Assembly (NCBI GenBank): GCA_038889235.1
Contig: JAWAHN010000003.1
Location: forward strand, 257,673 to 321,672
Source of the DNA: Candidatus Jordarchaeales archaeon
GTDB taxonomy: Archaea > Asgardarchaeota > Jordiarchaeia > Jordiarchaeales > Freyrarchaeaceae
Reading direction: 5' to 3'
Length of the DNA: 64,000 bases
In this document: in pieces, positions 1-64,000 of the stretch
Layout: each line of letters begins with the position of its first letter
Numbering within the stretch: the stretch's first letter is position 1
Notes under the pieces: generated by a model
What the model was told of the DNA's origin: nothing
Database searches by the model: none
Seen by the model: the letters and a program-made list of their open reading frames with translations, nothing else
Made by a program: the position numbers and the translations under genes

Positions 1-152
1 AGCTGGTTGACGACGTTCATGTACCTTCCAGAGTGCTCGACGAGGCCATGGACAACGACGACCACAGCCTTGCTCGCCCCATCGGGCTTCCAAACCTGGT
101 AATAAAGCTTGGTTTTATCATACCCCTCGAAAAATCCCTCTTCATGCTTCAC
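1..152 (-). CDS. alpha/beta hydrolase, lysophospholipase/monoglyceride-lipase type (partial, N-terminus only)
   Basis: Only the first 50 codons lie in the window; the gene runs off the left edge. The minus-strand reading starts with GTG at 152, behind a GGAGGAGGG Shine-Dalgarno stretch (about 156-165). A short hydrophobic beta strand (AVVVVVHGLVEHSGRY) carries the HG-x-x-EHSGRY oxyanion-hole signature typical of monoglyceride lipases and PldB-like lysophospholipases. The catalytic Ser, Asp and His would lie outside the window. By family it should hydrolyse ester bonds of acylglycerols or similar substrates in the cytoplasm; the actual substrate cannot be told. An ATG at 145 is out of frame, which supports the GTG start. 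Confidence 0.75.
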   Translation of the reverse strand, partial: MKHEEGFFEGYDKTKLYYQVWKPDGASKAVVVVVHGLVEHSGRYMNVVNQ

Positions 153-528
153 GAAAAACCCTCCTCCGGGTATCCTAAAAGGCAGACTTCTCATAATTAA
201 GAGGGAGCGTCAATTTAAGATTTTTGTTCAAAAACACTTAACCCTTGAAGCCTCCTTTCCCGAAAAAGGGAGAAGGGGCTGCTGGCTTTGCAGTCCCTTA
301 AAACGCCGAGGGCGAATGGTGGAACTGAGGGCGCAAAATTTCAGCCGAACACTTTTCCTAAAACAGGCTAAGCACTTCTCTTAGTTAACGAGAAATTTGC
401 CGGGTAGGCGTTCGCCGTCTCAGATTTAAGACGGTTTTGTAAGTAGTTCTGGTGAACACCTGTTTTCCTTAATTGTTAGCTGAGGGAACTTATATAGCCT
501 TTTTAGTTGGATGGCCCAAGAAAGTAGT
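153..528. other. intergenic, 376 nt
   Basis: Lies upstream of the hydrolase and downstream of the next minus-strand gene. On the minus strand an AT-rich TTAATTATG element at about 193-203, 40-50 nt before the GTG start, could be the hydrolase promoter. No convincing gene or RNA was seen; the open frame across 109-384 on the plus strand has no ribosome site and an implausible composition. Confidence 0.4.
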
Positions 529-1221
529 TTAGACTTTGAAGCACCGGACTATGCACAAAGGCTTTTCGAAAAATGTGACTGTGTAATCCCACTTTTCTCC
601 CGACGCTTTCTCGAAAAGCTTGCAGATGCACGCCGAGAAACCGCACACCATTCTTCCGTCAGCCCTTTTTGAAAGACCCTTTTCTAGGGACATTCGGCAT
701 CCGTCTTGAAGGTAACAGTTCCTGTATGCGAGGTCAACGCTTCCGTCATCGTTTTTCCGATAACCCATTTCAATTGGGGCAATTTTTATTTTAAGCATTA
801 TTTCGCGAGCAGCCGAGATGACGGAGTCAACGTCGAGTCCCACAAGCTGGTTCCCCATTTTATCGATTACGTACTTAGAGATGCCCATGTCCAACATGTG
901 TTCTCCAACGCCTAGAGCTCCTTCCAACTTGTTTACCGTCACGAAGTGGGCCCATATGATTATGTAGTCTGGGCGTATCCTGCCGGACTTCGAAAGCAGG
1001 TAGGCTGCCGCATCATCCAACGTTCTAATCTCCTCAACGGGAGATTCGCCCGTCAGCTTCGTAACAGCCCTTTGAACATACTTAATAACCATGCGAGTTA
1101 AAACATCCCCGTAGATTTTCTCCTCCTCTTTTAAACCACTAACGAACACGTCGAGGAAGGATTTCATATCAGGTAGCTCACTTTCCCCCTTCTCAAGCAT
1201 TATAAAGCCTGATTCCAACAC
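529..1221 (-). CDS. cysteine-containing protein, possibly V4R/methanogen-output-domain related
   Basis: About 230 residues, soluble and with no signal peptide. I do not recognise the family with certainty. The N-terminal half is helical. The C-terminal part has a run of cysteines (NCYLQDGC, then CGFSACICKLF, then CIVRC at the very end) that resembles the C-terminal layout of 4-vinyl-reductase-like (V4R) small-molecule-binding domains. Start choice is open: the frame extends to a TTG at 1233, but the GGAGGTG at 1231-1225 sits inside that extension, so a GTG at 1221 or TTG at 1218 fits better; an ATG at 1200 is also possible. A related-looking, shorter protein is encoded at 26481-26942. It is flanked by AT-rich spacers and appears monocistronic. 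Confidence 0.5.
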   Translation of the reverse strand: MLESGFIMLEKGESELPDMKSFLDVFVSGLKEEEKIYGDVLTRMVIKYVQRAVTKLTGESPVEEIRTLDDAAAYLLSKSGRIRPDYIIIWAHFVTVNKLEGALGVGEHMLDMGISKYVIDKMGNQLVGLDVDSVISAAREIMLKIKIAPIEMGYRKNDDGSVDLAYRNCYLQDGCRMSLEKGLSKRADGRMVCGFSACICKLFEKASGEKWDYTVTFFEKPLCIVRCFKV

Positions 1222-1233
1222 CGGCACCTCCAA

Positions 1234-1595
1234 AAACTATTTTCAGAAAAAAAGAGATATAGTTTTTGCAACGACAAGTTAAACCAATTGTCTAAAAACG
1301 AACATGCTTCACAATAATCACAATTTGAAAATTCCTTTTAAAGAAAAATTCATACATTACGTTATTTTATTCAACAAAACGATAAGTGTAAAGTTTCTTT
1401 TATGAGAAAACGAGTGAGCTTGGCTCTTTACACAAACGGTACACTCTTATTTCCGCATGTTTTTTCATCTGCACAATTTTTCCCATCTATTAGCCTGCTG
1501 AGTCTCTTTGAGAACTAGTAACTGAAATAAGAAACAGTGACTTTAACACACTCAGCATTATGACATTTACAGCATTATAAAAAAGGAGGAGGGGG
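1234..1595. other. intergenic, 362 nt
   Basis: AT-rich spacer between two minus-strand genes. Its right end lies just past the stop of the next gene and reads as a T-run on the minus strand (A-run at 1579-1584), a plausible archaeal oligo-T terminator for that gene. It also serves as leader and promoter region for the cysteine protein. No coding or RNA signal seen. Confidence 0.4.
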
Positions 1596-2153
1596 TTAGT
1601 TAGCCCATGCTATGAGGTATGTGTCGGCGTCATCGAATATTTCTTGTGGAGCGACCCCGTAAGCGTATGTCCATGACCATCCGGGGTTGGCGTCTATGTC
1701 AGGTCCGCCAACAGCTAAGTAAGATGCCCATGCTAGTTCGCTGCAGTAATAGCTGCTTCCGTAGACTTGTTTTGTCACCCATACGACGTCGTATGGTTTA
1801 CCCAGTTGGGCGAGCGCGAAGTTCACGGCGGCTTGCTTGATCGCATTAGACGTTGCGACTCTCAAAATGCATGCTTCATCGTTGTTGTGTATCTCTGTAG
1901 CTGGAGTGAGCTTCACTTCCCACGAGGTTGCCTCAATAGTCCAGCCGTTTCCTATGTATATCATTGTGTGCGTCCAGTAGCCAGGAATAATGTAGTCGAA
2001 TTTGCTTCCTCTAGTCAGTATTATGTCTCCAACCTCTAAAAGGCTTAAGTTCAAGTTGTTCTGTCCATCACCCTTTGTGAGAGCTGCAACATTGGCGGTC
2101 ATCCCAGCCACGGCCAATGCGAAAAACATCGATAGAATCACTAGAAATAGCAA
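1596..2153 (-). CDS. secreted papain-like hydrolase of the YiiX/NlpC-P60 superfamily
   Basis: 185 residues. After an N-terminal hydrophobic segment ending in an Ala-rich stretch (signal peptide), the mature part carries the permuted papain-like layout: GDIILTRG near residue 42, the His motif YWTHTMIYIG near 59-68, and the Cys motif YYCSELAW near 135-142. YiiX-type enzymes act as amidases or peptidases on lipids or cell-wall-like substrates; here it would act outside the cell. The start is odd: the frame begins with TTG at 2153 inside the hydrophobic stretch, while the in-frame codons just upstream read LRRRCSAV, the positive charge a signal peptide should have, yet contain no ATG, GTG or TTG. 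Either a non-standard start or a small indel hides the true N-terminus. Confidence 0.7.
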   Translation of the reverse strand: MLFLVILSMFFALAVAGMTANVAALTKGDGQNNLNLSLLEVGDIILTRGSKFDYIIPGYWTHTMIYIGNGWTIEATSWEVKLTPATEIHNNDEACILRVATSNAIKQAAVNFALAQLGKPYDVVWVTKQVYGSSYYCSELAWASYLAVGGPDIDANPGWSWTYAYGVAPQEIFDDADTYLIAWAN

Positions 2154-2616
2154 GACTGCAGAACATCTCCTCCTCAGGCCACACTCCTCCCAGGTATTTC
2201 TCCGAAACGGTTTATAGTTAACTGCGATGAAACAATTATTTAAATTCTAACATTTATTTTGACTTATATGTCAATTATATGTTTGTAATATTTTATGATC
2301 CATAGTATTAATGTGTATTAATAGTTTGTTTCTTGATGAAGGGTATTTAACGTTGTTGCCTATTTTGATTAGAGGTTGTAATTAGAAGGTTGGTTTGTTT
2401 CAAACAGATGGCGCGTGTTGCAGGTTTCGGCTTTTTGTGTTGTAGAAAGCCGGCTTTGTTAAACTGTTTTTTATGGGGCTGTCTTTAGAACCCTCTTTGA
2501 GCTACTTAGTCACAGCCTAAGAAGTTGTCAAGCTAGTCGTTTAGCTTAATACGATGCAAACTGAAATTTTAAAACAGGCGTGAGTTCAAAAGTAGGCGGC
2601 GTAGTCCTCTCCTAAA
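2154..2616. other. intergenic, 463 nt
   Basis: AT-rich between the papain-like gene and the decayed phosphate-permease genes. The part at 2220-2340 holds several TTTAAAT/TATAT stretches that could be the promoter of the papain-like gene. No gene seen. Confidence 0.3.
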
Positions 2617-2649
2617 CTATGCGGTTTTGTTTTTCCAAAAACTTAGGAA

Positions 2650-3600
2650 CATAGGATGGCGTCGGGTTAGGCGAAAAAGGGTGATGGGTTTTGGTGGAGG
2701 CCACCACTTTTCTCTTTCTTGTGCTTTATGTCTTATGTATATGTGGCTGTTATGGTGAATATTAGGACGAAGAGTAGTAGGGTTAAGGGCTATCCCGTGT
2801 CGTATGCTGAGTGTTTCAGAGGAATAGGGGGTGTGGATTGTCATGTAGTATATGCGTCATGGCTGAGTCAAATACTGTTTTAGGGTAGAAGCCAGTTTGA
2901 ATCGCCGCGGCGGCTGTAAATAGAATCGCTACGGTTTCACCTATTATTCTGCCTATTCCGAGTATAATTCCTGTCGCGATTCCGGGCGAAGCTACGGGTA
3001 TGGTTACTATGGATTGCCATTTAGTGGCGCCCAGTGATAGGCTTGCCTCCCTGAAGGACTTTGGTACGCTAAGTAGAGCTACATTGGTGCTTTTGACTAT
3101 TATTGGAAGAGCCATGAAGCCGAGAACCGACCAGCCGACGACCAGGCTTGGCCCGGCACCCGAGATTGGGTCTGCTCCTATCCTGAGTTCTTTGATGAAG
3201 AGTGAGAGGCCGAAAAGCCCGAAATATTATTGATGGAACCCCAGCTAGATTGTTTATGACTTGGTTGAGAAACTACTTCACTTCTCCTTTGGTAAGGTAC
3301 TCGGTGAAGTATATTTGAGGCCATGACTCCCGGTGGGACGGCTATCGCCATTGCCCCGGTGATCAATGCAAATGTTCCGAAGATCATTGGGGCTATTTCT
3401 CTGGCTCGCATGTTGAGGTACGGGTCGGACAGCAGGAAAGACGGGAAATTGGAGGCGAAAGCATCCCAGCCGTAGTACACTACGACGGCCAGGATTAATG
3501 TGAAGACTGCTAATGCTAGGAGAGTTGGTATCGCTATGAGAACGTTTCCGAGTGAGCTCAGCAGGCTTCCATGGTTTGTGGTTGACGCCTTTTCACCCAA
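2650..3600 (-). pseudogene. pstA: phosphate ABC transporter permease PstA, decayed
   Basis: The reading starts intact at 3600 (TTG) with a first transmembrane segment and the PstA-type IAVPPGVMASN region, then breaks. Joining frames recovers EYLTKGEVK, a stop (TAG), FLNQVINNLAGVPSIIF, a frame change at about 3220, then GLFGLSLFI and a long clean stretch 3115-2816 with the permease signature EASLSLGATKWQS and RIIGET. Near 2818 the frame changes again and the last membrane segment (TLLLFVLIFTITATYT) is interrupted by further stops. At least three frame breaks and three stops make this a pseudogene, not one sequencing error. An intact PstA would pair with PstC to form the membrane channel of the phosphate importer. 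It directly follows a pstC fragment. Confidence 0.8.
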
Positions 3601-3603
3601 TGT

Positions 3604-3925
3604 TTAGGACCTCCTAACCTCCAATTTTGAGAAGCGAAAAATGATGTACTCCGCCGTCGAGTTGATCAGATAAGTCATCACGAAGAGGACGAAGCCTATT
3701 CCGAGCAGAGACTGGTAGTGCATGCTGTTCCATGAGGACTCTCCAACCTCTAGGGCTATGAGGGCCATCATCAAGTAGACGGAACCCAGAAATACCTCTT
3801 TCAAATAGTGGAAAGCTTTCTCCGGGCCGCCGTAAAGCGCGAATTCTAGTGAAATGTCAAGCAGGAGTGAGAGTGTTGCCGTAGTTAGTGGTTTTGGGGC
3901 ATATGGGTTTAAGTGTGGGTTGACT
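3604..3925 (-). pseudogene. pstC: phosphate ABC transporter permease PstC, 3' fragment
   Basis: The 66 residues from 3804 down match the C-terminal end of PstC: two membrane segments with GESSWNSMHYQSLLGIGFVLF, which resembles the GEA.GS.LH.SAL.ALGLVLF pattern of the family, ending in a basic tail. The frame stays open upstream to about 3925 without a credible start, and none of the N-terminal membrane segments, nor the permease EAA loop, can be found. The gene is therefore a remnant whose 5' part is lost. It sits 4 nt before pstA, the usual pstC-pstA order, and no pstS, pstB or phoU is in the window. Confidence 0.7.
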
Positions 3926-3966
3926 GCTTTGTTCTTGGTGGGCGTCTAGTAGCCCGGCTAAGTCAA

Positions 3967-4136
3967 TCTAAAACCCAGTCTGCTCTGGGGCTTCATATCC
4001 CGGTCAGGATGATGAAGCACGGAGAGTGCGGACTAGCAATGGTAGGAAGGTTGCAGCTGTTTTGAGCCTTCAGACGCGGGGAGTTGGCCCCCCCAAAGGA
4101 GCCCTCAAAGGGTTAATCGAGAGGGAAAGGTTATAG
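3967..4136 (+). pseudogene. possible TnpB (IS605/OrfB) C-terminal remnant
   Basis: Joining two frames gives a CGL motif preceded by GE (zinc-ribbon-like, KHGECGL), then RKVAAVLSLQTRGVGPPKGA. This resembles the end of archaeal TnpB proteins, where a C-x-x-CGL knuckle is followed by R-D-V-x-A-x-x-N-L and a short G/P-rich tail. Both the second cysteine pair and the catalytic Asp are missing or degraded, and one frame change is needed. The call is tentative. Confidence 0.25.
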
Positions 4137-4280
4137 GAACGAAAACAACCCACTAAACATACCCACTTAACTTAGAACCCACAAAGATAGCTTTCAAGTT
4201 AAAGGATGCTGGGAGCATAGGGACGACGTTAATAACCCACTTTATGAAACATCCGCTGAGAACAAATGCTCCTCCTCACA

Positions 4281-4367
4281 ATGGACGAAGAATTTAATTT
4301 TGTTGAAAACAACTTCAAAGCAGACAACTTAATTGATCACAGGAGACTTCTGAAGAGACTAAGATGA
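4281..4367 (+). pseudogene. possible IS4/Tn5-type transposase N-terminal scrap
   Basis: A 28-codon reading from ATG to TGA includes ENNFKADNLIDHRRLLKRL, which resembles the conserved N-terminal F-x-x-A-x-L-G-D-x-R-x-x-x-R-L region of IS4/Tn5-like transposases. Nothing downstream continues it, so if real it is only debris. Confidence 0.2.
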
Positions 4368-4745
4368 GTAACAGTACTGAAGTAGTGGAGATTGTGAAAC
4401 GCTTGGTTCGGGAATCGAGTTTAAAGTATAAATAGCGATGGTGTCTTCCCCTCATTAAAGATCCAGCAAATATAGCAGAAGTTTCCTATCGAACACGTAC
4501 ATCATGAGCTTGGATATGGGAAGCATAAGTGGTCTCATGCTTTCGGGATCTTAATTGAAAGTTTCGATTACCATTAACTAGCTTTCTCAATAGTTCCAAC
4601 GACACCACTTATCCTGGTCTTGATCTTTATCTCACATGCTCCTGAAATAGAAGTGAAACGTCTGTAAGACACCACATAACACGTGGCCTCAACGATTGCT
4701 ATAAAAAAGAGGGGAGAAGTTACTTTCTTAGAAAGGTGGTCAATG

Positions 4746-6032
4746 CTATTCTGGTAAGATATGTTTGCTTAAATGTTCCCATAAAAGATCGGTTGCATCA
4801 ATAACGTATGTTTGACGACCTACAGTCCCGATGGTAACGTACTGGTCTCCGCCAGGCCAAACGTGTCCCCCCTCCCATATAACGTAAGCTATCACTTCAA
4901 CACCATTGACTCCTCCACTCCACCGCCATCTGGTAACGCTTGTGGGGTAATGCGTTGCAATAGTGAGGGCGTCTTCACGGGAGACCCTGTAAGGAAGGCA
5001 ATCTAAGTCTAAGTGAGTTGAGGGCCACTTGGTCACTTCAGGCTCTGGATTACATTTATAGTGTTGTGCGAGAAGCTTAGCAGACTCAAGCATCTCTGAG
5101 GCAAAGTCCCACCATGGTGGACCTAAGATTGACTCTTTGGTCCCAGCGAACATGACTATAGTTCTCGGTTTAGGTGGGAACTCGCCACGTTTCAATCGGA
5201 GGTTTAAGAAATCTACGCCTCCGATTAACGGTAGCAATTGCTTAATTCGTTCGTAGGGTGGGGTGGCGCTTACTATTCCGACACCAGCTATCCTGTCTGG
5301 AATGTTGTAAAGCAAGTATGTCGCTAGTACACCACCTCCCGAAACGCCCCACGCGTAAATTCGTCTGGTATCTATGTTAAACTGCAACTTCATTCTATCT
5401 ATGATAGCATTGATGAAGGCAACATCATCCTCAAACCGCATGGTCTCGAAAAGGTTTGGAGCTACAGAGATGAAGCCCTTTCTTTCAGCATATCGGTCAG
5501 AGCGAGTACCAACCCATTGAGCTAAACCGCTACACCATCCTCCGTGTAGGTCGAAAACCAATGGCATGGGTTTGCTACCATCGTACGTGCTAGGGACATA
5601 GTAGTAGTACGTCCGCTCCGCACCATTAACGACTATAGTCTCCTCCTTGTAAGTACCAGGCTGATTGAAGCCTTCCCAGTTTATGCTTATAGGATTGCCG
5701 AACCAACCGGGTCCTGGTTCTACTCTAATGATCGTGTTTACTCGTTGAGGTATTGGAGGATCAAGTTGACGTACATTCTCAGGTAACTCAAAAGTGCCCA
5801 CAGCTACGTAATTTCCAAAGGCGTAGGGGAAATAGTGGTAGGTGGTTTCCCAATGCAGAGTGACAGGTAGTGTTGAACCATCGCTAAGAAGAATTGTAGT
5901 GGTCTTCGGCAAAATCTTTAATACTTCTTCCCAAGGAGTCATGAACGGTACTGTGAATAGTGGCTGAACTGGTGTTACTCCAACGATGTGGATGGGGGAA
6001 GGATAAGCATAGGCAGACTTTCTTTTTTCCAT
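4746..6032 (-). CDS. Ig-like domain plus PHB-depolymerase/feruloyl-esterase-like hydrolase (LpqC type)
   Basis: 428 residues from ATG at 6032, which lies 8 nt behind GGGAGGGGTGA; an upstream GTG at 6083 has no ribosome site. Residues about 15-115 form a bacterial Ig-like module (LPKTTTILLSDGSTLPVTLHW, then FGNYVAVGTFELP). The rest is an alpha/beta hydrolase of the LpqC/PHB-depolymerase group: DLHGGWCSG oxyanion region, the nucleophile elbow WGVSGGG, and the catalytic-His motif EGGHVWPGG. Such enzymes cleave polyester or aromatic ester bonds and are usually exported, but no signal peptide or membrane segment is visible here. The gene stands alone. Confidence 0.75.
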   Translation of the reverse strand: MEKRKSAYAYPSPIHIVGVTPVQPLFTVPFMTPWEEVLKILPKTTTILLSDGSTLPVTLHWETTYHYFPYAFGNYVAVGTFELPENVRQLDPPIPQRVNTIIRVEPGPGWFGNPISINWEGFNQPGTYKEETIVVNGAERTYYYYVPSTYDGSKPMPLVFDLHGGWCSGLAQWVGTRSDRYAERKGFISVAPNLFETMRFEDDVAFINAIIDRMKLQFNIDTRRIYAWGVSGGGVLATYLLYNIPDRIAGVGIVSATPPYERIKQLLPLIGGVDFLNLRLKRGEFPPKPRTIVMFAGTKESILGPPWWDFASEMLESAKLLAQHYKCNPEPEVTKWPSTHLDLDCLPYRVSREDALTIATHYPTSVTRWRWSGGVNGVEVIAYVIWEGGHVWPGGDQYVTIGTVGRQTYVIDATDLLWEHLSKHILPE

Positions 6033-6498
6033 CAATTCACCCCTCCCAATCAACTCCTCCCCAAAATTAAAGAGGGAGGTCACTCACTTTTAAAAATATA
6101 GGTGAGAAAAAGGGTGTTTCATGCGAATTTGTCATTCACCACTATTTAAAATAAGATTTAAGAGGGAAGCGGTAAGTGAGACGTTGTGGAGGTATTTTGT
6201 GTGATTGTTTATGCTTCTTTTGAATTAATCTCCTAGTCAACGCGTGCAAAAATTTAAAATTTGTAAATGAAAGATGACTTAAAAAGCTCGGATGAAAGAT
6301 ATGCTAGCTGGTGTTAAAAACCTTGAAAGTTCATTACATGACGTCGTAGACGAGATGATATAAGAAGCCATAATACAGAAAGCCGAGGGTGCTTTTTTTA
6401 AGTAGTTTACAGCTTTCTTTCCCAAGATTGTTTAACTCGTTACGTGTAAGGCGCGTTTGGAAATGTTTCCAGTTTTTCGACATAGTAAAAAGAAAAGA
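6033..6498. other. intergenic, 466 nt
   Basis: Spacer between the esterase gene and ilvD, both on the minus strand. A plus-strand 23-codon reading (6292-6363) continues after its TAA in the same frame with another 13 sensible codons, and may be a decayed small gene. A T-run at 6392-6398 lies on the plus strand. Nothing firm. Confidence 0.3.
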
Positions 6499-8172
6499 TT
6501 ATAGGAGGTATCCTGCTCCTTCCGATGTCGGCTTAACCATTTTCGAGTACACGCTTAGGACCCCCCTCTTGAATTTTGGTTCGGGTGGCTTCCACTTTTT
6601 CAGCCTGCTTTCAAGCTCTTCCCTTGAAATCTTTACGTCCAACCTGCGCTCGGGTATGTCTATTGATATTACGTCCCCGTCCTTAACTACAGCTATCGGG
6701 CCGCCGCTCATGGCTTCTGGGTCTACGTGTCCTATGCAGGGGCCTCTCGTTGCCCCCGAGAATCTTCCATCTGTGACTAGTGCTACTTTGTCTCCGAGCC
6801 CTGTGCCTATGAGGGCTGCTGTCGGCTTAAGCATCTCGCGCATCCCTGGACCACCGCGCGGCCCCTCATACCTTATGACGACCACCTCTCCGGGGTTGAT
6901 CTCTTTTCCCGTGATCGCTTTCAACGCGTCCTCCTCTGAGTCGAAGACCCTCGCCTCACCCTCGAACCTAAGCATTTTCGGGTCGACCGCGGACTGCTTG
7001 ACCACCGCACCGTTTGGGGCTAGATTCCCCTTTAGTATGGCTATTCCTCCCTCCTTGTGCACCGGGTTGTCCCGCGGCCTTATGACGCTCCTATCGAGCA
7101 CCGCGGCGTCCTTTATGTTCTCTCCAAGAGTTTTCCCTGTGACGGTCAGCACGTCCTTGTGGATGAGCTCGCCAAGCTCTTTCAACACCGCCGGTATACC
7201 CCCCGCATCGTCCAGATCCTGAACAGTGTAAGGACCGCTGGGATCCAGGTCGCACAGGTGCGGTGTCTCCCTGCTAAGCGTGTCAAACAAGTCCAACGTG
7301 AGCTTGATGCCCAGCTGCGACGCTATCGCAGGGAGGTGTAGAACAGTGTTCGTCGAGCCTCCGAGGGCCATGTCAACCCTAATAGCGTTCTCGAACGATT
7401 CATATGTCATGACGTCGCTCGGCTTGATCCCTTCTTCTACGAGCTTCACCGCCCGCATACCGGACTCCTTGGCAGCCCTCAGCCTCCTCGCGTCGACAGC
7501 CGGTATTGTTGCCAAGCCTGGGAGGGCCATTCCAAGTGCTTCAGCCAGGCAGCACATGGTGTTAGCAGTATACATCCCCTGGCATGAGCCACAGCCGGGG
7601 AGAACGCGCTCCGAAAGTGCTCGCGCCCCCCTCTCTAGCTCCTCCGAGGGGAACATCATGCGGAGAAACTGCATTTCTAGGGCCCTCCTCCCCGTCACCT
7701 TCTCCCCCATGAATCTGCCTGGAAGCATGGGTCCGCCGTTAACGAAAATTGCCGGTATGTCTAGGAGAGCCGCAGCCATGAGCATGCCTGGGACTATTTT
7801 GTCGCAGGAGCCTATGAGCACCATGCCGTCGAGCTGGTGAGCGTTAACCATCATCTCTATGGATGCAGCTATGAGGTCCCTGCTTGGGAGGGAGTAGTGC
7901 ATGCCTTCATGCCCCATCGCTATCCCGTCGCATATCGCTATTGTATGGAATTGGAGGGGGGTGCCCCCCGCCATTCTTATTCCGGCCTCCACGGCTTCGG
8001 CGATGAGGTTTAGGTGGACGTGTCCCGGCACGAGGTTCGTCCAACTGTTGACCACGGCTATGAGCGGTCTATCTAGCTCTTCATCTGTGAAGCCGCATGC
8101 TTTCAGCAGGGTTCTCCCCATGTATCCTTCAATGGAGCCGTAAACTTTCCTACTTCTTAACCCGGTAACCAT
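6499..8172 (-). CDS. ilvD: dihydroxy-acid dehydratase
   Basis: 557 residues, the usual family length. IlvD removes water from 2,3-dihydroxy-isovalerate and 2,3-dihydroxy-3-methylvalerate to give the keto acids for valine, leucine and isoleucine. Visible motifs: CDGIAMGHEGM (C81), GSCDKIVPGM (C123), LPGCGSCQGMYTANTM (C197), the ALGGSTNT loop, GPRGGPGMREM, and DGRFSGATRGPCIGH near the C-terminus. The first loop reads NLVPGH, as in the E. coli enzyme, and lacks the cysteine found there in [2Fe-2S] types, which points to an oxygen-sensitive [4Fe-4S] form (inference). ATG at 8172 follows a GAGGGT site; a GTG directly before it at 8175 is an alternative. It stands alone; no other branched-chain genes are nearby. 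Confidence 0.95.
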   Translation of the reverse strand: MVTGLRSRKVYGSIEGYMGRTLLKACGFTDEELDRPLIAVVNSWTNLVPGHVHLNLIAEAVEAGIRMAGGTPLQFHTIAICDGIAMGHEGMHYSLPSRDLIAASIEMMVNAHQLDGMVLIGSCDKIVPGMLMAAALLDIPAIFVNGGPMLPGRFMGEKVTGRRALEMQFLRMMFPSEELERGARALSERVLPGCGSCQGMYTANTMCCLAEALGMALPGLATIPAVDARRLRAAKESGMRAVKLVEEGIKPSDVMTYESFENAIRVDMALGGSTNTVLHLPAIASQLGIKLTLDLFDTLSRETPHLCDLDPSGPYTVQDLDDAGGIPAVLKELGELIHKDVLTVTGKTLGENIKDAAVLDRSVIRPRDNPVHKEGGIAILKGNLAPNGAVVKQSAVDPKMLRFEGEARVFDSEEDALKAITGKEINPGEVVVIRYEGPRGGPGMREMLKPTAALIGTGLGDKVALVTDGRFSGATRGPCIGHVDPEAMSGGPIAVVKDGDVISIDIPERRLDVKISREELESRLKKWKPPEPKFKRGVLSVYSKMVKPTSEGAGYLL

Positions 8173-8329
8173 CACGAGACCCTCTGAGACGCGTTTAATC
8201 AGTTCTACTTAGTTCCGCCGGACAACAAGAATTTTTCGTTTAAGTGTGGTGGGGCTCGTTATGGGTTAAGGTTAATTTGCGGTTGACGGTAAAGGAATTG
8301 TTGGATAAGAGGAAAGGTGGTGATCGGGT

Positions 8330-9283
8330 TTGAAGCACTTGGAGCTCTTGGAGGGAGCTGTGTCTGCTTGCAGACAGAACCTTGCGGTTAAGGAAGGCGA
8401 GAACGTTGTGGTTGTCGCAGACCCAGATATGGTTGTTTACGGTGAGTCCTTCGCATACGCCGCTGAGGTGTTGGGCGCTGAGGTGACGCTCGTCTTGATG
8501 AAGGATAGGGGGAGACATGGCGCCGAGCCTCCTAGGCCCGTTGCGGCAGCCATAGAGGCGGCTGACGTCTTCATACTGACGACCACACACTCTCTGAGCC
8601 ACACTGAGGCTAGGAGGAGGGCTACCGAGAGGGGTGGTAGGGGGGCTAGTCTTCCCGGGGTTACGAAGCAGATGTTCCTCGAGCCCATGATGGCGGACTA
8701 CGGCTACGTTAAGAGGTTAACAGAGGTAGTTGCGTCGCTGCTTGATAAGGGTAAAGAGGTCAGACTGACTTCTCCTTCCGGAACAGACTTGACCCTCAAC
8801 TTGGAGGGTAGGATCGCTATGAGGGATGACGGGGACTACACCCGTCCAGGGCTCTGGGGGAACCTCCCAGCGGGGGAGGCGTGTATAGCTCCCGTGGAGT
8901 CTGAGGGGGAGGGGGTTATCGTGCTGGACTCCGTTCTCGGGTCTTTCGACGGGTCGAAGATCACTGTTAAGAGTGGTAGGGCTGTTAGTTTTAAGGGAGA
9001 TGGGGCTAAGCGCATTGAGAACAAGCTTAGAGAGGTAGGGGACTGCGCTTTTCAGGTTGCCGAGCTTGGAGTAGGCACGAATCCCAAGGCTAGGCTTGTG
9101 GGGAATATTTTGGAGGACGAGAAGGTTATGGGAACGGTTCACGTGGCATTCGGCGACAACACAAGCTTCCCCGGGGGAAGGAACAAGTGCGCGGTCCACA
9201 TAGATTTAATAATACTTAAGCCAACCCTCACAATCGACGGAGAAACCGTGATGAAGGACGGTGTACTCCTGGTTAACGTTTGA
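8330..9283 (+). CDS. M29-type leucyl aminopeptidase (aminopeptidase T-like)
   Basis: 317 residues with a TTG start behind GGTGGTGATC. The C-terminal half has the features of the M29/NicX metal-dependent group: ELGVGTNPKARLVGNILEDEK, where the Glu and neighbouring residues bind metal, then GTVHVAFGDNTSFPGG and HIDLIILKP near the end. M29 peptidases remove N-terminal residues with two divalent metals; related ring-opening dioxygenases share the fold, so the substrate is not certain. The N-terminal half has a Rossmann-like pattern (NVVVVADPDMVVYGESFAYAAEVLG). It is cytoplasmic and followed by a HEAT-repeat gene 24 nt downstream, probably in one transcript. Confidence 0.8.
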   Translation: MKHLELLEGAVSACRQNLAVKEGENVVVVADPDMVVYGESFAYAAEVLGAEVTLVLMKDRGRHGAEPPRPVAAAIEAADVFILTTTHSLSHTEARRRATERGGRGASLPGVTKQMFLEPMMADYGYVKRLTEVVASLLDKGKEVRLTSPSGTDLTLNLEGRIAMRDDGDYTRPGLWGNLPAGEACIAPVESEGEGVIVLDSVLGSFDGSKITVKSGRAVSFKGDGAKRIENKLREVGDCAFQVAELGVGTNPKARLVGNILEDEKVMGTVHVAFGDNTSFPGGRNKCAVHIDLIILKPTLTIDGETVMKDGVLLVNV

Positions 9284-9307
9284 CTGCCGTTCGAAAGGTG
9301 TTAGGGA

Positions 9308-10297
9308 ATGGGTTCTAGGCCGGTGGTTGAGCTGCTCGAGGAGCTTAAGGAGGGTGACCCCTCAAAGCTCCCGTCGACACTAAGCGAGCTATGCTCGTAC
9401 GCTGAGCAGGGTGTCTACGATCCGGACGTCCTCCCACTGTTGAGGAAAGTGATTGAGCCACAACAGGATAGCGGGGTTCTTGTTTGCGCGCTACGCCTCG
9501 CCTCCCTCTACTGCTCGGAGGGCTTATTTCACCGCGAAGTAGCTGAAAGCGTGCCCCCCCTCCTGAACCACGAGAGTGACAGCGTTAAGGCTCACGCGCT
9601 GTACTTCCTCGCAACCTGCGCCCGCAGAGGGGTAGTCTGGGAGGAGGTGTTCGAGAGAATGGTTGAACTTATCCGCTCTGACGCTGTTGAAGTCGCACTT
9701 ATGGCCATCGAGGCACTCATAGCTTACGCTGAGGAGGGGGTGACTTTTCCAGGCGTTCTAGAAGCGGCGATAGACGTGCTTGAGTGGGGTGACAGCAACC
9801 TCCAGGCGTCAGCGTTGAGCTTGTTGAGTGTCTACGCAGAGAGGGAGATGCTCAACGAAAGGTTCCTTAAGTACGCTCCCTCGCTGCTGAGCTCAGAGGA
9901 CGAGGCTGTTCGACTGGAGGCGGCGTTATGCCTTTGGAGGTACGCTGTAAGGGGTTTGGTGAGCGATACGGCTGTGGGGCCCTTGCTAAGGATGCTCGGA
10001 AGCGACTCTTTCAGCGTCCAGTCAGCGGCGGCACGCGCACTCTGGAGGTACGCTAAGTTTGGTGTCGGGGGGCGCAAGGCGGCTGACGAGTTAGCGCTTC
10101 TGCTCAGCTCGGAGAACACGTTTGTGAGGAGGGCTGCAGTCTACGCTTTGCTCCTCTATGCTCAGAGTGGGGTTTTATCTCCCGCCGCCGCGAGCGTCTT
10201 TCCATCCCTGCTGGGGGACAAAGATGAGGGCGTCAGGAGGGTGGCACTCCAAGTAATAGAAGAGTACGAGAAGAGGGGTGGAGGAGTGCTTGACTAA
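9308..10297 (+). CDS. HEAT-repeat protein
   Basis: 329 residues made almost entirely of about eight helical repeats of roughly 39 residues. Each repeat has a recurring pattern of A-x-x-x-L-x-x-Y-A-x-x-G followed by a short turn and a second helix (examples: SLLSVYAEREML, ALWRYAKFGVGG, ALLLYAQSGVL). This is the HEAT/PBS-lyase-like solenoid architecture, usually a protein-binding scaffold. No catalytic motif, signal or membrane segment. ATG start with AGGTGTTAGGGA upstream. It follows the aminopeptidase gene closely and faces ileS with only 8 nt between stops. Confidence 0.8.
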   Translation: MGSRPVVELLEELKEGDPSKLPSTLSELCSYAEQGVYDPDVLPLLRKVIEPQQDSGVLVCALRLASLYCSEGLFHREVAESVPPLLNHESDSVKAHALYFLATCARRGVVWEEVFERMVELIRSDAVEVALMAIEALIAYAEEGVTFPGVLEAAIDVLEWGDSNLQASALSLLSVYAEREMLNERFLKYAPSLLSSEDEAVRLEAALCLWRYAVRGLVSDTAVGPLLRMLGSDSFSVQSAAARALWRYAKFGVGGRKAADELALLLSSENTFVRRAAVYALLLYAQSGVLSPAAASVFPSLLGDKDEGVRRVALQVIEEYEKRGGGVLD

Positions 10298-10305
10298 CCG
10301 GTTTT

Positions 10306-13300
10306 TCACTTCTTCCTGACGGTTATCGTCATCTTAACGTCGTCGATCTCCCACTCCTTGCTGTAGCCTTCGCCTTCGCCGCGCACTATTTTGTCTGCTA
10401 GGGTTTCGCCTTTAATATAGTCCATGTATGCTTCGATGTCCCTGAATACGGAGTCGTCGCACTTTATCGCCACCTCTATCCGCTGCATGAAGTCAAGGTT
10501 CATTTCCTTTCTCATCGCTTGAATTCTTCTGACGACTTCCCTAGCCAGCGCCTCCCTTCTCAGCTCCTCGGTGACCTCGACGTTTACCAGCACGTAGACT
10601 TGCGTCCTCTTCCCGTCCTTGACGTAGGTCACCGGTTCTCCCACACCATACCCTTCCTTTGCCTCAACGCAGATCTCGACGTCCTCCTTCGTTACAACGA
10701 AAGTTTTCCCGTCAATGTTCAAAGCGTAGTCTCCTTCCTCGAGGGCAGCTACAAGCTTCTCGGGGTCCTCTTTGGATAGCTGGTCGGCAACCTTCTTCGC
10801 CTCACCCTTAAACTTCGGGCCAAGGAACTTGAAGTTTGGCTTCACCGAGAAAGACAGGTAGTCTTTCGGGTTCGTCGAGTAGTTGACCTCTTTTACGTTC
10901 AGCTCGTCCCTGAGGTACTCTTCGAGAGGAGCTATGTCGCGTATGACCTCTTCTCGGGCCACTACCACTGCCTCCTTCAATGGGTGCCTAAGCTTTATCC
11001 CCTTGCTAGCTCTAGCCGACCTTCCGGAAGCTGCAAGCCTTATGACTAAGTCCATTTTTCTCTCGAGGTCTGGGTCAATCTCGTCTTCGACCGGCATGGG
11101 GAAGTCTGTGAGGTGGACGCTTTCAACCGCCTTCTCGTCCCCCCTTGAAAGGTTCTGGTACATGGCTTCAGCGGTGAATGGTATGAAAGGCGCGAGGAGC
11201 CTTGTCAGCGTCTCCAGCGTCCTGTAGAGGGCGAAGTAGGCGCTCCTCTTGTCCTCGTCCATCTCGTTTCTCCAGAAGCGCCTGCGGGAGCGGCGCAGGT
11301 ACCAGTTGCTGAGCTCCTCGACGACGAATTCGTCGAGCAGCCTGGCAGCCTTGTGAACCATGTAGTTCTCCATCTCCCTTCTAACGGTCTTAGTGACAGT
11401 TGACAACCTGCTGAGGAGCCACCTGTCAAGCTCACTGGTAACCTTCGGCCTCCCGCCCACATGAGGGTTGAACTCGTCTATGTTGGCGTTCGTGACATAG
11501 AAGAAGTACACGTTCCAAAGGGTGTTGAGAAACCTGTTCCTCGTCTCGACGACCATCTTCTCGCTAAACCGTTTCGGAACCCACGGCGGGCTTGAAACGA
11601 AGAAGTACCACCTCATGGCGTCGGCGCCCACGTTCCTGAATATCACGTTCGGGTCGACGACGTTCCCACGCGACTTGCTCATCTTCCTGCCATGCTCGTC
11701 TAAGACGTGGCCCAGGGAGAGAACGTTTTCGTATGCGTGGCTTCCGAAGACCGCCGTCGCGACGGCGTGTAGCGTGTAGAACCAGCCTCTACACTGGTCC
11801 ACGGCCTCAGTTATGAAGGTCACTGGGAACGTTTCCTTGAACAGCTCAACGTTCTCGAACGGGTAGTGGTACTGGGCGAACGGGGCGGCGCCGGAGTCGT
11901 ACCAGCAGTCTATGACGTAGGGCTCCCTTTTCATAGTCTCCCCGCACTCGGGGCACGGGAAGGTTATCGAGTCAATCTGCGGCTTGTGTGGGTCGAAGTT
12001 CTCCGGAAGCTTGCCGGCGTATCTTTCAAGCTCCTCGTAGCTCCCGACGCACACGTGGTGACCTTTTGTACATGTCCATATTGGGAGCGGGGTCCCCCAG
12101 AACCTGTTCCTGCTGAGGGCCCAGTCCTTCGCCTCCTCTATGAACTTCCCAAACCGCCCCCTCTTCAAGTATGGTGGGTACCAGTTTATCTTGTTGTTGT
12201 TTTCTACAAGCTTGTCCCTCAACGCGCTCATCTTGATGTACCATGTTTCTATGGCGTAGTATAGGAGTGGGGTGTCGCACCGCCAGCAGTGGGGGTATGG
12301 GTGGACTATGGTTCCAGACTTGTAGATGAGACCCCTCCTCTTAAGGTCCTTTATTATCTCTTTGTCGGCGTCCTTTATGTAGAGTCCTTTGAACGGGGCT
12401 GCTTCTTCTTTCACGCGGCCTGCCTCGTCCACCAGCTGGATTATCGGCAGCTTGTACTTCTTGGCGACCTCGAAGTCTTCCGGGCCAAAGGCTGGGGCGA
12501 TGTGCACTATCCCTGTCCCCTCGGTCTCGGTCACGAAGTCGCCGAGCACGACGTACCACGCCTTCTTGTCGGGCTTCACGAAAGAGTAGAGTGGCTCGTA
12601 TTCGAGCCCTTCAAGCTCCCTCCCCTTGAAGGTCTTCAGCACTTTGTAGTTCCCTTCGAGGAGCATTTGGAGCGCCTTCGCGACAATGTACCTTTCGCCC
12701 CCTTGCTCCACTAGTATGTACTCGAGGTCTGGGTGTACTGCGAGCGCAACGTTTGAGAGGAGCGTCCACGGTGTAGTAGTCCAGACGAGGAAGTAGGTGT
12801 TCTCCTCGCCTTTAACCTTGAACTTTACGTGTATAGACGGGTCTGCGGTGTCCTTGTACCCGCCGAGGGCGACCTCGTGGGAGCTGAGAGGAGTCCCACA
12901 CCTCGGACAGTAAAGGACAACGTAGTAGTCCTTGTAGAGCATCCTCCCCCTTTCGCCGTCCTTCTCCCACGTCTTCTCCCATAACTGCTTCAGAGACCAC
13001 CACACGGATTCAATGTACTCCTTGCTCATGGTCACATATGGGCGATCCATGTCGAGCCACGTACCCACACGCTCGGTCATCTTAACCCATTCACGCTCAT
13101 ACTTGAAGACGCTCATTCTGCACATCTCGTTGAAGCGCTCAACACCGAAAACCTCGATGTCACGCTTACTGTTAAGCCTAAGCTCCTTCTCAACCTCTAT
13201 CTCCACGGGCAACCCATGGCAGTCCCAGCCCGCGATGCGGGGGACAACATCTTCCCCTATCATTGTCCTAAACCTGAGAAAAACGTCCTTCATGCACCTC

Positions 13301-13488
13301 GTCAACACGTGGCCGACGTGCGGCAAACCGTTAGCGGTCGGCGGCCCCTCAAGAAAGACAAACTTGCGTTTTCCCTTCCTCAACTTCCTCACTTTGCCGA
13401 ATATGTCGCGCTCCTTCCAGAAGCGAAGTATCTCCTCTTCCAGCCTAGGAAAGTCTGGAGTGGTCTCAACACTACTGTATAGCCCCAA
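10306..13488 (-). CDS. ileS: isoleucyl-tRNA synthetase
   Basis: 1060 residues, the normal size for a class I isoleucyl-tRNA synthetase; it charges tRNA-Ile with isoleucine in the cytoplasm. The ATP-binding HIGH motif appears as HVGH at residues 57-60 within EGPPTANGLPHVGH, and KMSKS is intact at 602-606. Between them is the editing domain (VWTTTPWTLLSN) and Cys-pair zinc knuckles (CPRCGTP, CWRCDTP, CPECGE). The C-terminal part is the anticodon-binding helical domain plus an archaeal extension (DLERKMDLVIRLAASGR onward). The ATG at 13488 is followed by the standard N-terminal FPRLEEEILRFWKE helix. Monocistronic and convergent with the HEAT gene. Confidence 0.97.
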   Translation of the reverse strand: MGLYSSVETTPDFPRLEEEILRFWKERDIFGKVRKLRKGKRKFVFLEGPPTANGLPHVGHVLTRCMKDVFLRFRTMIGEDVVPRIAGWDCHGLPVEIEVEKELRLNSKRDIEVFGVERFNEMCRMSVFKYEREWVKMTERVGTWLDMDRPYVTMSKEYIESVWWSLKQLWEKTWEKDGERGRMLYKDYYVVLYCPRCGTPLSSHEVALGGYKDTADPSIHVKFKVKGEENTYFLVWTTTPWTLLSNVALAVHPDLEYILVEQGGERYIVAKALQMLLEGNYKVLKTFKGRELEGLEYEPLYSFVKPDKKAWYVVLGDFVTETEGTGIVHIAPAFGPEDFEVAKKYKLPIIQLVDEAGRVKEEAAPFKGLYIKDADKEIIKDLKRRGLIYKSGTIVHPYPHCWRCDTPLLYYAIETWYIKMSALRDKLVENNNKINWYPPYLKRGRFGKFIEEAKDWALSRNRFWGTPLPIWTCTKGHHVCVGSYEELERYAGKLPENFDPHKPQIDSITFPCPECGETMKREPYVIDCWYDSGAAPFAQYHYPFENVELFKETFPVTFITEAVDQCRGWFYTLHAVATAVFGSHAYENVLSLGHVLDEHGRKMSKSRGNVVDPNVIFRNVGADAMRWYFFVSSPPWVPKRFSEKMVVETRNRFLNTLWNVYFFYVTNANIDEFNPHVGGRPKVTSELDRWLLSRLSTVTKTVRREMENYMVHKAARLLDEFVVEELSNWYLRRSRRRFWRNEMDEDKRSAYFALYRTLETLTRLLAPFIPFTAEAMYQNLSRGDEKAVESVHLTDFPMPVEDEIDPDLERKMDLVIRLAASGRSARASKGIKLRHPLKEAVVVAREEVIRDIAPLEEYLRDELNVKEVNYSTNPKDYLSFSVKPNFKFLGPKFKGEAKKVADQLSKEDPEKLVAALEEGDYALNIDGKTFVVTKEDVEICVEAKEGYGVGEPVTYVKDGKRTQVYVLVNVEVTEELRREALAREVVRRIQAMRKEMNLDFMQRIEVAIKCDDSVFRDIEAYMDYIKGETLADKIVRGEGEGYSKEWEIDDVKMTITVRKK

Positions 13489-13920
13489 AGCTCACCACCT
13501 TCAAAACATGGTCAAATACCAGGAGGGGAGAATAAGCCTTCAAGGGCGAGTGCAGGGACATTAAATTTGGCGCTCGGTCAACCCTGCAACCTCCATCAGC
13601 AAAAACGATAGAGAAAAAAGTATTTTTTAAATTTTCTCTCGAAAACGCGACGGACACATGACAACAAAGGCTGTTACACTACGCCACAGACAAACCCTTT
13701 AAAAGACAAAAAAATCGGGGAACTAGCAGTCTTCCTATGCTCTAACGGTGTTGGTGTGGACGCAACAAAAATTCGAGTTGGTAGGAGCACGGGTGCTAAA
13801 GCATGGGTTGACATGTGTACGCATTTTCAACAAACATCCAGCAGAACGTAGACTGGGCGGATTGTTTGAAGTGTACGTGAGAGAAAAAGTTGGGGTTAGT
13901 GGGTGCTATTTCTGTTCTCC
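13489..13920. other. intergenic, 432 nt
   Basis: Upstream region of ileS and downstream region of the large surface-protein gene, both minus strand. AT-rich around 13600-13640 (TATTTTTTAAATTTT), a likely ileS promoter area. No coding or RNA signal seen. Confidence 0.3.
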
Positions 13921-16900
13921 TCAGGTGTCCTCTTCCTTCTTTTCCTCCGCTCTGACTTCTCCTCCCTCATCAATCTTGGCAGCTTCTTCTTTTTGCTCTT
14001 CTCCCCCAGTCTCTTCTTTCTCCGCCTCTTCTTCTTTCACTTCCTTCTTTGAAAGCGTTCGCTCCTCTTCTTTTTCTAATTCTTGCAGTATTGCTGCCGA
14101 TATGTCTGGTGGAACTCCAAGAGTTTCGAGAAGCTTTTCCCTATCTGTCGGCGAAGCCGCTCTCAGTTCTGCTAGTATTACACGCGCCTCACTTTCGCTC
14201 TTACCTATCTCGACCAGCAACGGGACAAGCTTGTCCATAACCTCCGGAGTGACGTAAGTAGGCGGTTTAGGTTCAACTCCTATAAGCGACAATTCCTCCG
14301 CGAGTATTGCTGTTATGACGCTTTCCCTCGTCTTAGGTTTGCCGACCTCAACGGGCAGCCCCTTGTATATTCTATCAATCAAGTAGTCTATCCTTCTAAT
14401 TATTGGCGGTATCCTAGCTCTCTGCAAGTAGACATGGAAGGCGAAAGCTGAAGATGGCAAAAGTATGCTTGCAAGAAGCGCTAGGAAGAACTTGTAAGGC
14501 AAGTTTACCAGTGGAACGCTCCACTCTTTCACGTTAAGCAAGATGACGGTTGAAGCAGACTGGTAGTATGCCTTTTCGGCTTTGACTGACAGTGGAAACG
14601 CGACGTCGGAAAGCCCTGAAACAGGGATCAACGTGAGGTAGACGCCGGGTGAAACCTCCCACACAGGTAAGCTGAGAAGCGTAATGTTCGCTCCCGTCAC
14701 AGGTCTTCCCAAATCGTCTTTGAGCGTGAAGATTAGAGGCACAAAGGGAACGTTGCTCTCAGCCATGATGTATTGCCCGACGATAAACTTGCTCGATAAA
14801 GGCAACGTAATGGGCGTAAACGTGACTGGAATCCCTGAAATGGAGAGAGACAGCGTAATCTCCTGGAATTGGTAGTTCTGCTTGGAGGCAATTACATGCA
14901 GGACATAGAGCCCGGGCTCTGGAGATCCTAAAGATAATTCGCTGAGATTTAAAGCCGCCACGTAAACTCCACTATCTTTCTCAACCATATTCCCTGAGTA
15001 CTCTGTCCCGCCAATGAACCAAACGACCGTAGCGCCAGTAACAGGATTACCTCCTACATCTCTTAGTTCAACAGAGAACGTTAAAGTCCTATTGTAGATC
15101 ACTAACACATACCCGTCATGGAGGAGCTCGGAGGAGAATCTGGCAGAAGTTGGAACGGGGTTTATCACCAGCGTAATCTTAACTGGGTTAATAGAGTAGT
15201 TCTGCGCTATAGGAGCAACCTCGATAGTATAAACTCCACTAGTTAAGTTGCTCAGTACATCAACTGGAACCGCATAGTATCCTCCCCCGACATTGTTCAT
15301 GATTCCACTATATGGCGTGCCCAGGATCGAGTAGCTCACAACAGCGTTCTCAACGGGCATGTTGCGCCTCGTATCATTCAAGTACACGCTGATATTGAAC
15401 GACGGAGGCGAGCTCCAAGTGACATTTATGAAGGACTCGTAGCCTACGGTCACCGGCAACTCCTTCACAACCAAGTACACGGTTACAGGCACAGGGTAAG
15501 CATAGCTGTCAGTGTCCAATGGCTCCCCGTAAAATGTAACAAGATATATGTATCCTCCAACGAGTCCCGTAGTGTTTAGCGTAACGTACCATTGCCCGAT
15601 GGCCGACGTGTTTTCAGTCATTACTGTTTGCGGCACGACCACCGTACCATTAAGGTGTGATATCGTGTAGTTGACCCATGAAGCGTTTATGCCTACGTTT
15701 GGCCCAATCCGCTCTATCCACACCGAGAAGTTTACCTCGTCACTCCAGTATACGGTGAAGAAGCTGCCGCCCTCGCACCTAAGTTGAGTTTGCCTCAAGT
15801 ATAATGTGCGGTCAAGCTCTACACGAATATTCGCCGGTCCATTCAGAGTAAGAGGCTGGCTGAGCACGCTACCATCACTCATATTGTAAAGTTTAATTTG
15901 CTCATTCGGGTAAGCTTGCGTTGAAATGTTCACATAGAAACTTGCGCCAACCTTAACGTAAAGGCAAATATTAGCATAGTACGGATCAACCGACTGGTTA
16001 ACGATGTTCTGTGGGAAACCAGACGTGTAGTTTATAGTAACGTTAGCATTCTGGACGCGGCTACCCAGCTTATCGTAAACTTCAATATAAAGCCTCGTAG
16101 CGTTAAGCACTATTGTTACTGACGACGAGTTCACCCCCGGCGTCCACCTCCCTGTCCGATTTACGTACTGGTCTCCGGGTGGAAGGTATGGTAGGGATAG
16201 GTTAGCTTGCAGGTAGTAGCCTCCTTCACAATAGTAGAGGAAGAATGTGCACTTTCCATTCTCGTCTGTCAACTTGGACACATTAAGTTGAGTGTAGTCT
16301 TCATCGTTGAATATGCTGACGTTAGCGCCCGGTATCGGGGCTCCTGAAGGATCTGTCACCGTTACTTCCAGCTTGTAGAAGACGTCTTCAGGTGTCCCCA
16401 CGCTCACCGTGAGGCTTGCCTTCATGCCCTCAGCGAACGCCTGGAAAGGAGCATACCCTCGGGATCCGTCCCAAATGTATACTGCAAACTTCTCGTAAAT
16501 CCACCCGCCAGCACTAAAGTCGACTATACCCCAGTACCTGTCCCAGAACTCGTAGTAGGAAGTTACATACCAAAACACGCGGTAGTACCAGTAGCCTTGC
16601 CTAACTGTGGCGCCGCTCACCTGTGGGGAGACAAGGTCGAATGTGCCAACAGCTTCGCGATCACCTTGATCCCACAAGCAGAACCATAATACATTGCTGT
16701 ACAAGTTTTCTTGCCGACTGGTTTCGCCGAAAGTCACCGTGGTTGGCGTCCCATATTGATATCTGTAGGTTAAATTGCGCATTATCCCTGGGTTAAAAAC
16801 CCATTCATTATTTCTGTATACTTGTCCACTCGCCGAGCTGTTGAACGTGGAGTTTGTTTCGCATATCCATCCCCACCTGAAGAATCTATAGGTGATGTTG

Positions 16901-17692
16901 CAGTAAGCGTTATAGTCTCCGTGCTTGGCTAGCGTGGTGTAAGTTATGAAAAGCGGCCCGGACTCAATCACTTGATGAGCCAATGGAGCATATCTAGACG
17001 TGGTTCCGGTGTTATATGCGTAGTCTGGGTTCCAGTGGAAGCCCCAGTTCCCCAGGGGGGTCGTTTATTGTTCTACTCGTCCAGTATGTTCCGGATATTT
17101 TGTTGTAACAATCCTCTATTTTTCCGCCTCTAGCTGTGGTCGAGCAGTTGGCCCTGTAAATGCTGCTCTCGAAAGTGTAGTGTGTCCCGTTGAAGCTCCA
17201 CCACACCTCGTTCGTGTATGTTTCGACTCCACTATCTGTGTCGTTGTAGTAGACGTAGTAAGTTTTCGTGGAATTAGCGTTGAGGTTGATGTAGAAGGTT
17301 AGTGTGAGGGATTTGTAGTAACTTGTCCCATCCCAGTATGTTTCGTTCCAAACTTGGCATGGTACTAGTTGCCAGCTGTTTCCATCGTAGTACCGTACTC
17401 TTATGCTGTTATTGTAGCATGTTCCACTGCTAAAAGTGAGGTAGACGTCTACGGGTTGATCCACGTGGTCTACGTTTGATGTGTCCGTGAAGTTGATTTG
17501 GAGCCTATACCTGAAGGAATAGTTCCATCATGGTGGGTTGAACTGTTTGGCTGTAATTGCTTGTTCGCCGGCGTTTGATGGAGGAGGGAATGGAAAGGCT
17601 GGCTGGGGGGAGGGGGTTACCGCTGCAACTAGTGGAAGAATTACTGTTACTAGTAGTAAGACACTTAGAAGGTGCTTGAGGCGCACGCCCAT
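13921..17692 (-). pseudogene. giant secreted Ig-like surface protein, interrupted by one TGA and one frameshift
   Basis: Read from ATG at 17692, the N-terminus is a signal peptide (MGVRLKHLLSVLLLVTVILP) and a P-rich linker. Codon 55 is TGA (17528-17530), immediately before WNYSFRYRLQINFTDTSN, which opens a DUF2341-like domain. A run of six G at 17055-17060 (C on the coding strand) shifts the frame; dropping one base joins it to the 1020-residue remainder. That part has N-glycosylation-type N-x-T/S sites throughout, several Ig-like/CNA-like beta modules (DPSGAPIPGANVSIF, GGNPVTGATVVWF, LGRPVTGANITLL), one transmembrane helix (FFLALLASILLPSSAFAF) and a cytoplasmic tail ending in an E/K-rich stretch. 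It is probably an S-layer-associated or adhesive surface protein. Either a young pseudogene or sequence errors; both breaks are single-base changes. Confidence 0.7.
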
Positions 17693-18749
17693 TTTCGATT
17701 ACTCTCCCAGAAACTTGTTGACGCTCACTTTTTCTGGGAAAAGTTGTAAGATTAACATTTACTTATTAATTTTTTCGTAAAATGCTACCAAAATATGACG
17801 AAAATATATTGTTGTTTATTGATTTTCCGTTAAGGTAATTTTTTAGTTTTGAAACTATCGCTTTATGCAGCTGAAATTAGAAGTTACGTCTTGCCTTAGT
17901 TTTCGGTAATTCCCGGGTTTTTGGCATTCTGGTTTTAGTGCTTGGATTCTGGAGGAGTACTCTTGCGTTTCGCTTGTGTTTCAATGTTAGACCTCAATGT
18001 TCCTTTTAGATTTTGGTTTGGCCACCTTTACGCACGCCGGCTCTAAAATCCAGCACAAACAAGTGTTGCAAGTAATTCTTACGCCAAGCACGTCTACACC
18101 AATCTGGTAAGGAGACACACTAAACCCGGGAAACGGTGCGATCCTGCTAGGGGGTTTTGGAGGAATTCTGGGATTTATGTGTCTTAATAAGTGTGTTGTT
18201 CTAGAGGAATTCGTATCTTGACGCGTGCTGGATGCTTAACGTTCTGTTTTGATAGCTTTTAGTTCACGTTATTTGAGCCCACCGAGGACTTGTTTCTCTA
18301 ACCTCCTAGGATTCCATGGTCGTATTGCACTTCAACCCTTACCTGACTCCTCCGCTATTTCATTAGTTTAACTTACGAACAAAGCCCCGGCTTACCCTAA
18401 GTGCCTAGAATGTTTTTGACAGTTTTCCGATACTTTAGGCTTAATCCCCCTTTGATCTTTTTGTTTTACCGAAGCTTCCTGGGTGAGGCTTAGCAATCTG
18501 ATAGAGTTCTTTTCTCTTGCCGCTTCGGAGCTTAATTGGAGTGTAAGCATTTCTGTGTGTTTCTTGGCTTTAGTGGTTTCAGTGACTTTATGCGGTTAAG
18601 AGGGGGTGCGTGTAGCTGGCAGGTGTTCAGTACACCTATTCTTAGAGATTGTTGAAAGGAGGTGACTGCTGGGGTTTTGCTTCTTCGGGAGAAAGTTTGA
18701 CTTGTTATTTTTTGAGCAGGAATGGTGCATTGGATTAGTGAAGGGTGGT
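17693..18749. other. intergenic, 1057 nt
   Basis: Unusually long spacer with no supportable gene on either strand. The part next to the surface-protein gene is AT-rich (17750-17850, with TTTACTTATTAATTTTTTCG) and probably holds its promoter. The remainder is of mixed composition, with stop codons in all frames. No tRNA-like or repeat structure was recognised. Confidence 0.35.
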
Positions 18750-19568
18750 TCAAGTTTTAGCGGCTGGTGACGAAGGGTTTATGGTTTTTCTTTTTTCGGG
18801 TTGTCCTTTGAAGATTATTATGTCGCTTATTGTTGGTAGTTTTCTGGCTATTGTGTCTAGTGTGTTTAGTATGGTGTCTGCGGCCTTCTTCGGCATCTTG
18901 CCGAGCAGCTTCCCCCAATGTGGAAAGCTCCAGAAGAGAGATAGCCCTTCGATGTGGTTGGCTTTTAACGCGCCTTGCGTGTATGCTTTGAGGGTTTTGT
19001 AGTCGACTCTCAGTGTGTGGTCCTCTGGCATGTCCCAGGGTCTCCTCTCGCCCTCTCTCAGCCCCGAGAGTCCTAAGGCGTCTACTAGTCTCGCTAGCTT
19101 GAAGCCTAGGCTCTCCATGTTCGCGACAGATATCACCGCTCTTCCTTCCGGTTTGAGGACACGGGCGAATTCGAGTATCGAGCGGCGCGGGTAGTGGAAG
19201 TGGTCTAGGGCACCTTTGCATATGAGCGCGTCGACCGCGTTATCCCTGAATGGCAAGCATTCGCTGGCACCCTGAACTATGTCCGCCTCGACGCCACATC
19301 CAGCCACATAGCGCTTAGCCTTCATAACCATTATTTTTGAAACGTCCACTCCAACCACCCTGGCGCCCTGCTTAGCCATTCCGACCACTTCTATTCCCAG
19401 TCCGCAGGCGACGTCGAGCACTACGTCTCTGGGTGAGAGTGAGAGGGCTTTTATCGTCCTCGGCCCCATCATCCTAAAAACGAAGTCCGAGTCGGCGTTC
19501 CACTCGGGGGGTATAGCTCCCTCGTCACACCACTCGACAACCTTCTTCCTCTCATATGTGTGCTTCAA
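18750..19568 (-). CDS. class I SAM-dependent methyltransferase
   Basis: 272 residues. Motif I is VVLDVACGLGIEVVGMAKQG at about 49-68, followed by the acidic VVGVDVS loop, a motif resembling post-I (QGASECLPFRDNAVDALICKGALDHF), and VLKPEGRAVISVANMES. This is the methyltransferase_11 layout; the substrate cannot be told. The C-terminal 100 residues are helical and end in a basic tail. It is the last gene of a six-gene minus-strand set with glycosyltransferases and a radical SAM enzyme, which suggests methylation of a sugar or lipid intermediate. Starts at ATG 19568. Confidence 0.8.
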   Translation of the reverse strand: MKHTYERKKVVEWCDEGAIPPEWNADSDFVFRMMGPRTIKALSLSPRDVVLDVACGLGIEVVGMAKQGARVVGVDVSKIMVMKAKRYVAGCGVEADIVQGASECLPFRDNAVDALICKGALDHFHYPRRSILEFARVLKPEGRAVISVANMESLGFKLARLVDALGLSGLREGERRPWDMPEDHTLRVDYKTLKAYTQGALKANHIEGLSLFWSFPHWGKLLGKMPKKAADTILNTLDTIARKLPTISDIIIFKGQPEKRKTINPSSPAAKT

Positions 19569-19617
19569 GGTGAGCCCACCTGAGAGTGCTGCAAGGCGTT
19601 AATAAAAGAAAAAGATA

Positions 19618-20244
19618 TTATTTTTTCCTGCGCGAAGTCAGAGGCTTCCTAAACACCGCGGTTATGTTCATCCCGACATAAGATGAAACACGGGATTCCT
19701 CCACTTTTGCCCAGTTTTTCTCGAAGAGTTTTAGTAAGCCTTCGGGTATGCGGAGCCAGCGGAGCTTCTTGATACCGGTTGCAGATATAGGCCACGAGCC
19801 CCACCCGGTTGTCTTCACGAGTTCTAGGTTGTAGCGCTTGGCGATCCTCTTCATGTCGAACACGCTGCAGCTCCGCTCCCATCCCATGGGCCAGCAGCCC
19901 AACGCCACTAAGAACGATTTGTAGATGTGGTAGAGGGAATACTTTTGGGGGGCGTCGATCACTATGAAGCCTCCACGCCTGGTGACGCGGATCTTCTCGC
20001 GAAGCAAGTTGTCCGGGTTTTTGAAGTGTTCTATTAGACCTTGGGAGAAAACCACGTCGAAGGACTCGTCTCTAAATGGGAGCAATTCACCGTCAGCCTG
20101 TTGGACATCTACCTCACTCCACTTGGATGCTATGATGTTTGAGGTCGCGTAGTCGACGGCGCATACGCGTGCGCCAAGCCTGGCAAGGTAGCCGCTGTCA
20201 ACTCCGCTTCCGGCTCCAACCTCGAGCACCCTTAATCCCTTCAA
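19618..20244 (-). CDS. class I SAM-dependent methyltransferase with unclear start
   Basis: 208 residues from a TTG at 20244, beginning just before motif I (LRVLEVGAGSGVDSGYLARLG). Later motifs are ADGELLPFRDESFDVVFSQGLIEHF and TRRGGFIVIDAPQKYS, typical of the methyltransferase_11 group. The TTG has no ribosome site, and the same frame stays open upstream to about 20340, reading HFFFLLAKPNDKPHTHILRQ, with no start codon. In the neighbouring frame the codons just before read RRRLKDYWAFF, and the two frames meet at six A's at 20321-20326, so a single-base indel may hide the true N-terminus. It belongs to the glycan/lipid gene set. Confidence 0.7.
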   Translation of the reverse strand: MKGLRVLEVGAGSGVDSGYLARLGARVCAVDYATSNIIASKWSEVDVQQADGELLPFRDESFDVVFSQGLIEHFKNPDNLLREKIRVTRRGGFIVIDAPQKYSLYHIYKSFLVALGCWPMGWERSCSVFDMKRIAKRYNLELVKTTGWGSWPISATGIKKLRWLRIPEGLLKLFEKNWAKVEESRVSSYVGMNITAVFRKPLTSRRKK

Positions 20245-20358
20245 CTTGTAGTTGAAGAGTGGCAGTATTTGCCTTAAAATGTGGGTGTGCGGCTTGTCAT
20301 TTGGCTTAGCAAGTAGGAAGAAAAAATGCCCAGTAGTCTTTGAGGCGGCGCCTGTAGC

Positions 20359-21978
20359 TTAGTTGTGCTTGTTCTTCTGCGCCTCTACTAGTGGGGCATA
20401 CTTTCTCCTCAGTTCCTCGTTGGAGGCCCAATTCCAGACTGCCACCCCGTTTTCTAACTTATAGCCTAGCAGACCCATGTCCATGTAGTATTTTATAAAC
20501 GAGTGTACGAGCTCTAGCGGGATCTTCCCCTCTAGTCGGGCGACATCGAAGATCCTTTCCGCTAGGCGGAGCGCTGGGTCTGTTCCGTCATATTGTATTC
20601 GTCCGTAGCGCTCGATTAGGTCCCATTTGAGGAGGTGCCATGCAAGCTTCTGTTTGCGTCTTACTTTGAGCGCCTCCACTTCTTCTGGTGGTAGGAGCCC
20701 TTGGTCTGCCATCCTAAACCTCTTTTTCAGCTCCTGCATTATCGCCTTGTTGAACTCTCTGACCACCTTGTTCAGGTACTCCGCGCTTACCGCTTGTGTG
20801 TGCGCCACAGCCCTGTTAGCATCGTACTTTAACCAATTGTCTGTGAGTATGATTATTCCAAGCTCGTTCGCCCTCTCCCTCACCTCTGTCCCGGGGAATG
20901 GTGCTAAGAGGTGGAAGCCGTAGAACGGCCCGAGCTCTTCGGCGAACTTCATTGTCTGAGCTATGGTTTCCTTTGTTTCGCCGGGTAGCCCGAGTATGAA
21001 CGAGGAGAGCACACCTATTCCGAGCTCCTTCGTCATCTTTACGGCTTCCCTGATCTCCTCCACGGTTATCCTCTTCTTGCACTTATCGAGGATGTCTTGG
21101 TTTCCGCTCTCGGTGCCGAACATTATGAAGTGACACCCGGCTTCCTTCATCTTCTCCAGTAGCTCCCTTGTCACTGTGTCGACTCTGGCGTTAGCACACC
21201 ACTTGAACTTGAGACCCCTACTGATTATCTCGTCGCATATGGCGAAGGCGTGCTTGTGATTCAAAGTGAACGTGTCGTCCTCGAAAATTATCTCGTTAAA
21301 CCCGTAGCCTAAAACCTCCTCTATCTCGTCTACGACGAGCTTCGGGTTCCTGAGCCTAACCCTTCTCCCCATCATCTTGGAGCCAACGCAGAATATGCAC
21401 CTGTGGGGGCATCCTCTCCCGGTGATGAGACTGCAGCCAGAGTGGTACGCGATGTACTTTGAGAGGGGGAGGAGGTGGCGTGCCGGGAACGGGAGCTCGT
21501 CTAGGTTCTCTATAAGCTTCCTGTCTCTGTTCCTCACTATTTCGCCATCCTCTCTGTAGGTTATCCCGTCGATGTCCTTGAAATCCCTCCCCTTAACTAT
21601 GTCTAGCATGGTGTACTCTCCCTCTCCCCTAACCACGACGTCTATCCACGGCGACTCCTCAAGCGTTCGGACGTCGCTAAAAGTCACGTGCGGGCCGCCT
21701 ATAACCGTTATAATGTCCTCGTTTACCTTCTTCACTAGCTTGAGTATTTTGGAGGCTATGGGGTAGTTCATTGTGACGGAATTGACGCCGACAACCTCCG
21801 GCTTGTATTCCTCGACCTTCCGGGTGACTTTATCATCAGAATACATTGAGACAAGGAGGTCTAGCACTTCAACCTCAAACCCGTTCTTCTCGATGACGGC
21901 GGCAATGTAAGTTAATCCCAGGGGGATTGTTGGGCACTCGGAGAACTTGTAAGGAGTGTTTATTAGTAGAGTTCTCAT
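20359..21978 (-). CDS. B12-binding-domain radical SAM enzyme
   Basis: 539 residues from ATG 21978 behind AGGGTGGTCTG (a GTG at 22017 is less likely). Residues 1-130 form a cobalamin-binding-like Rossmann domain (PTIPLGLTYIAAVIEKNG, VGVNSVTMNYPIA, VIGGPHVTF). The radical SAM core follows, with the cluster motif GRGCPHRCIFC (C-x3-C-x2-C), an EDDTFT strand and the GTESGNQDIL and LGLPGE motifs. About 180 more residues of helical C-terminus follow. Enzymes of this class do radical methylation or C-C bond formation; archaeal examples act on membrane lipids (for instance GDGT ring synthases) and other natural products. Its position among glycosyl- and methyltransferases suggests a lipid or glycan precursor. 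The substrate is unknown. Confidence 0.85.
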   Translation of the reverse strand: MRTLLINTPYKFSECPTIPLGLTYIAAVIEKNGFEVEVLDLLVSMYSDDKVTRKVEEYKPEVVGVNSVTMNYPIASKILKLVKKVNEDIITVIGGPHVTFSDVRTLEESPWIDVVVRGEGEYTMLDIVKGRDFKDIDGITYREDGEIVRNRDRKLIENLDELPFPARHLLPLSKYIAYHSGCSLITGRGCPHRCIFCVGSKMMGRRVRLRNPKLVVDEIEEVLGYGFNEIIFEDDTFTLNHKHAFAICDEIISRGLKFKWCANARVDTVTRELLEKMKEAGCHFIMFGTESGNQDILDKCKKRITVEEIREAVKMTKELGIGVLSSFILGLPGETKETIAQTMKFAEELGPFYGFHLLAPFPGTEVRERANELGIIILTDNWLKYDANRAVAHTQAVSAEYLNKVVREFNKAIMQELKKRFRMADQGLLPPEEVEALKVRRKQKLAWHLLKWDLIERYGRIQYDGTDPALRLAERIFDVARLEGKIPLELVHSFIKYYMDMGLLGYKLENGVAVWNWASNEELRRKYAPLVEAQKNKHN

Positions 21979-22024
21979 CAGACCACCCTTATCACTATTA
22001 AGGTCTCTTTTTCCCACATTTCAC

Positions 22025-22747
22025 TTAAAATGTTTGCTGTCCATTGCCCCGTATTTTTTTGAGATAAAAGACCACGCTTTTCGGAAAAACATGGTTGAAA
22101 AGCTTTTCTATGAGCCTCAGCGGCTTAACATGCGGGGAGTATATGAGGAGCACCCTCCAAAGGGAGGGGATTAATGCCTTCTCGTTGTCGAGCCCTGCCA
22201 AGCATCTTAGCAGCCAGTACACTGTGTGGAGAGCGTGCTCGTAGCACTTCCTTGCGAGGCTCAGCCCTCCATCCTCAAGTTTCTCCAGCAACCTCTCCTC
22301 CCTGTATATCTTTATGTGTCCTCCTGGGCTCCTAAAGTACTTCGCCGATAGTCTGCCGTACAGCCTTTCAGACGACCTCGTGGGCACGCTTACGGCGACT
22401 ATCCCCTTGTCATCTAAAACGCGCACAAGCTCACGTATAGCCTCCCTGTCCTCCCTTATGTGCTCCAGCACCTCCGTGCATATCACCTTGGTGAAGGACT
22501 GCTCCTTGAACGGTAGCTTGCGCACGTCACCCCGCACTATGTCCGCGTGCGCCCTCAGCTCCCCTTTATGATTCATTAGTTTCACGACGAAAAGTACTTT
22601 CAACAAGTCTATGCGTGAGACGTCCAGAGCAACTATGCGGCACGGCATCTTGGCTATTGAGAGAGTGTGCCTCCCGTCTCCGCAGCCGGCGTCGAGCACA
22701 GTGTCCTTCTCTCTTATCCTGAATATGTTAAGGTCTATGGTCAGCAT
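22025..22747 (-). CDS. class I SAM-dependent methyltransferase
   Basis: 240 residues, starting at ATG 22747 within the 3' end of the upstream glycosyltransferase gene (20-nt overlap), hence translationally coupled. Motif I reads DTVLDAGCGDGRHTLSIAK at about 15-33, then VALDVS, ADIVRGDVRKLPFKEQSFTKVICTEVLEHI, and VRVLDDKGIVAVSVPT. These are standard methyltransferase_11 features. The C-terminal half is helical and rich in basic residues. The substrate is not evident; the overlap links it to the GT4 gene upstream. Confidence 0.8.
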   Translation of the reverse strand: MLTIDLNIFRIREKDTVLDAGCGDGRHTLSIAKMPCRIVALDVSRIDLLKVLFVVKLMNHKGELRAHADIVRGDVRKLPFKEQSFTKVICTEVLEHIREDREAIRELVRVLDDKGIVAVSVPTRSSERLYGRLSAKYFRSPGGHIKIYREERLLEKLEDGGLSLARKCYEHALHTVYWLLRCLAGLDNEKALIPSLWRVLLIYSPHVKPLRLIEKLFNHVFPKSVVFYLKKIRGNGQQTF

Positions 22748-23972
22748 CTAGAACCTCCATGTAGACTTTCTCCAGCTCTTTAGCTGCTTTCTCCCATGTG
22801 AAGAGGCGCTCAACTCTCTCCCTTCCCTTCGCGCCCATGCGTGCCCTCAGCTCCTCGTCTTCTAGGAGCCGAGCAGCGGCTTCAGCTAGCTTCTTCCAGT
22901 TTCCCGGCTCCACGAGTATCCCGGTAACACCGTCCTCGACGACTTCAGGGAGCGCGCCCACCCTGAAGCCTACGACCGGCTTCCCGCAAGCCATTGCCTC
23001 GACCGCTACAAAGCAGAATCCTTCGAACATCGATGACAGCATGACGAGGTCTGAGCTGGCGTACTGCCGGGCTAGCTCCTCTATCGTGAGGAAGCCTGTG
23101 AAGGAAACGTCATCCTGCAAGCCGTACTCTTTTATGAATGGAGGGGCGATCCCTTCCTCCTTGAACTTGTCGACAATGGTGAGCTTCACGTTGAGCCCCA
23201 GCTCTTCCTTCATATACTTGACAGCTCTCAGCAGGAGTCCTATGCCCTTAACCCTGTTGTCTGTGTTCCCCACGAAGAGCAACTTGTAGTAGTCTCCGTC
23301 CCTGCTACCTCCATCCATTGGCCTGAAAACGTTTACGTCTACACCGTTGTATATGACCTTTATCTTTCTCTCTGGAACCTTGAAGTACTTTGTGATGCTT
23401 CTCGCCGACGTCTTAGAGACGGTTATCACTTTGTCCATGAAGTTGGCGACTATCGTCTGCATGAACATCGGGTAGAATATGATCTGCTTGAATCGCTCCT
23501 TAGTCGTCCTTGCAAGTCTCATCGCCATTATCCTGTCTATGGGCAGGGGGTGGTGGATTGTCGCGAGCACCGGGGTGTTTAGAGCCTTCATGAGGATCAA
23601 GCCGTACCCAAGGCACTGGTTGTCGTGTATTAAGTCAAACTTTTCCTTCCTTATCAGCTCCTTAACCTTGAAGAACGACCTTATGCTGAAGCTGAACATC
23701 TCAGGGAATATACCTATTCTAGCCAGCGTGTACTCGTAAGCTGAGAGAAGAGAGAAGTTTTCCGTGGTCAGCCGCTCCCCGCTGAACTCGCTAAACTGTG
23801 GAGTCTTGATTTTGTGCACCACGGCCCAGTCCATCTCGAACGGGTAGGGTGGGCCGACAATCACGTGAACTTCGTGTCCAAGCCTTGCAAGCTCGCGGGA
23901 AACGTAGTAGAGGTATACTCCCTGCCCGCCGCAGCTCATACTACCCCTGTAGCTCAGGAGGCAGATCTTCAT
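22728..23972 (-). CDS. GT4-family glycosyltransferase
   Basis: 414 residues. The N-terminal Rossmann domain has CGGQGVYLYYVSRELARLGHEVHV, the usual nucleotide-sugar transferase entry, and the C-terminal domain has VIYNGVDVNVFRP, FVGNTDNRVKGI and the donor-binding EGFCFVAVEAMACGKPVV (E-x7-E). GT4 enzymes transfer a sugar with retention of configuration, generally from a nucleotide sugar at the cytoplasmic face. Overlaps the next gene upstream by 4 nt and the methyltransferase downstream by 20 nt, so these form one operon. Confidence 0.9.
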   Translation of the reverse strand: MKICLLSYRGSMSCGGQGVYLYYVSRELARLGHEVHVIVGPPYPFEMDWAVVHKIKTPQFSEFSGERLTTENFSLLSAYEYTLARIGIFPEMFSFSIRSFFKVKELIRKEKFDLIHDNQCLGYGLILMKALNTPVLATIHHPLPIDRIMAMRLARTTKERFKQIIFYPMFMQTIVANFMDKVITVSKTSARSITKYFKVPERKIKVIYNGVDVNVFRPMDGGSRDGDYYKLLFVGNTDNRVKGIGLLLRAVKYMKEELGLNVKLTIVDKFKEEGIAPPFIKEYGLQDDVSFTGFLTIEELARQYASSDLVMLSSMFEGFCFVAVEAMACGKPVVGFRVGALPEVVEDGVTGILVEPGNWKKLAEAAARLLEDEELRARMGAKGRERVERLFTWEKAAKELEKVYMEVLDADHRP

Positions 23973-25237
23973 TTTCGCCTCTCCATAGCCTCTTTAAAGA
24001 TGTTTAGGTACTTTTTCACAGCTATCTTGACATTAAACTTTTCCTCCGCGATTCTCCTGGCTGCGAGCCCCATGCGGCTTCTGAGCGCCTTGTTTGACAA
24101 GAGGCGTATTATCCTGTCTGCGAACGCCTCTACGTCACCGGGCGGGACCAGAAACCCGTTAACACCGTCCTCTATTTGGACGCTGACCCCGCCGACGTTA
24201 TAGGCGACGACCGGTCTCCCGGAGGCCATGGCTTCTGTTATGGCCAGCCCGAAGCCCTCCATCTTCGACGGTAAAACCACCACGTCAGCCATCTTGTACG
24301 CTTTAGGGAGCAGCTCGGGCGGCAGGTATCCTGTGAATATGACGTCCTCCTTCAACCCCAACTCCTCAACGAGATTGAAAATCTTCTCTTTGCGTTCATC
24401 CCTAATGCCTAGCACGTTCTCGCTCAGGGAGCCGTTGCCGACGCATACTAGGTTAGCCCACCTCCTCGCCTCCTTGACTATGGTGAAGGCTTTTAGGAGG
24501 TCGTCGTGGCTCTTGACGGGGTCTATGCGGGCGACGCAGAGCACGACCTCGCCGTCGGCGGGTATTCCCAGTTCCTCCTTGAACTTTTCGCCCTCAGAGT
24601 TCGGGATGTTGAAGCGGTCGACGTCAACGAAAGGGTGAATGCATTTTATCTTCCTTCTCGGAACTCCGAGTCTTTCGGCGTGCTTAACGTAGGCTTGCGT
24701 CGAAAACACTACGGCGTCACACTTGCTCAGCCGCTTGGCCACCATCGACCCCAGTTTTTCCCCCATTTTTTCGGTGAAGGGCACATGCCACGTGTAGACG
24801 AGGGGGGCGCCTGCCTGAAGGAAGTCAGGGACGAAGAAGACCTGCCAGTCGTGAACGTTGATCACGTCGAACGGATCCAGTTCGTGGAGCTCGTCAATCT
24901 TAGAGGCGATAAGCTTAGAGAAGGACTGGAATACGTCAAACCCCTCCCAGCTCCACTCCCCCTCAGTTTTCAAGCCGTGAATCTGTTCGTAAAGGTTCTC
25001 TTTAAAAAAAGCATACTTTTCCCATTCGGCGGCTTTATCAAAACCCACCCTGTAAACCTTAATACCCTCGATAACTTCAAAGCTTGGGATGGGGGGTTTT
25101 CCCAAGTGTACTTCGGTCACATCAACACCATACTTTAAGAGCTCACGTGTGAGGTAGTAAAGGTAGTAGGAGACACCGCCGGCAAAGGGGTAAAACGACT
25201 GGCTGCCAATACATATTCTAAGTGCTCCGTCCAACAT
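23969..25237 (-). CDS. GT4-family glycosyltransferase
   Basis: 422 residues from ATG 25237, 6 nt behind GGATGGAGAG; the longer frame to 25282 lacks a ribosome site. It begins LRICIGSQSFYPFAGGVSYYLYYLTRELLKYG, typical of GT4. Downstream are VINVHDWQ, RKIKCIHPFVDVDRF, LCVARIDPVKSHDDL and the donor-site motif EGFGLAITEAMASGRPVV. As the first gene of the minus-strand set it is likely the promoter-proximal one. The 4-nt overlap with the second GT4 suggests both build the same glycan. Confidence 0.9.
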   Translation of the reverse strand: MLDGALRICIGSQSFYPFAGGVSYYLYYLTRELLKYGVDVTEVHLGKPPIPSFEVIEGIKVYRVGFDKAAEWEKYAFFKENLYEQIHGLKTEGEWSWEGFDVFQSFSKLIASKIDELHELDPFDVINVHDWQVFFVPDFLQAGAPLVYTWHVPFTEKMGEKLGSMVAKRLSKCDAVVFSTQAYVKHAERLGVPRRKIKCIHPFVDVDRFNIPNSEGEKFKEELGIPADGEVVLCVARIDPVKSHDDLLKAFTIVKEARRWANLVCVGNGSLSENVLGIRDERKEKIFNLVEELGLKEDVIFTGYLPPELLPKAYKMADVVVLPSKMEGFGLAITEAMASGRPVVAYNVGGVSVQIEDGVNGFLVPPGDVEAFADRIIRLLSNKALRSRMGLAARRIAEEKFNVKIAVKKYLNIFKEAMERRK

Positions 25238-25615
25238 AAGCTCTCCATCCTTTTCCGCGACAACGGCAAAAATAAAATCCACTACCTTAAATTTAAGAAT
25301 TACCGTTCCACAAAGTGCCCGGTCCCTCTGAGACTAGCGGCAGCTCTAGAGAAGGTGGCCAGTTAGGCTGCGTGAGACGTGAAAGCCAGCGCAGTTTCCT
25401 GAACAAGTTAAAGTGTAAGGGTGACCAGAGGAGATGGGAACTCACCGAGGGGCTTTGTCTAGACAAAGAGTAACTTTAAGTCGCTTGAAACAAGGAAGTT
25501 AAGACCGCTTCTGTAATTGGACGGGTACAAGGAAGTTGGCTTCCCGGTAGGGCTTCAGTGAAACTATCACTCGTTTAAAAATTTGAGAGAGCGGTGAAAT
25601 TTTTCTCGTGTAGGG
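25238..25615. other. intergenic, 378 nt
   Basis: Divergent spacer between the glycosyltransferase operon (minus) and endonuclease III (plus), so it should hold both promoters. AT-rich elements lie at 25270-25300 and 25570-25583. The middle part (25320-25560) is G-rich on the plus strand and has sensible codons only in short interrupted stretches, possibly gene debris. A perfect short hairpin GTGAAACTATCAC lies at 25558-25570. Nothing firm. Confidence 0.3.
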
Positions 25616-26284
25616 GTGGGATGCTTGAACCAAGATGAGGTGAAGGGGGCTCTGGCGGCTATAGAGAGACTTTACGGCGGTCCTGAAGAGTGGTGGAGGG
25701 GGCTTTCAGCTTTCGAAATACTCGTCGCGACGATAATATCGCAGAACACTAATAGCAAGAACACGAGCGCCGCCTTCAAAAGGCTTAGAGGACGCTTCAA
25801 CGTGAGCCCGGAAGTGTTAGCAGTCGCCCCCCTTGAGGAGCTTGAGGAGTGCTTGAGGCCAGCTGGCCTCTATAAAGTGAAGGCTAAGAGGATTAAGGAG
25901 GTTTCAACACTTCTTTCAGCGAGGGAGGGGGGACTAGAGGCCATTCTAGAGAAGCCGCTGGATGAGGCTCGAAGAGAGCTTATGAGCCTACCGGGAGTTG
26001 GGTGGAAGACAGCAGACGTTGTCCTGAGCTTCGCTGCGGGTAGGGCGACCTTCCCAGTGGATACGCACATTGCAAGGATAGCGAAGAGGTGGGGGATTGT
26101 CAGCGAGAAAGCAGGCTACGAGGAGATAAGCGAAGCATTTAAGAAAGTCGTGGGTGAGGGAGAGAGGAAAAAGATCCACCTTATGCTGATAAGGTTCGGG
26201 AGAGAGTACTGTACAGCCAGATCCCCGAAGTGCGACAAGTGCCCCGTTAAGCCACCGTGCAAGGGCGTGGCAACAAGAGCATGA
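25616..26284 (+). CDS. nth: endonuclease III-type DNA glycosylase/AP lyase
   Basis: 222 residues. Removes oxidised pyrimidines from DNA and cuts the abasic site in base-excision repair. The helix-hairpin-helix is LPGVGWKTADVV with the lyase Lys131, and the catalytic Asp is Asp149 in FPVDTHIARIAKRWG. The [4Fe-4S] loop is complete: Cys199, Cys206, Cys209 and Cys215 (C-x6-C-x2-C-x5-C). Length is normal for Nth. The frame starts with GTG at 25616, but a TTG at 25625 has better spacing to GGGGTGGG. A monocistronic gene divergent from the glycosyltransferase operon. Confidence 0.93.
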   Translation: MGCLNQDEVKGALAAIERLYGGPEEWWRGLSAFEILVATIISQNTNSKNTSAAFKRLRGRFNVSPEVLAVAPLEELEECLRPAGLYKVKAKRIKEVSTLLSAREGGLEAILEKPLDEARRELMSLPGVGWKTADVVLSFAAGRATFPVDTHIARIAKRWGIVSEKAGYEEISEAFKKVVGEGERKKIHLMLIRFGREYCTARSPKCDKCPVKPPCKGVATRA

Positions 26285-26407
26285 AGTCGCGAGAAATGAC
26301 GAAAGCCAACTTAATGATGGCGAAAAGTTCAAACAAAACCCGTATCTTTTAACGTAGAACATAATTTATATTACAAAAAATACAATTATCAATAAATATT
26401 TACCAAA

Positions 26408-26417
26408 AGATATATAA
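26408..26417 (+). promoter_or_regulatory. TATA box for the cysteine-motif/roadblock pair
   Basis: AGATATATAA sits in a strongly AT-rich stretch. At the usual 25 nt spacing it places the transcript start near 26436, giving a leader of about 45 nt with the ribosome site before ATG 26481. A second AT-rich element at 26369-26381 could serve the earlier ATG at 26424. Confidence 0.45.
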
Positions 26418-26480
26418 CGAAGCATGCACTTGGTGTATTGCAACGCCCTAGGTGGGGCGTTAACACCGGCGGTGGATCTG

Positions 26481-26942
26481 ATGTCCCTAATAAACCCGCT
26501 TTACAATGCGATATGCTTTGGCACTCTCATGAGCGCTATAGACAAGATAGGAATTCCACTCCCACTAGTGGCAAGGCAGGCTTCGGAGATACTAGCCCCG
26601 ATAGTCAAAGACCTTGCAAAGACCATTTTGGGAAATGAAAAACTTCCGGAAAAATTGAGTGAGTTAATGAGTTTTGCAAAGGAAGTCTTGGAGCGCAACG
26701 GTGTAGCAGAAAAAATAGAAATGAGAATTACTGAAAGCCAGGTTAAAATGAGAATTTTAAGGTGTATGTATCTTGACGTCGCCGGTTTCAGTAAGACTTT
26801 GGGTTATAGTGCATGTCCGATCTGCCTTTACGTGTTAATGTTTGCTGCAGCTCTTAGCGCAATAAAACTGGCAGAAGTCTCTAAAGCAACGTTCGAAAAT
26901 AACGGCAGCGAGTGCAACATAGAGCTAACCCTACTAGTTTGA
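26481..26942 (+). CDS. cysteine-motif small protein, possibly V4R-like
   Basis: 153 residues from ATG 26481 behind GGTGGATC; a TATA element at 26408-26417 would put the transcript start near 26436, so the in-frame ATG at 26424 is probably too early. I do not recognise the family with certainty. The N-terminal part is helical (PLVARQASEILAPIVKDLAKTI); the C-terminal part holds RCMYLDVAGFSKTLGYSACPICLYV with a CPIC knuckle and ends in a beta strand. The layout parallels the larger cysteine protein at the left end of the window. The roadblock gene begins 24 nt downstream, so the two are probably cotranscribed and may work together as sensor and scaffold. Confidence 0.5.
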   Translation: MSLINPLYNAICFGTLMSAIDKIGIPLPLVARQASEILAPIVKDLAKTILGNEKLPEKLSELMSFAKEVLERNGVAEKIEMRITESQVKMRILRCMYLDVAGFSKTLGYSACPICLYVLMFAAALSAIKLAEVSKATFENNGSECNIELTLLV

Positions 26943-26965
26943 AAGTATCTTGGAGGTGGAGTGTT

Positions 26966-27346
26966 TTGTCTAAGAGGTGGCGTGAGGAGTTGGAGAAAAT
27001 CCTTAAGGAGATGGAGGCGGGCGACCCGGATGTTGAGGCTTCGGCTATTGTTAGGACTGATGGGCTCGTTATGGCTTCAGCCCTACCGAAGAGTGCAGAC
27101 GAAGGACTAATAGCGGCGATGAGCGCAGCAATACTAAACATAGGCTCAAGAGCACTAAGCGAACTAGCAAAAGGAGAACTAGAAAAAATAATCGTCAGCG
27201 GAAACAAAGGAGACATAACAATAATAGGAGTCGGAAAAGAGGCCGTTCTCTCGGCCATAACGAGGCCGGGGGCAAACATAGGACTACTGCTCGTCGAAAT
27301 GGCGAGGGCAAAGGAGAAAGTGCAATCCTTACTAAAATCAATGTAA
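26966..27346 (+). CDS. roadblock/LC7-domain protein
   Basis: 126 residues from TTG 26966, preceded by GGAGGTGGAG. The whole protein is one roadblock/LC7 domain: helix SKRWREELEKILKEM, strand VEASAIVRTDGLVMASALP, helix GLIAAMSAAILNIGSRALSEL, strands KIIVSGNKGDITIIGVG and LSAITRPGANIGLLLVEM, and a final helix. Such proteins dimerise and regulate small GTPases or act as scaffolds in archaea and bacteria. No GTPase gene is adjacent; the partner in this operon is the cysteine-motif protein. A terminator-like T-run follows. Confidence 0.85.
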   Translation: MSKRWREELEKILKEMEAGDPDVEASAIVRTDGLVMASALPKSADEGLIAAMSAAILNIGSRALSELAKGELEKIIVSGNKGDITIIGVGKEAVLSAITRPGANIGLLLVEMARAKEKVQSLLKSM

Positions 27347-27415
27347 GGCAGAAAGAGGGAGCCCGCAAACGTGTTCATTTCCCTTCAGCTTCTTTCCCTC
27401 TTTTTTAAATTAAAA
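27347..27415 (+). terminator. putative terminator after the roadblock gene
   Basis: AGAAAGAGGGA just after the stop can pair with TCCCTCTTTTT near 27401-27411, and the latter runs into a T6 stretch. A hairpin with a T-tract, or the oligo-T alone, fits transcription stop in archaea. Confidence 0.4.
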
Positions 27416-27521
27416 AGTTGCTGCTGTTCTCTTTTTGTGCTGTAAGTGTCATGGTGCCCCCTGGGTTTTCCTCAACCTTTTTATTGTTGTTGTATGCCAC
27501 TTGTAAGTGGGAGGTGGGTGC

Positions 27522-28166
27522 TTGGTTAGGGTTAAATGGTGGGGTCACGCGTGTTTCGAGATAAAGGGGAGTAGCGTCACTGTTGTCACTGACCCTCACG
27601 GTGGCACTGTTGGTTTACCTGAGCCTGAAGCTAAGGGCGACTTAGTTTTGGCCTCCCACGACCACTTCGACCACGCTACTGGGATAGACAGGGTGAAAGC
27701 AAAGGGGGGCGAGGCGCTCATAGGCTTCACGGGGGAGAAAGTTGTTAAGGGTGTTCCCGTTAAGGGGATAGCTTCGTACCATGATCCCAGGAAGGGCTCC
27801 CTTAGGGGGAAGAACAGCATATATGTGTTTACAGTTGACAATGTGCGTTTCTGCCACTTGGGAGACCTGGGACATGTGCCGACCGACGACCAGGTTAGGG
27901 AGATCGGCGAGGTGGACGTCCTATTTATACCGGTTGGCGGCGTCTACACGATAGACGCTAAGGAGGCTAGTGAGACAATCAAGAAGGTGAAAGCAAAGGT
28001 TGTTGTGCCGATGCATTACAAGGTGCCGAAGCTCAACCTCAACATAGGAGGAGTCGAGGAGTTCATTAGGGACAAGAAGAACGTGAAGAGGATAGGCGGG
28101 CCCGAGTTCGAGGTTGAAGCCGGAAAACTGCCCGCGGAACAGGAGATATGGGTCTTAAGCTTCTAA
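27522..28166 (+). CDS. metallo-beta-lactamase-fold hydrolase, UPF0173 type
   Basis: 214 residues from TTG 27522, behind GGAGGTG; the longer GTG start at 27507 overlaps that site. The metal-binding signature is SHDHFDHATG (H-x-D-H type), with further ligands in KGIASYHDP, CHLGDLGH and PMHYKVP. The order and spacing match UPF0173 hydrolases, compact metallo-beta-lactamase-fold proteins related to the ascorbate-6-phosphate lactonase UlaG. The native substrate of this group is unknown. Cytoplasmic, monocistronic, and facing the winged-helix pair. Confidence 0.85.
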   Translation: MVRVKWWGHACFEIKGSSVTVVTDPHGGTVGLPEPEAKGDLVLASHDHFDHATGIDRVKAKGGEALIGFTGEKVVKGVPVKGIASYHDPRKGSLRGKNSIYVFTVDNVRFCHLGDLGHVPTDDQVREIGEVDVLFIPVGGVYTIDAKEASETIKKVKAKVVVPMHYKVPKLNLNIGGVEEFIRDKKNVKRIGGPEFEVEAGKLPAEQEIWVLSF

Positions 28167-28195
28167 ACCCCCCTTTTTCCGTGGGCTCATCTAGG

Positions 28196-28453
28196 CTATT
28201 TTGGTAGAAGTTTTTCGAGAACCGTTCTCCCCTTATTTGACAGGGTTATTTTTCCTTCGTCTTCCTCGACGAGCCCCAATTCCTTTAGCGTGTTAAACTT
28301 GGATTTAGCCACACGCTCGTTTAGGCCGGAGACTCTCACCACTTCCTCTATAGTCGTGGCGCCCATGTGTATTGCGATGAGCAGCTTGACGCCACCTTCT
28401 CCTATCAGGATTGCGGCTTCGACGCCATACAGGCGTTTACCCATCAACATCAC
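28196..28453 (-). CDS. small winged-helix protein
   Basis: 85 residues forming one winged helix-turn-helix: helix KLLIAIHMGATTIEEVVRVSG, recognition helix NERVAKSKFNTLKELGLV, and a wing DEGKITLSNKGRTVLEKLL. Domains like this bind DNA as dimers. The gene sits 2 nt after the two-domain regulator gene on the same strand, so the two are probably cotranscribed. The target is unknown. The M-M-L-M start leaves a choice of ATG codons 28453, 28450 or 28444. Confidence 0.75.
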   Translation of the reverse strand: MMLMGKRLYGVEAAILIGEGGVKLLIAIHMGATTIEEVVRVSGLNERVAKSKFNTLKELGLVEEDEGKITLSNKGRTVLEKLLPK

Positions 28454-28455
28454 TT

Positions 28456-29145
28456 CTACACGCGTATCTTCGAGAGGTCTATCGTGAGCACCCTTTCACT
28501 CTCATAGGGCCCTGTTGGTTTAAGCTTTATCGTGAGGGAGCTTGCTTGGATCGATTTGAGTTCGGGGCTTAGCCTCTCACTGTGAAGCCTATCCATGAGA
28601 AAGTCGACAAAGCTGGGGGAGATCTTTTTAACTTCGCCACTCACTATGGCTTCCCCGGCTTCGCCCAAGTAGTACTTGTTCCGCCTTCCCTCCTTTTTAA
28701 CCTGGATTAAGCCCGCCTTAATCATTCTCTTAATATGCCACCTCATCGTGTCCTGGTGGAGGCCGAAACGCTCCACTATCTCCGACGGGCTTATCCCCGG
28801 GTTTGAAACCACGATGTCAAATATCCTTCGGACGTTTTCGTTCCTTAGAAGAAGGAGGGCTTTCTCTATCTTAGCGCTTCTAAGGTGCTTGGGGAAGAAT
28901 ATGACTCGGCCCCCGAACTTCACTTTCTCGAGAAGCCCTTCAGCCTCTAGTACTCTGAGATGCCAGGTGAGCGTCCCTGTCGGGATCGAGAGGGCGTTGG
29001 CGATCTCGAAGAAGTACGCTCCGGGGTTTTCGCAAATCCAACGGTAGACCTCTTGCCTCACCGGATGTTCAAGGCACCCGAACCGTTTACTAAGCAGCGT
29101 TAAACCCTCCCGCAAACATTTCTTAATAATATTTGGGAAGTTCAA
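28456..29145 (-). CDS. transcription regulator with two winged-helix domains (ArsR-like)
   Basis: 229 residues. The first winged helix spans about 25-95 (HPVRQEVYRWICENPGAYFFEIANALSIPTGTLTWHLRVLEAEGLLEKVK), the second about 105-170 (SPSEIVERFGLHQDTMRWHIKRMIKAGLIQVKKEGRRNKYYL). This tandem design is common in archaeal regulators. A C-terminal tail of 55 residues may be an effector or dimerisation part. It is divergent from the GT2 gene with about 130 nt between, so it may control that neighbour as well as its own operon. Confidence 0.8.
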   Translation of the reverse strand: MNFPNIIKKCLREGLTLLSKRFGCLEHPVRQEVYRWICENPGAYFFEIANALSIPTGTLTWHLRVLEAEGLLEKVKFGGRVIFFPKHLRSAKIEKALLLLRNENVRRIFDIVVSNPGISPSEIVERFGLHQDTMRWHIKRMIKAGLIQVKKEGRRNKYYLGEAGEAIVSGEVKKISPSFVDFLMDRLHSERLSPELKSIQASSLTIKLKPTGPYESERVLTIDLSKIRV

Positions 29146-29253
29146 AATTAAAAGATTTATGCATTACAAAAAGTACAATCAATGGTTCCAGAGTGGGCAA
29201 CCTGCTCGAGATTGTTTCGGTCGGATGGTTGAAAAGGGGCCCAGCGGGGTAAA

Positions 29254-29263
29254 GATTTATAGT
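29254..29263 (+). promoter_or_regulatory. TATA box of the GT2 gene
   Basis: AGATTTATAG centred near 29259 puts the transcript start at about 29284. That excludes the upstream ATG at 29279 and supports the ATG at 29318, which has GAGGAAGGG upstream. Confidence 0.5.
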
Positions 29264-29317
29264 TGCTGGTCGACTTAAATGCTATCGGCTTTCCTCTCTC
29301 GAGGAAGGGTGTGCGGG

Positions 29318-30238
29318 ATGCGGTCGGTGTCCGTTGTCATATGCACATTTAACCGCAGGGACGACGCCATTAAGTGCCTTGAAAGCGTTTTGGCACAAGA
29401 CTACCAGAACTTCGACGTTTGGGTGATCGACGACGCGTCTACCGATGGGACTTACGAAGCCATACTGGACTACTTTGGGAGGGAAAAGAGACTTCACGTT
29501 TTGAGGAATGAGGTTGAGCTGGGAAACACCGCGTCTAGGAATATCGCCATGCGCATGTCTAAGGGTGAGATCATAGCATCCACAGACGACGACTGTGTCG
29601 TAGCTGAGGATTGGCTTTCAAACCTCGTGAGGGTGTTCGACGAAGGGGAGGATATAGGTCTGGTGACGGGCAGGGTTCTGCCGATATTCTACACTCCTAT
29701 GCCGAAGTGGCTTAAGCCCCCCATATACCCGATCATAGCGGTGAGAACGGAGAAGGAGAGGGCGGAGCACCTTCCACCTCACGGCTGCAACATGGCTGTG
29801 AGGAGGGACGTCATGGAAAAGGTGAACTATCTCAACGAGAACATAACGAGAAAGTACGGTTCACTTTACTCCGGGGAGGACACCGACCTTGGAAGGCGTG
29901 TGAGAGCGGCAGGGTACAGAGTGGTGTACACTCCCGACGCCGTGGTCTGGCACAGAGTGTACCCGTACAGGCTTACGAGGAGACACTTCATCAGGAGAGC
30001 TCTCTATTTTGGAATGTCCGAGGTGATCTTCTCTGGTAAGACGACGTGGGGTATTCTTGACGCGGCGGCAAACATAACAGCGTACTTCGTAAGGTACATT
30101 ATTAGGCCAAGATTCTACAACCTGACGCTCATAGCTTATAAGCTTGGATGGCTGATTAAGGCGCTCGGGGGAGGAGAGGAGGAGGCCGCGAAGGCCGAGG
30201 AGTGGTTCATGAGATTTGCTCAAAAAGCAAAGGAGTAG
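29318..30238 (+). CDS. GT2-family glycosyltransferase
   Basis: 306 residues from ATG 29318. The GT-A fold starts at once with VSVVICTFNRRDDAIKCLESVLAQDYQNFDVWVIDDASTDGT; the metal-binding DDDC near residue 88 and GEDTDLGRRVRAAGYRVVYTPDAVVWHR near 190 complete the family pattern of inverting GT2 enzymes. The C-terminal 80 residues are basic and amphipathic and may sit on the membrane. The sugar and acceptor are unknown. A small gene of unknown function follows 18 nt downstream. It lies about 4 kb from the glycosyltransferase operon on the other strand. Confidence 0.88.
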   Translation: MRSVSVVICTFNRRDDAIKCLESVLAQDYQNFDVWVIDDASTDGTYEAILDYFGREKRLHVLRNEVELGNTASRNIAMRMSKGEIIASTDDDCVVAEDWLSNLVRVFDEGEDIGLVTGRVLPIFYTPMPKWLKPPIYPIIAVRTEKERAEHLPPHGCNMAVRRDVMEKVNYLNENITRKYGSLYSGEDTDLGRRVRAAGYRVVYTPDAVVWHRVYPYRLTRRHFIRRALYFGMSEVIFSGKTTWGILDAAANITAYFVRYIIRPRFYNLTLIAYKLGWLIKALGGGEEEAAKAEEWFMRFAQKAKE

Positions 30239-30256
30239 ATATTGGAGGAGTAAAGG

Positions 30257-30613
30257 ATGATGAGGGATGTAAACAAGTACTGCGCATCGGAGAAAATGAA
30301 GACGCTCTTAATGCTCTCGTCGTCGGCGATAATATGGTATCATTCTTGTTCTCAAAGTGGGAAGGAGCCAGACGGGAGAGAGGTGCTCAACTGGTTGATG
30401 GACTACATAAGGAGCGAAGCGGACTTGATATCGTCTACGAGTAACTCCACCCTTCTAAAGCACGCACTGTGTATTTTTGGGGAGGCCAGCGAGAACGTAG
30501 CTGCAGGGAGGCTAGAGGACGCTGTGAGGAGAATATCTGAGGCGTTGTGCAAGGTAACAACCCAGGCAGACTACTCGATGAGAAGACTTGAAAAAAAGGG
30601 TAGTGATAGTTGA
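30257..30613 (+). CDS. small helical protein of unknown function
   Basis: 118 residues from ATG 30257, behind GGAGGAG. I do not recognise it. Predicted all-helical with a short hydrophobic part (LLMLSSSAIIWY) and conserved-looking cysteines (Cys9, Cys32, Cys72 and Cys98 by rough count). The C-terminal half (EASENVAAGRLEDAVRRISEAL) looks like a TPR or helical-hairpin segment. It is downstream of the GT2 gene with an 18 nt gap and a good ribosome site, so it is probably cotranscribed. Confidence 0.55.
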   Translation: MMRDVNKYCASEKMKTLLMLSSSAIIWYHSCSQSGKEPDGREVLNWLMDYIRSEADLISSTSNSTLLKHALCIFGEASENVAAGRLEDAVRRISEALCKVTTQADYSMRRLEKKGSDS

Positions 30614-30614
30614 G

Positions 30615-31133
30615 TTACAAGGCTGTAGCCTTGACACTATAGATTAAGATCATACGGAAGTCTTGGTTGAAGGTTACGGCGTAAGGCATCGACGTAGTAT
30701 CATCGAAACTTGGAACCATGCCAAAGCATTGGTCGACTATTCTCCAACCGCTCGGCCAAACGTTCTTCAGAAGGAAAGCGGCTACTATGAGGTAGCCTTT
30801 ACCCTCAACGTTAATACTGGCCACGGGGTTAAAGTAGTCTTGGGTTACCGCTGAGGATCCTGCGAAGTGCCACCCCGTTGTCCCATTGCCGAAAGTCACC
30901 GCCGCCTTCACGCCAGCTGAATCTACAGCCAAGAAAACAAACAGTATGACGTCCCCACTCTCCTGAACATAGTAAATTGGAACTGCCAGGTTTAACTTGT
31001 AGCTAGGTCTCTGCTCAGCTTCAACGTTCCCAGCGGCTGTGGGAGACGCCGGCAGCGCTAGAGACGCGGCTGGCAGAAGCGAGGCCAACAGTATCACTAG
31101 GATTATTGAAAATGTAACCGCCAGACTTCTCAA
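30615..31133 (-). CDS. secreted protein of unknown function
   Basis: 172 residues starting at TTG 31133, 10 nt after GGAGGGATTC. The N-terminus is a clear signal peptide (a basic start, then FSIILVILLASLLPAASLA). The mature part is beta-rich and hydrophobic (IYYVQESGDVILFVFLAVDSAGVKAAVTFGNGTTGWHFAG), perhaps a single beta-sandwich. I do not recognise the family. It is convergent with the small helical-protein gene and downstream of the decarboxylase operon with 75 nt between, so it may share that transcript. Confidence 0.65.
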   Translation of the reverse strand: MRSLAVTFSIILVILLASLLPAASLALPASPTAAGNVEAEQRPSYKLNLAVPIYYVQESGDVILFVFLAVDSAGVKAAVTFGNGTTGWHFAGSSAVTQDYFNPVASINVEGKGYLIVAAFLLKNVWPSGWRIVDQCFGMVPSFDDTTSMPYAVTFNQDFRMILIYSVKATAL

Positions 31134-31208
31134 GGTTTCCGAATCCCTCCACTTACAGCTTGTTTGGGTAAAAGGGAAAGGGCTACTAATATAAATCTTA
31201 ACGTGCAG

Positions 31209-31805
31209 TCAAAGCGGCCTTAGAGCGCAAGATGGGCGACGCCTGCCAGTAGCTCCCCTCCTGACGGCTTCCATGAAACGCTTTTTGATTTTATGTGGTG
31301 AGAGGGGTATTATTGGGACGTCCGCGTTCCCCTTCTCCACCTTTGCAACTATGACCGTCGTCCTCCCCTCCGATTCCCTAAACGCCTTTTTAAGCTCCTC
31401 GCACGTGCTCACTTCGAAGACGTTTTCCACTCCAGCCGCCTTCGCCAACTTCGCCAAGCTCGTTTTACCAGCGGTATAGCTTGGCTGCCCACCAGTCGTG
31501 GAGTAGGACTCGTTGTCCAAGACTATGAGCGTCAGGTTTGGAGGGGACTGGTTTGCTATGGTAACTAGCGAGCCAAGATTCATGAGCAGTGAGCCGTCGC
31601 CGTCGAACACTACAACTCTCTTACTAGTTGAGAGAGCCAAGCCTAAACCGATGGAGGAAGCTAGCCCCATTGAACCCAACATGTAGAAGTTTTCGTCCCT
31701 ATCTCTGACACTGTAAAGCTCACGCGACGGGTAACCTATGTTGCAGACGACCAGCTCGCCGTCGAGCTCTTCAACCACGCATTTTATTGCCTCAATCCTC
31801 TTCAC
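31209..31805 (-). CDS. comE: sulfopyruvate/phosphonopyruvate decarboxylase, beta (TPP-binding) subunit
   Basis: 198 residues. The thiamine-diphosphate site is intact: VVFDGDGSLLMNLGSLVTIANQSP, the GDG-x(n)-N motif, followed by LIVLDNESYSTTGGQPS. The enzyme converts sulfopyruvate to sulfoacetaldehyde in coenzyme M synthesis (ComDE), or phosphonopyruvate to phosphonoacetaldehyde in phosphonate pathways; sequence alone does not settle which. It overlaps the alpha-subunit gene by 14 nt. The C-terminus is longer than in typical ComE and basic (RRGATGRRRPS). Last of a four-gene operon with a CDP-alcohol phosphatidyltransferase and a nucleotidyltransferase, which argues for a phosphonate or head-group role. 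Confidence 0.8.
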   Translation of the reverse strand: MKRIEAIKCVVEELDGELVVCNIGYPSRELYSVRDRDENFYMLGSMGLASSIGLGLALSTSKRVVVFDGDGSLLMNLGSLVTIANQSPPNLTLIVLDNESYSTTGGQPSYTAGKTSLAKLAKAAGVENVFEVSTCEELKKAFRESEGRTTVIVAKVEKGNADVPIIPLSPHKIKKRFMEAVRRGATGRRRPSCALRPL

Positions 31806-32292
31806 AGAGCTCCCTCCTTAATATGACAGCGACTGGAAGTTCATCCTTCCACGAGCGCTCAGCCGCTTCAACAATATGGCTCTCAAGCTGCTGAAGGGAC
31901 TCTGGAACATAGAACGGTATGCAGGCAGCCTTTAGAATTGGGATCGTGGCCTCACCCATAGGTATCTGGGCAACTATCTTTTCCCCCCTACCCCCCCTCT
32001 GAGATATGAGCATTAACAATGGTATGCCGAAAGTCTTGTTAAGTGAAAGCAGGGCATTCAGGCAGTTGCCTAGGCCACTGTTTTGCATCAATATTACGGG
32101 CCTCCTCCCACCCAGGTAGGCTCCAGCGGCGACTCCAACACCCTCCTCCTCCCTGGTAACTGGGATGTGCGTTATTCCGACGCTCTCAAGCTTCTCGAGC
32201 ACCTCTGCAAACAAGGCGTCGGGAACGGAGACTGCGAAATCGATTCTAGCCTTAAGGAGGGATTGAAGTATCGTCCAAGTCAGGGGTTTCAT
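31792..32292 (-). CDS. comD: sulfopyruvate/phosphonopyruvate decarboxylase, alpha (PYR) subunit
   Basis: 166 residues, the size of ComD. The fold is the PYR half of a thiamine-dependent decarboxylase: VSVPDALFAEVLEKLE, the REEEGVGVAAGAYLGG segment with the Glu that activates thiamine, and MQNSGLGNCLNALLSLNKTFGIPLLMLISQRG. It would pair with the beta subunit encoded immediately downstream, overlapping by 14 nt. It starts 11 nt after the stop of the CDP-alcohol phosphatidyltransferase gene. See the beta subunit for the ambiguity between sulfopyruvate and phosphonopyruvate. Confidence 0.8.
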   Translation of the reverse strand: MKPLTWTILQSLLKARIDFAVSVPDALFAEVLEKLESVGITHIPVTREEEGVGVAAGAYLGGRRPVILMQNSGLGNCLNALLSLNKTFGIPLLMLISQRGGRGEKIVAQIPMGEATIPILKAACIPFYVPESLQQLESHIVEAAERSWKDELPVAVILRRELCEED

Positions 32293-32302
32293 GCTTCAGC
32301 CC

Positions 32303-32938
32303 TCAGCTAACATCACAAGTAGGTGCGCTTTTTAACTTGACGAGGCCAACGGCAACCCTGTAGGCGGCTGTAAGGTGAGAGGCAACGCAACACACGACTA
32401 GCCCAACCATGGGGGTGTAAGGGTGAACCGGGTAGAGGAGTGAGGAGATCGAAAGAATGAGGAGTCTCTCGGACCTCGCAGCTAAACCGACGTCAAGCTG
32501 CACCCCCTCAACCTCACCCCTAGCCCTAACATAGCTCACCATTAGGAAGCCGGCGGCGGCCAGCACAGCCCAGACGTCAGTTGGAAGCACCAAGTGGAAG
32601 CCGTCAGCCTCGCGCCAGAAAACGAAGCCTATCACAGCTACTACGTCCGAGTACCTGTCTGCCAGTGAGTCGAAGAGGCCGCCGAAGATCGTGACTTTCC
32701 CCGTCAGCCGGGCAAGGGCCCCGTCAACTCCATCCAAGAAACCCGAGAGGAAAACAAGTAAACCGTAGACAACCGGGTGCCCTAATGCCAGCAGAAGCGA
32801 TGCGAGGAGGGACGAGAGCAGAGATGCGAGAGTCACTTGGTTTGGGCTCAGCCCGGCGTTGGCGCACACGCCCGCTACCCAGTAGACGGCGGGCCGAAAA
32901 AACCTCCTAACTCTATACTTGCTCAATGCCCAACACAC
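32303..32938 (-). CDS. CDP-alcohol phosphatidyltransferase
   Basis: 211 residues with several hydrophobic membrane helices. The family signature is complete: D-G-V-D-G-A-L-A-R-x8-G-x3-D-x3-D (GFLDGVDGALARLTG then GGLFDSLADRYSD). The enzyme displaces CMP from a CDP-activated group, forming a phosphodiester on an alcohol, inside the membrane. The substrate is unknown; archaeal members make archaeal phospholipid head groups or di-myo-inositol phosphate. It overlaps the nucleotidyltransferase gene by 16 nt, which suggests that the latter supplies the CDP-activated substrate. Confidence 0.88.
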   Translation of the reverse strand: MCWALSKYRVRRFFRPAVYWVAGVCANAGLSPNQVTLASLLSSLLASLLLALGHPVVYGLLVFLSGFLDGVDGALARLTGKVTIFGGLFDSLADRYSDVVAVIGFVFWREADGFHLVLPTDVWAVLAAAGFLMVSYVRARGEVEGVQLDVGLAARSERLLILSISSLLYPVHPYTPMVGLVVCCVASHLTAAYRVAVGLVKLKSAPTCDVS

Positions 32939-33912
32939 CTCGCCGGGAACTGTACGCCGCCGAAAACTGCAACGTCCTTCGCGACGCCAGTGACCTCTCC
33001 GCCGCCGAACACAACAGCGTTGGACACCACAGCCCTCTTACACTTGACACCGCCTGAGAGCGAGACGTTTGGCCCAAGCATAGAGCTCTCAACCTGGTTC
33101 TCTAATCCAACTAGGACGGGGCCTACTAGGAGCGAGCCTCGTATGTTCTTTTCCATGCTCCGCGAAACCTCACCCGGGGGAACATATATGCCTCCCTTAG
33201 CTAAGCCGGCGTTCAAGATGTACCTGTTCGCGTCTAGGACGTCTGGAAGCGTATCGACGTCAAACCACACTTTGCCGGGGAAGTCGACGAAGCCCAACGT
33301 GTTTCCCTCGTCGACGTAAAGCCTCAAAGCCGAAACAACGCTTCCTTCCCCCCTAGCCAGCGACCTCTTCAAGTATGTGAAGAACGAGGAGTCGAGGGCT
33401 ACTACGCCTATGCACACCCTTCCACCAGCACCTCCGCCTATCTGGATCACTTCTCCACACTTGTCGCCCTCAGCTAAGACGGCAGTTCCACCCCTGCTGC
33501 TCCTCCCGGTTGCAATGACTGGAGCTCCGAGCTTCCTCATACCCTTCACCGTGCCTATGACAACCTCGTGGTCTGTTATGAGGTCGGCTGGGCACAGTAT
33601 GAAGCTCCCTGGAACATGCTCCTCGGCTGCGAGGAGCGAGTAGCCTGCACCCTTAAAGTAGTCCTTTGCTTGGACGCATTGGACGTCTAGCGTGCTCCAT
33701 GTGGCTTCAACGTGCCGCCTAACTTCCTCCCCCTTGTAGCCCACGACGACAACAAGGCGGCTGACCCCTGCCTTCGAGAGAGAGTCAATCACCCAGTCGA
33801 TGAGAGACTTACATGCTACTGGTATGAGTGGTTTAGGGCAGAGGTGGGAGAGGGGGGCCATGCGTTTTCCCATGCCGGCAGCCAGAACCACTGCATCCAT
33901 CAACTTGACCAC
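32923..33912 (-). CDS. sugar-phosphate nucleotidyltransferase with left-handed beta-helix tail
   Basis: 329 residues. The N-terminus has the nucleotidyltransferase signature VVLAAGMGKRMAPLSHLCPKPLIPVACK, the SLIDWVIDSLSKAG helix, and a metal-site Asp in CPADLITD. The C-terminal 100 residues have hexapeptide-like repeats (SLLVGPVLVGLENQV, SMLGPNVSLSGG, NAVVFGGGEV), a left-handed beta-helix. It should couple CTP, or another NTP, to a phosphorylated substrate. Next to a CDP-alcohol phosphatidyltransferase, a cytidylyl role is likely (inference). First gene of the four-gene minus-strand operon, and divergent from sua5 with about 80 nt between. Confidence 0.85.
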   Translation of the reverse strand: MVKLMDAVVLAAGMGKRMAPLSHLCPKPLIPVACKSLIDWVIDSLSKAGVSRLVVVVGYKGEEVRRHVEATWSTLDVQCVQAKDYFKGAGYSLLAAEEHVPGSFILCPADLITDHEVVIGTVKGMRKLGAPVIATGRSSRGGTAVLAEGDKCGEVIQIGGGAGGRVCIGVVALDSSFFTYLKRSLARGEGSVVSALRLYVDEGNTLGFVDFPGKVWFDVDTLPDVLDANRYILNAGLAKGGIYVPPGEVSRSMEKNIRGSLLVGPVLVGLENQVESSMLGPNVSLSGGVKCKRAVVSNAVVFGGGEVTGVAKDVAVFGGVQFPARCVGH

Positions 33913-33991
33913 ACACGGGGAACCTATCGAGAAACAAAGTTTAAAAACTTACTTCCCTTACAAGCTCTAGAGACCTCCTTGGTGAAGGACC

Positions 33992-34627
33992 TTGAGGGGT
34001 GTGAGGGTCATCAGGGTCACCCGGGAGAACATTGCTGACGTGGCGAGGGAGGCTGCTGAGGTAATACTTGGAGGGGGGGTTGTTGCTTACCCTACGGACA
34101 CACTTTACGGCCTCGGAGTAAACCCGTTCGTCAGAGAGTGCGTTGATAAACTTTTGCAAGTAAAGCGGAGGCCCGTGGAAAAGGGCATCCCGCTGCTCGT
34201 CGGAAGCTTAGAGGACGCTGAAAGACTGGTTTATTTCACCCCGGAGGCGCGGATCCTAGCTAAAACGTTCTGGCCTGGCCCCTTAACCATCGTGCTCGTC
34301 CAGCGTGCATATTTGCCGGACGAGATTTCGGGGGGTAGGGGGATCGTTGGTGTAAGGTTACCCGACCACCCCCTTCCCCAGCAGATTGCCAAGATAACTG
34401 GTGGAGCTATAACGGGAACTAGCGCGAACATTTCTGGGCGTGAGCCTGCGAGAACCGCGAGGGAAGTGGTTGAGCAGTTAGGGGACGGAGTGGACCTGGT
34501 GCTTGATGGCGGTGAGACCGGTGGAACTCCGTCCACAGTTATAGACTTGACGCAAAAACCGCCAGTCATAATTAGAGAGGGGGTCATTCCCAGGGAAAAG
34601 ATATTCAGAGTTCTCGGCTTTACCTAG
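33992..34627 (+). CDS. sua5: L-threonylcarbamoyladenylate synthase (Sua5/YrdC)
   Basis: 211 residues, the YrdC domain without the extra Sua5 C-terminal domain. Makes threonylcarbamoyl-AMP from threonine, bicarbonate and ATP, the first step of t6A at position 37 of ANN-decoding tRNAs. Typical segments are VVAYPTDTLYGLGVNPF, the KRRPVEKGIPLLV loop, FWPGPLTIVL, GVRLPDHPLPQQIAKITGG, TGTSANISG, and STVIDLTQKPPVIIREG. Starts at TTG 33992; a GTG at 34001 is also possible. It faces the Cgi121 gene, which acts in the next step, with 15 nt between the stops. Confidence 0.92.
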   Translation: MRGVRVIRVTRENIADVAREAAEVILGGGVVAYPTDTLYGLGVNPFVRECVDKLLQVKRRPVEKGIPLLVGSLEDAERLVYFTPEARILAKTFWPGPLTIVLVQRAYLPDEISGGRGIVGVRLPDHPLPQQIAKITGGAITGTSANISGREPARTAREVVEQLGDGVDLVLDGGETGGTPSTVIDLTQKPPVIIREGVIPREKIFRVLGFT

Positions 34628-34642
34628 CTGGCCCCTTCGATG

Positions 34643-35203
34643 TTAGGATTCCAGTGTTAGGAGCGCGCCTCTTTCTATGCAGCATTTAACAAGTGCTTCG
34701 AACTCGTCTCTAGCTTGCACGGATTCCAGCTCAACGCTTTCTATGCCGAAAGCCTTCTTTATTCGCTCAGCCTTTTCGCCGTCAAGCTCGAGGACGCCGT
34801 CGTCTTCCAGTGCGCCGAGCGCTTCAATAACGTAGCGGGCTGCCTCCTCAACCCTGCCCCCCTTCGCGCCGACAGCCACGAGGCCGAGCCTCTCGCACCC
34901 TTCCTTCACCCCGAACATTTCGAGGGCCACATTTATCTGCCTTTGCCCCGAAAGCCTGACCAGGATTTCCATTCCGAGACTTCGGGCTATGCGCCTTCCG
35001 GCATCACTAGCCTTGACCGCGTTCAGCGTGCTGAAAAAGACGTGTTCCCACGTAGCGACAAGCGACGCGTCGAAGATCTGCACGACAACCCCGAACTTCG
35101 CTTCGGCCTCCCGGGTGAGATGCAAGGCTTCTTCGATGCCGACAAGACCCCTTAAACCGCATATGCATGCGACGCGGTCACCGTTCAGCTCGACAACCTT
35201 CAC
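34643..35203 (-). CDS. cgi121: KEOPS complex subunit Cgi121
   Basis: 186 residues from GTG 35203, behind GGGGGGTTAT. The Cgi121 features are VVQIFDASLVATWEHVFFSTLNAVKASDAGRRIARSLGMEILVRLSGQRQINVALEMFGV, where the SGQRQI segment touches tRNA. Cgi121 recruits tRNA to KEOPS (Kae1, Bud32, Pcc1), which moves the threonylcarbamoyl group from threonylcarbamoyl-AMP to A37. The Sua5 enzyme that makes that intermediate is encoded convergently next door. It overlaps the phosphoribosyltransferase gene upstream by 26 nt. No other KEOPS gene is in the window. Confidence 0.9.
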   Translation of the reverse strand: MKVVELNGDRVACICGLRGLVGIEEALHLTREAEAKFGVVVQIFDASLVATWEHVFFSTLNAVKASDAGRRIARSLGMEILVRLSGQRQINVALEMFGVKEGCERLGLVAVGAKGGRVEEAARYVIEALGALEDDGVLELDGEKAERIKKAFGIESVELESVQARDEFEALVKCCIERGALLTLES

Positions 35204-35807
35204 CCATAACCCCCCTAAACTTCTCCCTCCACTTGAGGAGGGGGTCTAGGTATTTAAGCGGGATCGGTATGTTTGCCAGGAACTGTTTTATCTCATGTTC
35301 CTCCCGCCCCTCAGCTTTAAGCCTCCCATAAACGCTCTCTATGCTCTCGAAAAGTTCCCAGGGGTAGATCACCCACGCGTCAGTGACCTCGCCGTAGTAG
35401 TCGGGGGTAACTATGCTCCACGGCTTAAAGTGCAGAGTGGCAACTTTGAGGAGGCTTGCCCCCCTCTCCCTAATGTGGCCGATGACGGCGCGCAGGCTGT
35501 GCCCGCTGTCTGCGACGTCGTCGCACAGGAGCACGCGCTTCCCGGAGACGTCGACTGATAGCGGCTGCGTTATCACGGGCTCCCTCATATGCCTCCCGAC
35601 GTCAGAGTAAAATTCGACCACGACGGATCCAACGCATCTAACCGAGAGAAGGTCCGACATGATCCGCGCTACAACCCAGCCTCCGCGCGCGATACCAACT
35701 ATGACGTCAAACGATAAACCGTCACGTAGGATCATGTCGGCCACTTTCATGGCGAGAAAGTAGATTTCATCCCACGTTGGAGCAATAAACTTTAACGATG
35801 ACGACAA
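35178..35807 (-). CDS. phosphoribosyltransferase
   Basis: About 209 residues from a TTG at 35807 or 35813; the frame stays open further upstream to 35966, but that part lies inside the tRNA-Pro gene and cannot be coding. The PRPP-binding motif is VLLCDDVADSGHS, with an N-terminal VIVGIARGGWVVARIMSDLL strand-helix typical of type I phosphoribosyltransferases. The spacing is like archaeal hypoxanthine/xanthine-guanine enzymes; the exact base is not clear. It lies just downstream of the tRNA gene on the same strand and overlaps cgi121 by 26 nt, so it may be transcribed with it. Confidence 0.8.
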   Translation of the reverse strand: MSSSLKFIAPTWDEIYFLAMKVADMILRDGLSFDVIVGIARGGWVVARIMSDLLSVRCVGSVVVEFYSDVGRHMREPVITQPLSVDVSGKRVLLCDDVADSGHSLRAVIGHIRERGASLLKVATLHFKPWSIVTPDYYGEVTDAWVIYPWELFESIESVYGRLKAEGREEHEIKQFLANIPIPLKYLDPLLKWREKFRGVMGEGCRAER

Positions 35808-35883
35808 ACGCAAACCCCCAATCCACGAAGAGACAACAAGCCATGAAGAATTCAGGGAAGGGAGTATGGTGGGCGGGCCAGGA

Positions 35884-35912
35884 GTCACACGCGCACACAC
35901 GTGCATGCGCGC
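35884..35912 (-). other. tRNA-Pro intron C (T-loop, position 59/60)
   Basis: The T-stem CCGGG/CCTGG is the outer helix, AAG and ACT are the 3-nt bulges and CGCGCA/TGCGCG the inner helix. Cutting after the second base of each bulge leaves TTCAAAT. The four-pair central helix TTCA/TGTG has one mismatch and one wobble. Confidence 0.75.
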
Positions 35913-35946
35913 TTTGAACCCGGGGCCTCCGGCTCCCGAAGCCGGT

Positions 35947-35976
35947 TGCATGCGGTGAACCTTCATCGTTCACCGA
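35947..35976 (-). other. tRNA-Pro intron B (between D-stem and anticodon stem)
   Basis: Inner helix CGGTGAAC/GTTCACCG of 8 pairs, central helix TATG/CATG (one wobble), bulges ACT and CAA, outer helix GG/CC. This is a full bulge-helix-bulge. Cleavage leaves a single A (position 26) between D-stem and anticodon stem. Confidence 0.8.
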
Positions 35977-35987
35977 GTCATACCATG

Positions 35988-36008
35988 TTCCCCGCTTCAT
36001 CCGAAGCT
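35988..36008 (-). other. tRNA-Pro intron A (D-loop)
   Basis: Inner hairpin GCTTC/GAAGC closed by GGAT. The bulge-helix-bulge is weak (central GTCT/GGGG with one mismatch), so the ends may be off by a few bases. Some removal is needed for a normal D-loop with G18-G19. Confidence 0.5.
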
Positions 36009-36040
36009 CTAGACTACCCGCCCTTTTCCTAGAGATAGCA

Positions 36041-36050
36041 ATTAAAAACG
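36041..36050 (-). promoter_or_regulatory. TATA box of the tRNA-Pro gene
   Basis: On the minus strand CGTTTTTAAT is centred about 23 nt before the first base of the tRNA, the distance expected for an archaeal TATA element. Confidence 0.4.
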
Positions 36051-36215
36051 CTTAATTAAATTTTCCCTCTAAAATGGGAAGGATTAAGTGACTCCAGCTA
36101 GCTTTTGCAACCCGAACACGGCGGCATCCAGCTGGTGGGGACACCTTTAACTTCGGGCAAGCATTTAATAATTAAGTGCCCGCGGTTTCGACTAGTGTGA
36201 AACGGATACATCAGT

Positions 36216-36968
36216 CTACCTGACAAATATATCCTTCGTCTTCTTTTCCATGTCTCTAAGTATGCCCTTGTCAAGACTCTTTGGGTTATAGTACTTGGCC
36301 CTCGAGCAGTCGGGAAGCCAGTTTTCAGGTACTCTGAAGGTTTTTGCCTCGCTTTGCTGGGTTCTGGGTGACTCAAGGTAACCGTGGCTCTCCGGGGCCA
36401 CAGGGGCAACCTGGCGTCTCTCGCGTGGAGTGACGGGAATTCTATCGCTTCTCATGTTTTCCAGCACGCTTGAAATCTGTAGGCGGAGGCTAGATTGAGG
36501 GGGTAAGTGGGATTGTGACGAGGGAGTGAGTGTTTCAATTTCGCTCAACTTTCTCAGGAAAGCTGAAGGTTTAACAAACTGTTCTTCAACTATTCCACCC
36601 CCCCTCCCTCCCCCCGCTTCCCGAGCACTTTTGGGACGCTCCTCGAACTGGGGTACTCGCCTTAAGGTTGGAGCAGGTTCTACCGCCATCTCCCTGTAAC
36701 CTTGCAGGGTGACGCCGCCTACTCTAGGCTCATCGGTGCAGGCTTTTCCGCTGGCCGCCTCACCCACATTTTCCTCGCCGGTGAGCTCAACCATTTGAGG
36801 CCAGAAGTCCATTCTATCAATCCTACTTTCAAGCTCGGAGACTTTCTGGTTGATGAAAGCTATCTCCTGTCTTAAAGTATCGATGGAAGACTCAACGAAG
36901 AACATGACTTTTTGTATGCCTTCCTCCAGGTTCTTTATAGAATTCATTATTTCATCTATTTTCTTCAA
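36216..36968 (-). CDS. coiled-coil protein of unknown function
   Basis: 250 residues from TTG 36968, 6 nt behind GGAGGA. Residues 1-55 are a strong amphipathic coiled coil (IDEIMNSIKNLEEGIQKV, then LRQEIAFINQKVSELESRI). The middle is a low-complexity, likely disordered linker with GGGRGGG. The C-terminus (DKGILRDMEKKTKDIFVR) is charged and helical. No catalytic motif, signal peptide or membrane segment; I do not recognise the family. Possibly a scaffold or a partner of a DNA- or RNA-bound machine. It lies between the tRNA-Pro gene and the SAM synthetase gene. Confidence 0.65.
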   Translation of the reverse strand: MKKIDEIMNSIKNLEEGIQKVMFFVESSIDTLRQEIAFINQKVSELESRIDRMDFWPQMVELTGEENVGEAASGKACTDEPRVGGVTLQGYREMAVEPAPTLRRVPQFEERPKSAREAGGGRGGGIVEEQFVKPSAFLRKLSEIETLTPSSQSHLPPQSSLRLQISSVLENMRSDRIPVTPRERRQVAPVAPESHGYLESPRTQQSEAKTFRVPENWLPDCSRAKYYNPKSLDKGILRDMEKKTKDIFVR

Positions 36969-37185
36969 TAATCCTCCTCCCCACCTTGTAGCTCAATTTA
37001 TTTGGGGAAGGAGGGAGAATAATAATTTTTCGTCTAACCACTTTTACTGAGAAAAAGCATGCTTGGATGAGCGTGCACTGCTGCAGTTTTAAGGACTTTT
37101 AGTGCCCCCGGCAAACTATGCTTTCGCGTACATGAGACTGGGAGCGGTGTCAGGGTTAGGGTTAAATATGTGTGAGGGTTTGTTT

Positions 37186-38385
37186 TCAGAATAGCTCGTA
37201 CTTTTTCTCGATAAACCCTTTCCATATTGTTGGCATTTCGTCCATTACTTCGCTCGCTATGTTCTCGGCTGTTGTTTTAATGACGTTGAGCGGCGCGTCC
37301 GTGTACACTTCTATGTTTATTGCTTGAGGCTGATTTATCGGTTTGCCTATCCTGCTGACTATGTAGCATGAGGCTTGCTCGACCGACGGCTCCTCCTTTA
37401 TGAGTTGTTCGACTATTTTCCGCGCGGCAATGTTGTAGGTTTTTCCTACGTGGCTGACCGGGTTCTTACCCGCGGTCGCCTCGAGCGTCATAGGCCTGTA
37501 CGGTGTTATTAGCCCGTTCGCCCTGTTACCTCTTCCAACCTGCCCGTCGTCACCGTGCTCAGCCGAGGTTCCAGTCACTGTTAAGTAGTAGACGTTGTTT
37601 TCAGGGTCGTCGGCCGTGTTTACGTGGACTACAACTTCTTTATCGGTTATATCGGAAGCGAGCTTGTAAACTACCTCCTTCACTTCCTCCTTGACGCTCA
37701 TATAGTGGTCTGGGTCAGGTATTAGACTGGATATCATGGCGCACGCTATGGTTAAGTCTATCTTGTCTTTCACCCTGACCCCCATCACTTTGATGTCTTC
37801 TCCGACCTCGGGGAGCTTCTTCTTAACCTCGGGTGAGTTAAGCTTCTTCTCAGTCATATAAACAAGCTTTTCCGTCTCGGTCAGCGGGGCGAAAGCCACA
37901 CCGAAGCTGGTGTCGTTCGCCCTTGGGACGTCCACGCCGAGCTCGAACGTCTCTACCAGGTCCACGCTCCCCGGCTTTATCCTGTAATCTACGATTATGT
38001 CCGTTGAGGGGTTTAGGAAGCGAAACTCCTCGGAGAGCCAGTCCCTCGTCGTTTTGACGACAAGTTTACCTATCGGAACCCTCTCGCCCTTCGGGAGCGT
38101 GAGGGCGGCTCTGCCGACGAGCAGCAGGTATATTGGCTCTATAACTTCTCCTCCCCCAAAGAACGCGTTGGACTGGCCTCCGACGAGCACGCATTTGTCA
38201 ACGTTGTGGTGGAGTATCCTGCCAACCTTCTCCAAGTAATACTTACTGAGTGCCACGCTAAGCTCCTCGGCGGCCCTATCGCATATGACGTCAGGATGGC
38301 CTTTGCCTTTCCTTTCGACCATCTCCATGTTAAGTTTGCAGGTGGGGACTCCTAAACCTTTACACACTTCTATGTTTAAAACCAT
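37186..38385 (-). CDS. mat: archaeal-type S-adenosylmethionine synthetase
   Basis: 399 residues from ATG 38385, behind GGAGGTTACTCC; the open frame reaches 38421 without a better start. Makes S-adenosylmethionine from methionine and ATP. The sequence follows the archaeal family, distinct from bacterial MetK: an early [17 protein letters not shown] region, [52 protein letters not shown], and [25 protein letters not shown]. The length matches the family. It supplies methyl donors for the many methyltransferases and the radical SAM enzyme in this window. Monocistronic. Confidence 0.95.
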
Positions 38386-38569
38386 TGGAGTAACCTCCGA
38401 CACGGCAGTACCGGGTTTCAATTATAGAATGAGAGTGAGCTGTTCTTTTTTTAAGTCTTACTAAAGGGAAACAATTGTTCTAATTAATGAGAATCATATC
38501 TAAACGAATTTTAGTATTCGCTTTGAGGAATAATTGAGGCTTTTCCGGGTAAGCCGGGGCCCCGGAAGG

Positions 38570-39367
38570 TCAAAGCTTTATTTTCATAGTGTCATATCCG
38601 ACTAGGATCCTGTCCATTGACGGGTCCACTTTTCTCTGCAGCTCTTCGTGGGGTGGGTTTGCGTGCGACAAGTGAACTAGGATGGCTTTTCTCGCTTCAA
38701 GCTGTTCTGCGAGCAACACCGCCTCCTCGACTGTCATGTGGTGGTCTAGGAAGTGCTTGGGGTAAGATACGAACGCGTCGACCACGAGGAGGTCTGGTTT
38801 ACGGATAAGCTTAAACGATTCTTCTGGTATGTTTATGCCCGTGTCACCTGTAATCGCCACCCTCACGTCTCCCAGCTTAAAGAGGTATCCTACTGGTTGG
38901 ATGTTCAACCCGTCGTTTAGGTGGGGGTGGTAGACCGGGAACGCCGTGAACTCAAACGACTTGTACTTCACGCTTTCAAAAGGCCTAATGTATACCCTTT
39001 TGACCCTGACGAGGTTTCCGAAGCCCACCTTGTCGAGCACGTAGTCCACTGTCTCCTTAAGTCCGAAAACCGTCACCGTCGCCTGAACGCGGTAGAAGTC
39101 GTTGAAGCCGAGCACGTGGTCCCAGTGGTGGTGGGTGTAGCACACCGCTGATACTCTTTCGACTCCCTCCCTGATAAGTTGGAGGCGCATATCTGGCGAG
39201 GTGTCGACCAGTAAGTTCAAGCCCTTCTCCTCGTCCCTCAGCAGCACGGAGAACCTCGTCCTGGCATCAGGTATCCCTCGCTCCCTGGCAACAGTGCACG
39301 TCGGGCACTTGCATCCAATTTTCGGGACGCCTACAGTGTCACCGCTCCCCAGGATGACAAGCTCCAA
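38570..39367 (-). CDS. metallo-beta-lactamase-fold hydrolase, PhnP-like
   Basis: 265 residues. Begins LVILGSGDTVGVPKIGCKCPTCTVAR, where the C-x-C-x2-C group is the structural zinc knuckle of PhnP-like enzymes. The catalytic HxHxDH appears as THHHWDHVLGF, followed by ITGDTG and LVHLSHANPPHEEL. PhnP is a cyclic ribose-phosphate phosphodiesterase of phosphonate breakdown; other members cleave related cyclic phosphodiesters, and no other phosphonate-lyase gene is here. Cytoplasmic; probably monocistronic and divergent from the small membrane protein gene. Confidence 0.85.
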   Translation of the reverse strand: MELVILGSGDTVGVPKIGCKCPTCTVARERGIPDARTRFSVLLRDEEKGLNLLVDTSPDMRLQLIREGVERVSAVCYTHHHWDHVLGFNDFYRVQATVTVFGLKETVDYVLDKVGFGNLVRVKRVYIRPFESVKYKSFEFTAFPVYHPHLNDGLNIQPVGYLFKLGDVRVAITGDTGINIPEESFKLIRKPDLLVVDAFVSYPKHFLDHHMTVEEAVLLAEQLEARKAILVHLSHANPPHEELQRKVDPSMDRILVGYDTMKIKL

Positions 39368-39450
39368 CCAGCAACACCCACCACGTCTGTCGGCAACTGG
39401 AAATATATTAAAGAATGCGTTTTTAAAGGTGATTTCGGGAGGTGCAGCCG

Positions 39451-39819
39451 TTGCTTATTCTGCTTCACCAAACAATCTTCATATTCACCGTGTTTACATT
39501 CATCATTATGCTTGCTTTCACCATAATCTTCTTCGCGCTGGCATTCAAGTTATCCCTCGGAGACCTTTCATTCTACAAGAAGCCTAGGGAGTTCAGAGAG
39601 CCTGTGAGGTGGTCCCCGCCGGGGGCAGTACTTAGACGGGGGCCAGCTGAGCGCCAGCTGGACGAGGCTATGGTTTACAAGGAGCTTGCAAATTACGTTA
39701 ACCGCTTGTACCATGATGGACGCATCAGCCTAGAGGTGCGCAACAGGGTTTTAGGGGAGCTGGAGGATAAGCTGAGGCGCGTCGAGAGTGGTCAGGGGGA
39801 TTCTAAGGCTTCCTCGTAG
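39451..39819 (+). CDS. small single-pass membrane protein
   Basis: About 122 residues. One N-terminal membrane helix (LLILLHQTIFIFTVFTFIIMLAFTIIFFAL) is followed by a basic, cytoplasmic C-terminal part with a helical end (MVYKELANYVNRLYHDGRISLEVRNRVLGELEDKL) that resembles a SHOCT-like dimerisation helix. TTG 39451 is preceded by GGGAGGTG, whose own GTG (39442) is a less likely start. Unrecognised family. Its last 28 nt overlap the end of the convergent glycosyltransferase gene. Confidence 0.65.
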   Translation: MLILLHQTIFIFTVFTFIIMLAFTIIFFALAFKLSLGDLSFYKKPREFREPVRWSPPGAVLRRGPAERQLDEAMVYKELANYVNRLYHDGRISLEVRNRVLGELEDKLRRVESGQGDSKASS

Positions 39820-40982
39820 ACTTTAAGCGTCTCCCTAGCAGTTTTCTCCCACGTGAACTCTTTTTCGACCGTTTTCCTCCCGTTCTCCGCTAGCCTGCGC
39901 CGGAGCTCCTCATCTTGGAGGAGGAGGGTGATAGCGTAAGCCAGCTGGTCTGGGCTATGTGCGTCGACGAGTATGCCGTTCTCCATAGGCTTCACGAACT
40001 CCGGTATGCCTCCGGTGTACGTTGATACCACTGCTGTTCCGCACGCCATCGCTTCAAGAAGAGTTATTCCAAAGGGTTCGCAGAGCGACGGGGAGACGAA
40101 GACTTCAGCCGCGGAGTAGAGTGCTGGGAGTTCTTTAGGCGGTATGTAGCCTGCGAAGACTACGTGGTCTTCTACTCCAAGTAGCTTGGCTAGGGCTGCC
40201 AGTGTCGGCTCAAGCCAACCTCGTCCAGCTATGACTACTTTAGCATCGGGTTCCTCTTCTAGGATCATTGGGAGGGCTTTCAGTAGGTAGTCGAGGCCCT
40301 TCGACGGGTCAAGTCTCCCTAAGAAGAGGACGAGCTTGCTGTTTTCGAGCCCGTACTTGCTTCTTATCTCCCTTTTCTCCTTCTCTGACGCGGGCTTAAA
40401 CCTCTTGGAGTCGACGCCGTTGTAGACCACTCTTATCTTCTCCGGATTTATGCCAATATTCACAAGTTCCTGTTTTATGTAGTTGCTCACAGTTATCACT
40501 CTGTCAGCTTTCTCGGCGCACATTTTCTCTAGTTCCTCTATAGGCCTGATGCCTCTGCCGCCCGATCTAACTGTCTCGGTGCTGTGAACGGTGAATACCA
40601 AGGGCTTTCCGAGAGCTTCCTTAACGGATAACCCGGATATGGCTGAGAGCCAGTCGTGGACGTGGCATAAGTCGAAGGGCTTCTCTCTTTCGAGTTCAAT
40701 GAACTTGGCTGTTGCGGCTATGTTGAACGCTAGGTTTGCCGAGAGGAAAGCCCTGAAATCGTTGAAAGGGATAGTCATCACAATCCTCTTCTCCGGGACA
40801 CGGTAAACTCTTACCCCTTCCACCTTCTGGAAGGTTGGGTTGGAGACGGCGAACCTGGTTACAACGCTAACTTTACAACCGAGCCTGGCGAGAGCCCTAG
40901 AGTTTTCATATCCGTGGACGCCGAGGCCGCCTTGGAGCTGAGGCGGCCACTCCCACAGGAACATGCATACGTTTAGGCTCAT
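39792..40982 (-). CDS. glycogen-synthase-like glycosyltransferase (GT4/GT5 type)
   Basis: 396 residues. It starts with LNVCMFLWEWPPQLQGGLGVHGYENSRALARLG, where WPPxxxGGLG is typical of archaeal glycogen-synthase-like enzymes (K-T-G-G-L equivalent). The donor site is intact: RVVYNGVDSKRFKP, LFLGRLDPSKGLDYL, and EPFGITLLEAMACGTAVVSTYTGG (E-x7-E). It transfers glucose or another sugar onto an alpha-glucan or a surface glycan. A small helical-protein gene lies directly upstream (stop 40984, start 40982), probably coupled. Near a hexulose isomerase and a sugar-nucleotide enzyme. Confidence 0.88.
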   Translation of the reverse strand: MSLNVCMFLWEWPPQLQGGLGVHGYENSRALARLGCKVSVVTRFAVSNPTFQKVEGVRVYRVPEKRIVMTIPFNDFRAFLSANLAFNIAATAKFIELEREKPFDLCHVHDWLSAISGLSVKEALGKPLVFTVHSTETVRSGGRGIRPIEELEKMCAEKADRVITVSNYIKQELVNIGINPEKIRVVYNGVDSKRFKPASEKEKREIRSKYGLENSKLVLFLGRLDPSKGLDYLLKALPMILEEEPDAKVVIAGRGWLEPTLAALAKLLGVEDHVVFAGYIPPKELPALYSAAEVFVSPSLCEPFGITLLEAMACGTAVVSTYTGGIPEFVKPMENGILVDAHSPDQLAYAITLLLQDEELRRRLAENGRKTVEKEFTWEKTARETLKVYEEALESP

Positions 40983-40983
40983 C

Positions 40984-41265
40984 TCACCTTTCTACTCCCA
41001 CGTTTTCAAGCTGGCTGACCACCCACTCAGCGTATTTCCCCAAAGCATCTTTAACGCTTCTGAAGTCTTCTCTCTCCAAGAGTCTTTCTATTAGGGCGTG
41101 GAACTCGTCCCGGATAACGGAGACGACGTCGCCCTCGACATCTTCCCCTTTCACTTCGAGCAAGGGTCTGATAAGTCTCATTTCGTCTGAGAACGCGTGC
41201 TCGCTGTAAAACCTCGAGAAGTACGTTGGGAGCATGGAGCAGAGGCGCCTCACATCCAGCTTCAT
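40984..41265 (-). CDS. small helical protein coupled to the glycogen-synthase-like gene
   Basis: 93 residues from ATG 41265, behind GGAAGGGTT. The open frame extends to 41445 but its upstream part lacks a ribosome site and looks non-coding. Helical, acidic, with MLPTYFSRFYSEHAFSDEMRLIRPLLEVKGEDVEGDV. Not recognised. Immediately upstream of the GT gene in the same transcript, which suggests a role with it. Confidence 0.55.
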   Translation of the reverse strand: MKLDVRRLCSMLPTYFSRFYSEHAFSDEMRLIRPLLEVKGEDVEGDVVSVIRDEFHALIERLLEREDFRSVKDALGKYAEWVVSQLENVGVER

Positions 41266-41480
41266 CGCTGAACCCTTCCAGCTACCCCTCCCTTCAGGAG
41301 TACACAGGGAACTTGAAAGGGGTTGACGGGAAATAAACTTTACTAGAGTTTCGTGTTCCGCCTTTGAACTATAGTCCTCGCTTGCCATGTTCAGACGGCG
41401 GCTAAGTGCTAGTTTCTTAGTAAGAGTTAAAAGACGAATTCTCAAATGTTAGGTTTAAGTGAGTGTTGAGAGGTGGGCTT

Positions 41481-42032
41481 TTGACTACCGAGGAGATTCT
41501 TAGGGAACGCGTGGAGGACACGTTGGACAAGATACGTAAGAACGTGGAGAAGGTGGATTACGCTATTCTAGCCAAGTTGAGAGAGGAGATCGCGAGGGCT
41601 GAAAGGATTTTCGTGGTTGGAAGAGGTCGGTCAGAGTTCGTTGGGAAAATATTCGCGATAAGGCTTCTAAATAGGGGTTACAGGGTTTACTTCGTTGGGC
41701 TCGACGTAATAGACTTGATCCCCCCTGTTGAGCGCAACGACTTGATTGTGGCGATTTCTGGCTCGGGGGAGACGTTGGAAGTCGTCTCCGCTGTTAAGAC
41801 CGCTAAGGATATAGGGTGTAGGATTGTCGCTGTGACGTCTTACCCGAACTCGACTATCGGTAGATTGGCGGACCTCGTCTTGAAGATTGAGGGGCGTGAG
41901 GAGAGGACTGAAAAAAGTTTCCTTCAGAGGACCGTTTTCGGGGAGCTTGAGCCTCCAGGAGGGCTTTTCGAGCTTTCAGCCATCATAGTGCTTGAGTCGC
42001 TAGCTAGCTCTCTTGAGGTCAAAGAACGCTAG
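41481..42032 (+). CDS. hxlB: 3-hexulose-6-phosphate isomerase (SIS domain)
   Basis: 183 residues from TTG 41481 behind GAGAGGTGGG; the GTG at 41463 lies upstream of that site. One SIS domain: ERIFVVGRGRSEFVGKIFAIRLLNRGYRVYFVG, then DLIVAISGSGETLEVVSAVKTAKDIGCRIVAVTSYPNSTIGRLADLVLKIEG. The C-terminal PPGGLFELSAIIVLESL is the dimer helix seen in phosphohexulose isomerases. It interconverts hexulose-6-phosphate and fructose-6-phosphate, in archaea mostly for ribulose-5-phosphate supply. No hexulose-phosphate synthase gene is adjacent. It overlaps the end of the convergent fusion gene by 4 nt. Confidence 0.85.
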   Translation: MTTEEILRERVEDTLDKIRKNVEKVDYAILAKLREEIARAERIFVVGRGRSEFVGKIFAIRLLNRGYRVYFVGLDVIDLIPPVERNDLIVAISGSGETLEVVSAVKTAKDIGCRIVAVTSYPNSTIGRLADLVLKIEGREERTEKSFLQRTVFGELEPPGGLFELSAIIVLESLASSLEVKER

Positions 42033-44545
42033 GAGCTTTTCTTGATCTCATAAAGGATTTTCTCTATTTCTTTCACGTGGCTTTCGAGCAGTTCTTCAGC
42101 TTTATCCCTAGTTTTGGCTTCGGATAGCACTTCGAGCATGGCTTCGTGGAATGATGGCCTAATGAGAACCCAGCCGTAATCGAAGTATATTTTAATGCCG
42201 TCTATGGTGTCGAAGACCATTCCCTGAGTTTCCTCCATGAGGCTTCTCATGACGGCGCCCCTGTACTCGAGCGGGCATTCAAGGGTCTTCTTAGCCATGT
42301 AGAACTCTGGAATCCTCTTGCGTAGCTCGGATAATGGCTCCTCTTCTAAAGCTATGAACTCTAGCAGCTTAGCCGCCCCGACGAGACCGTCCCTGAACAT
42401 GTGGACTTCGGGTATAACGTAGCCTCCGCTCTCGTCTCCCCCGAAGATCCCGTTGACCTCCTTGAGCTTCTCGATAAGTGGCCTGAAGCCGAGCTTAACC
42501 CTAACCACTTTACCGTTGTACCTTTGTGCGAGCTCTTCCACAACGTGGCTCGTCGTCACGGGGACTACTATGTTTCCCCCTTTGCTCTCCTCGAGCTTGC
42601 TCATCGCTAGGAGGGCTGTCGCCGCGTCACCGCTTATCTCCTCGCCCTTCTCATCGACGAAGAGAACTTGGTCTCCGTCGTCGTCGAACGCTACGCCTAT
42701 GTCCGCGTTAAGAGCTCTAACGGTTTTGGCGAGTTTCCCAACGGCGTCCGACAACGGGCGATGCTCCCTTTTCGGCACAGCTGCGCCTATGTTAGCGTTA
42801 AGCGTCACAACCTCGCATCCCAGCTCCCTGAACAGGAACGGGGCTGTTAGAGATGCGCATCCGTCCCCGCAGTCCAGTATGATTTTCATCTTCCTCTTCC
42901 TAACTTCTTCCACTCTAAGGGACTTGATTATCTTCTCGAGGTAGCTTTCTACAGCCTCGTACGGGTACACTATGTCGCCGACCTTCCACGCTTCAATCCT
43001 CTTAAGGTCCTCTTTGAAGAATATCTCTTCCACTTTCTTCTGCTCGGAGCGCGAGAGGTCGAGCCCGTCGGAGTCGAAGAGCCTTATGCACACTCTTTTA
43101 GTGTCATCTTGGCTCATCGAAACGTAGACGCCGCCGTCCGCCTTGAAAGAGTGTATGGCGGCCTCGACTATGGGGACTGGCTGAACCCTCAGGTTGTAAA
43201 CGTTAACCCCGGCCGATTGAAGGCCAGCTACTATAGCCCTTTTCACCATGCGCGACGCTATGTGTGAGTCTCTGCCTACAACGACCGTGCACCCCTCACC
43301 GAGGTGCGTGGCAAACGCTGCTCCGAGCTTCGTAGCGAACTCTGGTGTAATCTCCAAGTTGACCAAGCCCTGTATCCCGTATTCTGTGAACAGGCTCTTT
43401 TTCCACATGACACCCCACTTGAGGTTCATGTTGACGACAGCGTTCTTCTCGATAACCTTGTCCGGCCAGATGTATATCTCGGGCATGACCTTAGCTCCCG
43501 GACCGAAAATGCAGTCGTCGCCCACAACCGCGCCCTCAAGTATCTGAACCCTCTCTCCTATTTCGCAGCGCGCTCCCACGACGCACCCTTTTAGCTCCGC
43601 CCCCCTGTGTATCGAGGTGTTCCCCCAAACGATAGACCTAGAAACGAACGCCTTGGAAGCTATATAGCATCCACCACCTATAACGCTGAACCTGTCTATG
43701 ACCGCACCTTCGTCAACCCTGCAGAACCTTCCTATGATCACTGGGGGGCGGATGTCGCACGCGCCTGGAAGCTCCGTTCCCTCTCCGACCCAGACGCCCT
43801 CCCTCACCTGCCTGTGCGGTATTTCAACGTGAACCTTACCTTTCAGCACGTCGTAGTTAGCTTGAATGTACTTTTGGGGGTTTCCTATGTCTATCCAGTA
43901 CTCCTTCATCCGGTAACCGTAAATTTTTTCACCTTTCTTCAAGAGGTGAGGGAAGAGGTCCTTGCTGAAATCGTACTCCTTGTTGCTCGGAATGTAGTCG
44001 AAAACCTCCGGATCCATGACGTACGTTCCAGTGTTGACTAGGTCGCTGAAGACCTCTCCCCATCCAGGCTTCTCCAGAAACCTTTGTATCCACCCGTTTT
44101 CGTCTAACAGCGCTATCCCGTAGGCCACCGGGTTGTCGACGCGCGTTAGAGCTATGGTGACCAGAGCCCCCCTCTCTTCGTGAGTCTTAACGAGGCGTGT
44201 CAGGTCTATGTCTGTCAAAACGTCGCCGCTCAGCACGAGAAATGTGTCGTCAAGGTGTTCCTCGAGAAGCTTGACGCCGCCGGCTGTCCCTAAGGGCTCT
44301 TCTTCGAACGAGTAGATTATCTCAACGCCGTACCTTCCACCGTCCCCGAAGAACTTCTCTATCTTGTCTCCAAGGTAGCTGACGGTTACAAGCACCTCTC
44401 TTACGCCATGCCTCCTTAACAAGTTTATCGTATGCTCCATCATGGGGACGTCAGCTATAGGGACTATCGGCTTAGGTATGTTGACTGTCAGAGGCCTAAG
44501 CCTTGTTCCTTTTCCCCCAGCCATTATTACGGCCTTCAAGCACAA
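42029..44545 (-). CDS. nucleotidyltransferase/phosphomannomutase fusion (mannose-1-phosphate guanylyltransferase-like)
   Basis: 838 residues. Residues 1-230 are a sugar-1-phosphate nucleotidyltransferase (VIMAGGKGTRLRPLTVNIPKPIVPI); about 240-370 is a left-handed beta-helix; about 380 to the end is a phosphohexomutase. In the mutase the metal loop is FDDDGDQ, close to the family DGDGDR, and the sugar loop is GGDESGGYV. The phosphoserine loop, normally TASHNP, reads SMSQDD, so the Ser is kept but its surroundings differ. It would couple a sugar-6-phosphate to 1-phosphate and then activate it to an NDP-sugar. TTG 44545 lies 5 nt after GAGGGGG. It may feed the glycosyltransferases here. Confidence 0.85.
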   Translation of the reverse strand: MCLKAVIMAGGKGTRLRPLTVNIPKPIVPIADVPMMEHTINLLRRHGVREVLVTVSYLGDKIEKFFGDGGRYGVEIIYSFEEEPLGTAGGVKLLEEHLDDTFLVLSGDVLTDIDLTRLVKTHEERGALVTIALTRVDNPVAYGIALLDENGWIQRFLEKPGWGEVFSDLVNTGTYVMDPEVFDYIPSNKEYDFSKDLFPHLLKKGEKIYGYRMKEYWIDIGNPQKYIQANYDVLKGKVHVEIPHRQVREGVWVGEGTELPGACDIRPPVIIGRFCRVDEGAVIDRFSVIGGGCYIASKAFVSRSIVWGNTSIHRGAELKGCVVGARCEIGERVQILEGAVVGDDCIFGPGAKVMPEIYIWPDKVIEKNAVVNMNLKWGVMWKKSLFTEYGIQGLVNLEITPEFATKLGAAFATHLGEGCTVVVGRDSHIASRMVKRAIVAGLQSAGVNVYNLRVQPVPIVEAAIHSFKADGGVYVSMSQDDTKRVCIRLFDSDGLDLSRSEQKKVEEIFFKEDLKRIEAWKVGDIVYPYEAVESYLEKIIKSLRVEEVRKRKMKIILDCGDGCASLTAPFLFRELGCEVVTLNANIGAAVPKREHRPLSDAVGKLAKTVRALNADIGVAFDDDGDQVLFVDEKGEEISGDAATALLAMSKLEESKGGNIVVPVTTSHVVEELAQRYNGKVVRVKLGFRPLIEKLKEVNGIFGGDESGGYVIPEVHMFRDGLVGAAKLLEFIALEEEPLSELRKRIPEFYMAKKTLECPLEYRGAVMRSLMEETQGMVFDTIDGIKIYFDYGWVLIRPSFHEAMLEVLSEAKTRDKAEELLESHVKEIEKILYEIKKSS

Positions 44546-44695
44546 ACAGGCCCCCTCTCAGAAAAAAGGAAACTAATATTTGAAAATAGAAGTTGAGAAA
44601 TGCATTTAAAAAACTATCTTTCCCCGCCACGTACGGGCTTCAGTAATTCGCTCTAGGCAAACATTAATAACCGTGCATTCCCCAGTTTACTGGGA

Positions 44696-44706
44696 GTTTA
44701 AAAACT
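44696..44706 (+). promoter_or_regulatory. TATA box of the zinc-ribbon gene
   Basis: GTTTAAAAACT is centred near 44701, which places the transcript start at about 44725, directly at the ATG (44724). This points to a leaderless mRNA. Confidence 0.5.
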
Positions 44707-44723
44707 AAATTGGGGCTTTAAGA

Positions 44724-45053
44724 ATGGCGCGAGAAAACCGAGATAAGGAGATGCCGTCCAAGGTTTACGCCCCCCTAGGCACTAGGGGAAGAGAAGCCAT
44801 CTCCATAAAAGAGTGCCTTAAATGTGGGAGCGCGGACTCCGTGGAGGTCATCGGGTTCAGCAGCAGCGACGAGACCTCAGGGGAAAACATACTTGAAACC
44901 ATGGATTACACCGTGAAGTGCACGAAGTGCGGGGAGACGTACATCGTAAGGGTAAAGTCGATGTACCTTGAAAGCAAGGAAGAGGAGAACAGGCTTGTCT
45001 CTACGGTATTCATAGTGGAGAACGGAGAAGAGTACTGGCTTGGGATACTGTGA
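44724..45053 (+). CDS. zinc-ribbon-like small protein
   Basis: 109 residues. A zinc-binding pair CLKCGSADSVEV and CTKCGETYIVRV forms a C-x2-C...C-x2-C ribbon at about residues 31-70, followed by a charged stretch and a short beta end (EEYWLGIL). Domains like this occur in DNA- or RNA-associated proteins; no further function can be assigned. Leaderless start at ATG 44724. The next gene, 4-hydroxybutyryl-CoA dehydratase, begins 61 nt downstream with its own likely ribosome site. Confidence 0.7.
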   Translation: MARENRDKEMPSKVYAPLGTRGREAISIKECLKCGSADSVEVIGFSSSDETSGENILETMDYTVKCTKCGETYIVRVKSMYLESKEEENRLVSTVFIVENGEEYWLGIL

Positions 45054-45114
45054 GACTGGTGGAACGCTGACACTTAGAAAAGCTTAATTAGCAATCCTTT
45101 AAATGGGTTGATGG

Positions 45115-46551
45115 GTGGGTGGAGTGAGGAGTCCAGAAGAGTATCGGGAAAGTCTTTTCAAAATGAAGCCTAACATATACCTTGAAGGTAGAAAGGTTGG
45201 TAGAGACGACCCGGCGCTTCAGGGAGGAATAAACGTAATATCTAAGACGTTCGAGCTAGTCGACCACCCCGATTTCAGGGACCTGCTAGTGGCGACCTCC
45301 CACTTAACTGGGGAGAAGATAAACAGGTTTACTCATATAAACCGCAGCCCTGAGGACCTCCTCAAGAAGCAGGAAATGATTAGGAAGCTCTGCCACTTGA
45401 CAGGAGGGTGCATACAGAGGTGTATGGGTTGCGACGCCATAAATGCTCTCTCAGTTATAACGTACGAGGTGGACCGAGCGCTCGGAACAGACTACTATAA
45501 GCGCTTCACCAAGTACCTTGAATACTTCCAGAAAAACGACCTCGTGGCTGCCGGGGCGCAAACCGACGTTAAGGGGGACAGGAGCCTTAGACCGCACCAG
45601 CAGAAGGACCCAGACCTCTACGTGCGCGTAGTGAAGAAGACCGATGAGGGAATAGTTGTTAGGGGGGCTAAGAATCACATAACCATGGCGGCCTACGCCG
45701 ACGAGATCATAGTGCTCCCGACGAGGATTATGACGAAGGACGACGCAGACTGGTCAGTTTCCTTCGCCGTTCCGGCCGACGCCGACGGAGTTAAACTCAT
45801 CACTAGGGCTTCGTCCTTTAGGCCACGTAAGAAGTTTAAGGCTCCACTAGCGGAAATAGGCTCCACAGACTCGTTTGTCATATTCGACGACGTCTTCGTC
45901 CCATGGGAGAGGGTCTTCCTGTGCGGCGAGTGGCAGTTCGCGGGGCTTCTCGCACACTTATTCGCGCTCTTCCACAGGCATAGTTACACCGGATGTAAGC
46001 CAGCTCTCTTCGACATAATAATGGGGGCAGCCGCGCTGGTTGCAGACTATAACGGTGTCGCCGACAAACCCCACGTCAGGTCGAAGCTTGCCCACTTAAT
46101 CAGCCTAAGCGAGCTAGTCTACGCCGCAGGAATAGCTTCGGCGGTCAAGTCGCAGATCTATGGGTCTGGAACTTGCGTGCCGAACGTAGTATACGCCAAC
46201 GTAGGCAGAAGACACGCGGGGCTAAACGCCCATAACGCCATAGAGATTCTCACAGACCTTGCTGGTGGACTCCCAGCGACGCTGCCTTACGAAGAGGAGT
46301 TCATAAACCCTGAGACCGCTCCGCTGCTGGAGAAATATATAGCAAGGCGCTCAGGGGTTCCACCGGAAAACGTACACCGGTGCTTTAGAATGCTGTCAGA
46401 CATGCTTTGCTCCTCCCTAGGAGGCGTGATGGCCGTCGCAGACGTGCACGGGGGAGGCTCGCCCGTCATGGAGGAAATAGCCATACTGGCAACATACGAC
46501 ATAGAAGAGAAGAAGAAAATAGCAAAATACCTAGCGGGAATAAAGGACTAG
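45115..46551 (+). CDS. abfD: 4-hydroxybutyryl-CoA dehydratase
   Basis: 478 residues, in the HpaB/4-hydroxyphenylacetate 3-hydroxylase superfamily. The four [4Fe-4S] ligands that distinguish 4-hydroxybutyryl-CoA dehydratase from HpaB are present: Cys99 and Cys103 (GGCIQRC) and the pair His287/Cys294 (HRHSYTGC), the H-x6-C spacing of the clostridial enzyme. FAD-site features include KNHITMAAYADEIIVLP. The enzyme converts 4-hydroxybutyryl-CoA to crotonyl-CoA through a ketyl radical, a key step of the 3-hydroxypropionate or dicarboxylate/4-hydroxybutyrate carbon-fixation cycles. Start GTG 45115; GTG 45124 is also possible. It is followed by the broken FAD-oxidase gene. Confidence 0.88.
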   Translation: MGGVRSPEEYRESLFKMKPNIYLEGRKVGRDDPALQGGINVISKTFELVDHPDFRDLLVATSHLTGEKINRFTHINRSPEDLLKKQEMIRKLCHLTGGCIQRCMGCDAINALSVITYEVDRALGTDYYKRFTKYLEYFQKNDLVAAGAQTDVKGDRSLRPHQQKDPDLYVRVVKKTDEGIVVRGAKNHITMAAYADEIIVLPTRIMTKDDADWSVSFAVPADADGVKLITRASSFRPRKKFKAPLAEIGSTDSFVIFDDVFVPWERVFLCGEWQFAGLLAHLFALFHRHSYTGCKPALFDIIMGAAALVADYNGVADKPHVRSKLAHLISLSELVYAAGIASAVKSQIYGSGTCVPNVVYANVGRRHAGLNAHNAIEILTDLAGGLPATLPYEEEFINPETAPLLEKYIARRSGVPPENVHRCFRMLSDMLCSSLGGVMAVADVHGGGSPVMEEIAILATYDIEEKKKIAKYLAGIKD

Positions 46552-46772
46552 AACAAACCCTTCACACTTTTTCTTTAGAGCGGAAAAGTGGGCGCGCCTC
46601 GCTTTGGCACTTAAACCCGGGTACAAAAAGGGCGTTGACTCTGGCTTTTTTGAGTGTCGTCAAACTCTGAAGGGGGTTATCGCTCCGGCGTGACTTAACC
46701 GTCTCTGCTAGCTTTCAACCAGTTTGGAGAGCTGGCTGGAAGCAATGCTAATCGGCTTTTTTGGACGACAAA

Positions 46773-46784
46773 ATTTAAATAAAG
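46773..46784 (+). promoter_or_regulatory. TATA box of the FAD-oxidase gene
   Basis: AATTTAAATAAA lies about 28 nt before the expected transcript start near 46803. A 26-nt leader then carries GGAGG before GTG 46829. Confidence 0.45.
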
Positions 46785-46828
46785 AACGTAGAATGTTGAT
46801 TCGAAACCGTGGTCTTGGAGGAGTTGAT

Positions 46829-48334
46829 GTGAGCTACAACCACGTTACGCCTGACATAGTTAAGGCGCTTGAAAGCATAGTTGGCAAGGAATATGTTTCA
46901 GCTGACATAGCGATGAGGCACAGTTACCTCTCAAAGGGAATTATGGGGCTCGAAGCCACAGTGCCTGAAGTTGTTGTGAGACCGAAGTACGTGGAAGAGG
47001 TACGGAAGATCCTTGTGCTCGCAAACGAGAACCACATACCTGTAACCCCGGCCGCGGGAGGACTAAGCGGAGGATACGCTGCCCCCCTAATCCAGCCGGG
47101 AGGAATACTCCTAGACCTTTCACGAATGGACCGCATAATAGAGGTCAACACCGATGCAAGATACATGGTGATTGAGCCGGGGGTAAGGAGCGGCAAGGTC
47201 TGGGCGTACTTCAGAAAGGCAATGTGAACGCATTGCCCTGAAAAATACTACCCAGACTGGGCACCCCCGGTTCCTGACGGAGCTCCACCAGCCGCAACGG
47301 TGGTAGGCGACGCTCTTGAAAGAGGATTCAGCTTGGTGACAGCTAGGTATGGCCCGCAGGCTGACATGGTCCTCGGCATGGAGGTCGTGCTCCCAACAGG
47401 TGAGATAATCAGGACTGGGAGCTGGTCTATACCGGGAGCAAAGCCTTTTTACAGGTGGGGTCCTGGGCCGAACTTTGACGGCCTCTTCCTAGGAGCACAA
47501 GGTACTATGGGCGTTGTCACCAAGCTGGCCATAAAGATAGTCCCACACCCGCAGTACAAGACGATAGTTGCTTACGGCATGGACAACCCGTACGACATGC
47601 AGGACTTCACGCTCGAGGTTTCGAAGTACGAGCTCGGCATAGCGGACCACATAGTGATGGTTCAGGGAGGGAACTGGCCGCTCGTTATGACCAGGTGGCC
47701 GAAGGAGAAGGTTCCAACCGACTACGAATTCTACAAGAAGCTTGGCATACCCCCGTGGTGGATGAACTTCGAGATATGGTGCCACAGCAAGGAGGAGCTG
47801 GACTTTACCGTAAACAAGATCCACGAGCTGGCTAAGGAGTACAATGCTAAGACGGGCCACGAGATAAAGGAGTGGAAGTTGCACCCCAAGCAGATAGCTA
47901 GCAGGCTTAAGAAGCCTAACAAGATAGCCATACCCTACTCGCTGTGGGAGGCGGGCTTCCTCTTCATAACGTGGTACACTCCGTGGAAGGACTGCGCCGA
48001 GTTCGCGGAGATATATAACCAGAAGCTTGTAGAGTACGGGTTCCCGCCAGTCATGTGGATAGCTAGCATTGACCACTGCAGGCAAGCCATATGCATGCCC
48101 ATAGTCTGCTTCAACTACACTAACCCGGACGACGTGCGACGCGTGCAGGAAGTGAACAGAGTCACAACAGAGATATTCCTGGAGAAAGGATGGCTTAACT
48201 ACAGGCCTGACCCGTACGTGCACGCCCCGCTGACGTTTGCTAGGGCGAAGGCGTACTACGACATGTTGCTGAAGTTCAAGAAAATCCTAGACCCGAACAT
48301 GATACTCCACCCAGGAAGGCTCTGCATGCCTTAA
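46829..48334 (+). pseudogene. VAO-type FAD-linked oxidase interrupted by an in-frame TGA
   Basis: Read from GTG 46829 (behind GGAGGAG), the frame stays open to 48334 except for TGA at 47225-47227 (codon 133); full length would be about 501 residues. The first part is the FAD-binding PCMH domain (VVRPKYVEEVRKILVLANENHIPVTPAAGG, then DLSRMDRIIEVNTDARYMVIEPGVRSGKVW). After the stop comes the conserved VVGDALERGFSLVTARYGPQADMVLGMEVVLPTGEIIRTG and the C-terminal substrate domain, in the same frame. In the family, that second block follows closely on the first, so the gene was one unit. Possible substrates are 2-hydroxyacids or p-cresol-like alcohols. It is either a pseudogene or read through; CGA to TGA would be a single transition. 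Confidence 0.75.
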
Positions 48335-48664
48335 ACCACCCTTTACTCCTACTTCTTTTTAGAGAAACACTCTCAGCTCATGACGGCAGGTTTCCCCCTT
48401 TTCTACTAGTCTTTTTGCTGGTATTCCCGGGTTTGAAGTTGCTGTTAAGAGTGGGATTTTCCTTTTCCAGGAGTTGCGCCTTTGAAGGGTTTAGTGAAAA
48501 ACGTGACTAGAGTATTGTTGGCTGTAGCGTGTCGTCTTTTTGATCGACAGTGCTGTAGGCTTCGTAGCGGCTTCTGCGTGCACGTTGTGCCTTCGAAGTT
48601 TGTGATGGCGGTGTGTTTTTGGGCGTTAGCTCTGCCTTACGTCATCCAGGTTTATGCTTCTTTT
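48335..48664. other. intergenic, 330 nt
   Basis: Between the FAD oxidase and the large membrane-protein gene (convergent). No terminator hairpin is obvious. A T-run at 48353-48359 is close to the FAD-oxidase stop. No coding signal seen. Confidence 0.35.
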
Positions 48665-51391
48665 TTAGCCTATTGTTGCGGCTAGCAGTGGAAAGGTGCT
48701 CCAGTATATTTGGGGTGAAATGTACGCTTCGATCACCGCTGCGGTTGTGAACATGGCTGCGGATGCTAGTAGTGCTATCGCCAGCCTTCTTGACTTCAAC
48801 ATGTTTTTCGCTTGTTCTAGGAACATGTCGGGATTGTCTGCGGCTGGCGAGAGTGTTCTAGCTACTGAGAGGCCGATTGCTGTTGCAAGGATCGCCGCCG
48901 GTATTTCGATTACTCCGTGTGGCAGTATGGAGACGAGGAAGGGGTATCCGCCTTTTCCTCCAAGCCAGAGGAAGGTGACCGACTCGATCATGTAGAGGCC
49001 AGCTATCACGAAGGCTGTTGAAAGTATTTCGAGCGTGCAGAGGGAGTAGAGGGAAGACTTCACGAGCGTGGGGGTGAAGGGCGCTTCTTTGTGGACGAGC
49101 TTGTACATCGCTGCTGCAGTTAGGGGTATTACCAGCATTGCTATTGGTGTGAACTGGTCGTCGAAGAGCAAGTATTCCGCCACGAAAAACCCCGCCCCGA
49201 GAATGTACCATTCGACGCCACGTGTCCCACCCTTTGACGCTGCGCGGATGCCCATTACCACGATCCAGAATGCTAGTGCTCCTACGGCTGACAGAACGCA
49301 CCTGTTGAGGTTATGGGTCAATATTATCGGGAGGTTGTTCTCCAGCATCCATGAGGGGACGTGGATTAGTAATGCCAAGAGCCGGGGTATTAGCGTGTAG
49401 TTGAGGTACAGCCAGTACTCTACTCCTTCAGGGGCTGCGATCTCTAATATCACCGCCTTAAAGAGCCACACTGCGGTGAAACCGGCTAGGTAGTAGAGGG
49501 TGAACGCTGTGAACGTGGTTACAACTAAGCCCGCGGCGAACGCTGCGGAGCTCAGAACCACGTCCCTTAACGTTAGCTTGAACAACTCCACTCTGGTTAG
49601 CGCCTCAACTTTCTCCAGAACGGGTTTTACCACTGGTGGCTTAGCCGGCCTAGCGTAATAAGCGATGTACGCTACGAGCATCGTCGAAAGAATCCATATT
49701 GGTAAGTCGAAGAAAGCCATGTACGCCATTTGGACTATAAAAGCGGAAAAGTAGTTTCCACTGAAGTATGACGCCGGCTCCATTGTTTCTGGGAGGGTTA
49801 TGATAGGCCTGTTTACGGCTAGAACGCCCATGACCGGAGAAACTATGTAGGAAGGCACGTGTCCGACAAGGGGGGTGCTGACGGAGGGAATACTCCACGA
49901 GGCGACAGCTGCCACGAGCGCCGATACGGAGGCGATCCACTCGGGTTTAACTTCCTGTGTAGCAAAGTACCCTGCGGCTCCTCCTAGGAGGAGCTTGAGC
50001 GCCATGGTTACGAGGACTGTTAAGAAGACCCATATTGAGAGAGGTGTCAGGAGGGAGGGGGAGAGGGGTGGGAGGCCTTGTTGAAGTGCGAGGCTTGAGA
50101 GCTTTGGGTATACTGCAAGGGTGTAGTATATTGCAGTTGAGGCTAAGGGGAGGTCGTAGGTTCCCGTAATTAGAGCAGAAGCCGTCGAAAGGATGACGTA
50201 GAAGGTTATGAATGCAAGCGTGCCGAGAGAGATTCCTAAAGCTGTTGCCTCAGCTAGGTCAACACCTTTTAGCTCACGGATCTTTTCATAGAAGTTCACC
50301 ACGAGAGAGTAGGATTTGTGGTAGAGGTTGAGGGCGAATTTTTCGAAGAGGGGTAGGAGGACTACTGCAAAAACGATGGACGCGGTGTTCGCGAGTGTTA
50401 TCCTTAAGAGCATGTAGACGTTTACTCCTTGAAAAGAGGGTATTAGCGCTGAGGCTACTAGTCCGAGGAGGGGGTCTTGCGCTGAGAGGCTAACTATCAG
50501 GTTATGCCTTAAAACTTGCAGTGCTACATAGAAGTGTCCCTGCGTTAGCAAGCTGTAAGCTATGTTTCCTATTCTCTCCAGCGAAAGGAAAATGTTGAAG
50601 TATGTGAATGGGCCGACAACGTTTCTCATCAGCTTTTCTCCCAGGTCCACCTCCCCGCACTTCACGCCCCCTATTTTCGCAAGCCTTGACGATGCGAGGT
50701 AAGAGAACCTGTAGAGAAGCATTATGTATATGGCTATGTTGAGGCCAAACCCGCCCACTACTCCCATGTTGTAGTAGTTTTCCAATATTAAGCTGAAGGA
50801 GACTATGGCAGGCAGCGTGACCAAGCCTATTACTAAGTAGTCCTTAACGACGCCTACCCCTGAAACTGCATCAAGTGGATTAGCTGGGATCTTGGTGAAA
50901 ACTACCGCCTTAGCTCTGTCCTTAAATGAGCCACCTAATTTCCTTTCAAATATTAGCAGCCTGATGAGTAAAGTAAATACTCCTAGGAAAGCTGAGAAAA
51001 GGGCGACGAACGCCCAAAGGATGAACGTGTGAAGCGTGCTGGCAGCGTACTGGGTTAGCAGCGTCAAAAAATGGAAGGCAAAGGCGCCCAGAAGGCTTTC
51101 AGTAGAATATATTAGGAACTCCTCGAAGCCCACACTATGGGTGGTGAGGCAGGATATCAACAAGTTCTCGTAGCTGACGTTCTCGAAGTGAGCTATAAGC
51201 ACGTTGCCGGTGTTAAGCGCACCCACCGTCAGTGAAACCACGACCGCCGCGTCAACAAATGATTTGAACCTCCCCGCCCAACCCCTCACCAACGCCAGCA
51301 TGGCAGCCAGGAACAGTGCGGGGGCCATGTTCAGCACCACAGTTAAAGCAACGTTCACCGTAAGCAACTCAAGCAGACCAGTCAAGTTCAC
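48665..51391 (-). CDS. 908-residue multi-pass membrane protein with SpoIIM/DUF95-like C-terminus
   Basis: Starts at ATG 51391. At least 20 hydrophobic membrane-spanning stretches are visible. The last 180 residues contain SILPHGVIEIPAAILATAIGLSVARTL, the HG-x-x-EIPA segment typical of the stage II sporulation protein M (DUF95) family, after a membrane segment with LEILSTAFVIAGLYMIESV. The rest is unrecognised. SpoIIM family proteins in bacteria take part in membrane remodelling; the role in archaea is unknown. Its size is far above the usual 200-330 residues of DUF95 proteins, so this is a fusion or an extended form. Transcribed alone; a long spacer lies upstream. Confidence 0.7.
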   Translation of the reverse strand: MNLTGLLELLTVNVALTVVLNMAPALFLAAMLALVRGWAGRFKSFVDAAVVVSLTVGALNTGNVLIAHFENVSYENLLISCLTTHSVGFEEFLIYSTESLLGAFAFHFLTLLTQYAASTLHTFILWAFVALFSAFLGVFTLLIRLLIFERKLGGSFKDRAKAVVFTKIPANPLDAVSGVGVVKDYLVIGLVTLPAIVSFSLILENYYNMGVVGGFGLNIAIYIMLLYRFSYLASSRLAKIGGVKCGEVDLGEKLMRNVVGPFTYFNIFLSLERIGNIAYSLLTQGHFYVALQVLRHNLIVSLSAQDPLLGLVASALIPSFQGVNVYMLLRITLANTASIVFAVVLLPLFEKFALNLYHKSYSLVVNFYEKIRELKGVDLAEATALGISLGTLAFITFYVILSTASALITGTYDLPLASTAIYYTLAVYPKLSSLALQQGLPPLSPSLLTPLSIWVFLTVLVTMALKLLLGGAAGYFATQEVKPEWIASVSALVAAVASWSIPSVSTPLVGHVPSYIVSPVMGVLAVNRPIITLPETMEPASYFSGNYFSAFIVQMAYMAFFDLPIWILSTMLVAYIAYYARPAKPPVVKPVLEKVEALTRVELFKLTLRDVVLSSAAFAAGLVVTTFTAFTLYYLAGFTAVWLFKAVILEIAAPEGVEYWLYLNYTLIPRLLALLIHVPSWMLENNLPIILTHNLNRCVLSAVGALAFWIVVMGIRAASKGGTRGVEWYILGAGFFVAEYLLFDDQFTPIAMLVIPLTAAAMYKLVHKEAPFTPTLVKSSLYSLCTLEILSTAFVIAGLYMIESVTFLWLGGKGGYPFLVSILPHGVIEIPAAILATAIGLSVARTLSPAADNPDMFLEQAKNMLKSRRLAIALLASAAMFTTAAVIEAYISPQIYWSTFPLLAATIG

Positions 51392-51986
51392 AGAGGACCC
51401 CCACTACCTTTAACATAGGAAAACACGACTGCTCAAAATTTAGCATTTTTGTGGCGGCGTTGGCTATTAAGGAACAATCCCCGCCTGCAAGTTTCTAATC
51501 TGGAAGGTATTCTACTTATAAGCTTTTGTAGCTGTTACTCCTTCGCCGGCCGAAATAACGTGGTTTCACCGCTAACAACCAGTAGGCTCACATTCTCCTG
51601 ATCTCCCGAATCATCCAGAGATCTATCACGCAGTAGTTATTAATAGTGCGGGTGGAAGTGAAAGGGTTAAAGCCGTTCCACTGGTGTCGTAGAGTTTTTG
51701 GTGTAGAACGAGAGGGAGGAGAGACCTAGATAGGGCGGATATTGCGGTGGATGCTACTGGTGCGAGCAAGAGCAACGAGCTCCCCTTTGTAGTTTTCCTT
51801 TGCAACAATCTTTGTCAGCGACCAGACTTCACTATTAGCCCTTGTAGTAGCCGAAAACCCCGGGTTACATATGGGAACATAGAATCCTAGGAAAGGAGGG
51901 GAGGGGCTGCTTTAAACCTCAAATTGCCCGTGTTTTCCCCTTCTCCAAAAGGATTTAACCGTCTAAGCTAAAATTTTTTGAGGGTG
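51392..51986. other. divergent intergenic region, 595 nt
   Basis: Between the large membrane protein (minus) and nfeD (plus). Two AT-rich spots (51500-51535 and 51900-51985, with AAAATTTTTT) are possible promoters. No gene or RNA was recognised. Confidence 0.3.
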
Positions 51987-52502
51987 ATGGTGTTGGCCGT
52001 TGAGTGGTGGCTTCTCAACATAATAGGATCCCTAATTCTCCTCGCTTTAGGCGTCATCTTGATGCTTGCTGACGCTAAGCTTGGAACAGGACTGGTGTCC
52101 CTTATAGGGGCAGTGTGCGCCTTCATGGCGGTTGTCATTCTAATCCCCACTCAAACACCCCCGCAAAACCAGGATTTTGTGATACTCGTGAGAAACGTGA
52201 TGTTAGCGTGCAGCATTGTGGCCACAGGGTTCTTCCTCTTCGTGAGCTACAAGGCTTACGAGGCTAAGCGGCTTAGGGACAAAGTAGGCATAGATTCAAT
52301 AGTCGGCGAGAGAGGGGTGGCGAAAACAGAGCTCAAACCTAAGGGGGTTGTCAACGTTAAAGGGGAGCTGTGGTCCGCTGTAACTGAAAGCGGCGAACAG
52401 GTTGCCGAGGGAGAGGAAGTCGAGGTGGTAGGGTACGAGGGGATAACACTCATAGTGAGGCCTGTGGGGAGGAGGACGGCGTTGAAGTGGAAGCCTAGTT
52501 GA
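51987..52502 (+). CDS. nfeD: NfeD-like membrane protein (short type)
   Basis: 171 residues from ATG 51987; TTG 51993 is an alternative, since the ribosome-site sequence GAGGGTG sits close. Three membrane helices (LLNIIGSLILLALGVILML, then GLVSLIGAVCAFMAVVILI, then LACSIVATGFFLFVSYKAY) are followed by an OB-fold domain with ELKPKGVVNVKGELWSAVTESGEQVAEGEEVEVVGYEGITLIVRP, the typical NfeD end. Short NfeD proteins partner with stomatin-like (SPFH) proteins, but no stomatin gene is in the window. Confidence 0.85.
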   Translation: MVLAVEWWLLNIIGSLILLALGVILMLADAKLGTGLVSLIGAVCAFMAVVILIPTQTPPQNQDFVILVRNVMLACSIVATGFFLFVSYKAYEAKRLRDKVGIDSIVGERGVAKTELKPKGVVNVKGELWSAVTESGEQVAEGEEVEVVGYEGITLIVRPVGRRTALKWKPS

Positions 52503-52581
52503 GAATCGCGTAGGTTGGCGTCTCACTGCTGCTGAGACTGGGACGCCGTCTCGGTGTTTAGCTTTCATCCGGTAGGCTGTG

Positions 52582-53001
52582 CTAGGGCCTCCACCTGCCA
52601 TCCCTGATCAAGTTTCCCGGAGTGCACAGTTTTATAATGTAGGGGTTTCTCGGGTTGCCGACGTAGACCCATGCCTCCTTTTCGCCTCCCCCAAGGAGGA
52701 AGACCTTAACCCTCTTCCTTATGAAAAGCGAGCCTGGGTCTGACTCGTCGTACCCCTCGTAGTAGTCTATCTGTTTTATGATGGACGCGAAACTACTTAA
52801 CTTGAAGAGTTTCCCGTAAACCCTGAAGCCTTCGGGGTCCTCTATGAATACGGGGAACCAGCCAGCCTTGTAGAGCCGCCCTATGATGAAGCCGTCCTCC
52901 ACGCTGGCAGGCTCGACACCCCACCTCCTCTTGAGAAACGAGGTGTCCATCAGAGTTCCATAGGCAAACAAGTAGTCGGTGTCAGCCAAAAGCTTGTGCA
53001 C
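52582..53001 (-). CDS. gamma-glutamylcyclotransferase-like protein (AIG2/GGCT family)
   Basis: 139 residues. It opens with the GGCT fingerprint FAYGTLM, continues with SVEDGFIIGRLYKAGWFPVFIEDPEG, and has the acidic catalytic segment IDYYEGYDESDP, the Glu of which is the usual base. The C-terminus is VYVGNPRNPYIIKL. Family enzymes release 5-oxoproline from gamma-glutamyl amines or peptides; the physiological substrate here is unknown. Cytoplasmic. Starts at ATG 53001; its upstream region is shared with the HAD gene. Confidence 0.83.
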   Translation of the reverse strand: MHKLLADTDYLFAYGTLMDTSFLKRRWGVEPASVEDGFIIGRLYKAGWFPVFIEDPEGFRVYGKLFKLSSFASIIKQIDYYEGYDESDPGSLFIRKRVKVFLLGGGEKEAWVYVGNPRNPYIIKLCTPGNLIRDGRWRP

Positions 53002-53102
53002 CCCCAGCGGGGGTTAGGCGTCAAATTAATAAATTTTTTGCAAGCTTAATTGTTTTACCTTTATAGTGTCTCCCAGGAAAGCCCCGGGGAGAAGGAGACC
53101 CC

Positions 53103-53717
53103 TTGATTGAGGGAATAATATTCGACATGGACGGCGTCCTGGTAGCTTTGAACGTGAGCTTGGAGGAAATGGTGAAGAAGGTTGAGGAAAAGTCTCAGGT
53201 TCAGGTGGAGCCTTTGGGGTTCCGCTGGGTGCTGGAGCGCGCTATGAAGGACAGGGAGTTTTACAGGGAGGTCATGGAGGCCTTAGATGAGCTTGAGGTG
53301 TCGGCTGTCAGGGAGCGCATGACTGTCTTTCCGGAAACCAAGAGAGTTGTAACTTACTTGGGAGAGCGTTACCCCTTAGTCCTCGTCACGCTGCAGGGGA
53401 GGAGGGCGGCTGAAATGGTGCTGGAGAAGCTGGAAATTAGGCGGTTCTTCAAGTTCGTGTTCACGAGGGAAGACTCTTTTTTCAGGAAGGAGCAGATAGA
53501 GAAGGCTGTCCAAGCCCTTGGAGTGGACAAGGAGAGAGTGCTCGTGGTTGGGGATAGAAGAAGCGACAAGGTGGCGGCGGAGGAAGTTGGGTGCAAAGTC
53601 GTCATAGTTAGGAGGAAAAAGCAGGCTGCAGTTGAAGGGGTCGACGTGATTAGCTCGCTCGACGAACTTCCAAAAGTGATAGAGCGCATGAGTAGAGGAG
53701 GCGGTGAGCTACCATAA
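53103..53717 (+). CDS. HAD-superfamily hydrolase
   Basis: 204 residues from TTG 53103. Motif I is IIFDMDGVLV with the nucleophile Asp, motif II is VLVTLQGRRA, and motif IV-like VGDRRSDKVAAEEVG completes the HAD active site. A helical cap spans about 25-75. It resembles small-molecule phosphatases such as phosphoglycolate phosphatase. The substrate is unknown. It is followed 24 nt downstream by a membrane protein gene, so cotranscription is likely. Confidence 0.83.
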   Translation: MIEGIIFDMDGVLVALNVSLEEMVKKVEEKSQVQVEPLGFRWVLERAMKDREFYREVMEALDELEVSAVRERMTVFPETKRVVTYLGERYPLVLVTLQGRRAAEMVLEKLEIRRFFKFVFTREDSFFRKEQIEKAVQALGVDKERVLVVGDRRSDKVAAEEVGCKVVIVRRKKQAAVEGVDVISSLDELPKVIERMSRGGGELP

Positions 53718-53741
53718 AGTTTAAAGCCCAGTGCCCGGCAC

Positions 53742-54404
53742 TTGAACCTTGACCTCCCAGAGGTGGTTAGTCTCATGGTCGATGCGCTGGAAAGGGTCAG
53801 GCGGCGCCTATCCCACCTCACGGTTGAAACAGGCATAGAAGTCATGGACGTCTCCTTCGCTTTGCTACTAGTCCTCACTATAATACTCTTCTTCCTCAAC
53901 GTTATACTTCTCCCCAAAATTGTCATCTTCACCCGTAACCCCTATCTGAACGTTTTCGGCGCCTACTACGCTCTTCAGCGCCTAGCACTAAATGATGAGC
54001 TCCTAGCCTTCTTTTCCGCCCTCATAGCTGCTCCAACACCACTAACACTTTTCATCGCGCTTCGCATAAGGCGCTTCAAGGATAGCGCAAACTTCGGCGA
54101 AGCATGGAGCAAAACAGTGAGCTCGCTGAAGCCGGAGGAGGGCGGGTTAAGGGGAAAGGCAACCATGGCACTAGTAGTTCTAGCGATAGCGCTAATTGTA
54201 GCCCCATTCGCGGCCATAACCACCCTTCAACCGATAATAGTGGACTACGCCCTCTCAAACCTCGCCCCCCAATGGTACCAGTTCAACGTGACAAGCATCA
54301 CCCTATCACTAATCTTAGCGTACGCGGCATCAAAGCTAAAGAGAGAAACTGAGGGTAAAGAAATATCACAAAACATGGAAAAACAACGCGGGAAAGCAAG
54401 TTAG
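53742..54404 (+). CDS. membrane protein of unknown function
   Basis: 220 residues starting at TTG 53742. Four to five hydrophobic stretches (SFALLLVLTIILFFLNVILL, LLAFFSALIAAPTPLTLFIAL, ALVVLAIALIVAPFAAITTL, ITLSLILAYAAS) and a basic cytoplasmic C-terminus. Not a family I recognise; no conserved catalytic residues seen. It follows the HAD gene with 24 nt between. Confidence 0.65.
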   Translation: MNLDLPEVVSLMVDALERVRRRLSHLTVETGIEVMDVSFALLLVLTIILFFLNVILLPKIVIFTRNPYLNVFGAYYALQRLALNDELLAFFSALIAAPTPLTLFIALRIRRFKDSANFGEAWSKTVSSLKPEEGGLRGKATMALVVLAIALIVAPFAAITTLQPIIVDYALSNLAPQWYQFNVTSITLSLILAYAASKLKRETEGKEISQNMEKQRGKAS

Positions 54405-54533
54405 AGGGGCAAGCCACGACGCGCGCATCCCGCAACATAAGTTTCAAGGTTCACATAGAGGTAAATACGTAACCCTTCCTTACCATCAAAGCTGTTGCGT
54501 TAAGACGCACTCCGCCATGCCAGCCGATTTCAC

Positions 54534-54761
54534 CTACCATCTGGGAATTCTCTTGAGGGCATCCTCAATCACCCATGCCGGGATCTTAACTTTTGATAGT
54601 TCCTCCACCTTTCTGGACAAGAACTCGGCCACCTCACCCAAACTAGCGTTCGGCTTAACCTCTCCCATCATGCTCACAGCTATTCTAGCAGTAGCCTTAT
54701 CCACCCCAAGCTCCTCAAGCACCCTCACCAAAAACTCATACCACTCTCTCCAGCCCTTCAT
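54534..54761 (-). CDS. small helical protein
   Basis: 75 residues from ATG 54761 behind GGGGTGGTGTG. Helical throughout (EWYEFLVRVLEELGVDKATARIAVSMMGEV, then SLGEVAEFLSRKVEELSKV), with a Trp-rich start. The frame has good coding character, but the family is not recognised. It marks the left edge of the AT-rich, gene-poor region. Confidence 0.5.
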   Translation of the reverse strand: MKGWREWYEFLVRVLEELGVDKATARIAVSMMGEVKPNASLGEVAEFLSRKVEELSKVKIPAWVIEDALKRIPRW

Positions 54762-54779
54762 CACACACCACCCCAGCAA

Positions 54780-55364
54780 AACCTCATTTCACCCCTTCAA
54801 TATAAAACTCCACATAGCCACAACCCTCATGCACATACCACCCGAAAATCATTTCCACCGCAAAAACATTCCACCCTTATTATGAAAGTACATCCACCAG
54901 AAAAACGCACCCCCACAACCACAAAACACCTTCCCTCACCACACCCAAACAAAGATAACAGAACAATAGAAGAGGATACTGAGGAAAAACCATCCATCTC
55001 CTCTAATAAGGTCACTGAGTTACGCCATACCAATATCCACTCTAACAGGCAACCCCTTTAACCAGACCAACACTAAAGTACCGAGGCCTCATCCAATCAC
55101 TATGATGTAGTCTGGTGAAACGCACATAAAAGCCCTCACATAACCAGGCTATCTTTAAATAACAGCCAGGCCAACTTAGAGATTCTGACGCTCATTTCAC
55201 CAACAACCCCACCACAAATGCTTCAACTCTTAATTAAAAACGACCCCATTTCCGCAACATTCTTGGCTGCATCCATCTCCTCCATCTAACACAAACCCGC
55301 ACAAAATACTAAAACAAGCGATTCGTTATACCGTTAATTACTATGTTTTTATAGAAAAACATAA
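54780..55364. other. AC-rich, gene-free stretch of 585 nt
   Basis: The plus strand is very rich in A and C (CCACCACA-type runs) with few long frames. No repeats of regular spacing, so not a CRISPR array. Its right end lies after the NurA-like gene stop. Base composition differs from the preceding genes. Confidence 0.4.
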
Positions 55365-56303
55365 TCATGTTGTACGTTCTAACCACAAATGTATATTCCC
55401 TTCACTTAAAGCTCTAGCCATTATTTCATAGTATAATTTCTCTGCAGCCCCACGTCTAACATTGCACTTGTTATGAGCTATAAGGATAAGTAAAGGCTCA
55501 TCCATTCCCGGCATAGTCCATACATGGCTGATTATGCTCAAAATTCGGCTAAATTTCTCGGAAATCTCCTGCTCACCGAGATCCTTGAAGGATGCATACT
55601 CTACTCTAAATATCCTCCCTCTCAGGAGAGGTTTATAATAAGAGTAGTAAACTCTTAGCCCTTTACTTTTATATACACTGTAAGTCAACGCACTTTTACT
55701 TCCGTCTTCACACCCATCTTCATAATTTTCTGGAAGCGTATATACTGGAGAGGATTCTGCCTTAGCGGCGTCAAACATCACCGTCGAAAGTAAGTCAAGA
55801 TCGTTTATAAATTCTGTAAAATGATCTTTTCCAATCTTATTTTTCAGAATGTTGAGGTAGTTGCTTCCCATAACCCTTTTAACAAACCCAACAACGTTTA
55901 TCCCCTTATCATAACAATATCGTAATGCATCTACTCTCTCTTCAACATACCTTTCATCACCATACAGCGGCGGATCGATCACAGGGCCATCAATTAAGAT
56001 GTAAGATTCACCTCCGCTTAACATGTTTGCCAATTTTCTGAGTGCTTTTATCTCTCCAAGCATCATAAGTACCTCTGATTCTTGGTTAACCGCTATTTCG
56101 TCCACACTCTCCAGCGGCTCTATGCTTCCATCAACTTTTATTACAGGATGCAAGGTAAACCCCTTCTCAGCAATCACTTGAGAAATACCAAGTATAACAT
56201 ACCATCTCCCTCCAATCCCCCCTACAACTTGAAAACTGCCGTCAACAGCTCCTATTGGAGTTGCCTTCAGCCTGCCGACTTCTTCACTTTCTCTAATTGG
56301 CAT
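55365..56303 (-). CDS. NurA-like 5'-3' nuclease, stand-alone
   Basis: 312 residues from ATG 56303. The NurA-domain features are the metal-binding Asp in GAVDGSF near residue 20, the second Asp in LIDGPVIDPPL near 105, a Lys segment VVGFVKRVMGSNYL, and the C-terminal ILIAHNKCNVRRGAAEKLYYEI. Canonical NurA pairs with the HerA hexameric ATPase and Mre11-Rad50 in end resection, and those genes normally lie next to it. Here no ATPase is adjacent, and the surrounding island is gene-poor and AT-rich, so this is more likely an accessory (defence or mobile-element) version than the housekeeping one. Base composition agrees with the rest of the island. Confidence 0.75.
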   Translation of the reverse strand: MPIRESEEVGRLKATPIGAVDGSFQVVGGIGGRWYVILGISQVIAEKGFTLHPVIKVDGSIEPLESVDEIAVNQESEVLMMLGEIKALRKLANMLSGGESYILIDGPVIDPPLYGDERYVEERVDALRYCYDKGINVVGFVKRVMGSNYLNILKNKIGKDHFTEFINDLDLLSTVMFDAAKAESSPVYTLPENYEDGCEDGSKSALTYSVYKSKGLRVYYSYYKPLLRGRIFRVEYASFKDLGEQEISEKFSRILSIISHVWTMPGMDEPLLILIAHNKCNVRRGAAEKLYYEIMARALSEGNIHLWLERTT

Positions 56304-56714
56304 TTATTGGTGTTCATTTTCATTTAAATTTAAAAATATCTTTATAAAACAATCAGTTTAAATTTGCTTTGAGAATCAAAGCGTAACAATCGACTAGAGT
56401 TAGAACAAGATTTTTTTTGGCGCGCGAAAAAATCTTTACGAAATTCGTGTCCCCTTTGGTTTTCAATTCGCGTGAAATTGTGTTCAGATTAATGAACTGA
56501 TAAACACACAATGTTTTGCTGGTGGAAGAGAGATACGCTAAAGCTTTATTTTAATAACAACGGAAAGATGGCAGTAGTTATGAGTAATTATAATGTGCTT
56601 TTAGGGGCTTTGGTTATGATTAGAACAAGTGGAAAGATACATAAAAATATGTGTTTGTTAGGTGAGGTATCCTGACTGTAGAAGGGAAGTTTATCGCAGG
56701 AATAGCTTAGCTAA
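56304..56714. other. divergent spacer of the island
   Basis: AT-rich. It contains the minus-strand promoter of the NurA-like gene (AATTTAAATTTAAAAATATC near 56320-56342) and a short plus-strand reading from ATG 56573 that ends at TGA 56680 (about 36 codons), probably not a gene. Confidence 0.4.
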
Positions 56715-57250
56715 ACTCTCTATATTATTATACTACAACAGATTTTCGGTCTAACAATTAGCATCCCCGAGCTTTATCGCTGGGAGGATAGCATAAGAAT
56801 ACTATTCAAGATTATGGTTGAAGAAATACCTCTCATTCGCTTTGTCGATAAAATCTTTGAGTAGACTGAGTGACGGTTAATTATCAATTAACTGAAGAAG
56901 TAGGAGCCCGAAGTAGATTACGAGGTACTTAAAGAAGGTCCGAACAAGCTTTAAAGAATTGGTCAAAGATTTTGAGCACGTTCTAGAGATTTTAGGTCAA
57001 CTTTCTTTTTTCTTTTGGTCTATAAAACATGTACCTTGCAAGTTTTATGAAAAGGTGCACCCAAGGATCGATCAATATGGAGTTTTTAGAAGTAAGCTTC
57101 GGGCCTAACGTGATTCAGAGGGGATATCATTCGACGAAAAACCGGATTTTTATAAGGACTATATGGTTTAGTGTCGGCCTAAATACAACACTAAGTCAGA
57201 GAAAAAGAGCACGTGTAGACTTGAATAAAGTCAAGGCAGGTTCTTTGGAG
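56715..57250 (+). pseudogene. decayed gene of unknown family
   Basis: Sensible coding stretches follow each other in different frames. First comes ISIPELYRWEDSIRILFKIM and VEEIPLIRFVDKIFE, ending in TAG near 56862. Then EPEVDYEVLKEGPNK, a frame change near 56940, and SFKELVKDFEHVLEILGQLS, then FYEKVHPRIDQYGVFRSKLRA, a stop, RDSEGISFDEKPDFYKDYMV, a second stop, and CRPKYNTKSEKKSTCRLE. At least two stops and two frame changes indicate a gene that has decayed. I cannot name the family. It sits between the NurA-like gene and the two-gene operon and may once have been part of the same unit. Confidence 0.4.
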
Positions 57251-57566
57251 GAGCAACATGCATGTTAAACGAAGTCGTATGGGAGCATCCAGCTGACGCA
57301 AATTTAGAAAAACTGAATAGCTCTCGGTCTTCCACAAATTAAAAGAGAATATATGACAAATTTAACTATGCGAGGTAAAAGTTAACAAAGAAAAACTTAT
57401 ATAAAACTTATTATATAAAGATCAATTGCAGAGGAACCTTTTAAGCAACTGAAAGCAGTACCAAGATCGACAAAACTAACTTATTATAGTTTATCTTTTT
57501 ACAGGTTTGATGAAAATCGACCTTGTTCGGTGATAACTTCATTAGACTGCGCGTATGGTGGAAGTA
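57251..57566. other. AT-rich leader of the island operon
   Basis: Strongly AT-rich, including TTATATAAAACTTATTATAT at about 57397-57416, a likely TATA region for the operon beginning at 57567. It gives a leader of over 100 nt. No other gene seen. Confidence 0.35.
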
Positions 57567-58697
57567 ATGTCAAGCTACGATAAAATTCCCGGCTTTGAAT
57601 ACTGGAACATTGATGCATGGTTAAACTTTATTAAAAGCTACGTGTTACCTCTGCATATTTCAATATCTAAATTGTTAAAATTGAGAGAGTTTATTTTGAC
57701 AGCAGTTGGAACAAGCGGTGAAGTTACTCTTTCTGAGGTGGAGAGAGAGCGAAACGACATTTTGCCATTTTTGTTGGGCGGAATCAAAGAAGATGGAACG
57801 TACAAAGACAATAGTTTAGCGAATTTTACTAGACTCGCCTTTGGAATATACGTAGATCCTAAGGCATGGGCGGCTTTAGAGATGGAGGAAGGATTAAAGG
57901 CTTCTGATTACGTGGTCGTAGAAGTTAGGAACACACAGTTTATGAAGTTTTTAAGTGAACTAGAGAGAACAATTTTACGTATACTTGGGATAGCTGGGGT
58001 GGAACCTAAAGAGGTCTTAGAAAGCGAAATTGCAGAAGTCGTCCAGAAACCAGGAGAAGAATTGCCGAAAATAATGGGATCACTATACAGGGAGTGTTTA
58101 CAGGTAAGCGCTAACTACAATTACTACACTTTTTTCGCACTAAGCACTAGGGCAATTCTGTTTAAACTTATGGAAAAAGCTTACCCTAAACTAGCAAGTA
58201 ACCTTAACTCCTTGAGGAATTTTCTTGGTCTCAAAAAAATATTTGAGCCAAAGATAAATGAAAGTGAAAAGAGAGAAAAGTATTCCATTTGGAGCCATTT
58301 AGAGAATAGTCTTTGCGATTGTCTCTATAATCTAAATCAGTTAATTTGGAAGTACTTCGCAGATGAAAGCGTTAAAAAAGTTTTAAGTTTCGTTTCACCC
58401 TCTGTGAAAGACTTAAGACAGGAGTTTGTTCAAAAAGCACGGCAAAAACTGGAAGAAATAGGACAGCAGTTCCCTGATTGCATTTTCAAGTTGACAAGCT
58501 CGTATAAAAAGACGTATACTATTTCAGGCCTTATGGTAATAAAGGAAGAGGAGATCATAAGTTATCGTAATAGAGAAAAAGGGGAATGCAATATCAGTCT
58601 TTTTAAGTTGCTTGATGACCTATCGTTGGCGCTATTTTTTGATCTAATTACATTAGTAAAAATAACAGACGGAGAATTGGAGATAGAAAGAAAGTAA
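57567..58697 (+). CDS. island protein 1, helical, family unknown
   Basis: 376 residues from ATG 57567, 7 nt behind GGTGG; the ATG at 57555 lies before that site. I do not recognise the family. Predicted mostly helical: WLNFIKSYVLPLHISISKLLKLREFIL, then LSELERTILRILGIAGVEPKEVLESEIAEVV, and a C-terminal LFKLLDDLSLALFFDLITLVKI. No Walker, nuclease or DNA-binding motif and no membrane segment seen. Its stop is followed almost at once by the second island gene, so the two are coupled and should act together. Codon use and low GC are shared with the NurA-like gene, unlike the flanks. Confidence 0.6.
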   Translation: MSSYDKIPGFEYWNIDAWLNFIKSYVLPLHISISKLLKLREFILTAVGTSGEVTLSEVERERNDILPFLLGGIKEDGTYKDNSLANFTRLAFGIYVDPKAWAALEMEEGLKASDYVVVEVRNTQFMKFLSELERTILRILGIAGVEPKEVLESEIAEVVQKPGEELPKIMGSLYRECLQVSANYNYYTFFALSTRAILFKLMEKAYPKLASNLNSLRNFLGLKKIFEPKINESEKREKYSIWSHLENSLCDCLYNLNQLIWKYFADESVKKVLSFVSPSVKDLRQEFVQKARQKLEEIGQQFPDCIFKLTSSYKKTYTISGLMVIKEEEIISYRNREKGECNISLFKLLDDLSLALFFDLITLVKITDGELEIERK

Positions 58698-58717
58698 CAG
58701 TGGAGGTAATAAGTAGA

Positions 58718-60475
58718 ATGCTTACATGGAGAGAAAAAACGTTAAATAAAGAATATTTGAGGGAAGAGAAGGAAAAAAAGAGGGATGAGAAAGGAAAGAA
58801 GTTAAACGCGACCGTTAAGGGGAAAGAGGGGGGAACAGTTTCTGAGGAAGGAGAAGATATTAAGTTTTTGCCTTTGAAATTAGAAGAAGTTCCGAAACTT
58901 AAAGTAGAAAGATGCAAGTTAGAAGAAATTCCTATGATTAAAATTAAAAAAGAAGAAAGAGTTGTCTCGGTGCCCATACTTGTTCTTCAAGAGCCCTCCT
59001 TTGAGTTTAGGGAGCATAAGTTGGATTGTGAAGTATATCGTGCAGAGAAAGTAGGGAGGATTGCGGTTCCGATAATTAGTGTGAATCCTCCTCCTAAACT
59101 CTCCATTTTAATTAAGGAATTTGATACAGAAATAAGAAAGCCTATGAAGAGAACGCCCGTTTATTGGGGAAGTGTAAAAGTGCCTATTTATTGGAGAGGT
59201 GTAATTGTTTCGCCCGAGCATCTTTTAGAAAGCTTTGATTCGACTATTAGTGAAGAGGTTGTGAAACGTTTAGGATTGAAAAAGATACCGTTGGCTGATT
59301 TTCCTAGAGAAAAGGTGGGAGAGTCTAAGGCTGGGGAACCGACCTCTGGTGGCGGAGAAGAACTTCAAGACTTCCTTGAAATTGCCTTTGAGGGTGAGGG
59401 AGGTAGAATTGCTGGCAGAGGCCCAAAAATAATTTTATTCAAGGACTTTGAAGACGACAGCTATGTTAACTTCCTTGAAAGCATATGTTTAAGGATTTAT
59501 CGTGAGAGGGTTGGTGGTGAGCCTAAGCCTGTGAAAATACGAAAGATTGACGACATGAACAAAAGAGAAGTGGAAAAATGGTTGGAAGCTGGTGGAAAAA
59601 TATTTACTGTTGACTTGGAACAAAATGAAATGCCGGATGAGACCCATCTATGGGAAAGGTTAGAGGAAACTTATTCTGAAAAATTAGGGTTCATAATATT
59701 TGCTGTGAGGAGCGAGGAGAAGTTTAGGCATTTAAGGAAGTTGTTGCAGAGAATTAATGATAAAGCTCAGGGAAGGATAAACATAATAGAATTAAGGGCT
59801 AAAAGGTTACCACGAGAATTAATAAAGTTGGCTTCTGGGATTATTGATTTAGAGAAAATATCAGAAGATGTGAAAGTGAAGGCAGATGGAATACCAGTAA
59901 TTACAACATTTGATTTTATGTTTAATAGGGCTTTCTTTGAACAAGAGAAACTCTTTAACGAGATTAAAAACGAGGAAGGAGGTCTTTTCAAAGAATCCAC
60001 TAATACTGCAAAAGAAGAATCCTCCATTCACTTTAATCTGAAGGTTTTTTTAGTTAGATATCTAACTCATAAGTTAAGGAAGGAAGGGAAAAGGCTCTTC
60101 AAGCGTGAGGAAATAATGAAAGAGATAAAGAGTGAAGAAGAACTTGCTCAAGATGTGATTCCGGACGTCAGGGTAGGAAGTGAGGTTTACGAGGTCGAGA
60201 CACTATTTGGTCCTCATGCCGGGGAAGAACCTGATCTAAAGATAAACAGAACGGTTGATAAATATGATAGAATAACAGGAATATCTAAAGTAAACATAGT
60301 TATGGATAACTTCGGTTTTCTGTTGCACCTAAGAGACTTACTAAGAAAAAAGGCCCATTTCAGAGACAAAAAGTTTGAGGTGGAATTTTATACTATAGAT
60401 CTCCAAAATAAAAGGCTTATATCTTTGGCAGACTTTACCAGAGAATTTAAAAGGGTGCTTGAGAGAAGCGTATGA
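58718..60475 (+). CDS. island protein 2, with a possible PD-(D/E)XK-like C-terminal domain
   Basis: 585 residues from ATG 58718, about 10 nt after GTGGAGGTAA; the GTG at 58700 overlaps that site. The first 60 residues are charged and lysine/glutamate-rich. The centre holds beta-rich repeats of the type KLEEVPKLKVERCKLEEIP and VVSVPILVLQEPSFEFRE, then PKIILFKDFEDDSYVNFLESI. The C-terminal region reads QDVIPDVRVGSEVYEVETLFG, followed by a Lys-rich strand (LKINRTVDKYDRI), a spacing like D-x(n)-E-x-E...K of restriction-like nucleases, so it may cleave nucleic acid (inference). No ATPase motif found. It follows island protein 1 with a 20 nt gap. Confidence 0.55.
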   Translation: MLTWREKTLNKEYLREEKEKKRDEKGKKLNATVKGKEGGTVSEEGEDIKFLPLKLEEVPKLKVERCKLEEIPMIKIKKEERVVSVPILVLQEPSFEFREHKLDCEVYRAEKVGRIAVPIISVNPPPKLSILIKEFDTEIRKPMKRTPVYWGSVKVPIYWRGVIVSPEHLLESFDSTISEEVVKRLGLKKIPLADFPREKVGESKAGEPTSGGGEELQDFLEIAFEGEGGRIAGRGPKIILFKDFEDDSYVNFLESICLRIYRERVGGEPKPVKIRKIDDMNKREVEKWLEAGGKIFTVDLEQNEMPDETHLWERLEETYSEKLGFIIFAVRSEEKFRHLRKLLQRINDKAQGRINIIELRAKRLPRELIKLASGIIDLEKISEDVKVKADGIPVITTFDFMFNRAFFEQEKLFNEIKNEEGGLFKESTNTAKEESSIHFNLKVFLVRYLTHKLRKEGKRLFKREEIMKEIKSEEELAQDVIPDVRVGSEVYEVETLFGPHAGEEPDLKINRTVDKYDRITGISKVNIVMDNFGFLLHLRDLLRKKAHFRDKKFEVEFYTIDLQNKRLISLADFTREFKRVLERSV

Positions 60476-61431
60476 ATGGTTAAAGTCATGACTCGCTTAT
60501 CGCCCTGAAGTGACTCTAAGAAGAAGGAAATTACGTGTCTTTTTGCTAAACACAGCGTTTATGGGCCCTTTGAGCCACTTTATCGTTTAAGGACGTAAGC
60601 TTCACGGAGACCATAACTTCTTTTTTATTCCCTTATGTATCACCAGCCATTTAACCGAAGCCACTTATTATACGAACCGCTCAATTTAAAGCAAAGCCTT
60701 TATTATCGGTACAAAGGTATTCTTGCGCTTCAGGCCTTTCCGTCAACTCCTGAGAAGGGCGACGTGTACTCCTAATGTAACCTAACTAATCAGCCGTGCT
60801 TCCAAGAAATGTTCTGAAGCCTCTTCTGAAAACGCCTTGAATAAATTGTTTAGTTCAAAAAAGAGACCACAATATTACTATAGATAGCGGATGCTTATGA
60901 CGGTAGGGATTATTTCGGCTGCTACTGATTGCCAGCATCGACTTACATTCTATAATTATGGTTTCCCTTTGACGCGTATGAAAAGGGATTTTTGTTAACA
61001 TTTTAGAGTTGCTGGCCTTCTGGTGTTCTTCTATAGAAGACAATTAAGCAGGATATTCCCTTGAAAGTAGGCTCCAGGCTCAGCAACGCCACTTACTATT
61101 CTCTTTCTTCCACTCACTTTCAACCAAACTGAATGCTCTTTATTTTTAGCCTCGGTTTTTTCGGTCCTTTCTTTTCCTTTTCTGTTTTACGGCGTTTTCA
61201 TTATCCACTTCCATACCCTGAACTTTCACCTTGTGCTTTTAGGTGTTTAAATTACCTGGAGAGAGTTGGTGGAGGTGGGGGAGGAGGGTGGTGGATTGGA
61301 AGTTCATAGTGGTAGGCGTTTTGTTCTTGAAAGTGTTCTTGGATTTTGAGTAAAGTAGGGGTGGTGGTTGCGTGGCTTGTGTCGTAATTGTTATTAGTCT
61401 GTGTTTATCTGGTTTTTTCTGGTGAGGTCGG
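60476..61431. other. AT-rich, gene-free 956 nt between the island and the VapBC pair
   Basis: No reading frame with a plausible start and composition on either strand. The minus strand at 60855-61043 is open for 62 codons, with motifs such as RQRETIIIECKSML, but has no clear ribosome site and no known family. The area nearer 61300 is G/T-rich on the plus strand and leads into the AbrB-type gene. Confidence 0.35.
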
Positions 61432-61692
61432 ATGCAGGCTGTTGGTAAGGTTGGGAAGAGGATGGTTTTGTATCCGCCTAGGGAGCTTCTGGAGAAGCTT
61501 GGTTTTAGTGAGGGGTGTGATGTGGTTTTCAGGGTTGAGGGGGATAGGCTTGTAGTGGAGAAGGTTGAAAACTTGTGGGAGCTTGCTCTCCGCTCGCGTA
61601 AGTGGGCTGAAACTAGTGTTGAGGAGTTTGAGAGGGAGTCTGAGGAGGTGCAGGGGGAGTTCGCTTTTGAAGAAGAGAAGAGTGGTTCTTGA
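61432..61692 (+). CDS. vapB: AbrB/SpoVT-type antitoxin (VapB-like)
   Basis: 86 residues. The AbrB-like swapped-hairpin DNA-binding fold is visible: VGKVGKRMVLYPPRELLEKLGFSEGCDVVFRVEGDRLVVEKV. The C-terminal part is acidic and helical (WAETSVEEFERESEEVQGEF), which would wrap the toxin. The last bases overlap the start of the PIN gene, so translation is coupled. It probably binds its own promoter and inactivates the adjacent PIN toxin. Confidence 0.8.
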   Translation: MQAVGKVGKRMVLYPPRELLEKLGFSEGCDVVFRVEGDRLVVEKVENLWELALRSRKWAETSVEEFERESEEVQGEFAFEEEKSGS

Positions 61693-62164
61693 CACAACTT
61701 ACCTACTTCCGTCGCTGGGAATTTCCGTCAAGGAGATAGGGGAGGAGGATATTCGAGGCATCATGAAGCATGGAAGTGAGGCAGAATACCTTTACCCGTC
61801 GCCCCTGCTAGCCGAGCTTTTGGCGAAGGTAGCTAAGGAGGCTTCGAAGAGGGGGATCACCGGGCTTCCAGCCGAAGCCTGTGACGGGTTAAGGGCTCTG
61901 CTGGCAGGATTAACAGTTACTGTAGAGACACCTACAATAGATTCCCTGATACTTGCAGCCGAGCTCTGGATAAGGGGGCACAGGGATATCATGGATAACG
62001 TGGCCTATGCACATGCTTTGAAAACCAAAGCGTACTTCATGACCCTCGACGAAACGCTCAAAAAGTTCCTAGCGGAAAAAGGATACCCGACAAGCATCAT
62101 AATAAACCATAAAGAGCTGAGAAATGTCTTTAGTAGGAAGGAGAGGGAAAGTGGACCCCCTTAA
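61667..62164 (+). CDS. vapC: PIN-domain toxin (VapC-like)
   Basis: 165 residues from TTG 61667, 7 nt behind AGGGGGAG, within the antitoxin gene. GTG 61682 is an alternative. PIN acidic residues are seen in VVLDTTYLLPSLG, LLAELLAKV, IMDNVAYAHAL and FMTLDETLKKFL. VapC enzymes cut tRNA or rRNA when free of antitoxin. It overlaps the AbrB gene by 26 nt, as usual for VapBC. The C-terminal tail (GYPTSIIINHKELRNVF) is a final strand and helix. The pair closes the AT-rich island and may stabilise it (inference). Confidence 0.82.
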   Translation: MKKRRVVLDTTYLLPSLGISVKEIGEEDIRGIMKHGSEAEYLYPSPLLAELLAKVAKEASKRGITGLPAEACDGLRALLAGLTVTVETPTIDSLILAAELWIRGHRDIMDNVAYAHALKTKAYFMTLDETLKKFLAEKGYPTSIIINHKELRNVFSRKERESGPP

Positions 62165-62547
62165 TGGGGCAACATAATGGATTTCCATACCGGCGTCAGT
62201 TTGTGGACGGAGGTTACGGCCACTTATGGCTTCTAAACGTTCTTAAAACGCTGCCAGAATCGGAGCAGACAGCTTTCATTTGCAAGTTAACCTTTTGAGC
62301 GTTGCGTCGACTGGGAGCGTTTTCAGTAGCCCTTCAATTCTCGTCGTTTCCCTTTAATATTTTTCATCGCCCCTAATTTCGGAAACCGTTTCTTGTGGAA
62401 GCCGGTAGTTGTCCTGATATTTGCGCTTGAGAGTGTTGAATCATGCACCGCTTTTATGCCACCTGTTTTTCGGAATTAAAAATGTGAGGCCTTTTGAGAT
62501 CAACACTGCTTCCGGTTTGAGCGTAAAGATTCTGTGGCGCTTGGTGG
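62165..62547. other. intergenic, 383 nt
   Basis: Convergent spacer between vapC and the rubrerythrin gene. The area 62340-62480 is mixed in composition. No terminator hairpin, coding or RNA signal was clear; a TTGAGC/GCGTTG-rich part at 62290-62320 has no known meaning. Confidence 0.3.
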
Positions 62548-63096
62548 TTAATACTTGATGAAGTTTTTTCCTGGTTCGTCGCAGACAGGGCACCTGTAGG
62601 GGGGTTCTCCGACGTGTATGTAGCCGCAGACTGGGCACACATATATTTCCTCTGGCTGCATGTCTTCTCCTTTTTCAACGTGTTTCAGCGCGTTTCTGCA
62701 GGCGTTGGCATGGCTTTCTCCAACTTGAGCCAACTGCGTGAAGATCACATATGCCCCGGGGTTTCCGCTTTCAATCGCAGTGTTCGCTGCTTCTATGTAC
62801 TGCTTGGTTTCGTCTTCGACATTTGCACACACGTTCAGGTTTTCCCTTGTGGTGCCGACGTTAAACCCCACTTCCCCCCTGAGTTTTTCGACGTCTTCTT
62901 TTGTGGCGTCCCTTCCGTAGTAGAGGTGGAAGAAAAGATTTAGGTGTATTTTCTCAGCGCGTGAAAGGGCCTTAAACATTCTGGCGACGTTTACGTAACC
63001 TTCGTCTACTGCTTTTTTCTCTGCCCCCGCGTATAGGAGGGCTGCTTTTAGCTCTGTGAGCATACCCTCGAAGATTAAGTCTTCGAGTTTACCCAT
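62548..63096 (-). CDS. rbr: rubrerythrin
   Basis: 182 residues from ATG 63096. The N-terminal ferritin-like domain carries the diiron pattern MLTELKAALLYAGAEKKA, ALSRAEKIHLNLFFHLY (Glu and His ligands), ANTAIESGNPGA and GESHANACRNAL. The C-terminal rubredoxin-like zinc or iron knuckle is YVCPVCGYIHVGEPPYRCPVC. Rubrerythrins reduce hydrogen peroxide and protect anaerobes from oxygen. It comes only 3 nt after the stop of the helical-protein gene, so it is in that operon. Confidence 0.9.
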   Translation of the reverse strand: MGKLEDLIFEGMLTELKAALLYAGAEKKAVDEGYVNVARMFKALSRAEKIHLNLFFHLYYGRDATKEDVEKLRGEVGFNVGTTRENLNVCANVEDETKQYIEAANTAIESGNPGAYVIFTQLAQVGESHANACRNALKHVEKGEDMQPEEIYVCPVCGYIHVGEPPYRCPVCDEPGKNFIKY

Positions 63097-63099
63097 GCT

Positions 63100-64000
63100 T
63101 TATCCTCCACGGCTTACAACTATCTTTTCTGCTATTGACGCTATGAAGGGGGAAGAGGTTTCCTTCAGCTTACTGACTATGCTTTTCGCCGCCTCGACTC
63201 CCTGGCTTGTTCCGCTTAGCATGTAGAACCTGACGGCCTTCAGGAGCTCGATATCGTGTACGATTGGGGTGTCTCTAAAGAGCTCTGCGGCGGATTCTAT
63301 GCCGTAAGCCACCTGCATGAGCAAGTTCTGTTTGACGCGTTCAAACTCCACGAATAGGGCCGTGTTGCCTATGGCGTCAAGCATGTCGACATAGTAGTGG
63401 ACGAAGTGGTATTCGTTGAAGTTCCAGAATTCCTCCATTTCTGGGCTAGCCAGTTCTATCACGAGGTTTGGTACGTCTGAGAGGAAGATGCCCTTTTCGG
63501 CTGCTAGTCTCGATAGGACGGAGAGGAGGCCGGCGAGTGAAACATAGTACATGTCGAGCATCACCCTATGGGTTTTTCCTAACCCTATGAGCCACTCGGT
63601 CTTGCTCCTAGCGTAGTCGTAGTACTTATCAAGCCGTTTATTGACAAACTCGTCTCCTAACTCCAGCAGTAACCTCAATATGAGGTTGAGCGCAAAGTAA
63701 ATGTTCACGGCCTTGTACCTGTTTGGGTAGTAGAGTCCCTTGTCGACCAGCTCGTCTCTGTAGGACTCGAACAGCTCTAGGATTTGCTTTAAGAGTTTGA
63801 CGCCATCGTCTGGTAAAATGCTCTTTTCCAGTAACCCCCACACTAGAATGAACTGTAGGACATGGAAGTATACGTAGACCTCGGGAGACTTTCTCTTATA
63901 GGCTTCGTCGAACTCCCTCTTGAACCTCCCGTAGAGCGAGAAGACCTCGGAGATGTCCTTCGGTCTTTTGGTTAGTATGTCGAGGAGAAACTTTGTTTCA
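63100..64000 (-). CDS. helical protein of unknown function (partial)
   Basis: The frame stays open to the right edge, so at least 300 residues are seen and the N-terminus is missing; the in-frame GTG at 63843 is not a true start. All-helical, with many aromatic residues (MYYVSLAGLLSVLSRLAAEKGIF, FWNFNEYHFVHYYVDMLDAIG), and upstream the residues FLLDILTKRPKDISEVF. A C-terminal repeat-like part (AAKSIVSKLKETSSPFIASIAEKIV) is TPR- or SEL-like. Family unknown. Upstream of rubrerythrin on the same transcript, perhaps related to oxidative stress. Confidence 0.6.
   Translation of the reverse strand, partial: ETKFLLDILTKRPKDISEVFSLYGRFKREFDEAYKRKSPEVYVYFHVLQFILVWGLLEKSILPDDGVKLLKQILELFESYRDELVDKGLYYPNRYKAVNIYFALNLILRLLLELGDEFVNKRLDKYYDYARSKTEWLIGLGKTHRVMLDMYYVSLAGLLSVLSRLAAEKGIFLSDVPNLVIELASPEMEEFWNFNEYHFVHYYVDMLDAIGNTALFVEFERVKQNLLMQVAYGIESAAELFRDTPIVHDIELLKAVRFYMLSGTSQGVEAAKSIVSKLKETSSPFIASIAEKIVVSRGG

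Follow-up and report, generated by a model that had tools for sequence, protein, structure and literature searches.

The locus considered here raises the question of whether a proline tRNA gene broken at three places can still yield an ordinary tRNA, by what machinery the interruptions would be removed, and how old they are. It lies in a window of 64,000 nucleotides (the whole stretch of DNA that was analysed) on contig C3 of genome G000, and neighbouring genes together with genome kinship identify the host as a member of the Asgard genus Candidatus Jordarchaeum, class Jordarchaeia, a name treated as a later one for Freyarchaeia (PMC11291895). An S-adenosylmethionine synthetase encoded near the locus is 89% identical to a protein of Candidatus Jordarchaeum sp. 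JNZ_1113. The same neighbours and kinship rule out the hyperthermophilic TACK origin that a preliminary description of this DNA had implied. The gene, a tRNA-Pro(CGG), runs on the minus strand from 36023 to 35867 (157 nt), a strand that the description had not given, and its parts are as follows.

35867..36023, minus strand: whole tRNA-Pro(CGG) gene, 157 nt, with the encoded CCA at 35869..35867; full-length homologues occur in three congeneric genomes.
36009..36023, minus strand: exon 1 (tRNA positions 1-15); the first 25 nt after splicing match the continuous tRNA-Pro(CGG) of locus L132 exactly.
35988..36008, minus strand: intron 1, 21 nt, in the D-loop at position 15/16, with a relaxed HBh' motif; an intron at the same place is found in tRNA-Pro genes of other families (L113, L114, L125, L130).
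35977..35987, minus strand: exon 2 (positions 16-25), from the splicing model and the genus alignment.
35947..35976, minus strand: intron 2, 30 nt, at position 25/26, with a complete bulge-helix-bulge (BHB) whose central pairing survives changes in relatives.
35913..35946, minus strand: exon 3 (positions 26-59), with anticodon CGG at 35938..35936.
35884..35912, minus strand: intron 3, 29 nt, in the T-loop at position 59/60, with a BHB; the relatives that lack it (L113, L114, L129) read TTCAAATCC here.
35867..35883, minus strand: exon 4 (positions 60-76, with CCA), from the splicing model and the genus alignment.
36053..36060, minus strand: likely TATA box TTTAATTA, located 30 nt upstream of where the mature tRNA starts, with a putative promoter function.

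Two genes of the t6A tRNA-modification pathway lie close by, Sua5/YrdC (33992-34627, plus strand) and CGI-121 of KEOPS (34643-35203, minus strand).

Removal of 21, 30 and 29 nt leaves a 77-nt tRNA, GGGCGGGTAGTCTAGCATGGTATGACACCGGCTTCGGGAGCCGGAGGCCCCGGGTTCAAATCCTGGCCCGCCCACCA, which forms a cloverleaf with anticodon CGG, a normal T-loop TTCAAAT and an acceptor with encoded CCA. Its D-stem has three standard pairs and U13-U22. The preliminary description had read the locus as a tRNA-Pro(CGG) with introns of these lengths, one of them in the T-loop, and a 77-nt product with CCA, and all of this is confirmed from the sequence. As a pattern in the letters, the arrangement is far beyond chance. The locus is almost certainly functional and appears to be the sole tRNA-Pro(CGG) gene of the genome. 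Transcription would yield a 157-nt precursor, in which an alpha-beta EndA would cleave the BHB sites at 15/16, 25/26 and 59/60, and RtcB would ligate the four exons, so that an ordinary 77-nt tRNA results that reads CCG codons. Both the cutting by the host's own EndA and the order of intron removal are inferred.

Pairing at the three intron ends was judged by the presence of two 3-nt bulges flanking a 4-bp helix, or of the relaxed HBh' or hBH form. Intron 2 has a complete BHB, with 4/4 central pairs, a 3-bp outer helix and an 8-bp inner helix; the 3' pairing strand of the intron reads CATG, CGTA or CATA according to species, and each pairs with the exon sequence TATG. For intron 3, the T-stem serves as the outer helix (5 bp), the central helix contains one U.U mismatch, and the inner helix is 9 bp long in three of the four genus genomes, while in G001 it extends for 3 bp before meeting a mismatch. 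Intron 1 shows the relaxed HBh' form, with a 5-bp inner helix. BHB folds had previously been noted at two of the three introns; the folds are present, but the count was too low, as all three introns have one in some form. When the introns were shuffled, the observed pairing of central plus inner helix was matched in 131 (intron 1), 3 (intron 2) and 30 (intron 3) of 200,000 trials each, rates that are to be multiplied by a handful since the registers were picked among a few options. For intron 1, the alternative registers 14/15 and 16/17 gave poorer pairing by hand, and 14/15 also loses the conserved purine 15.

The absence of an outer helix in intron 1 and its central pairing of only 3/4 lend some weight to another reading, in which the tRNA gene is real and the mature tRNA retains one of the inserts as an enlarged loop; the D-loop segment, which has the relaxed motif, would be an example. 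Relaxed HBh' motifs are, however, known splice sites (PMC6379350, PMC4090602), and the D-loop obtained after splicing, AGCATGGTA, is normal and identical to the continuous sequence of L132. Contact between the D-loop and the T-loop is an established part of tRNA structure, and 29 extra nucleotides in the T-loop would disrupt it. Retention of an insert is thus considered very unlikely. With splicing at all three sites as the preferred reading, the missing outer helix of intron 1 and the central mismatch of intron 3 mean that cleavage there would require a tolerant enzyme.

Comparison within the genus bears on whether the gene is functional. Full-length homologues with the same three introns were found in all three other genus genomes (G001-G003), at 157-158 nt and 86-91% identity. 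Across the four genomes, 1 of 77 exon columns varies against 35 of 83 intron columns (P = 3e-11), and the flanks vary in 22/44 and 35/41 columns. The sole exon difference is A59 to G in one genome, at a position that is itself variable in tRNAs. This pattern of substitution marks the exons as being under purifying selection. The TATA-like TTTAATTA is invariant in 4/4 genomes, in an upstream flank much of which is variable. The gene was reported neither by ARAGORN nor by an Rfam scan at gathering score, as expected from its three introns. That standard tRNA finders miss it could also be taken to favour a tRNA pseudogene in decay, or a sequence that resembles a tRNA by chance and is split by insertions. 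Against this stand the exons, which are the same in four species bar variable position 59, the inserts, which vary yet stay paired, the conserved TATA-like element, and the lack of any other tRNA-Pro(CGG) found in the genome; a pseudogene or chance origin is scarcely credible.

An intact second tRNA-Pro(CGG) elsewhere, named in the preliminary description as evidence that would count against its reading, was searched for in the host genome (G000) and not found; the genomes compared are drafts split over many contigs, and G000 is about 95% complete, so a copy could be missed. The best candidate, at G000:C6:391-465, proved to be a tRNA-Arg(CCG). The contig that carries it (C6, 5,713 bp; L001, L102) is short and holds this tRNA-Arg intact despite the intron-rich tRNA set of the genome, and it may be foreign DNA included in the assembly. 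No transposed copies of the three introns elsewhere in the genome were among the BLASTN matches at E<=1, and a search of a plasmid collection gave zero matches.

Other tRNA genes of the genus are interrupted as well. The tRNA-Pro(UGG) gene at G000:C1:741603-741749 (L144) has three introns and orthologues in G001-G003. Its intron positions in the genus are 15/16, 25/26 and, as the best fit, 58/59, so that the first two are common to both proline genes and the T-loop intron differs from the 59/60 of tRNA-Pro(CGG). In Rfam alignments, most of the tRNAs detectable in G000 contain insertions, for example one in the T-loop of a tRNA-Gly (L008). In the same kind of alignment, tRNA-Ala(CGC) (L010 1501-1644) has apparent insertions in the D-loop, anticodon loop and variable loop.

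Relatives that lack some of the introns provide both a check on the predicted joints and a view of intron age. The predicted joints of tRNA-Pro(CGG) occur as continuous sequence in intron-lacking relatives (L129, L132, L113 and L114). The tRNA-Pro of L129, from another family of the phylum, has none of the three introns, and its joints read TCTAGATTGGTATGATACCTGG and TTCAAATCCC. In L132 the 5' part, GGGCGGGTAGTCTAGCATGGTATGA, is continuous and equals the spliced form over 25 nt; inserts interrupt the variable region and the T-loop of this gene. A single intron is present in the tRNA-Pro genes of L113 and L114, where it occupies the D-loop site of intron 1, and the tRNA-Pro(UGG) genes of L125 and L130 (the other family of the same order) combine the D-loop intron with an insert close to the variable loop. 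Because introns at the same place occur in tRNA-Pro of other Asgard families, the D-loop intron probably predates the genus. Inserts in the T-loop are also seen in other tRNA-Pro genes (L125, L132). The introns of tRNA-Pro(CGG) at 25/26 and 59/60 were seen only within the genus, and by this distribution they look like later additions than the D-loop intron.

The machinery for removing such introns is encoded in G000, which has an RtcB gene and a pair of genes for EndA-family proteins, 205 and 195 aa long. One EndA resembles the crenarchaeal alpha, or catalytic, subunit (3p1z, E 4e-47) and by alignment keeps the Tyr, His and Lys of the catalytic region; the second is a beta-like subunit that by alignment lacks the catalytic His. 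Such separate catalytic and structural subunits are a feature of the (alpha-beta)2 type of EndA. The crenarchaea-specific loop and its lysine are reported to confer broad substrate range on EndA (PMC6379350). In the G000 alpha subunit, GFYGQPLGIRKPK aligns to GYYGQPLDVEKPR of Aeropyrum pernix, with its lysine in the Lys44 column. It had been proposed that the locus requires a splicing endonuclease of broad specificity. With alpha and beta subunits encoded and the loop lysine present in alpha, a broad substrate range of the G000 enzyme is plausible, a judgement based on a single loop and the lysine it contains.

The loop lysine is present in 13/13 Asgard EndA alpha subunits extracted by script (L138 and the Asgard alpha-subunit loci among L162-L185), and EndA was found in 39/39 related genomes, with two genes in most. 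Within a partial coverage of the literature, no paper on this loop in Asgard archaea was found. A tentative extension, put at somewhat less than even chances, is that loop and lysine are general in Asgard archaea, so that a splicing endonuclease of broad specificity may be older than the separation of TACK and Asgard lineages, and that tRNA-Pro may have inherited its D-loop intron vertically from far back in Asgard history as opposed to gaining it by a recent insertion.

Soil Freyarchaeia have been reported to carry a heavy load of tRNA introns, and these data indicate that the genus Jordarchaeum shares it. The D-loop intron common to Asgard families and the two genus-only introns of tRNA-Pro(CGG) provide a clean case of relative intron ages, and the introns are tied to an endonuclease with a loop thought to permit broad cutting. 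Multi-intron tRNAs are missed by standard finders, and therefore tRNA counts used for genome completeness would be too low in such lineages.

Among known systems, Freyarchaeia and Atabeyarchaeia have introns in 92-95% of their tRNA genes, several in over half, often at non-canonical positions (PMC11291895); these multi-intron genes are of the same class as the Jordarchaeum gene and come from a different genus. That three introns in one tRNA are uncommon, as stated earlier for this locus, holds for archaea at large, but the Freyarchaeia/Jordarchaeia lineage is an exception (PMC11291895). Archaeal tRNAs with three introns are on record for Thermoproteales, and 59/60 is among the listed intron positions (PMC4090602, PMC4390854). 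The tRNA-Pro(UGG) of Pyrobaculum islandicum (Thermoproteales) is, like the Jordarchaeum gene, a proline tRNA with three BHB introns, one of them at 25/26 (PMC4090602, PMC4390854). Its other two introns are at 56/57 and the canonical anticodon-loop position, whereas the Jordarchaeum tRNA-Pro(CGG) has them at 15/16 and 59/60 and lacks an intron at the canonical position. The Jordarchaeum tRNA-Pro(CGG) is thus a well-supported new example of a three-intron type that is rare in most archaea and has already been reported as the rule in its Asgard lineage.
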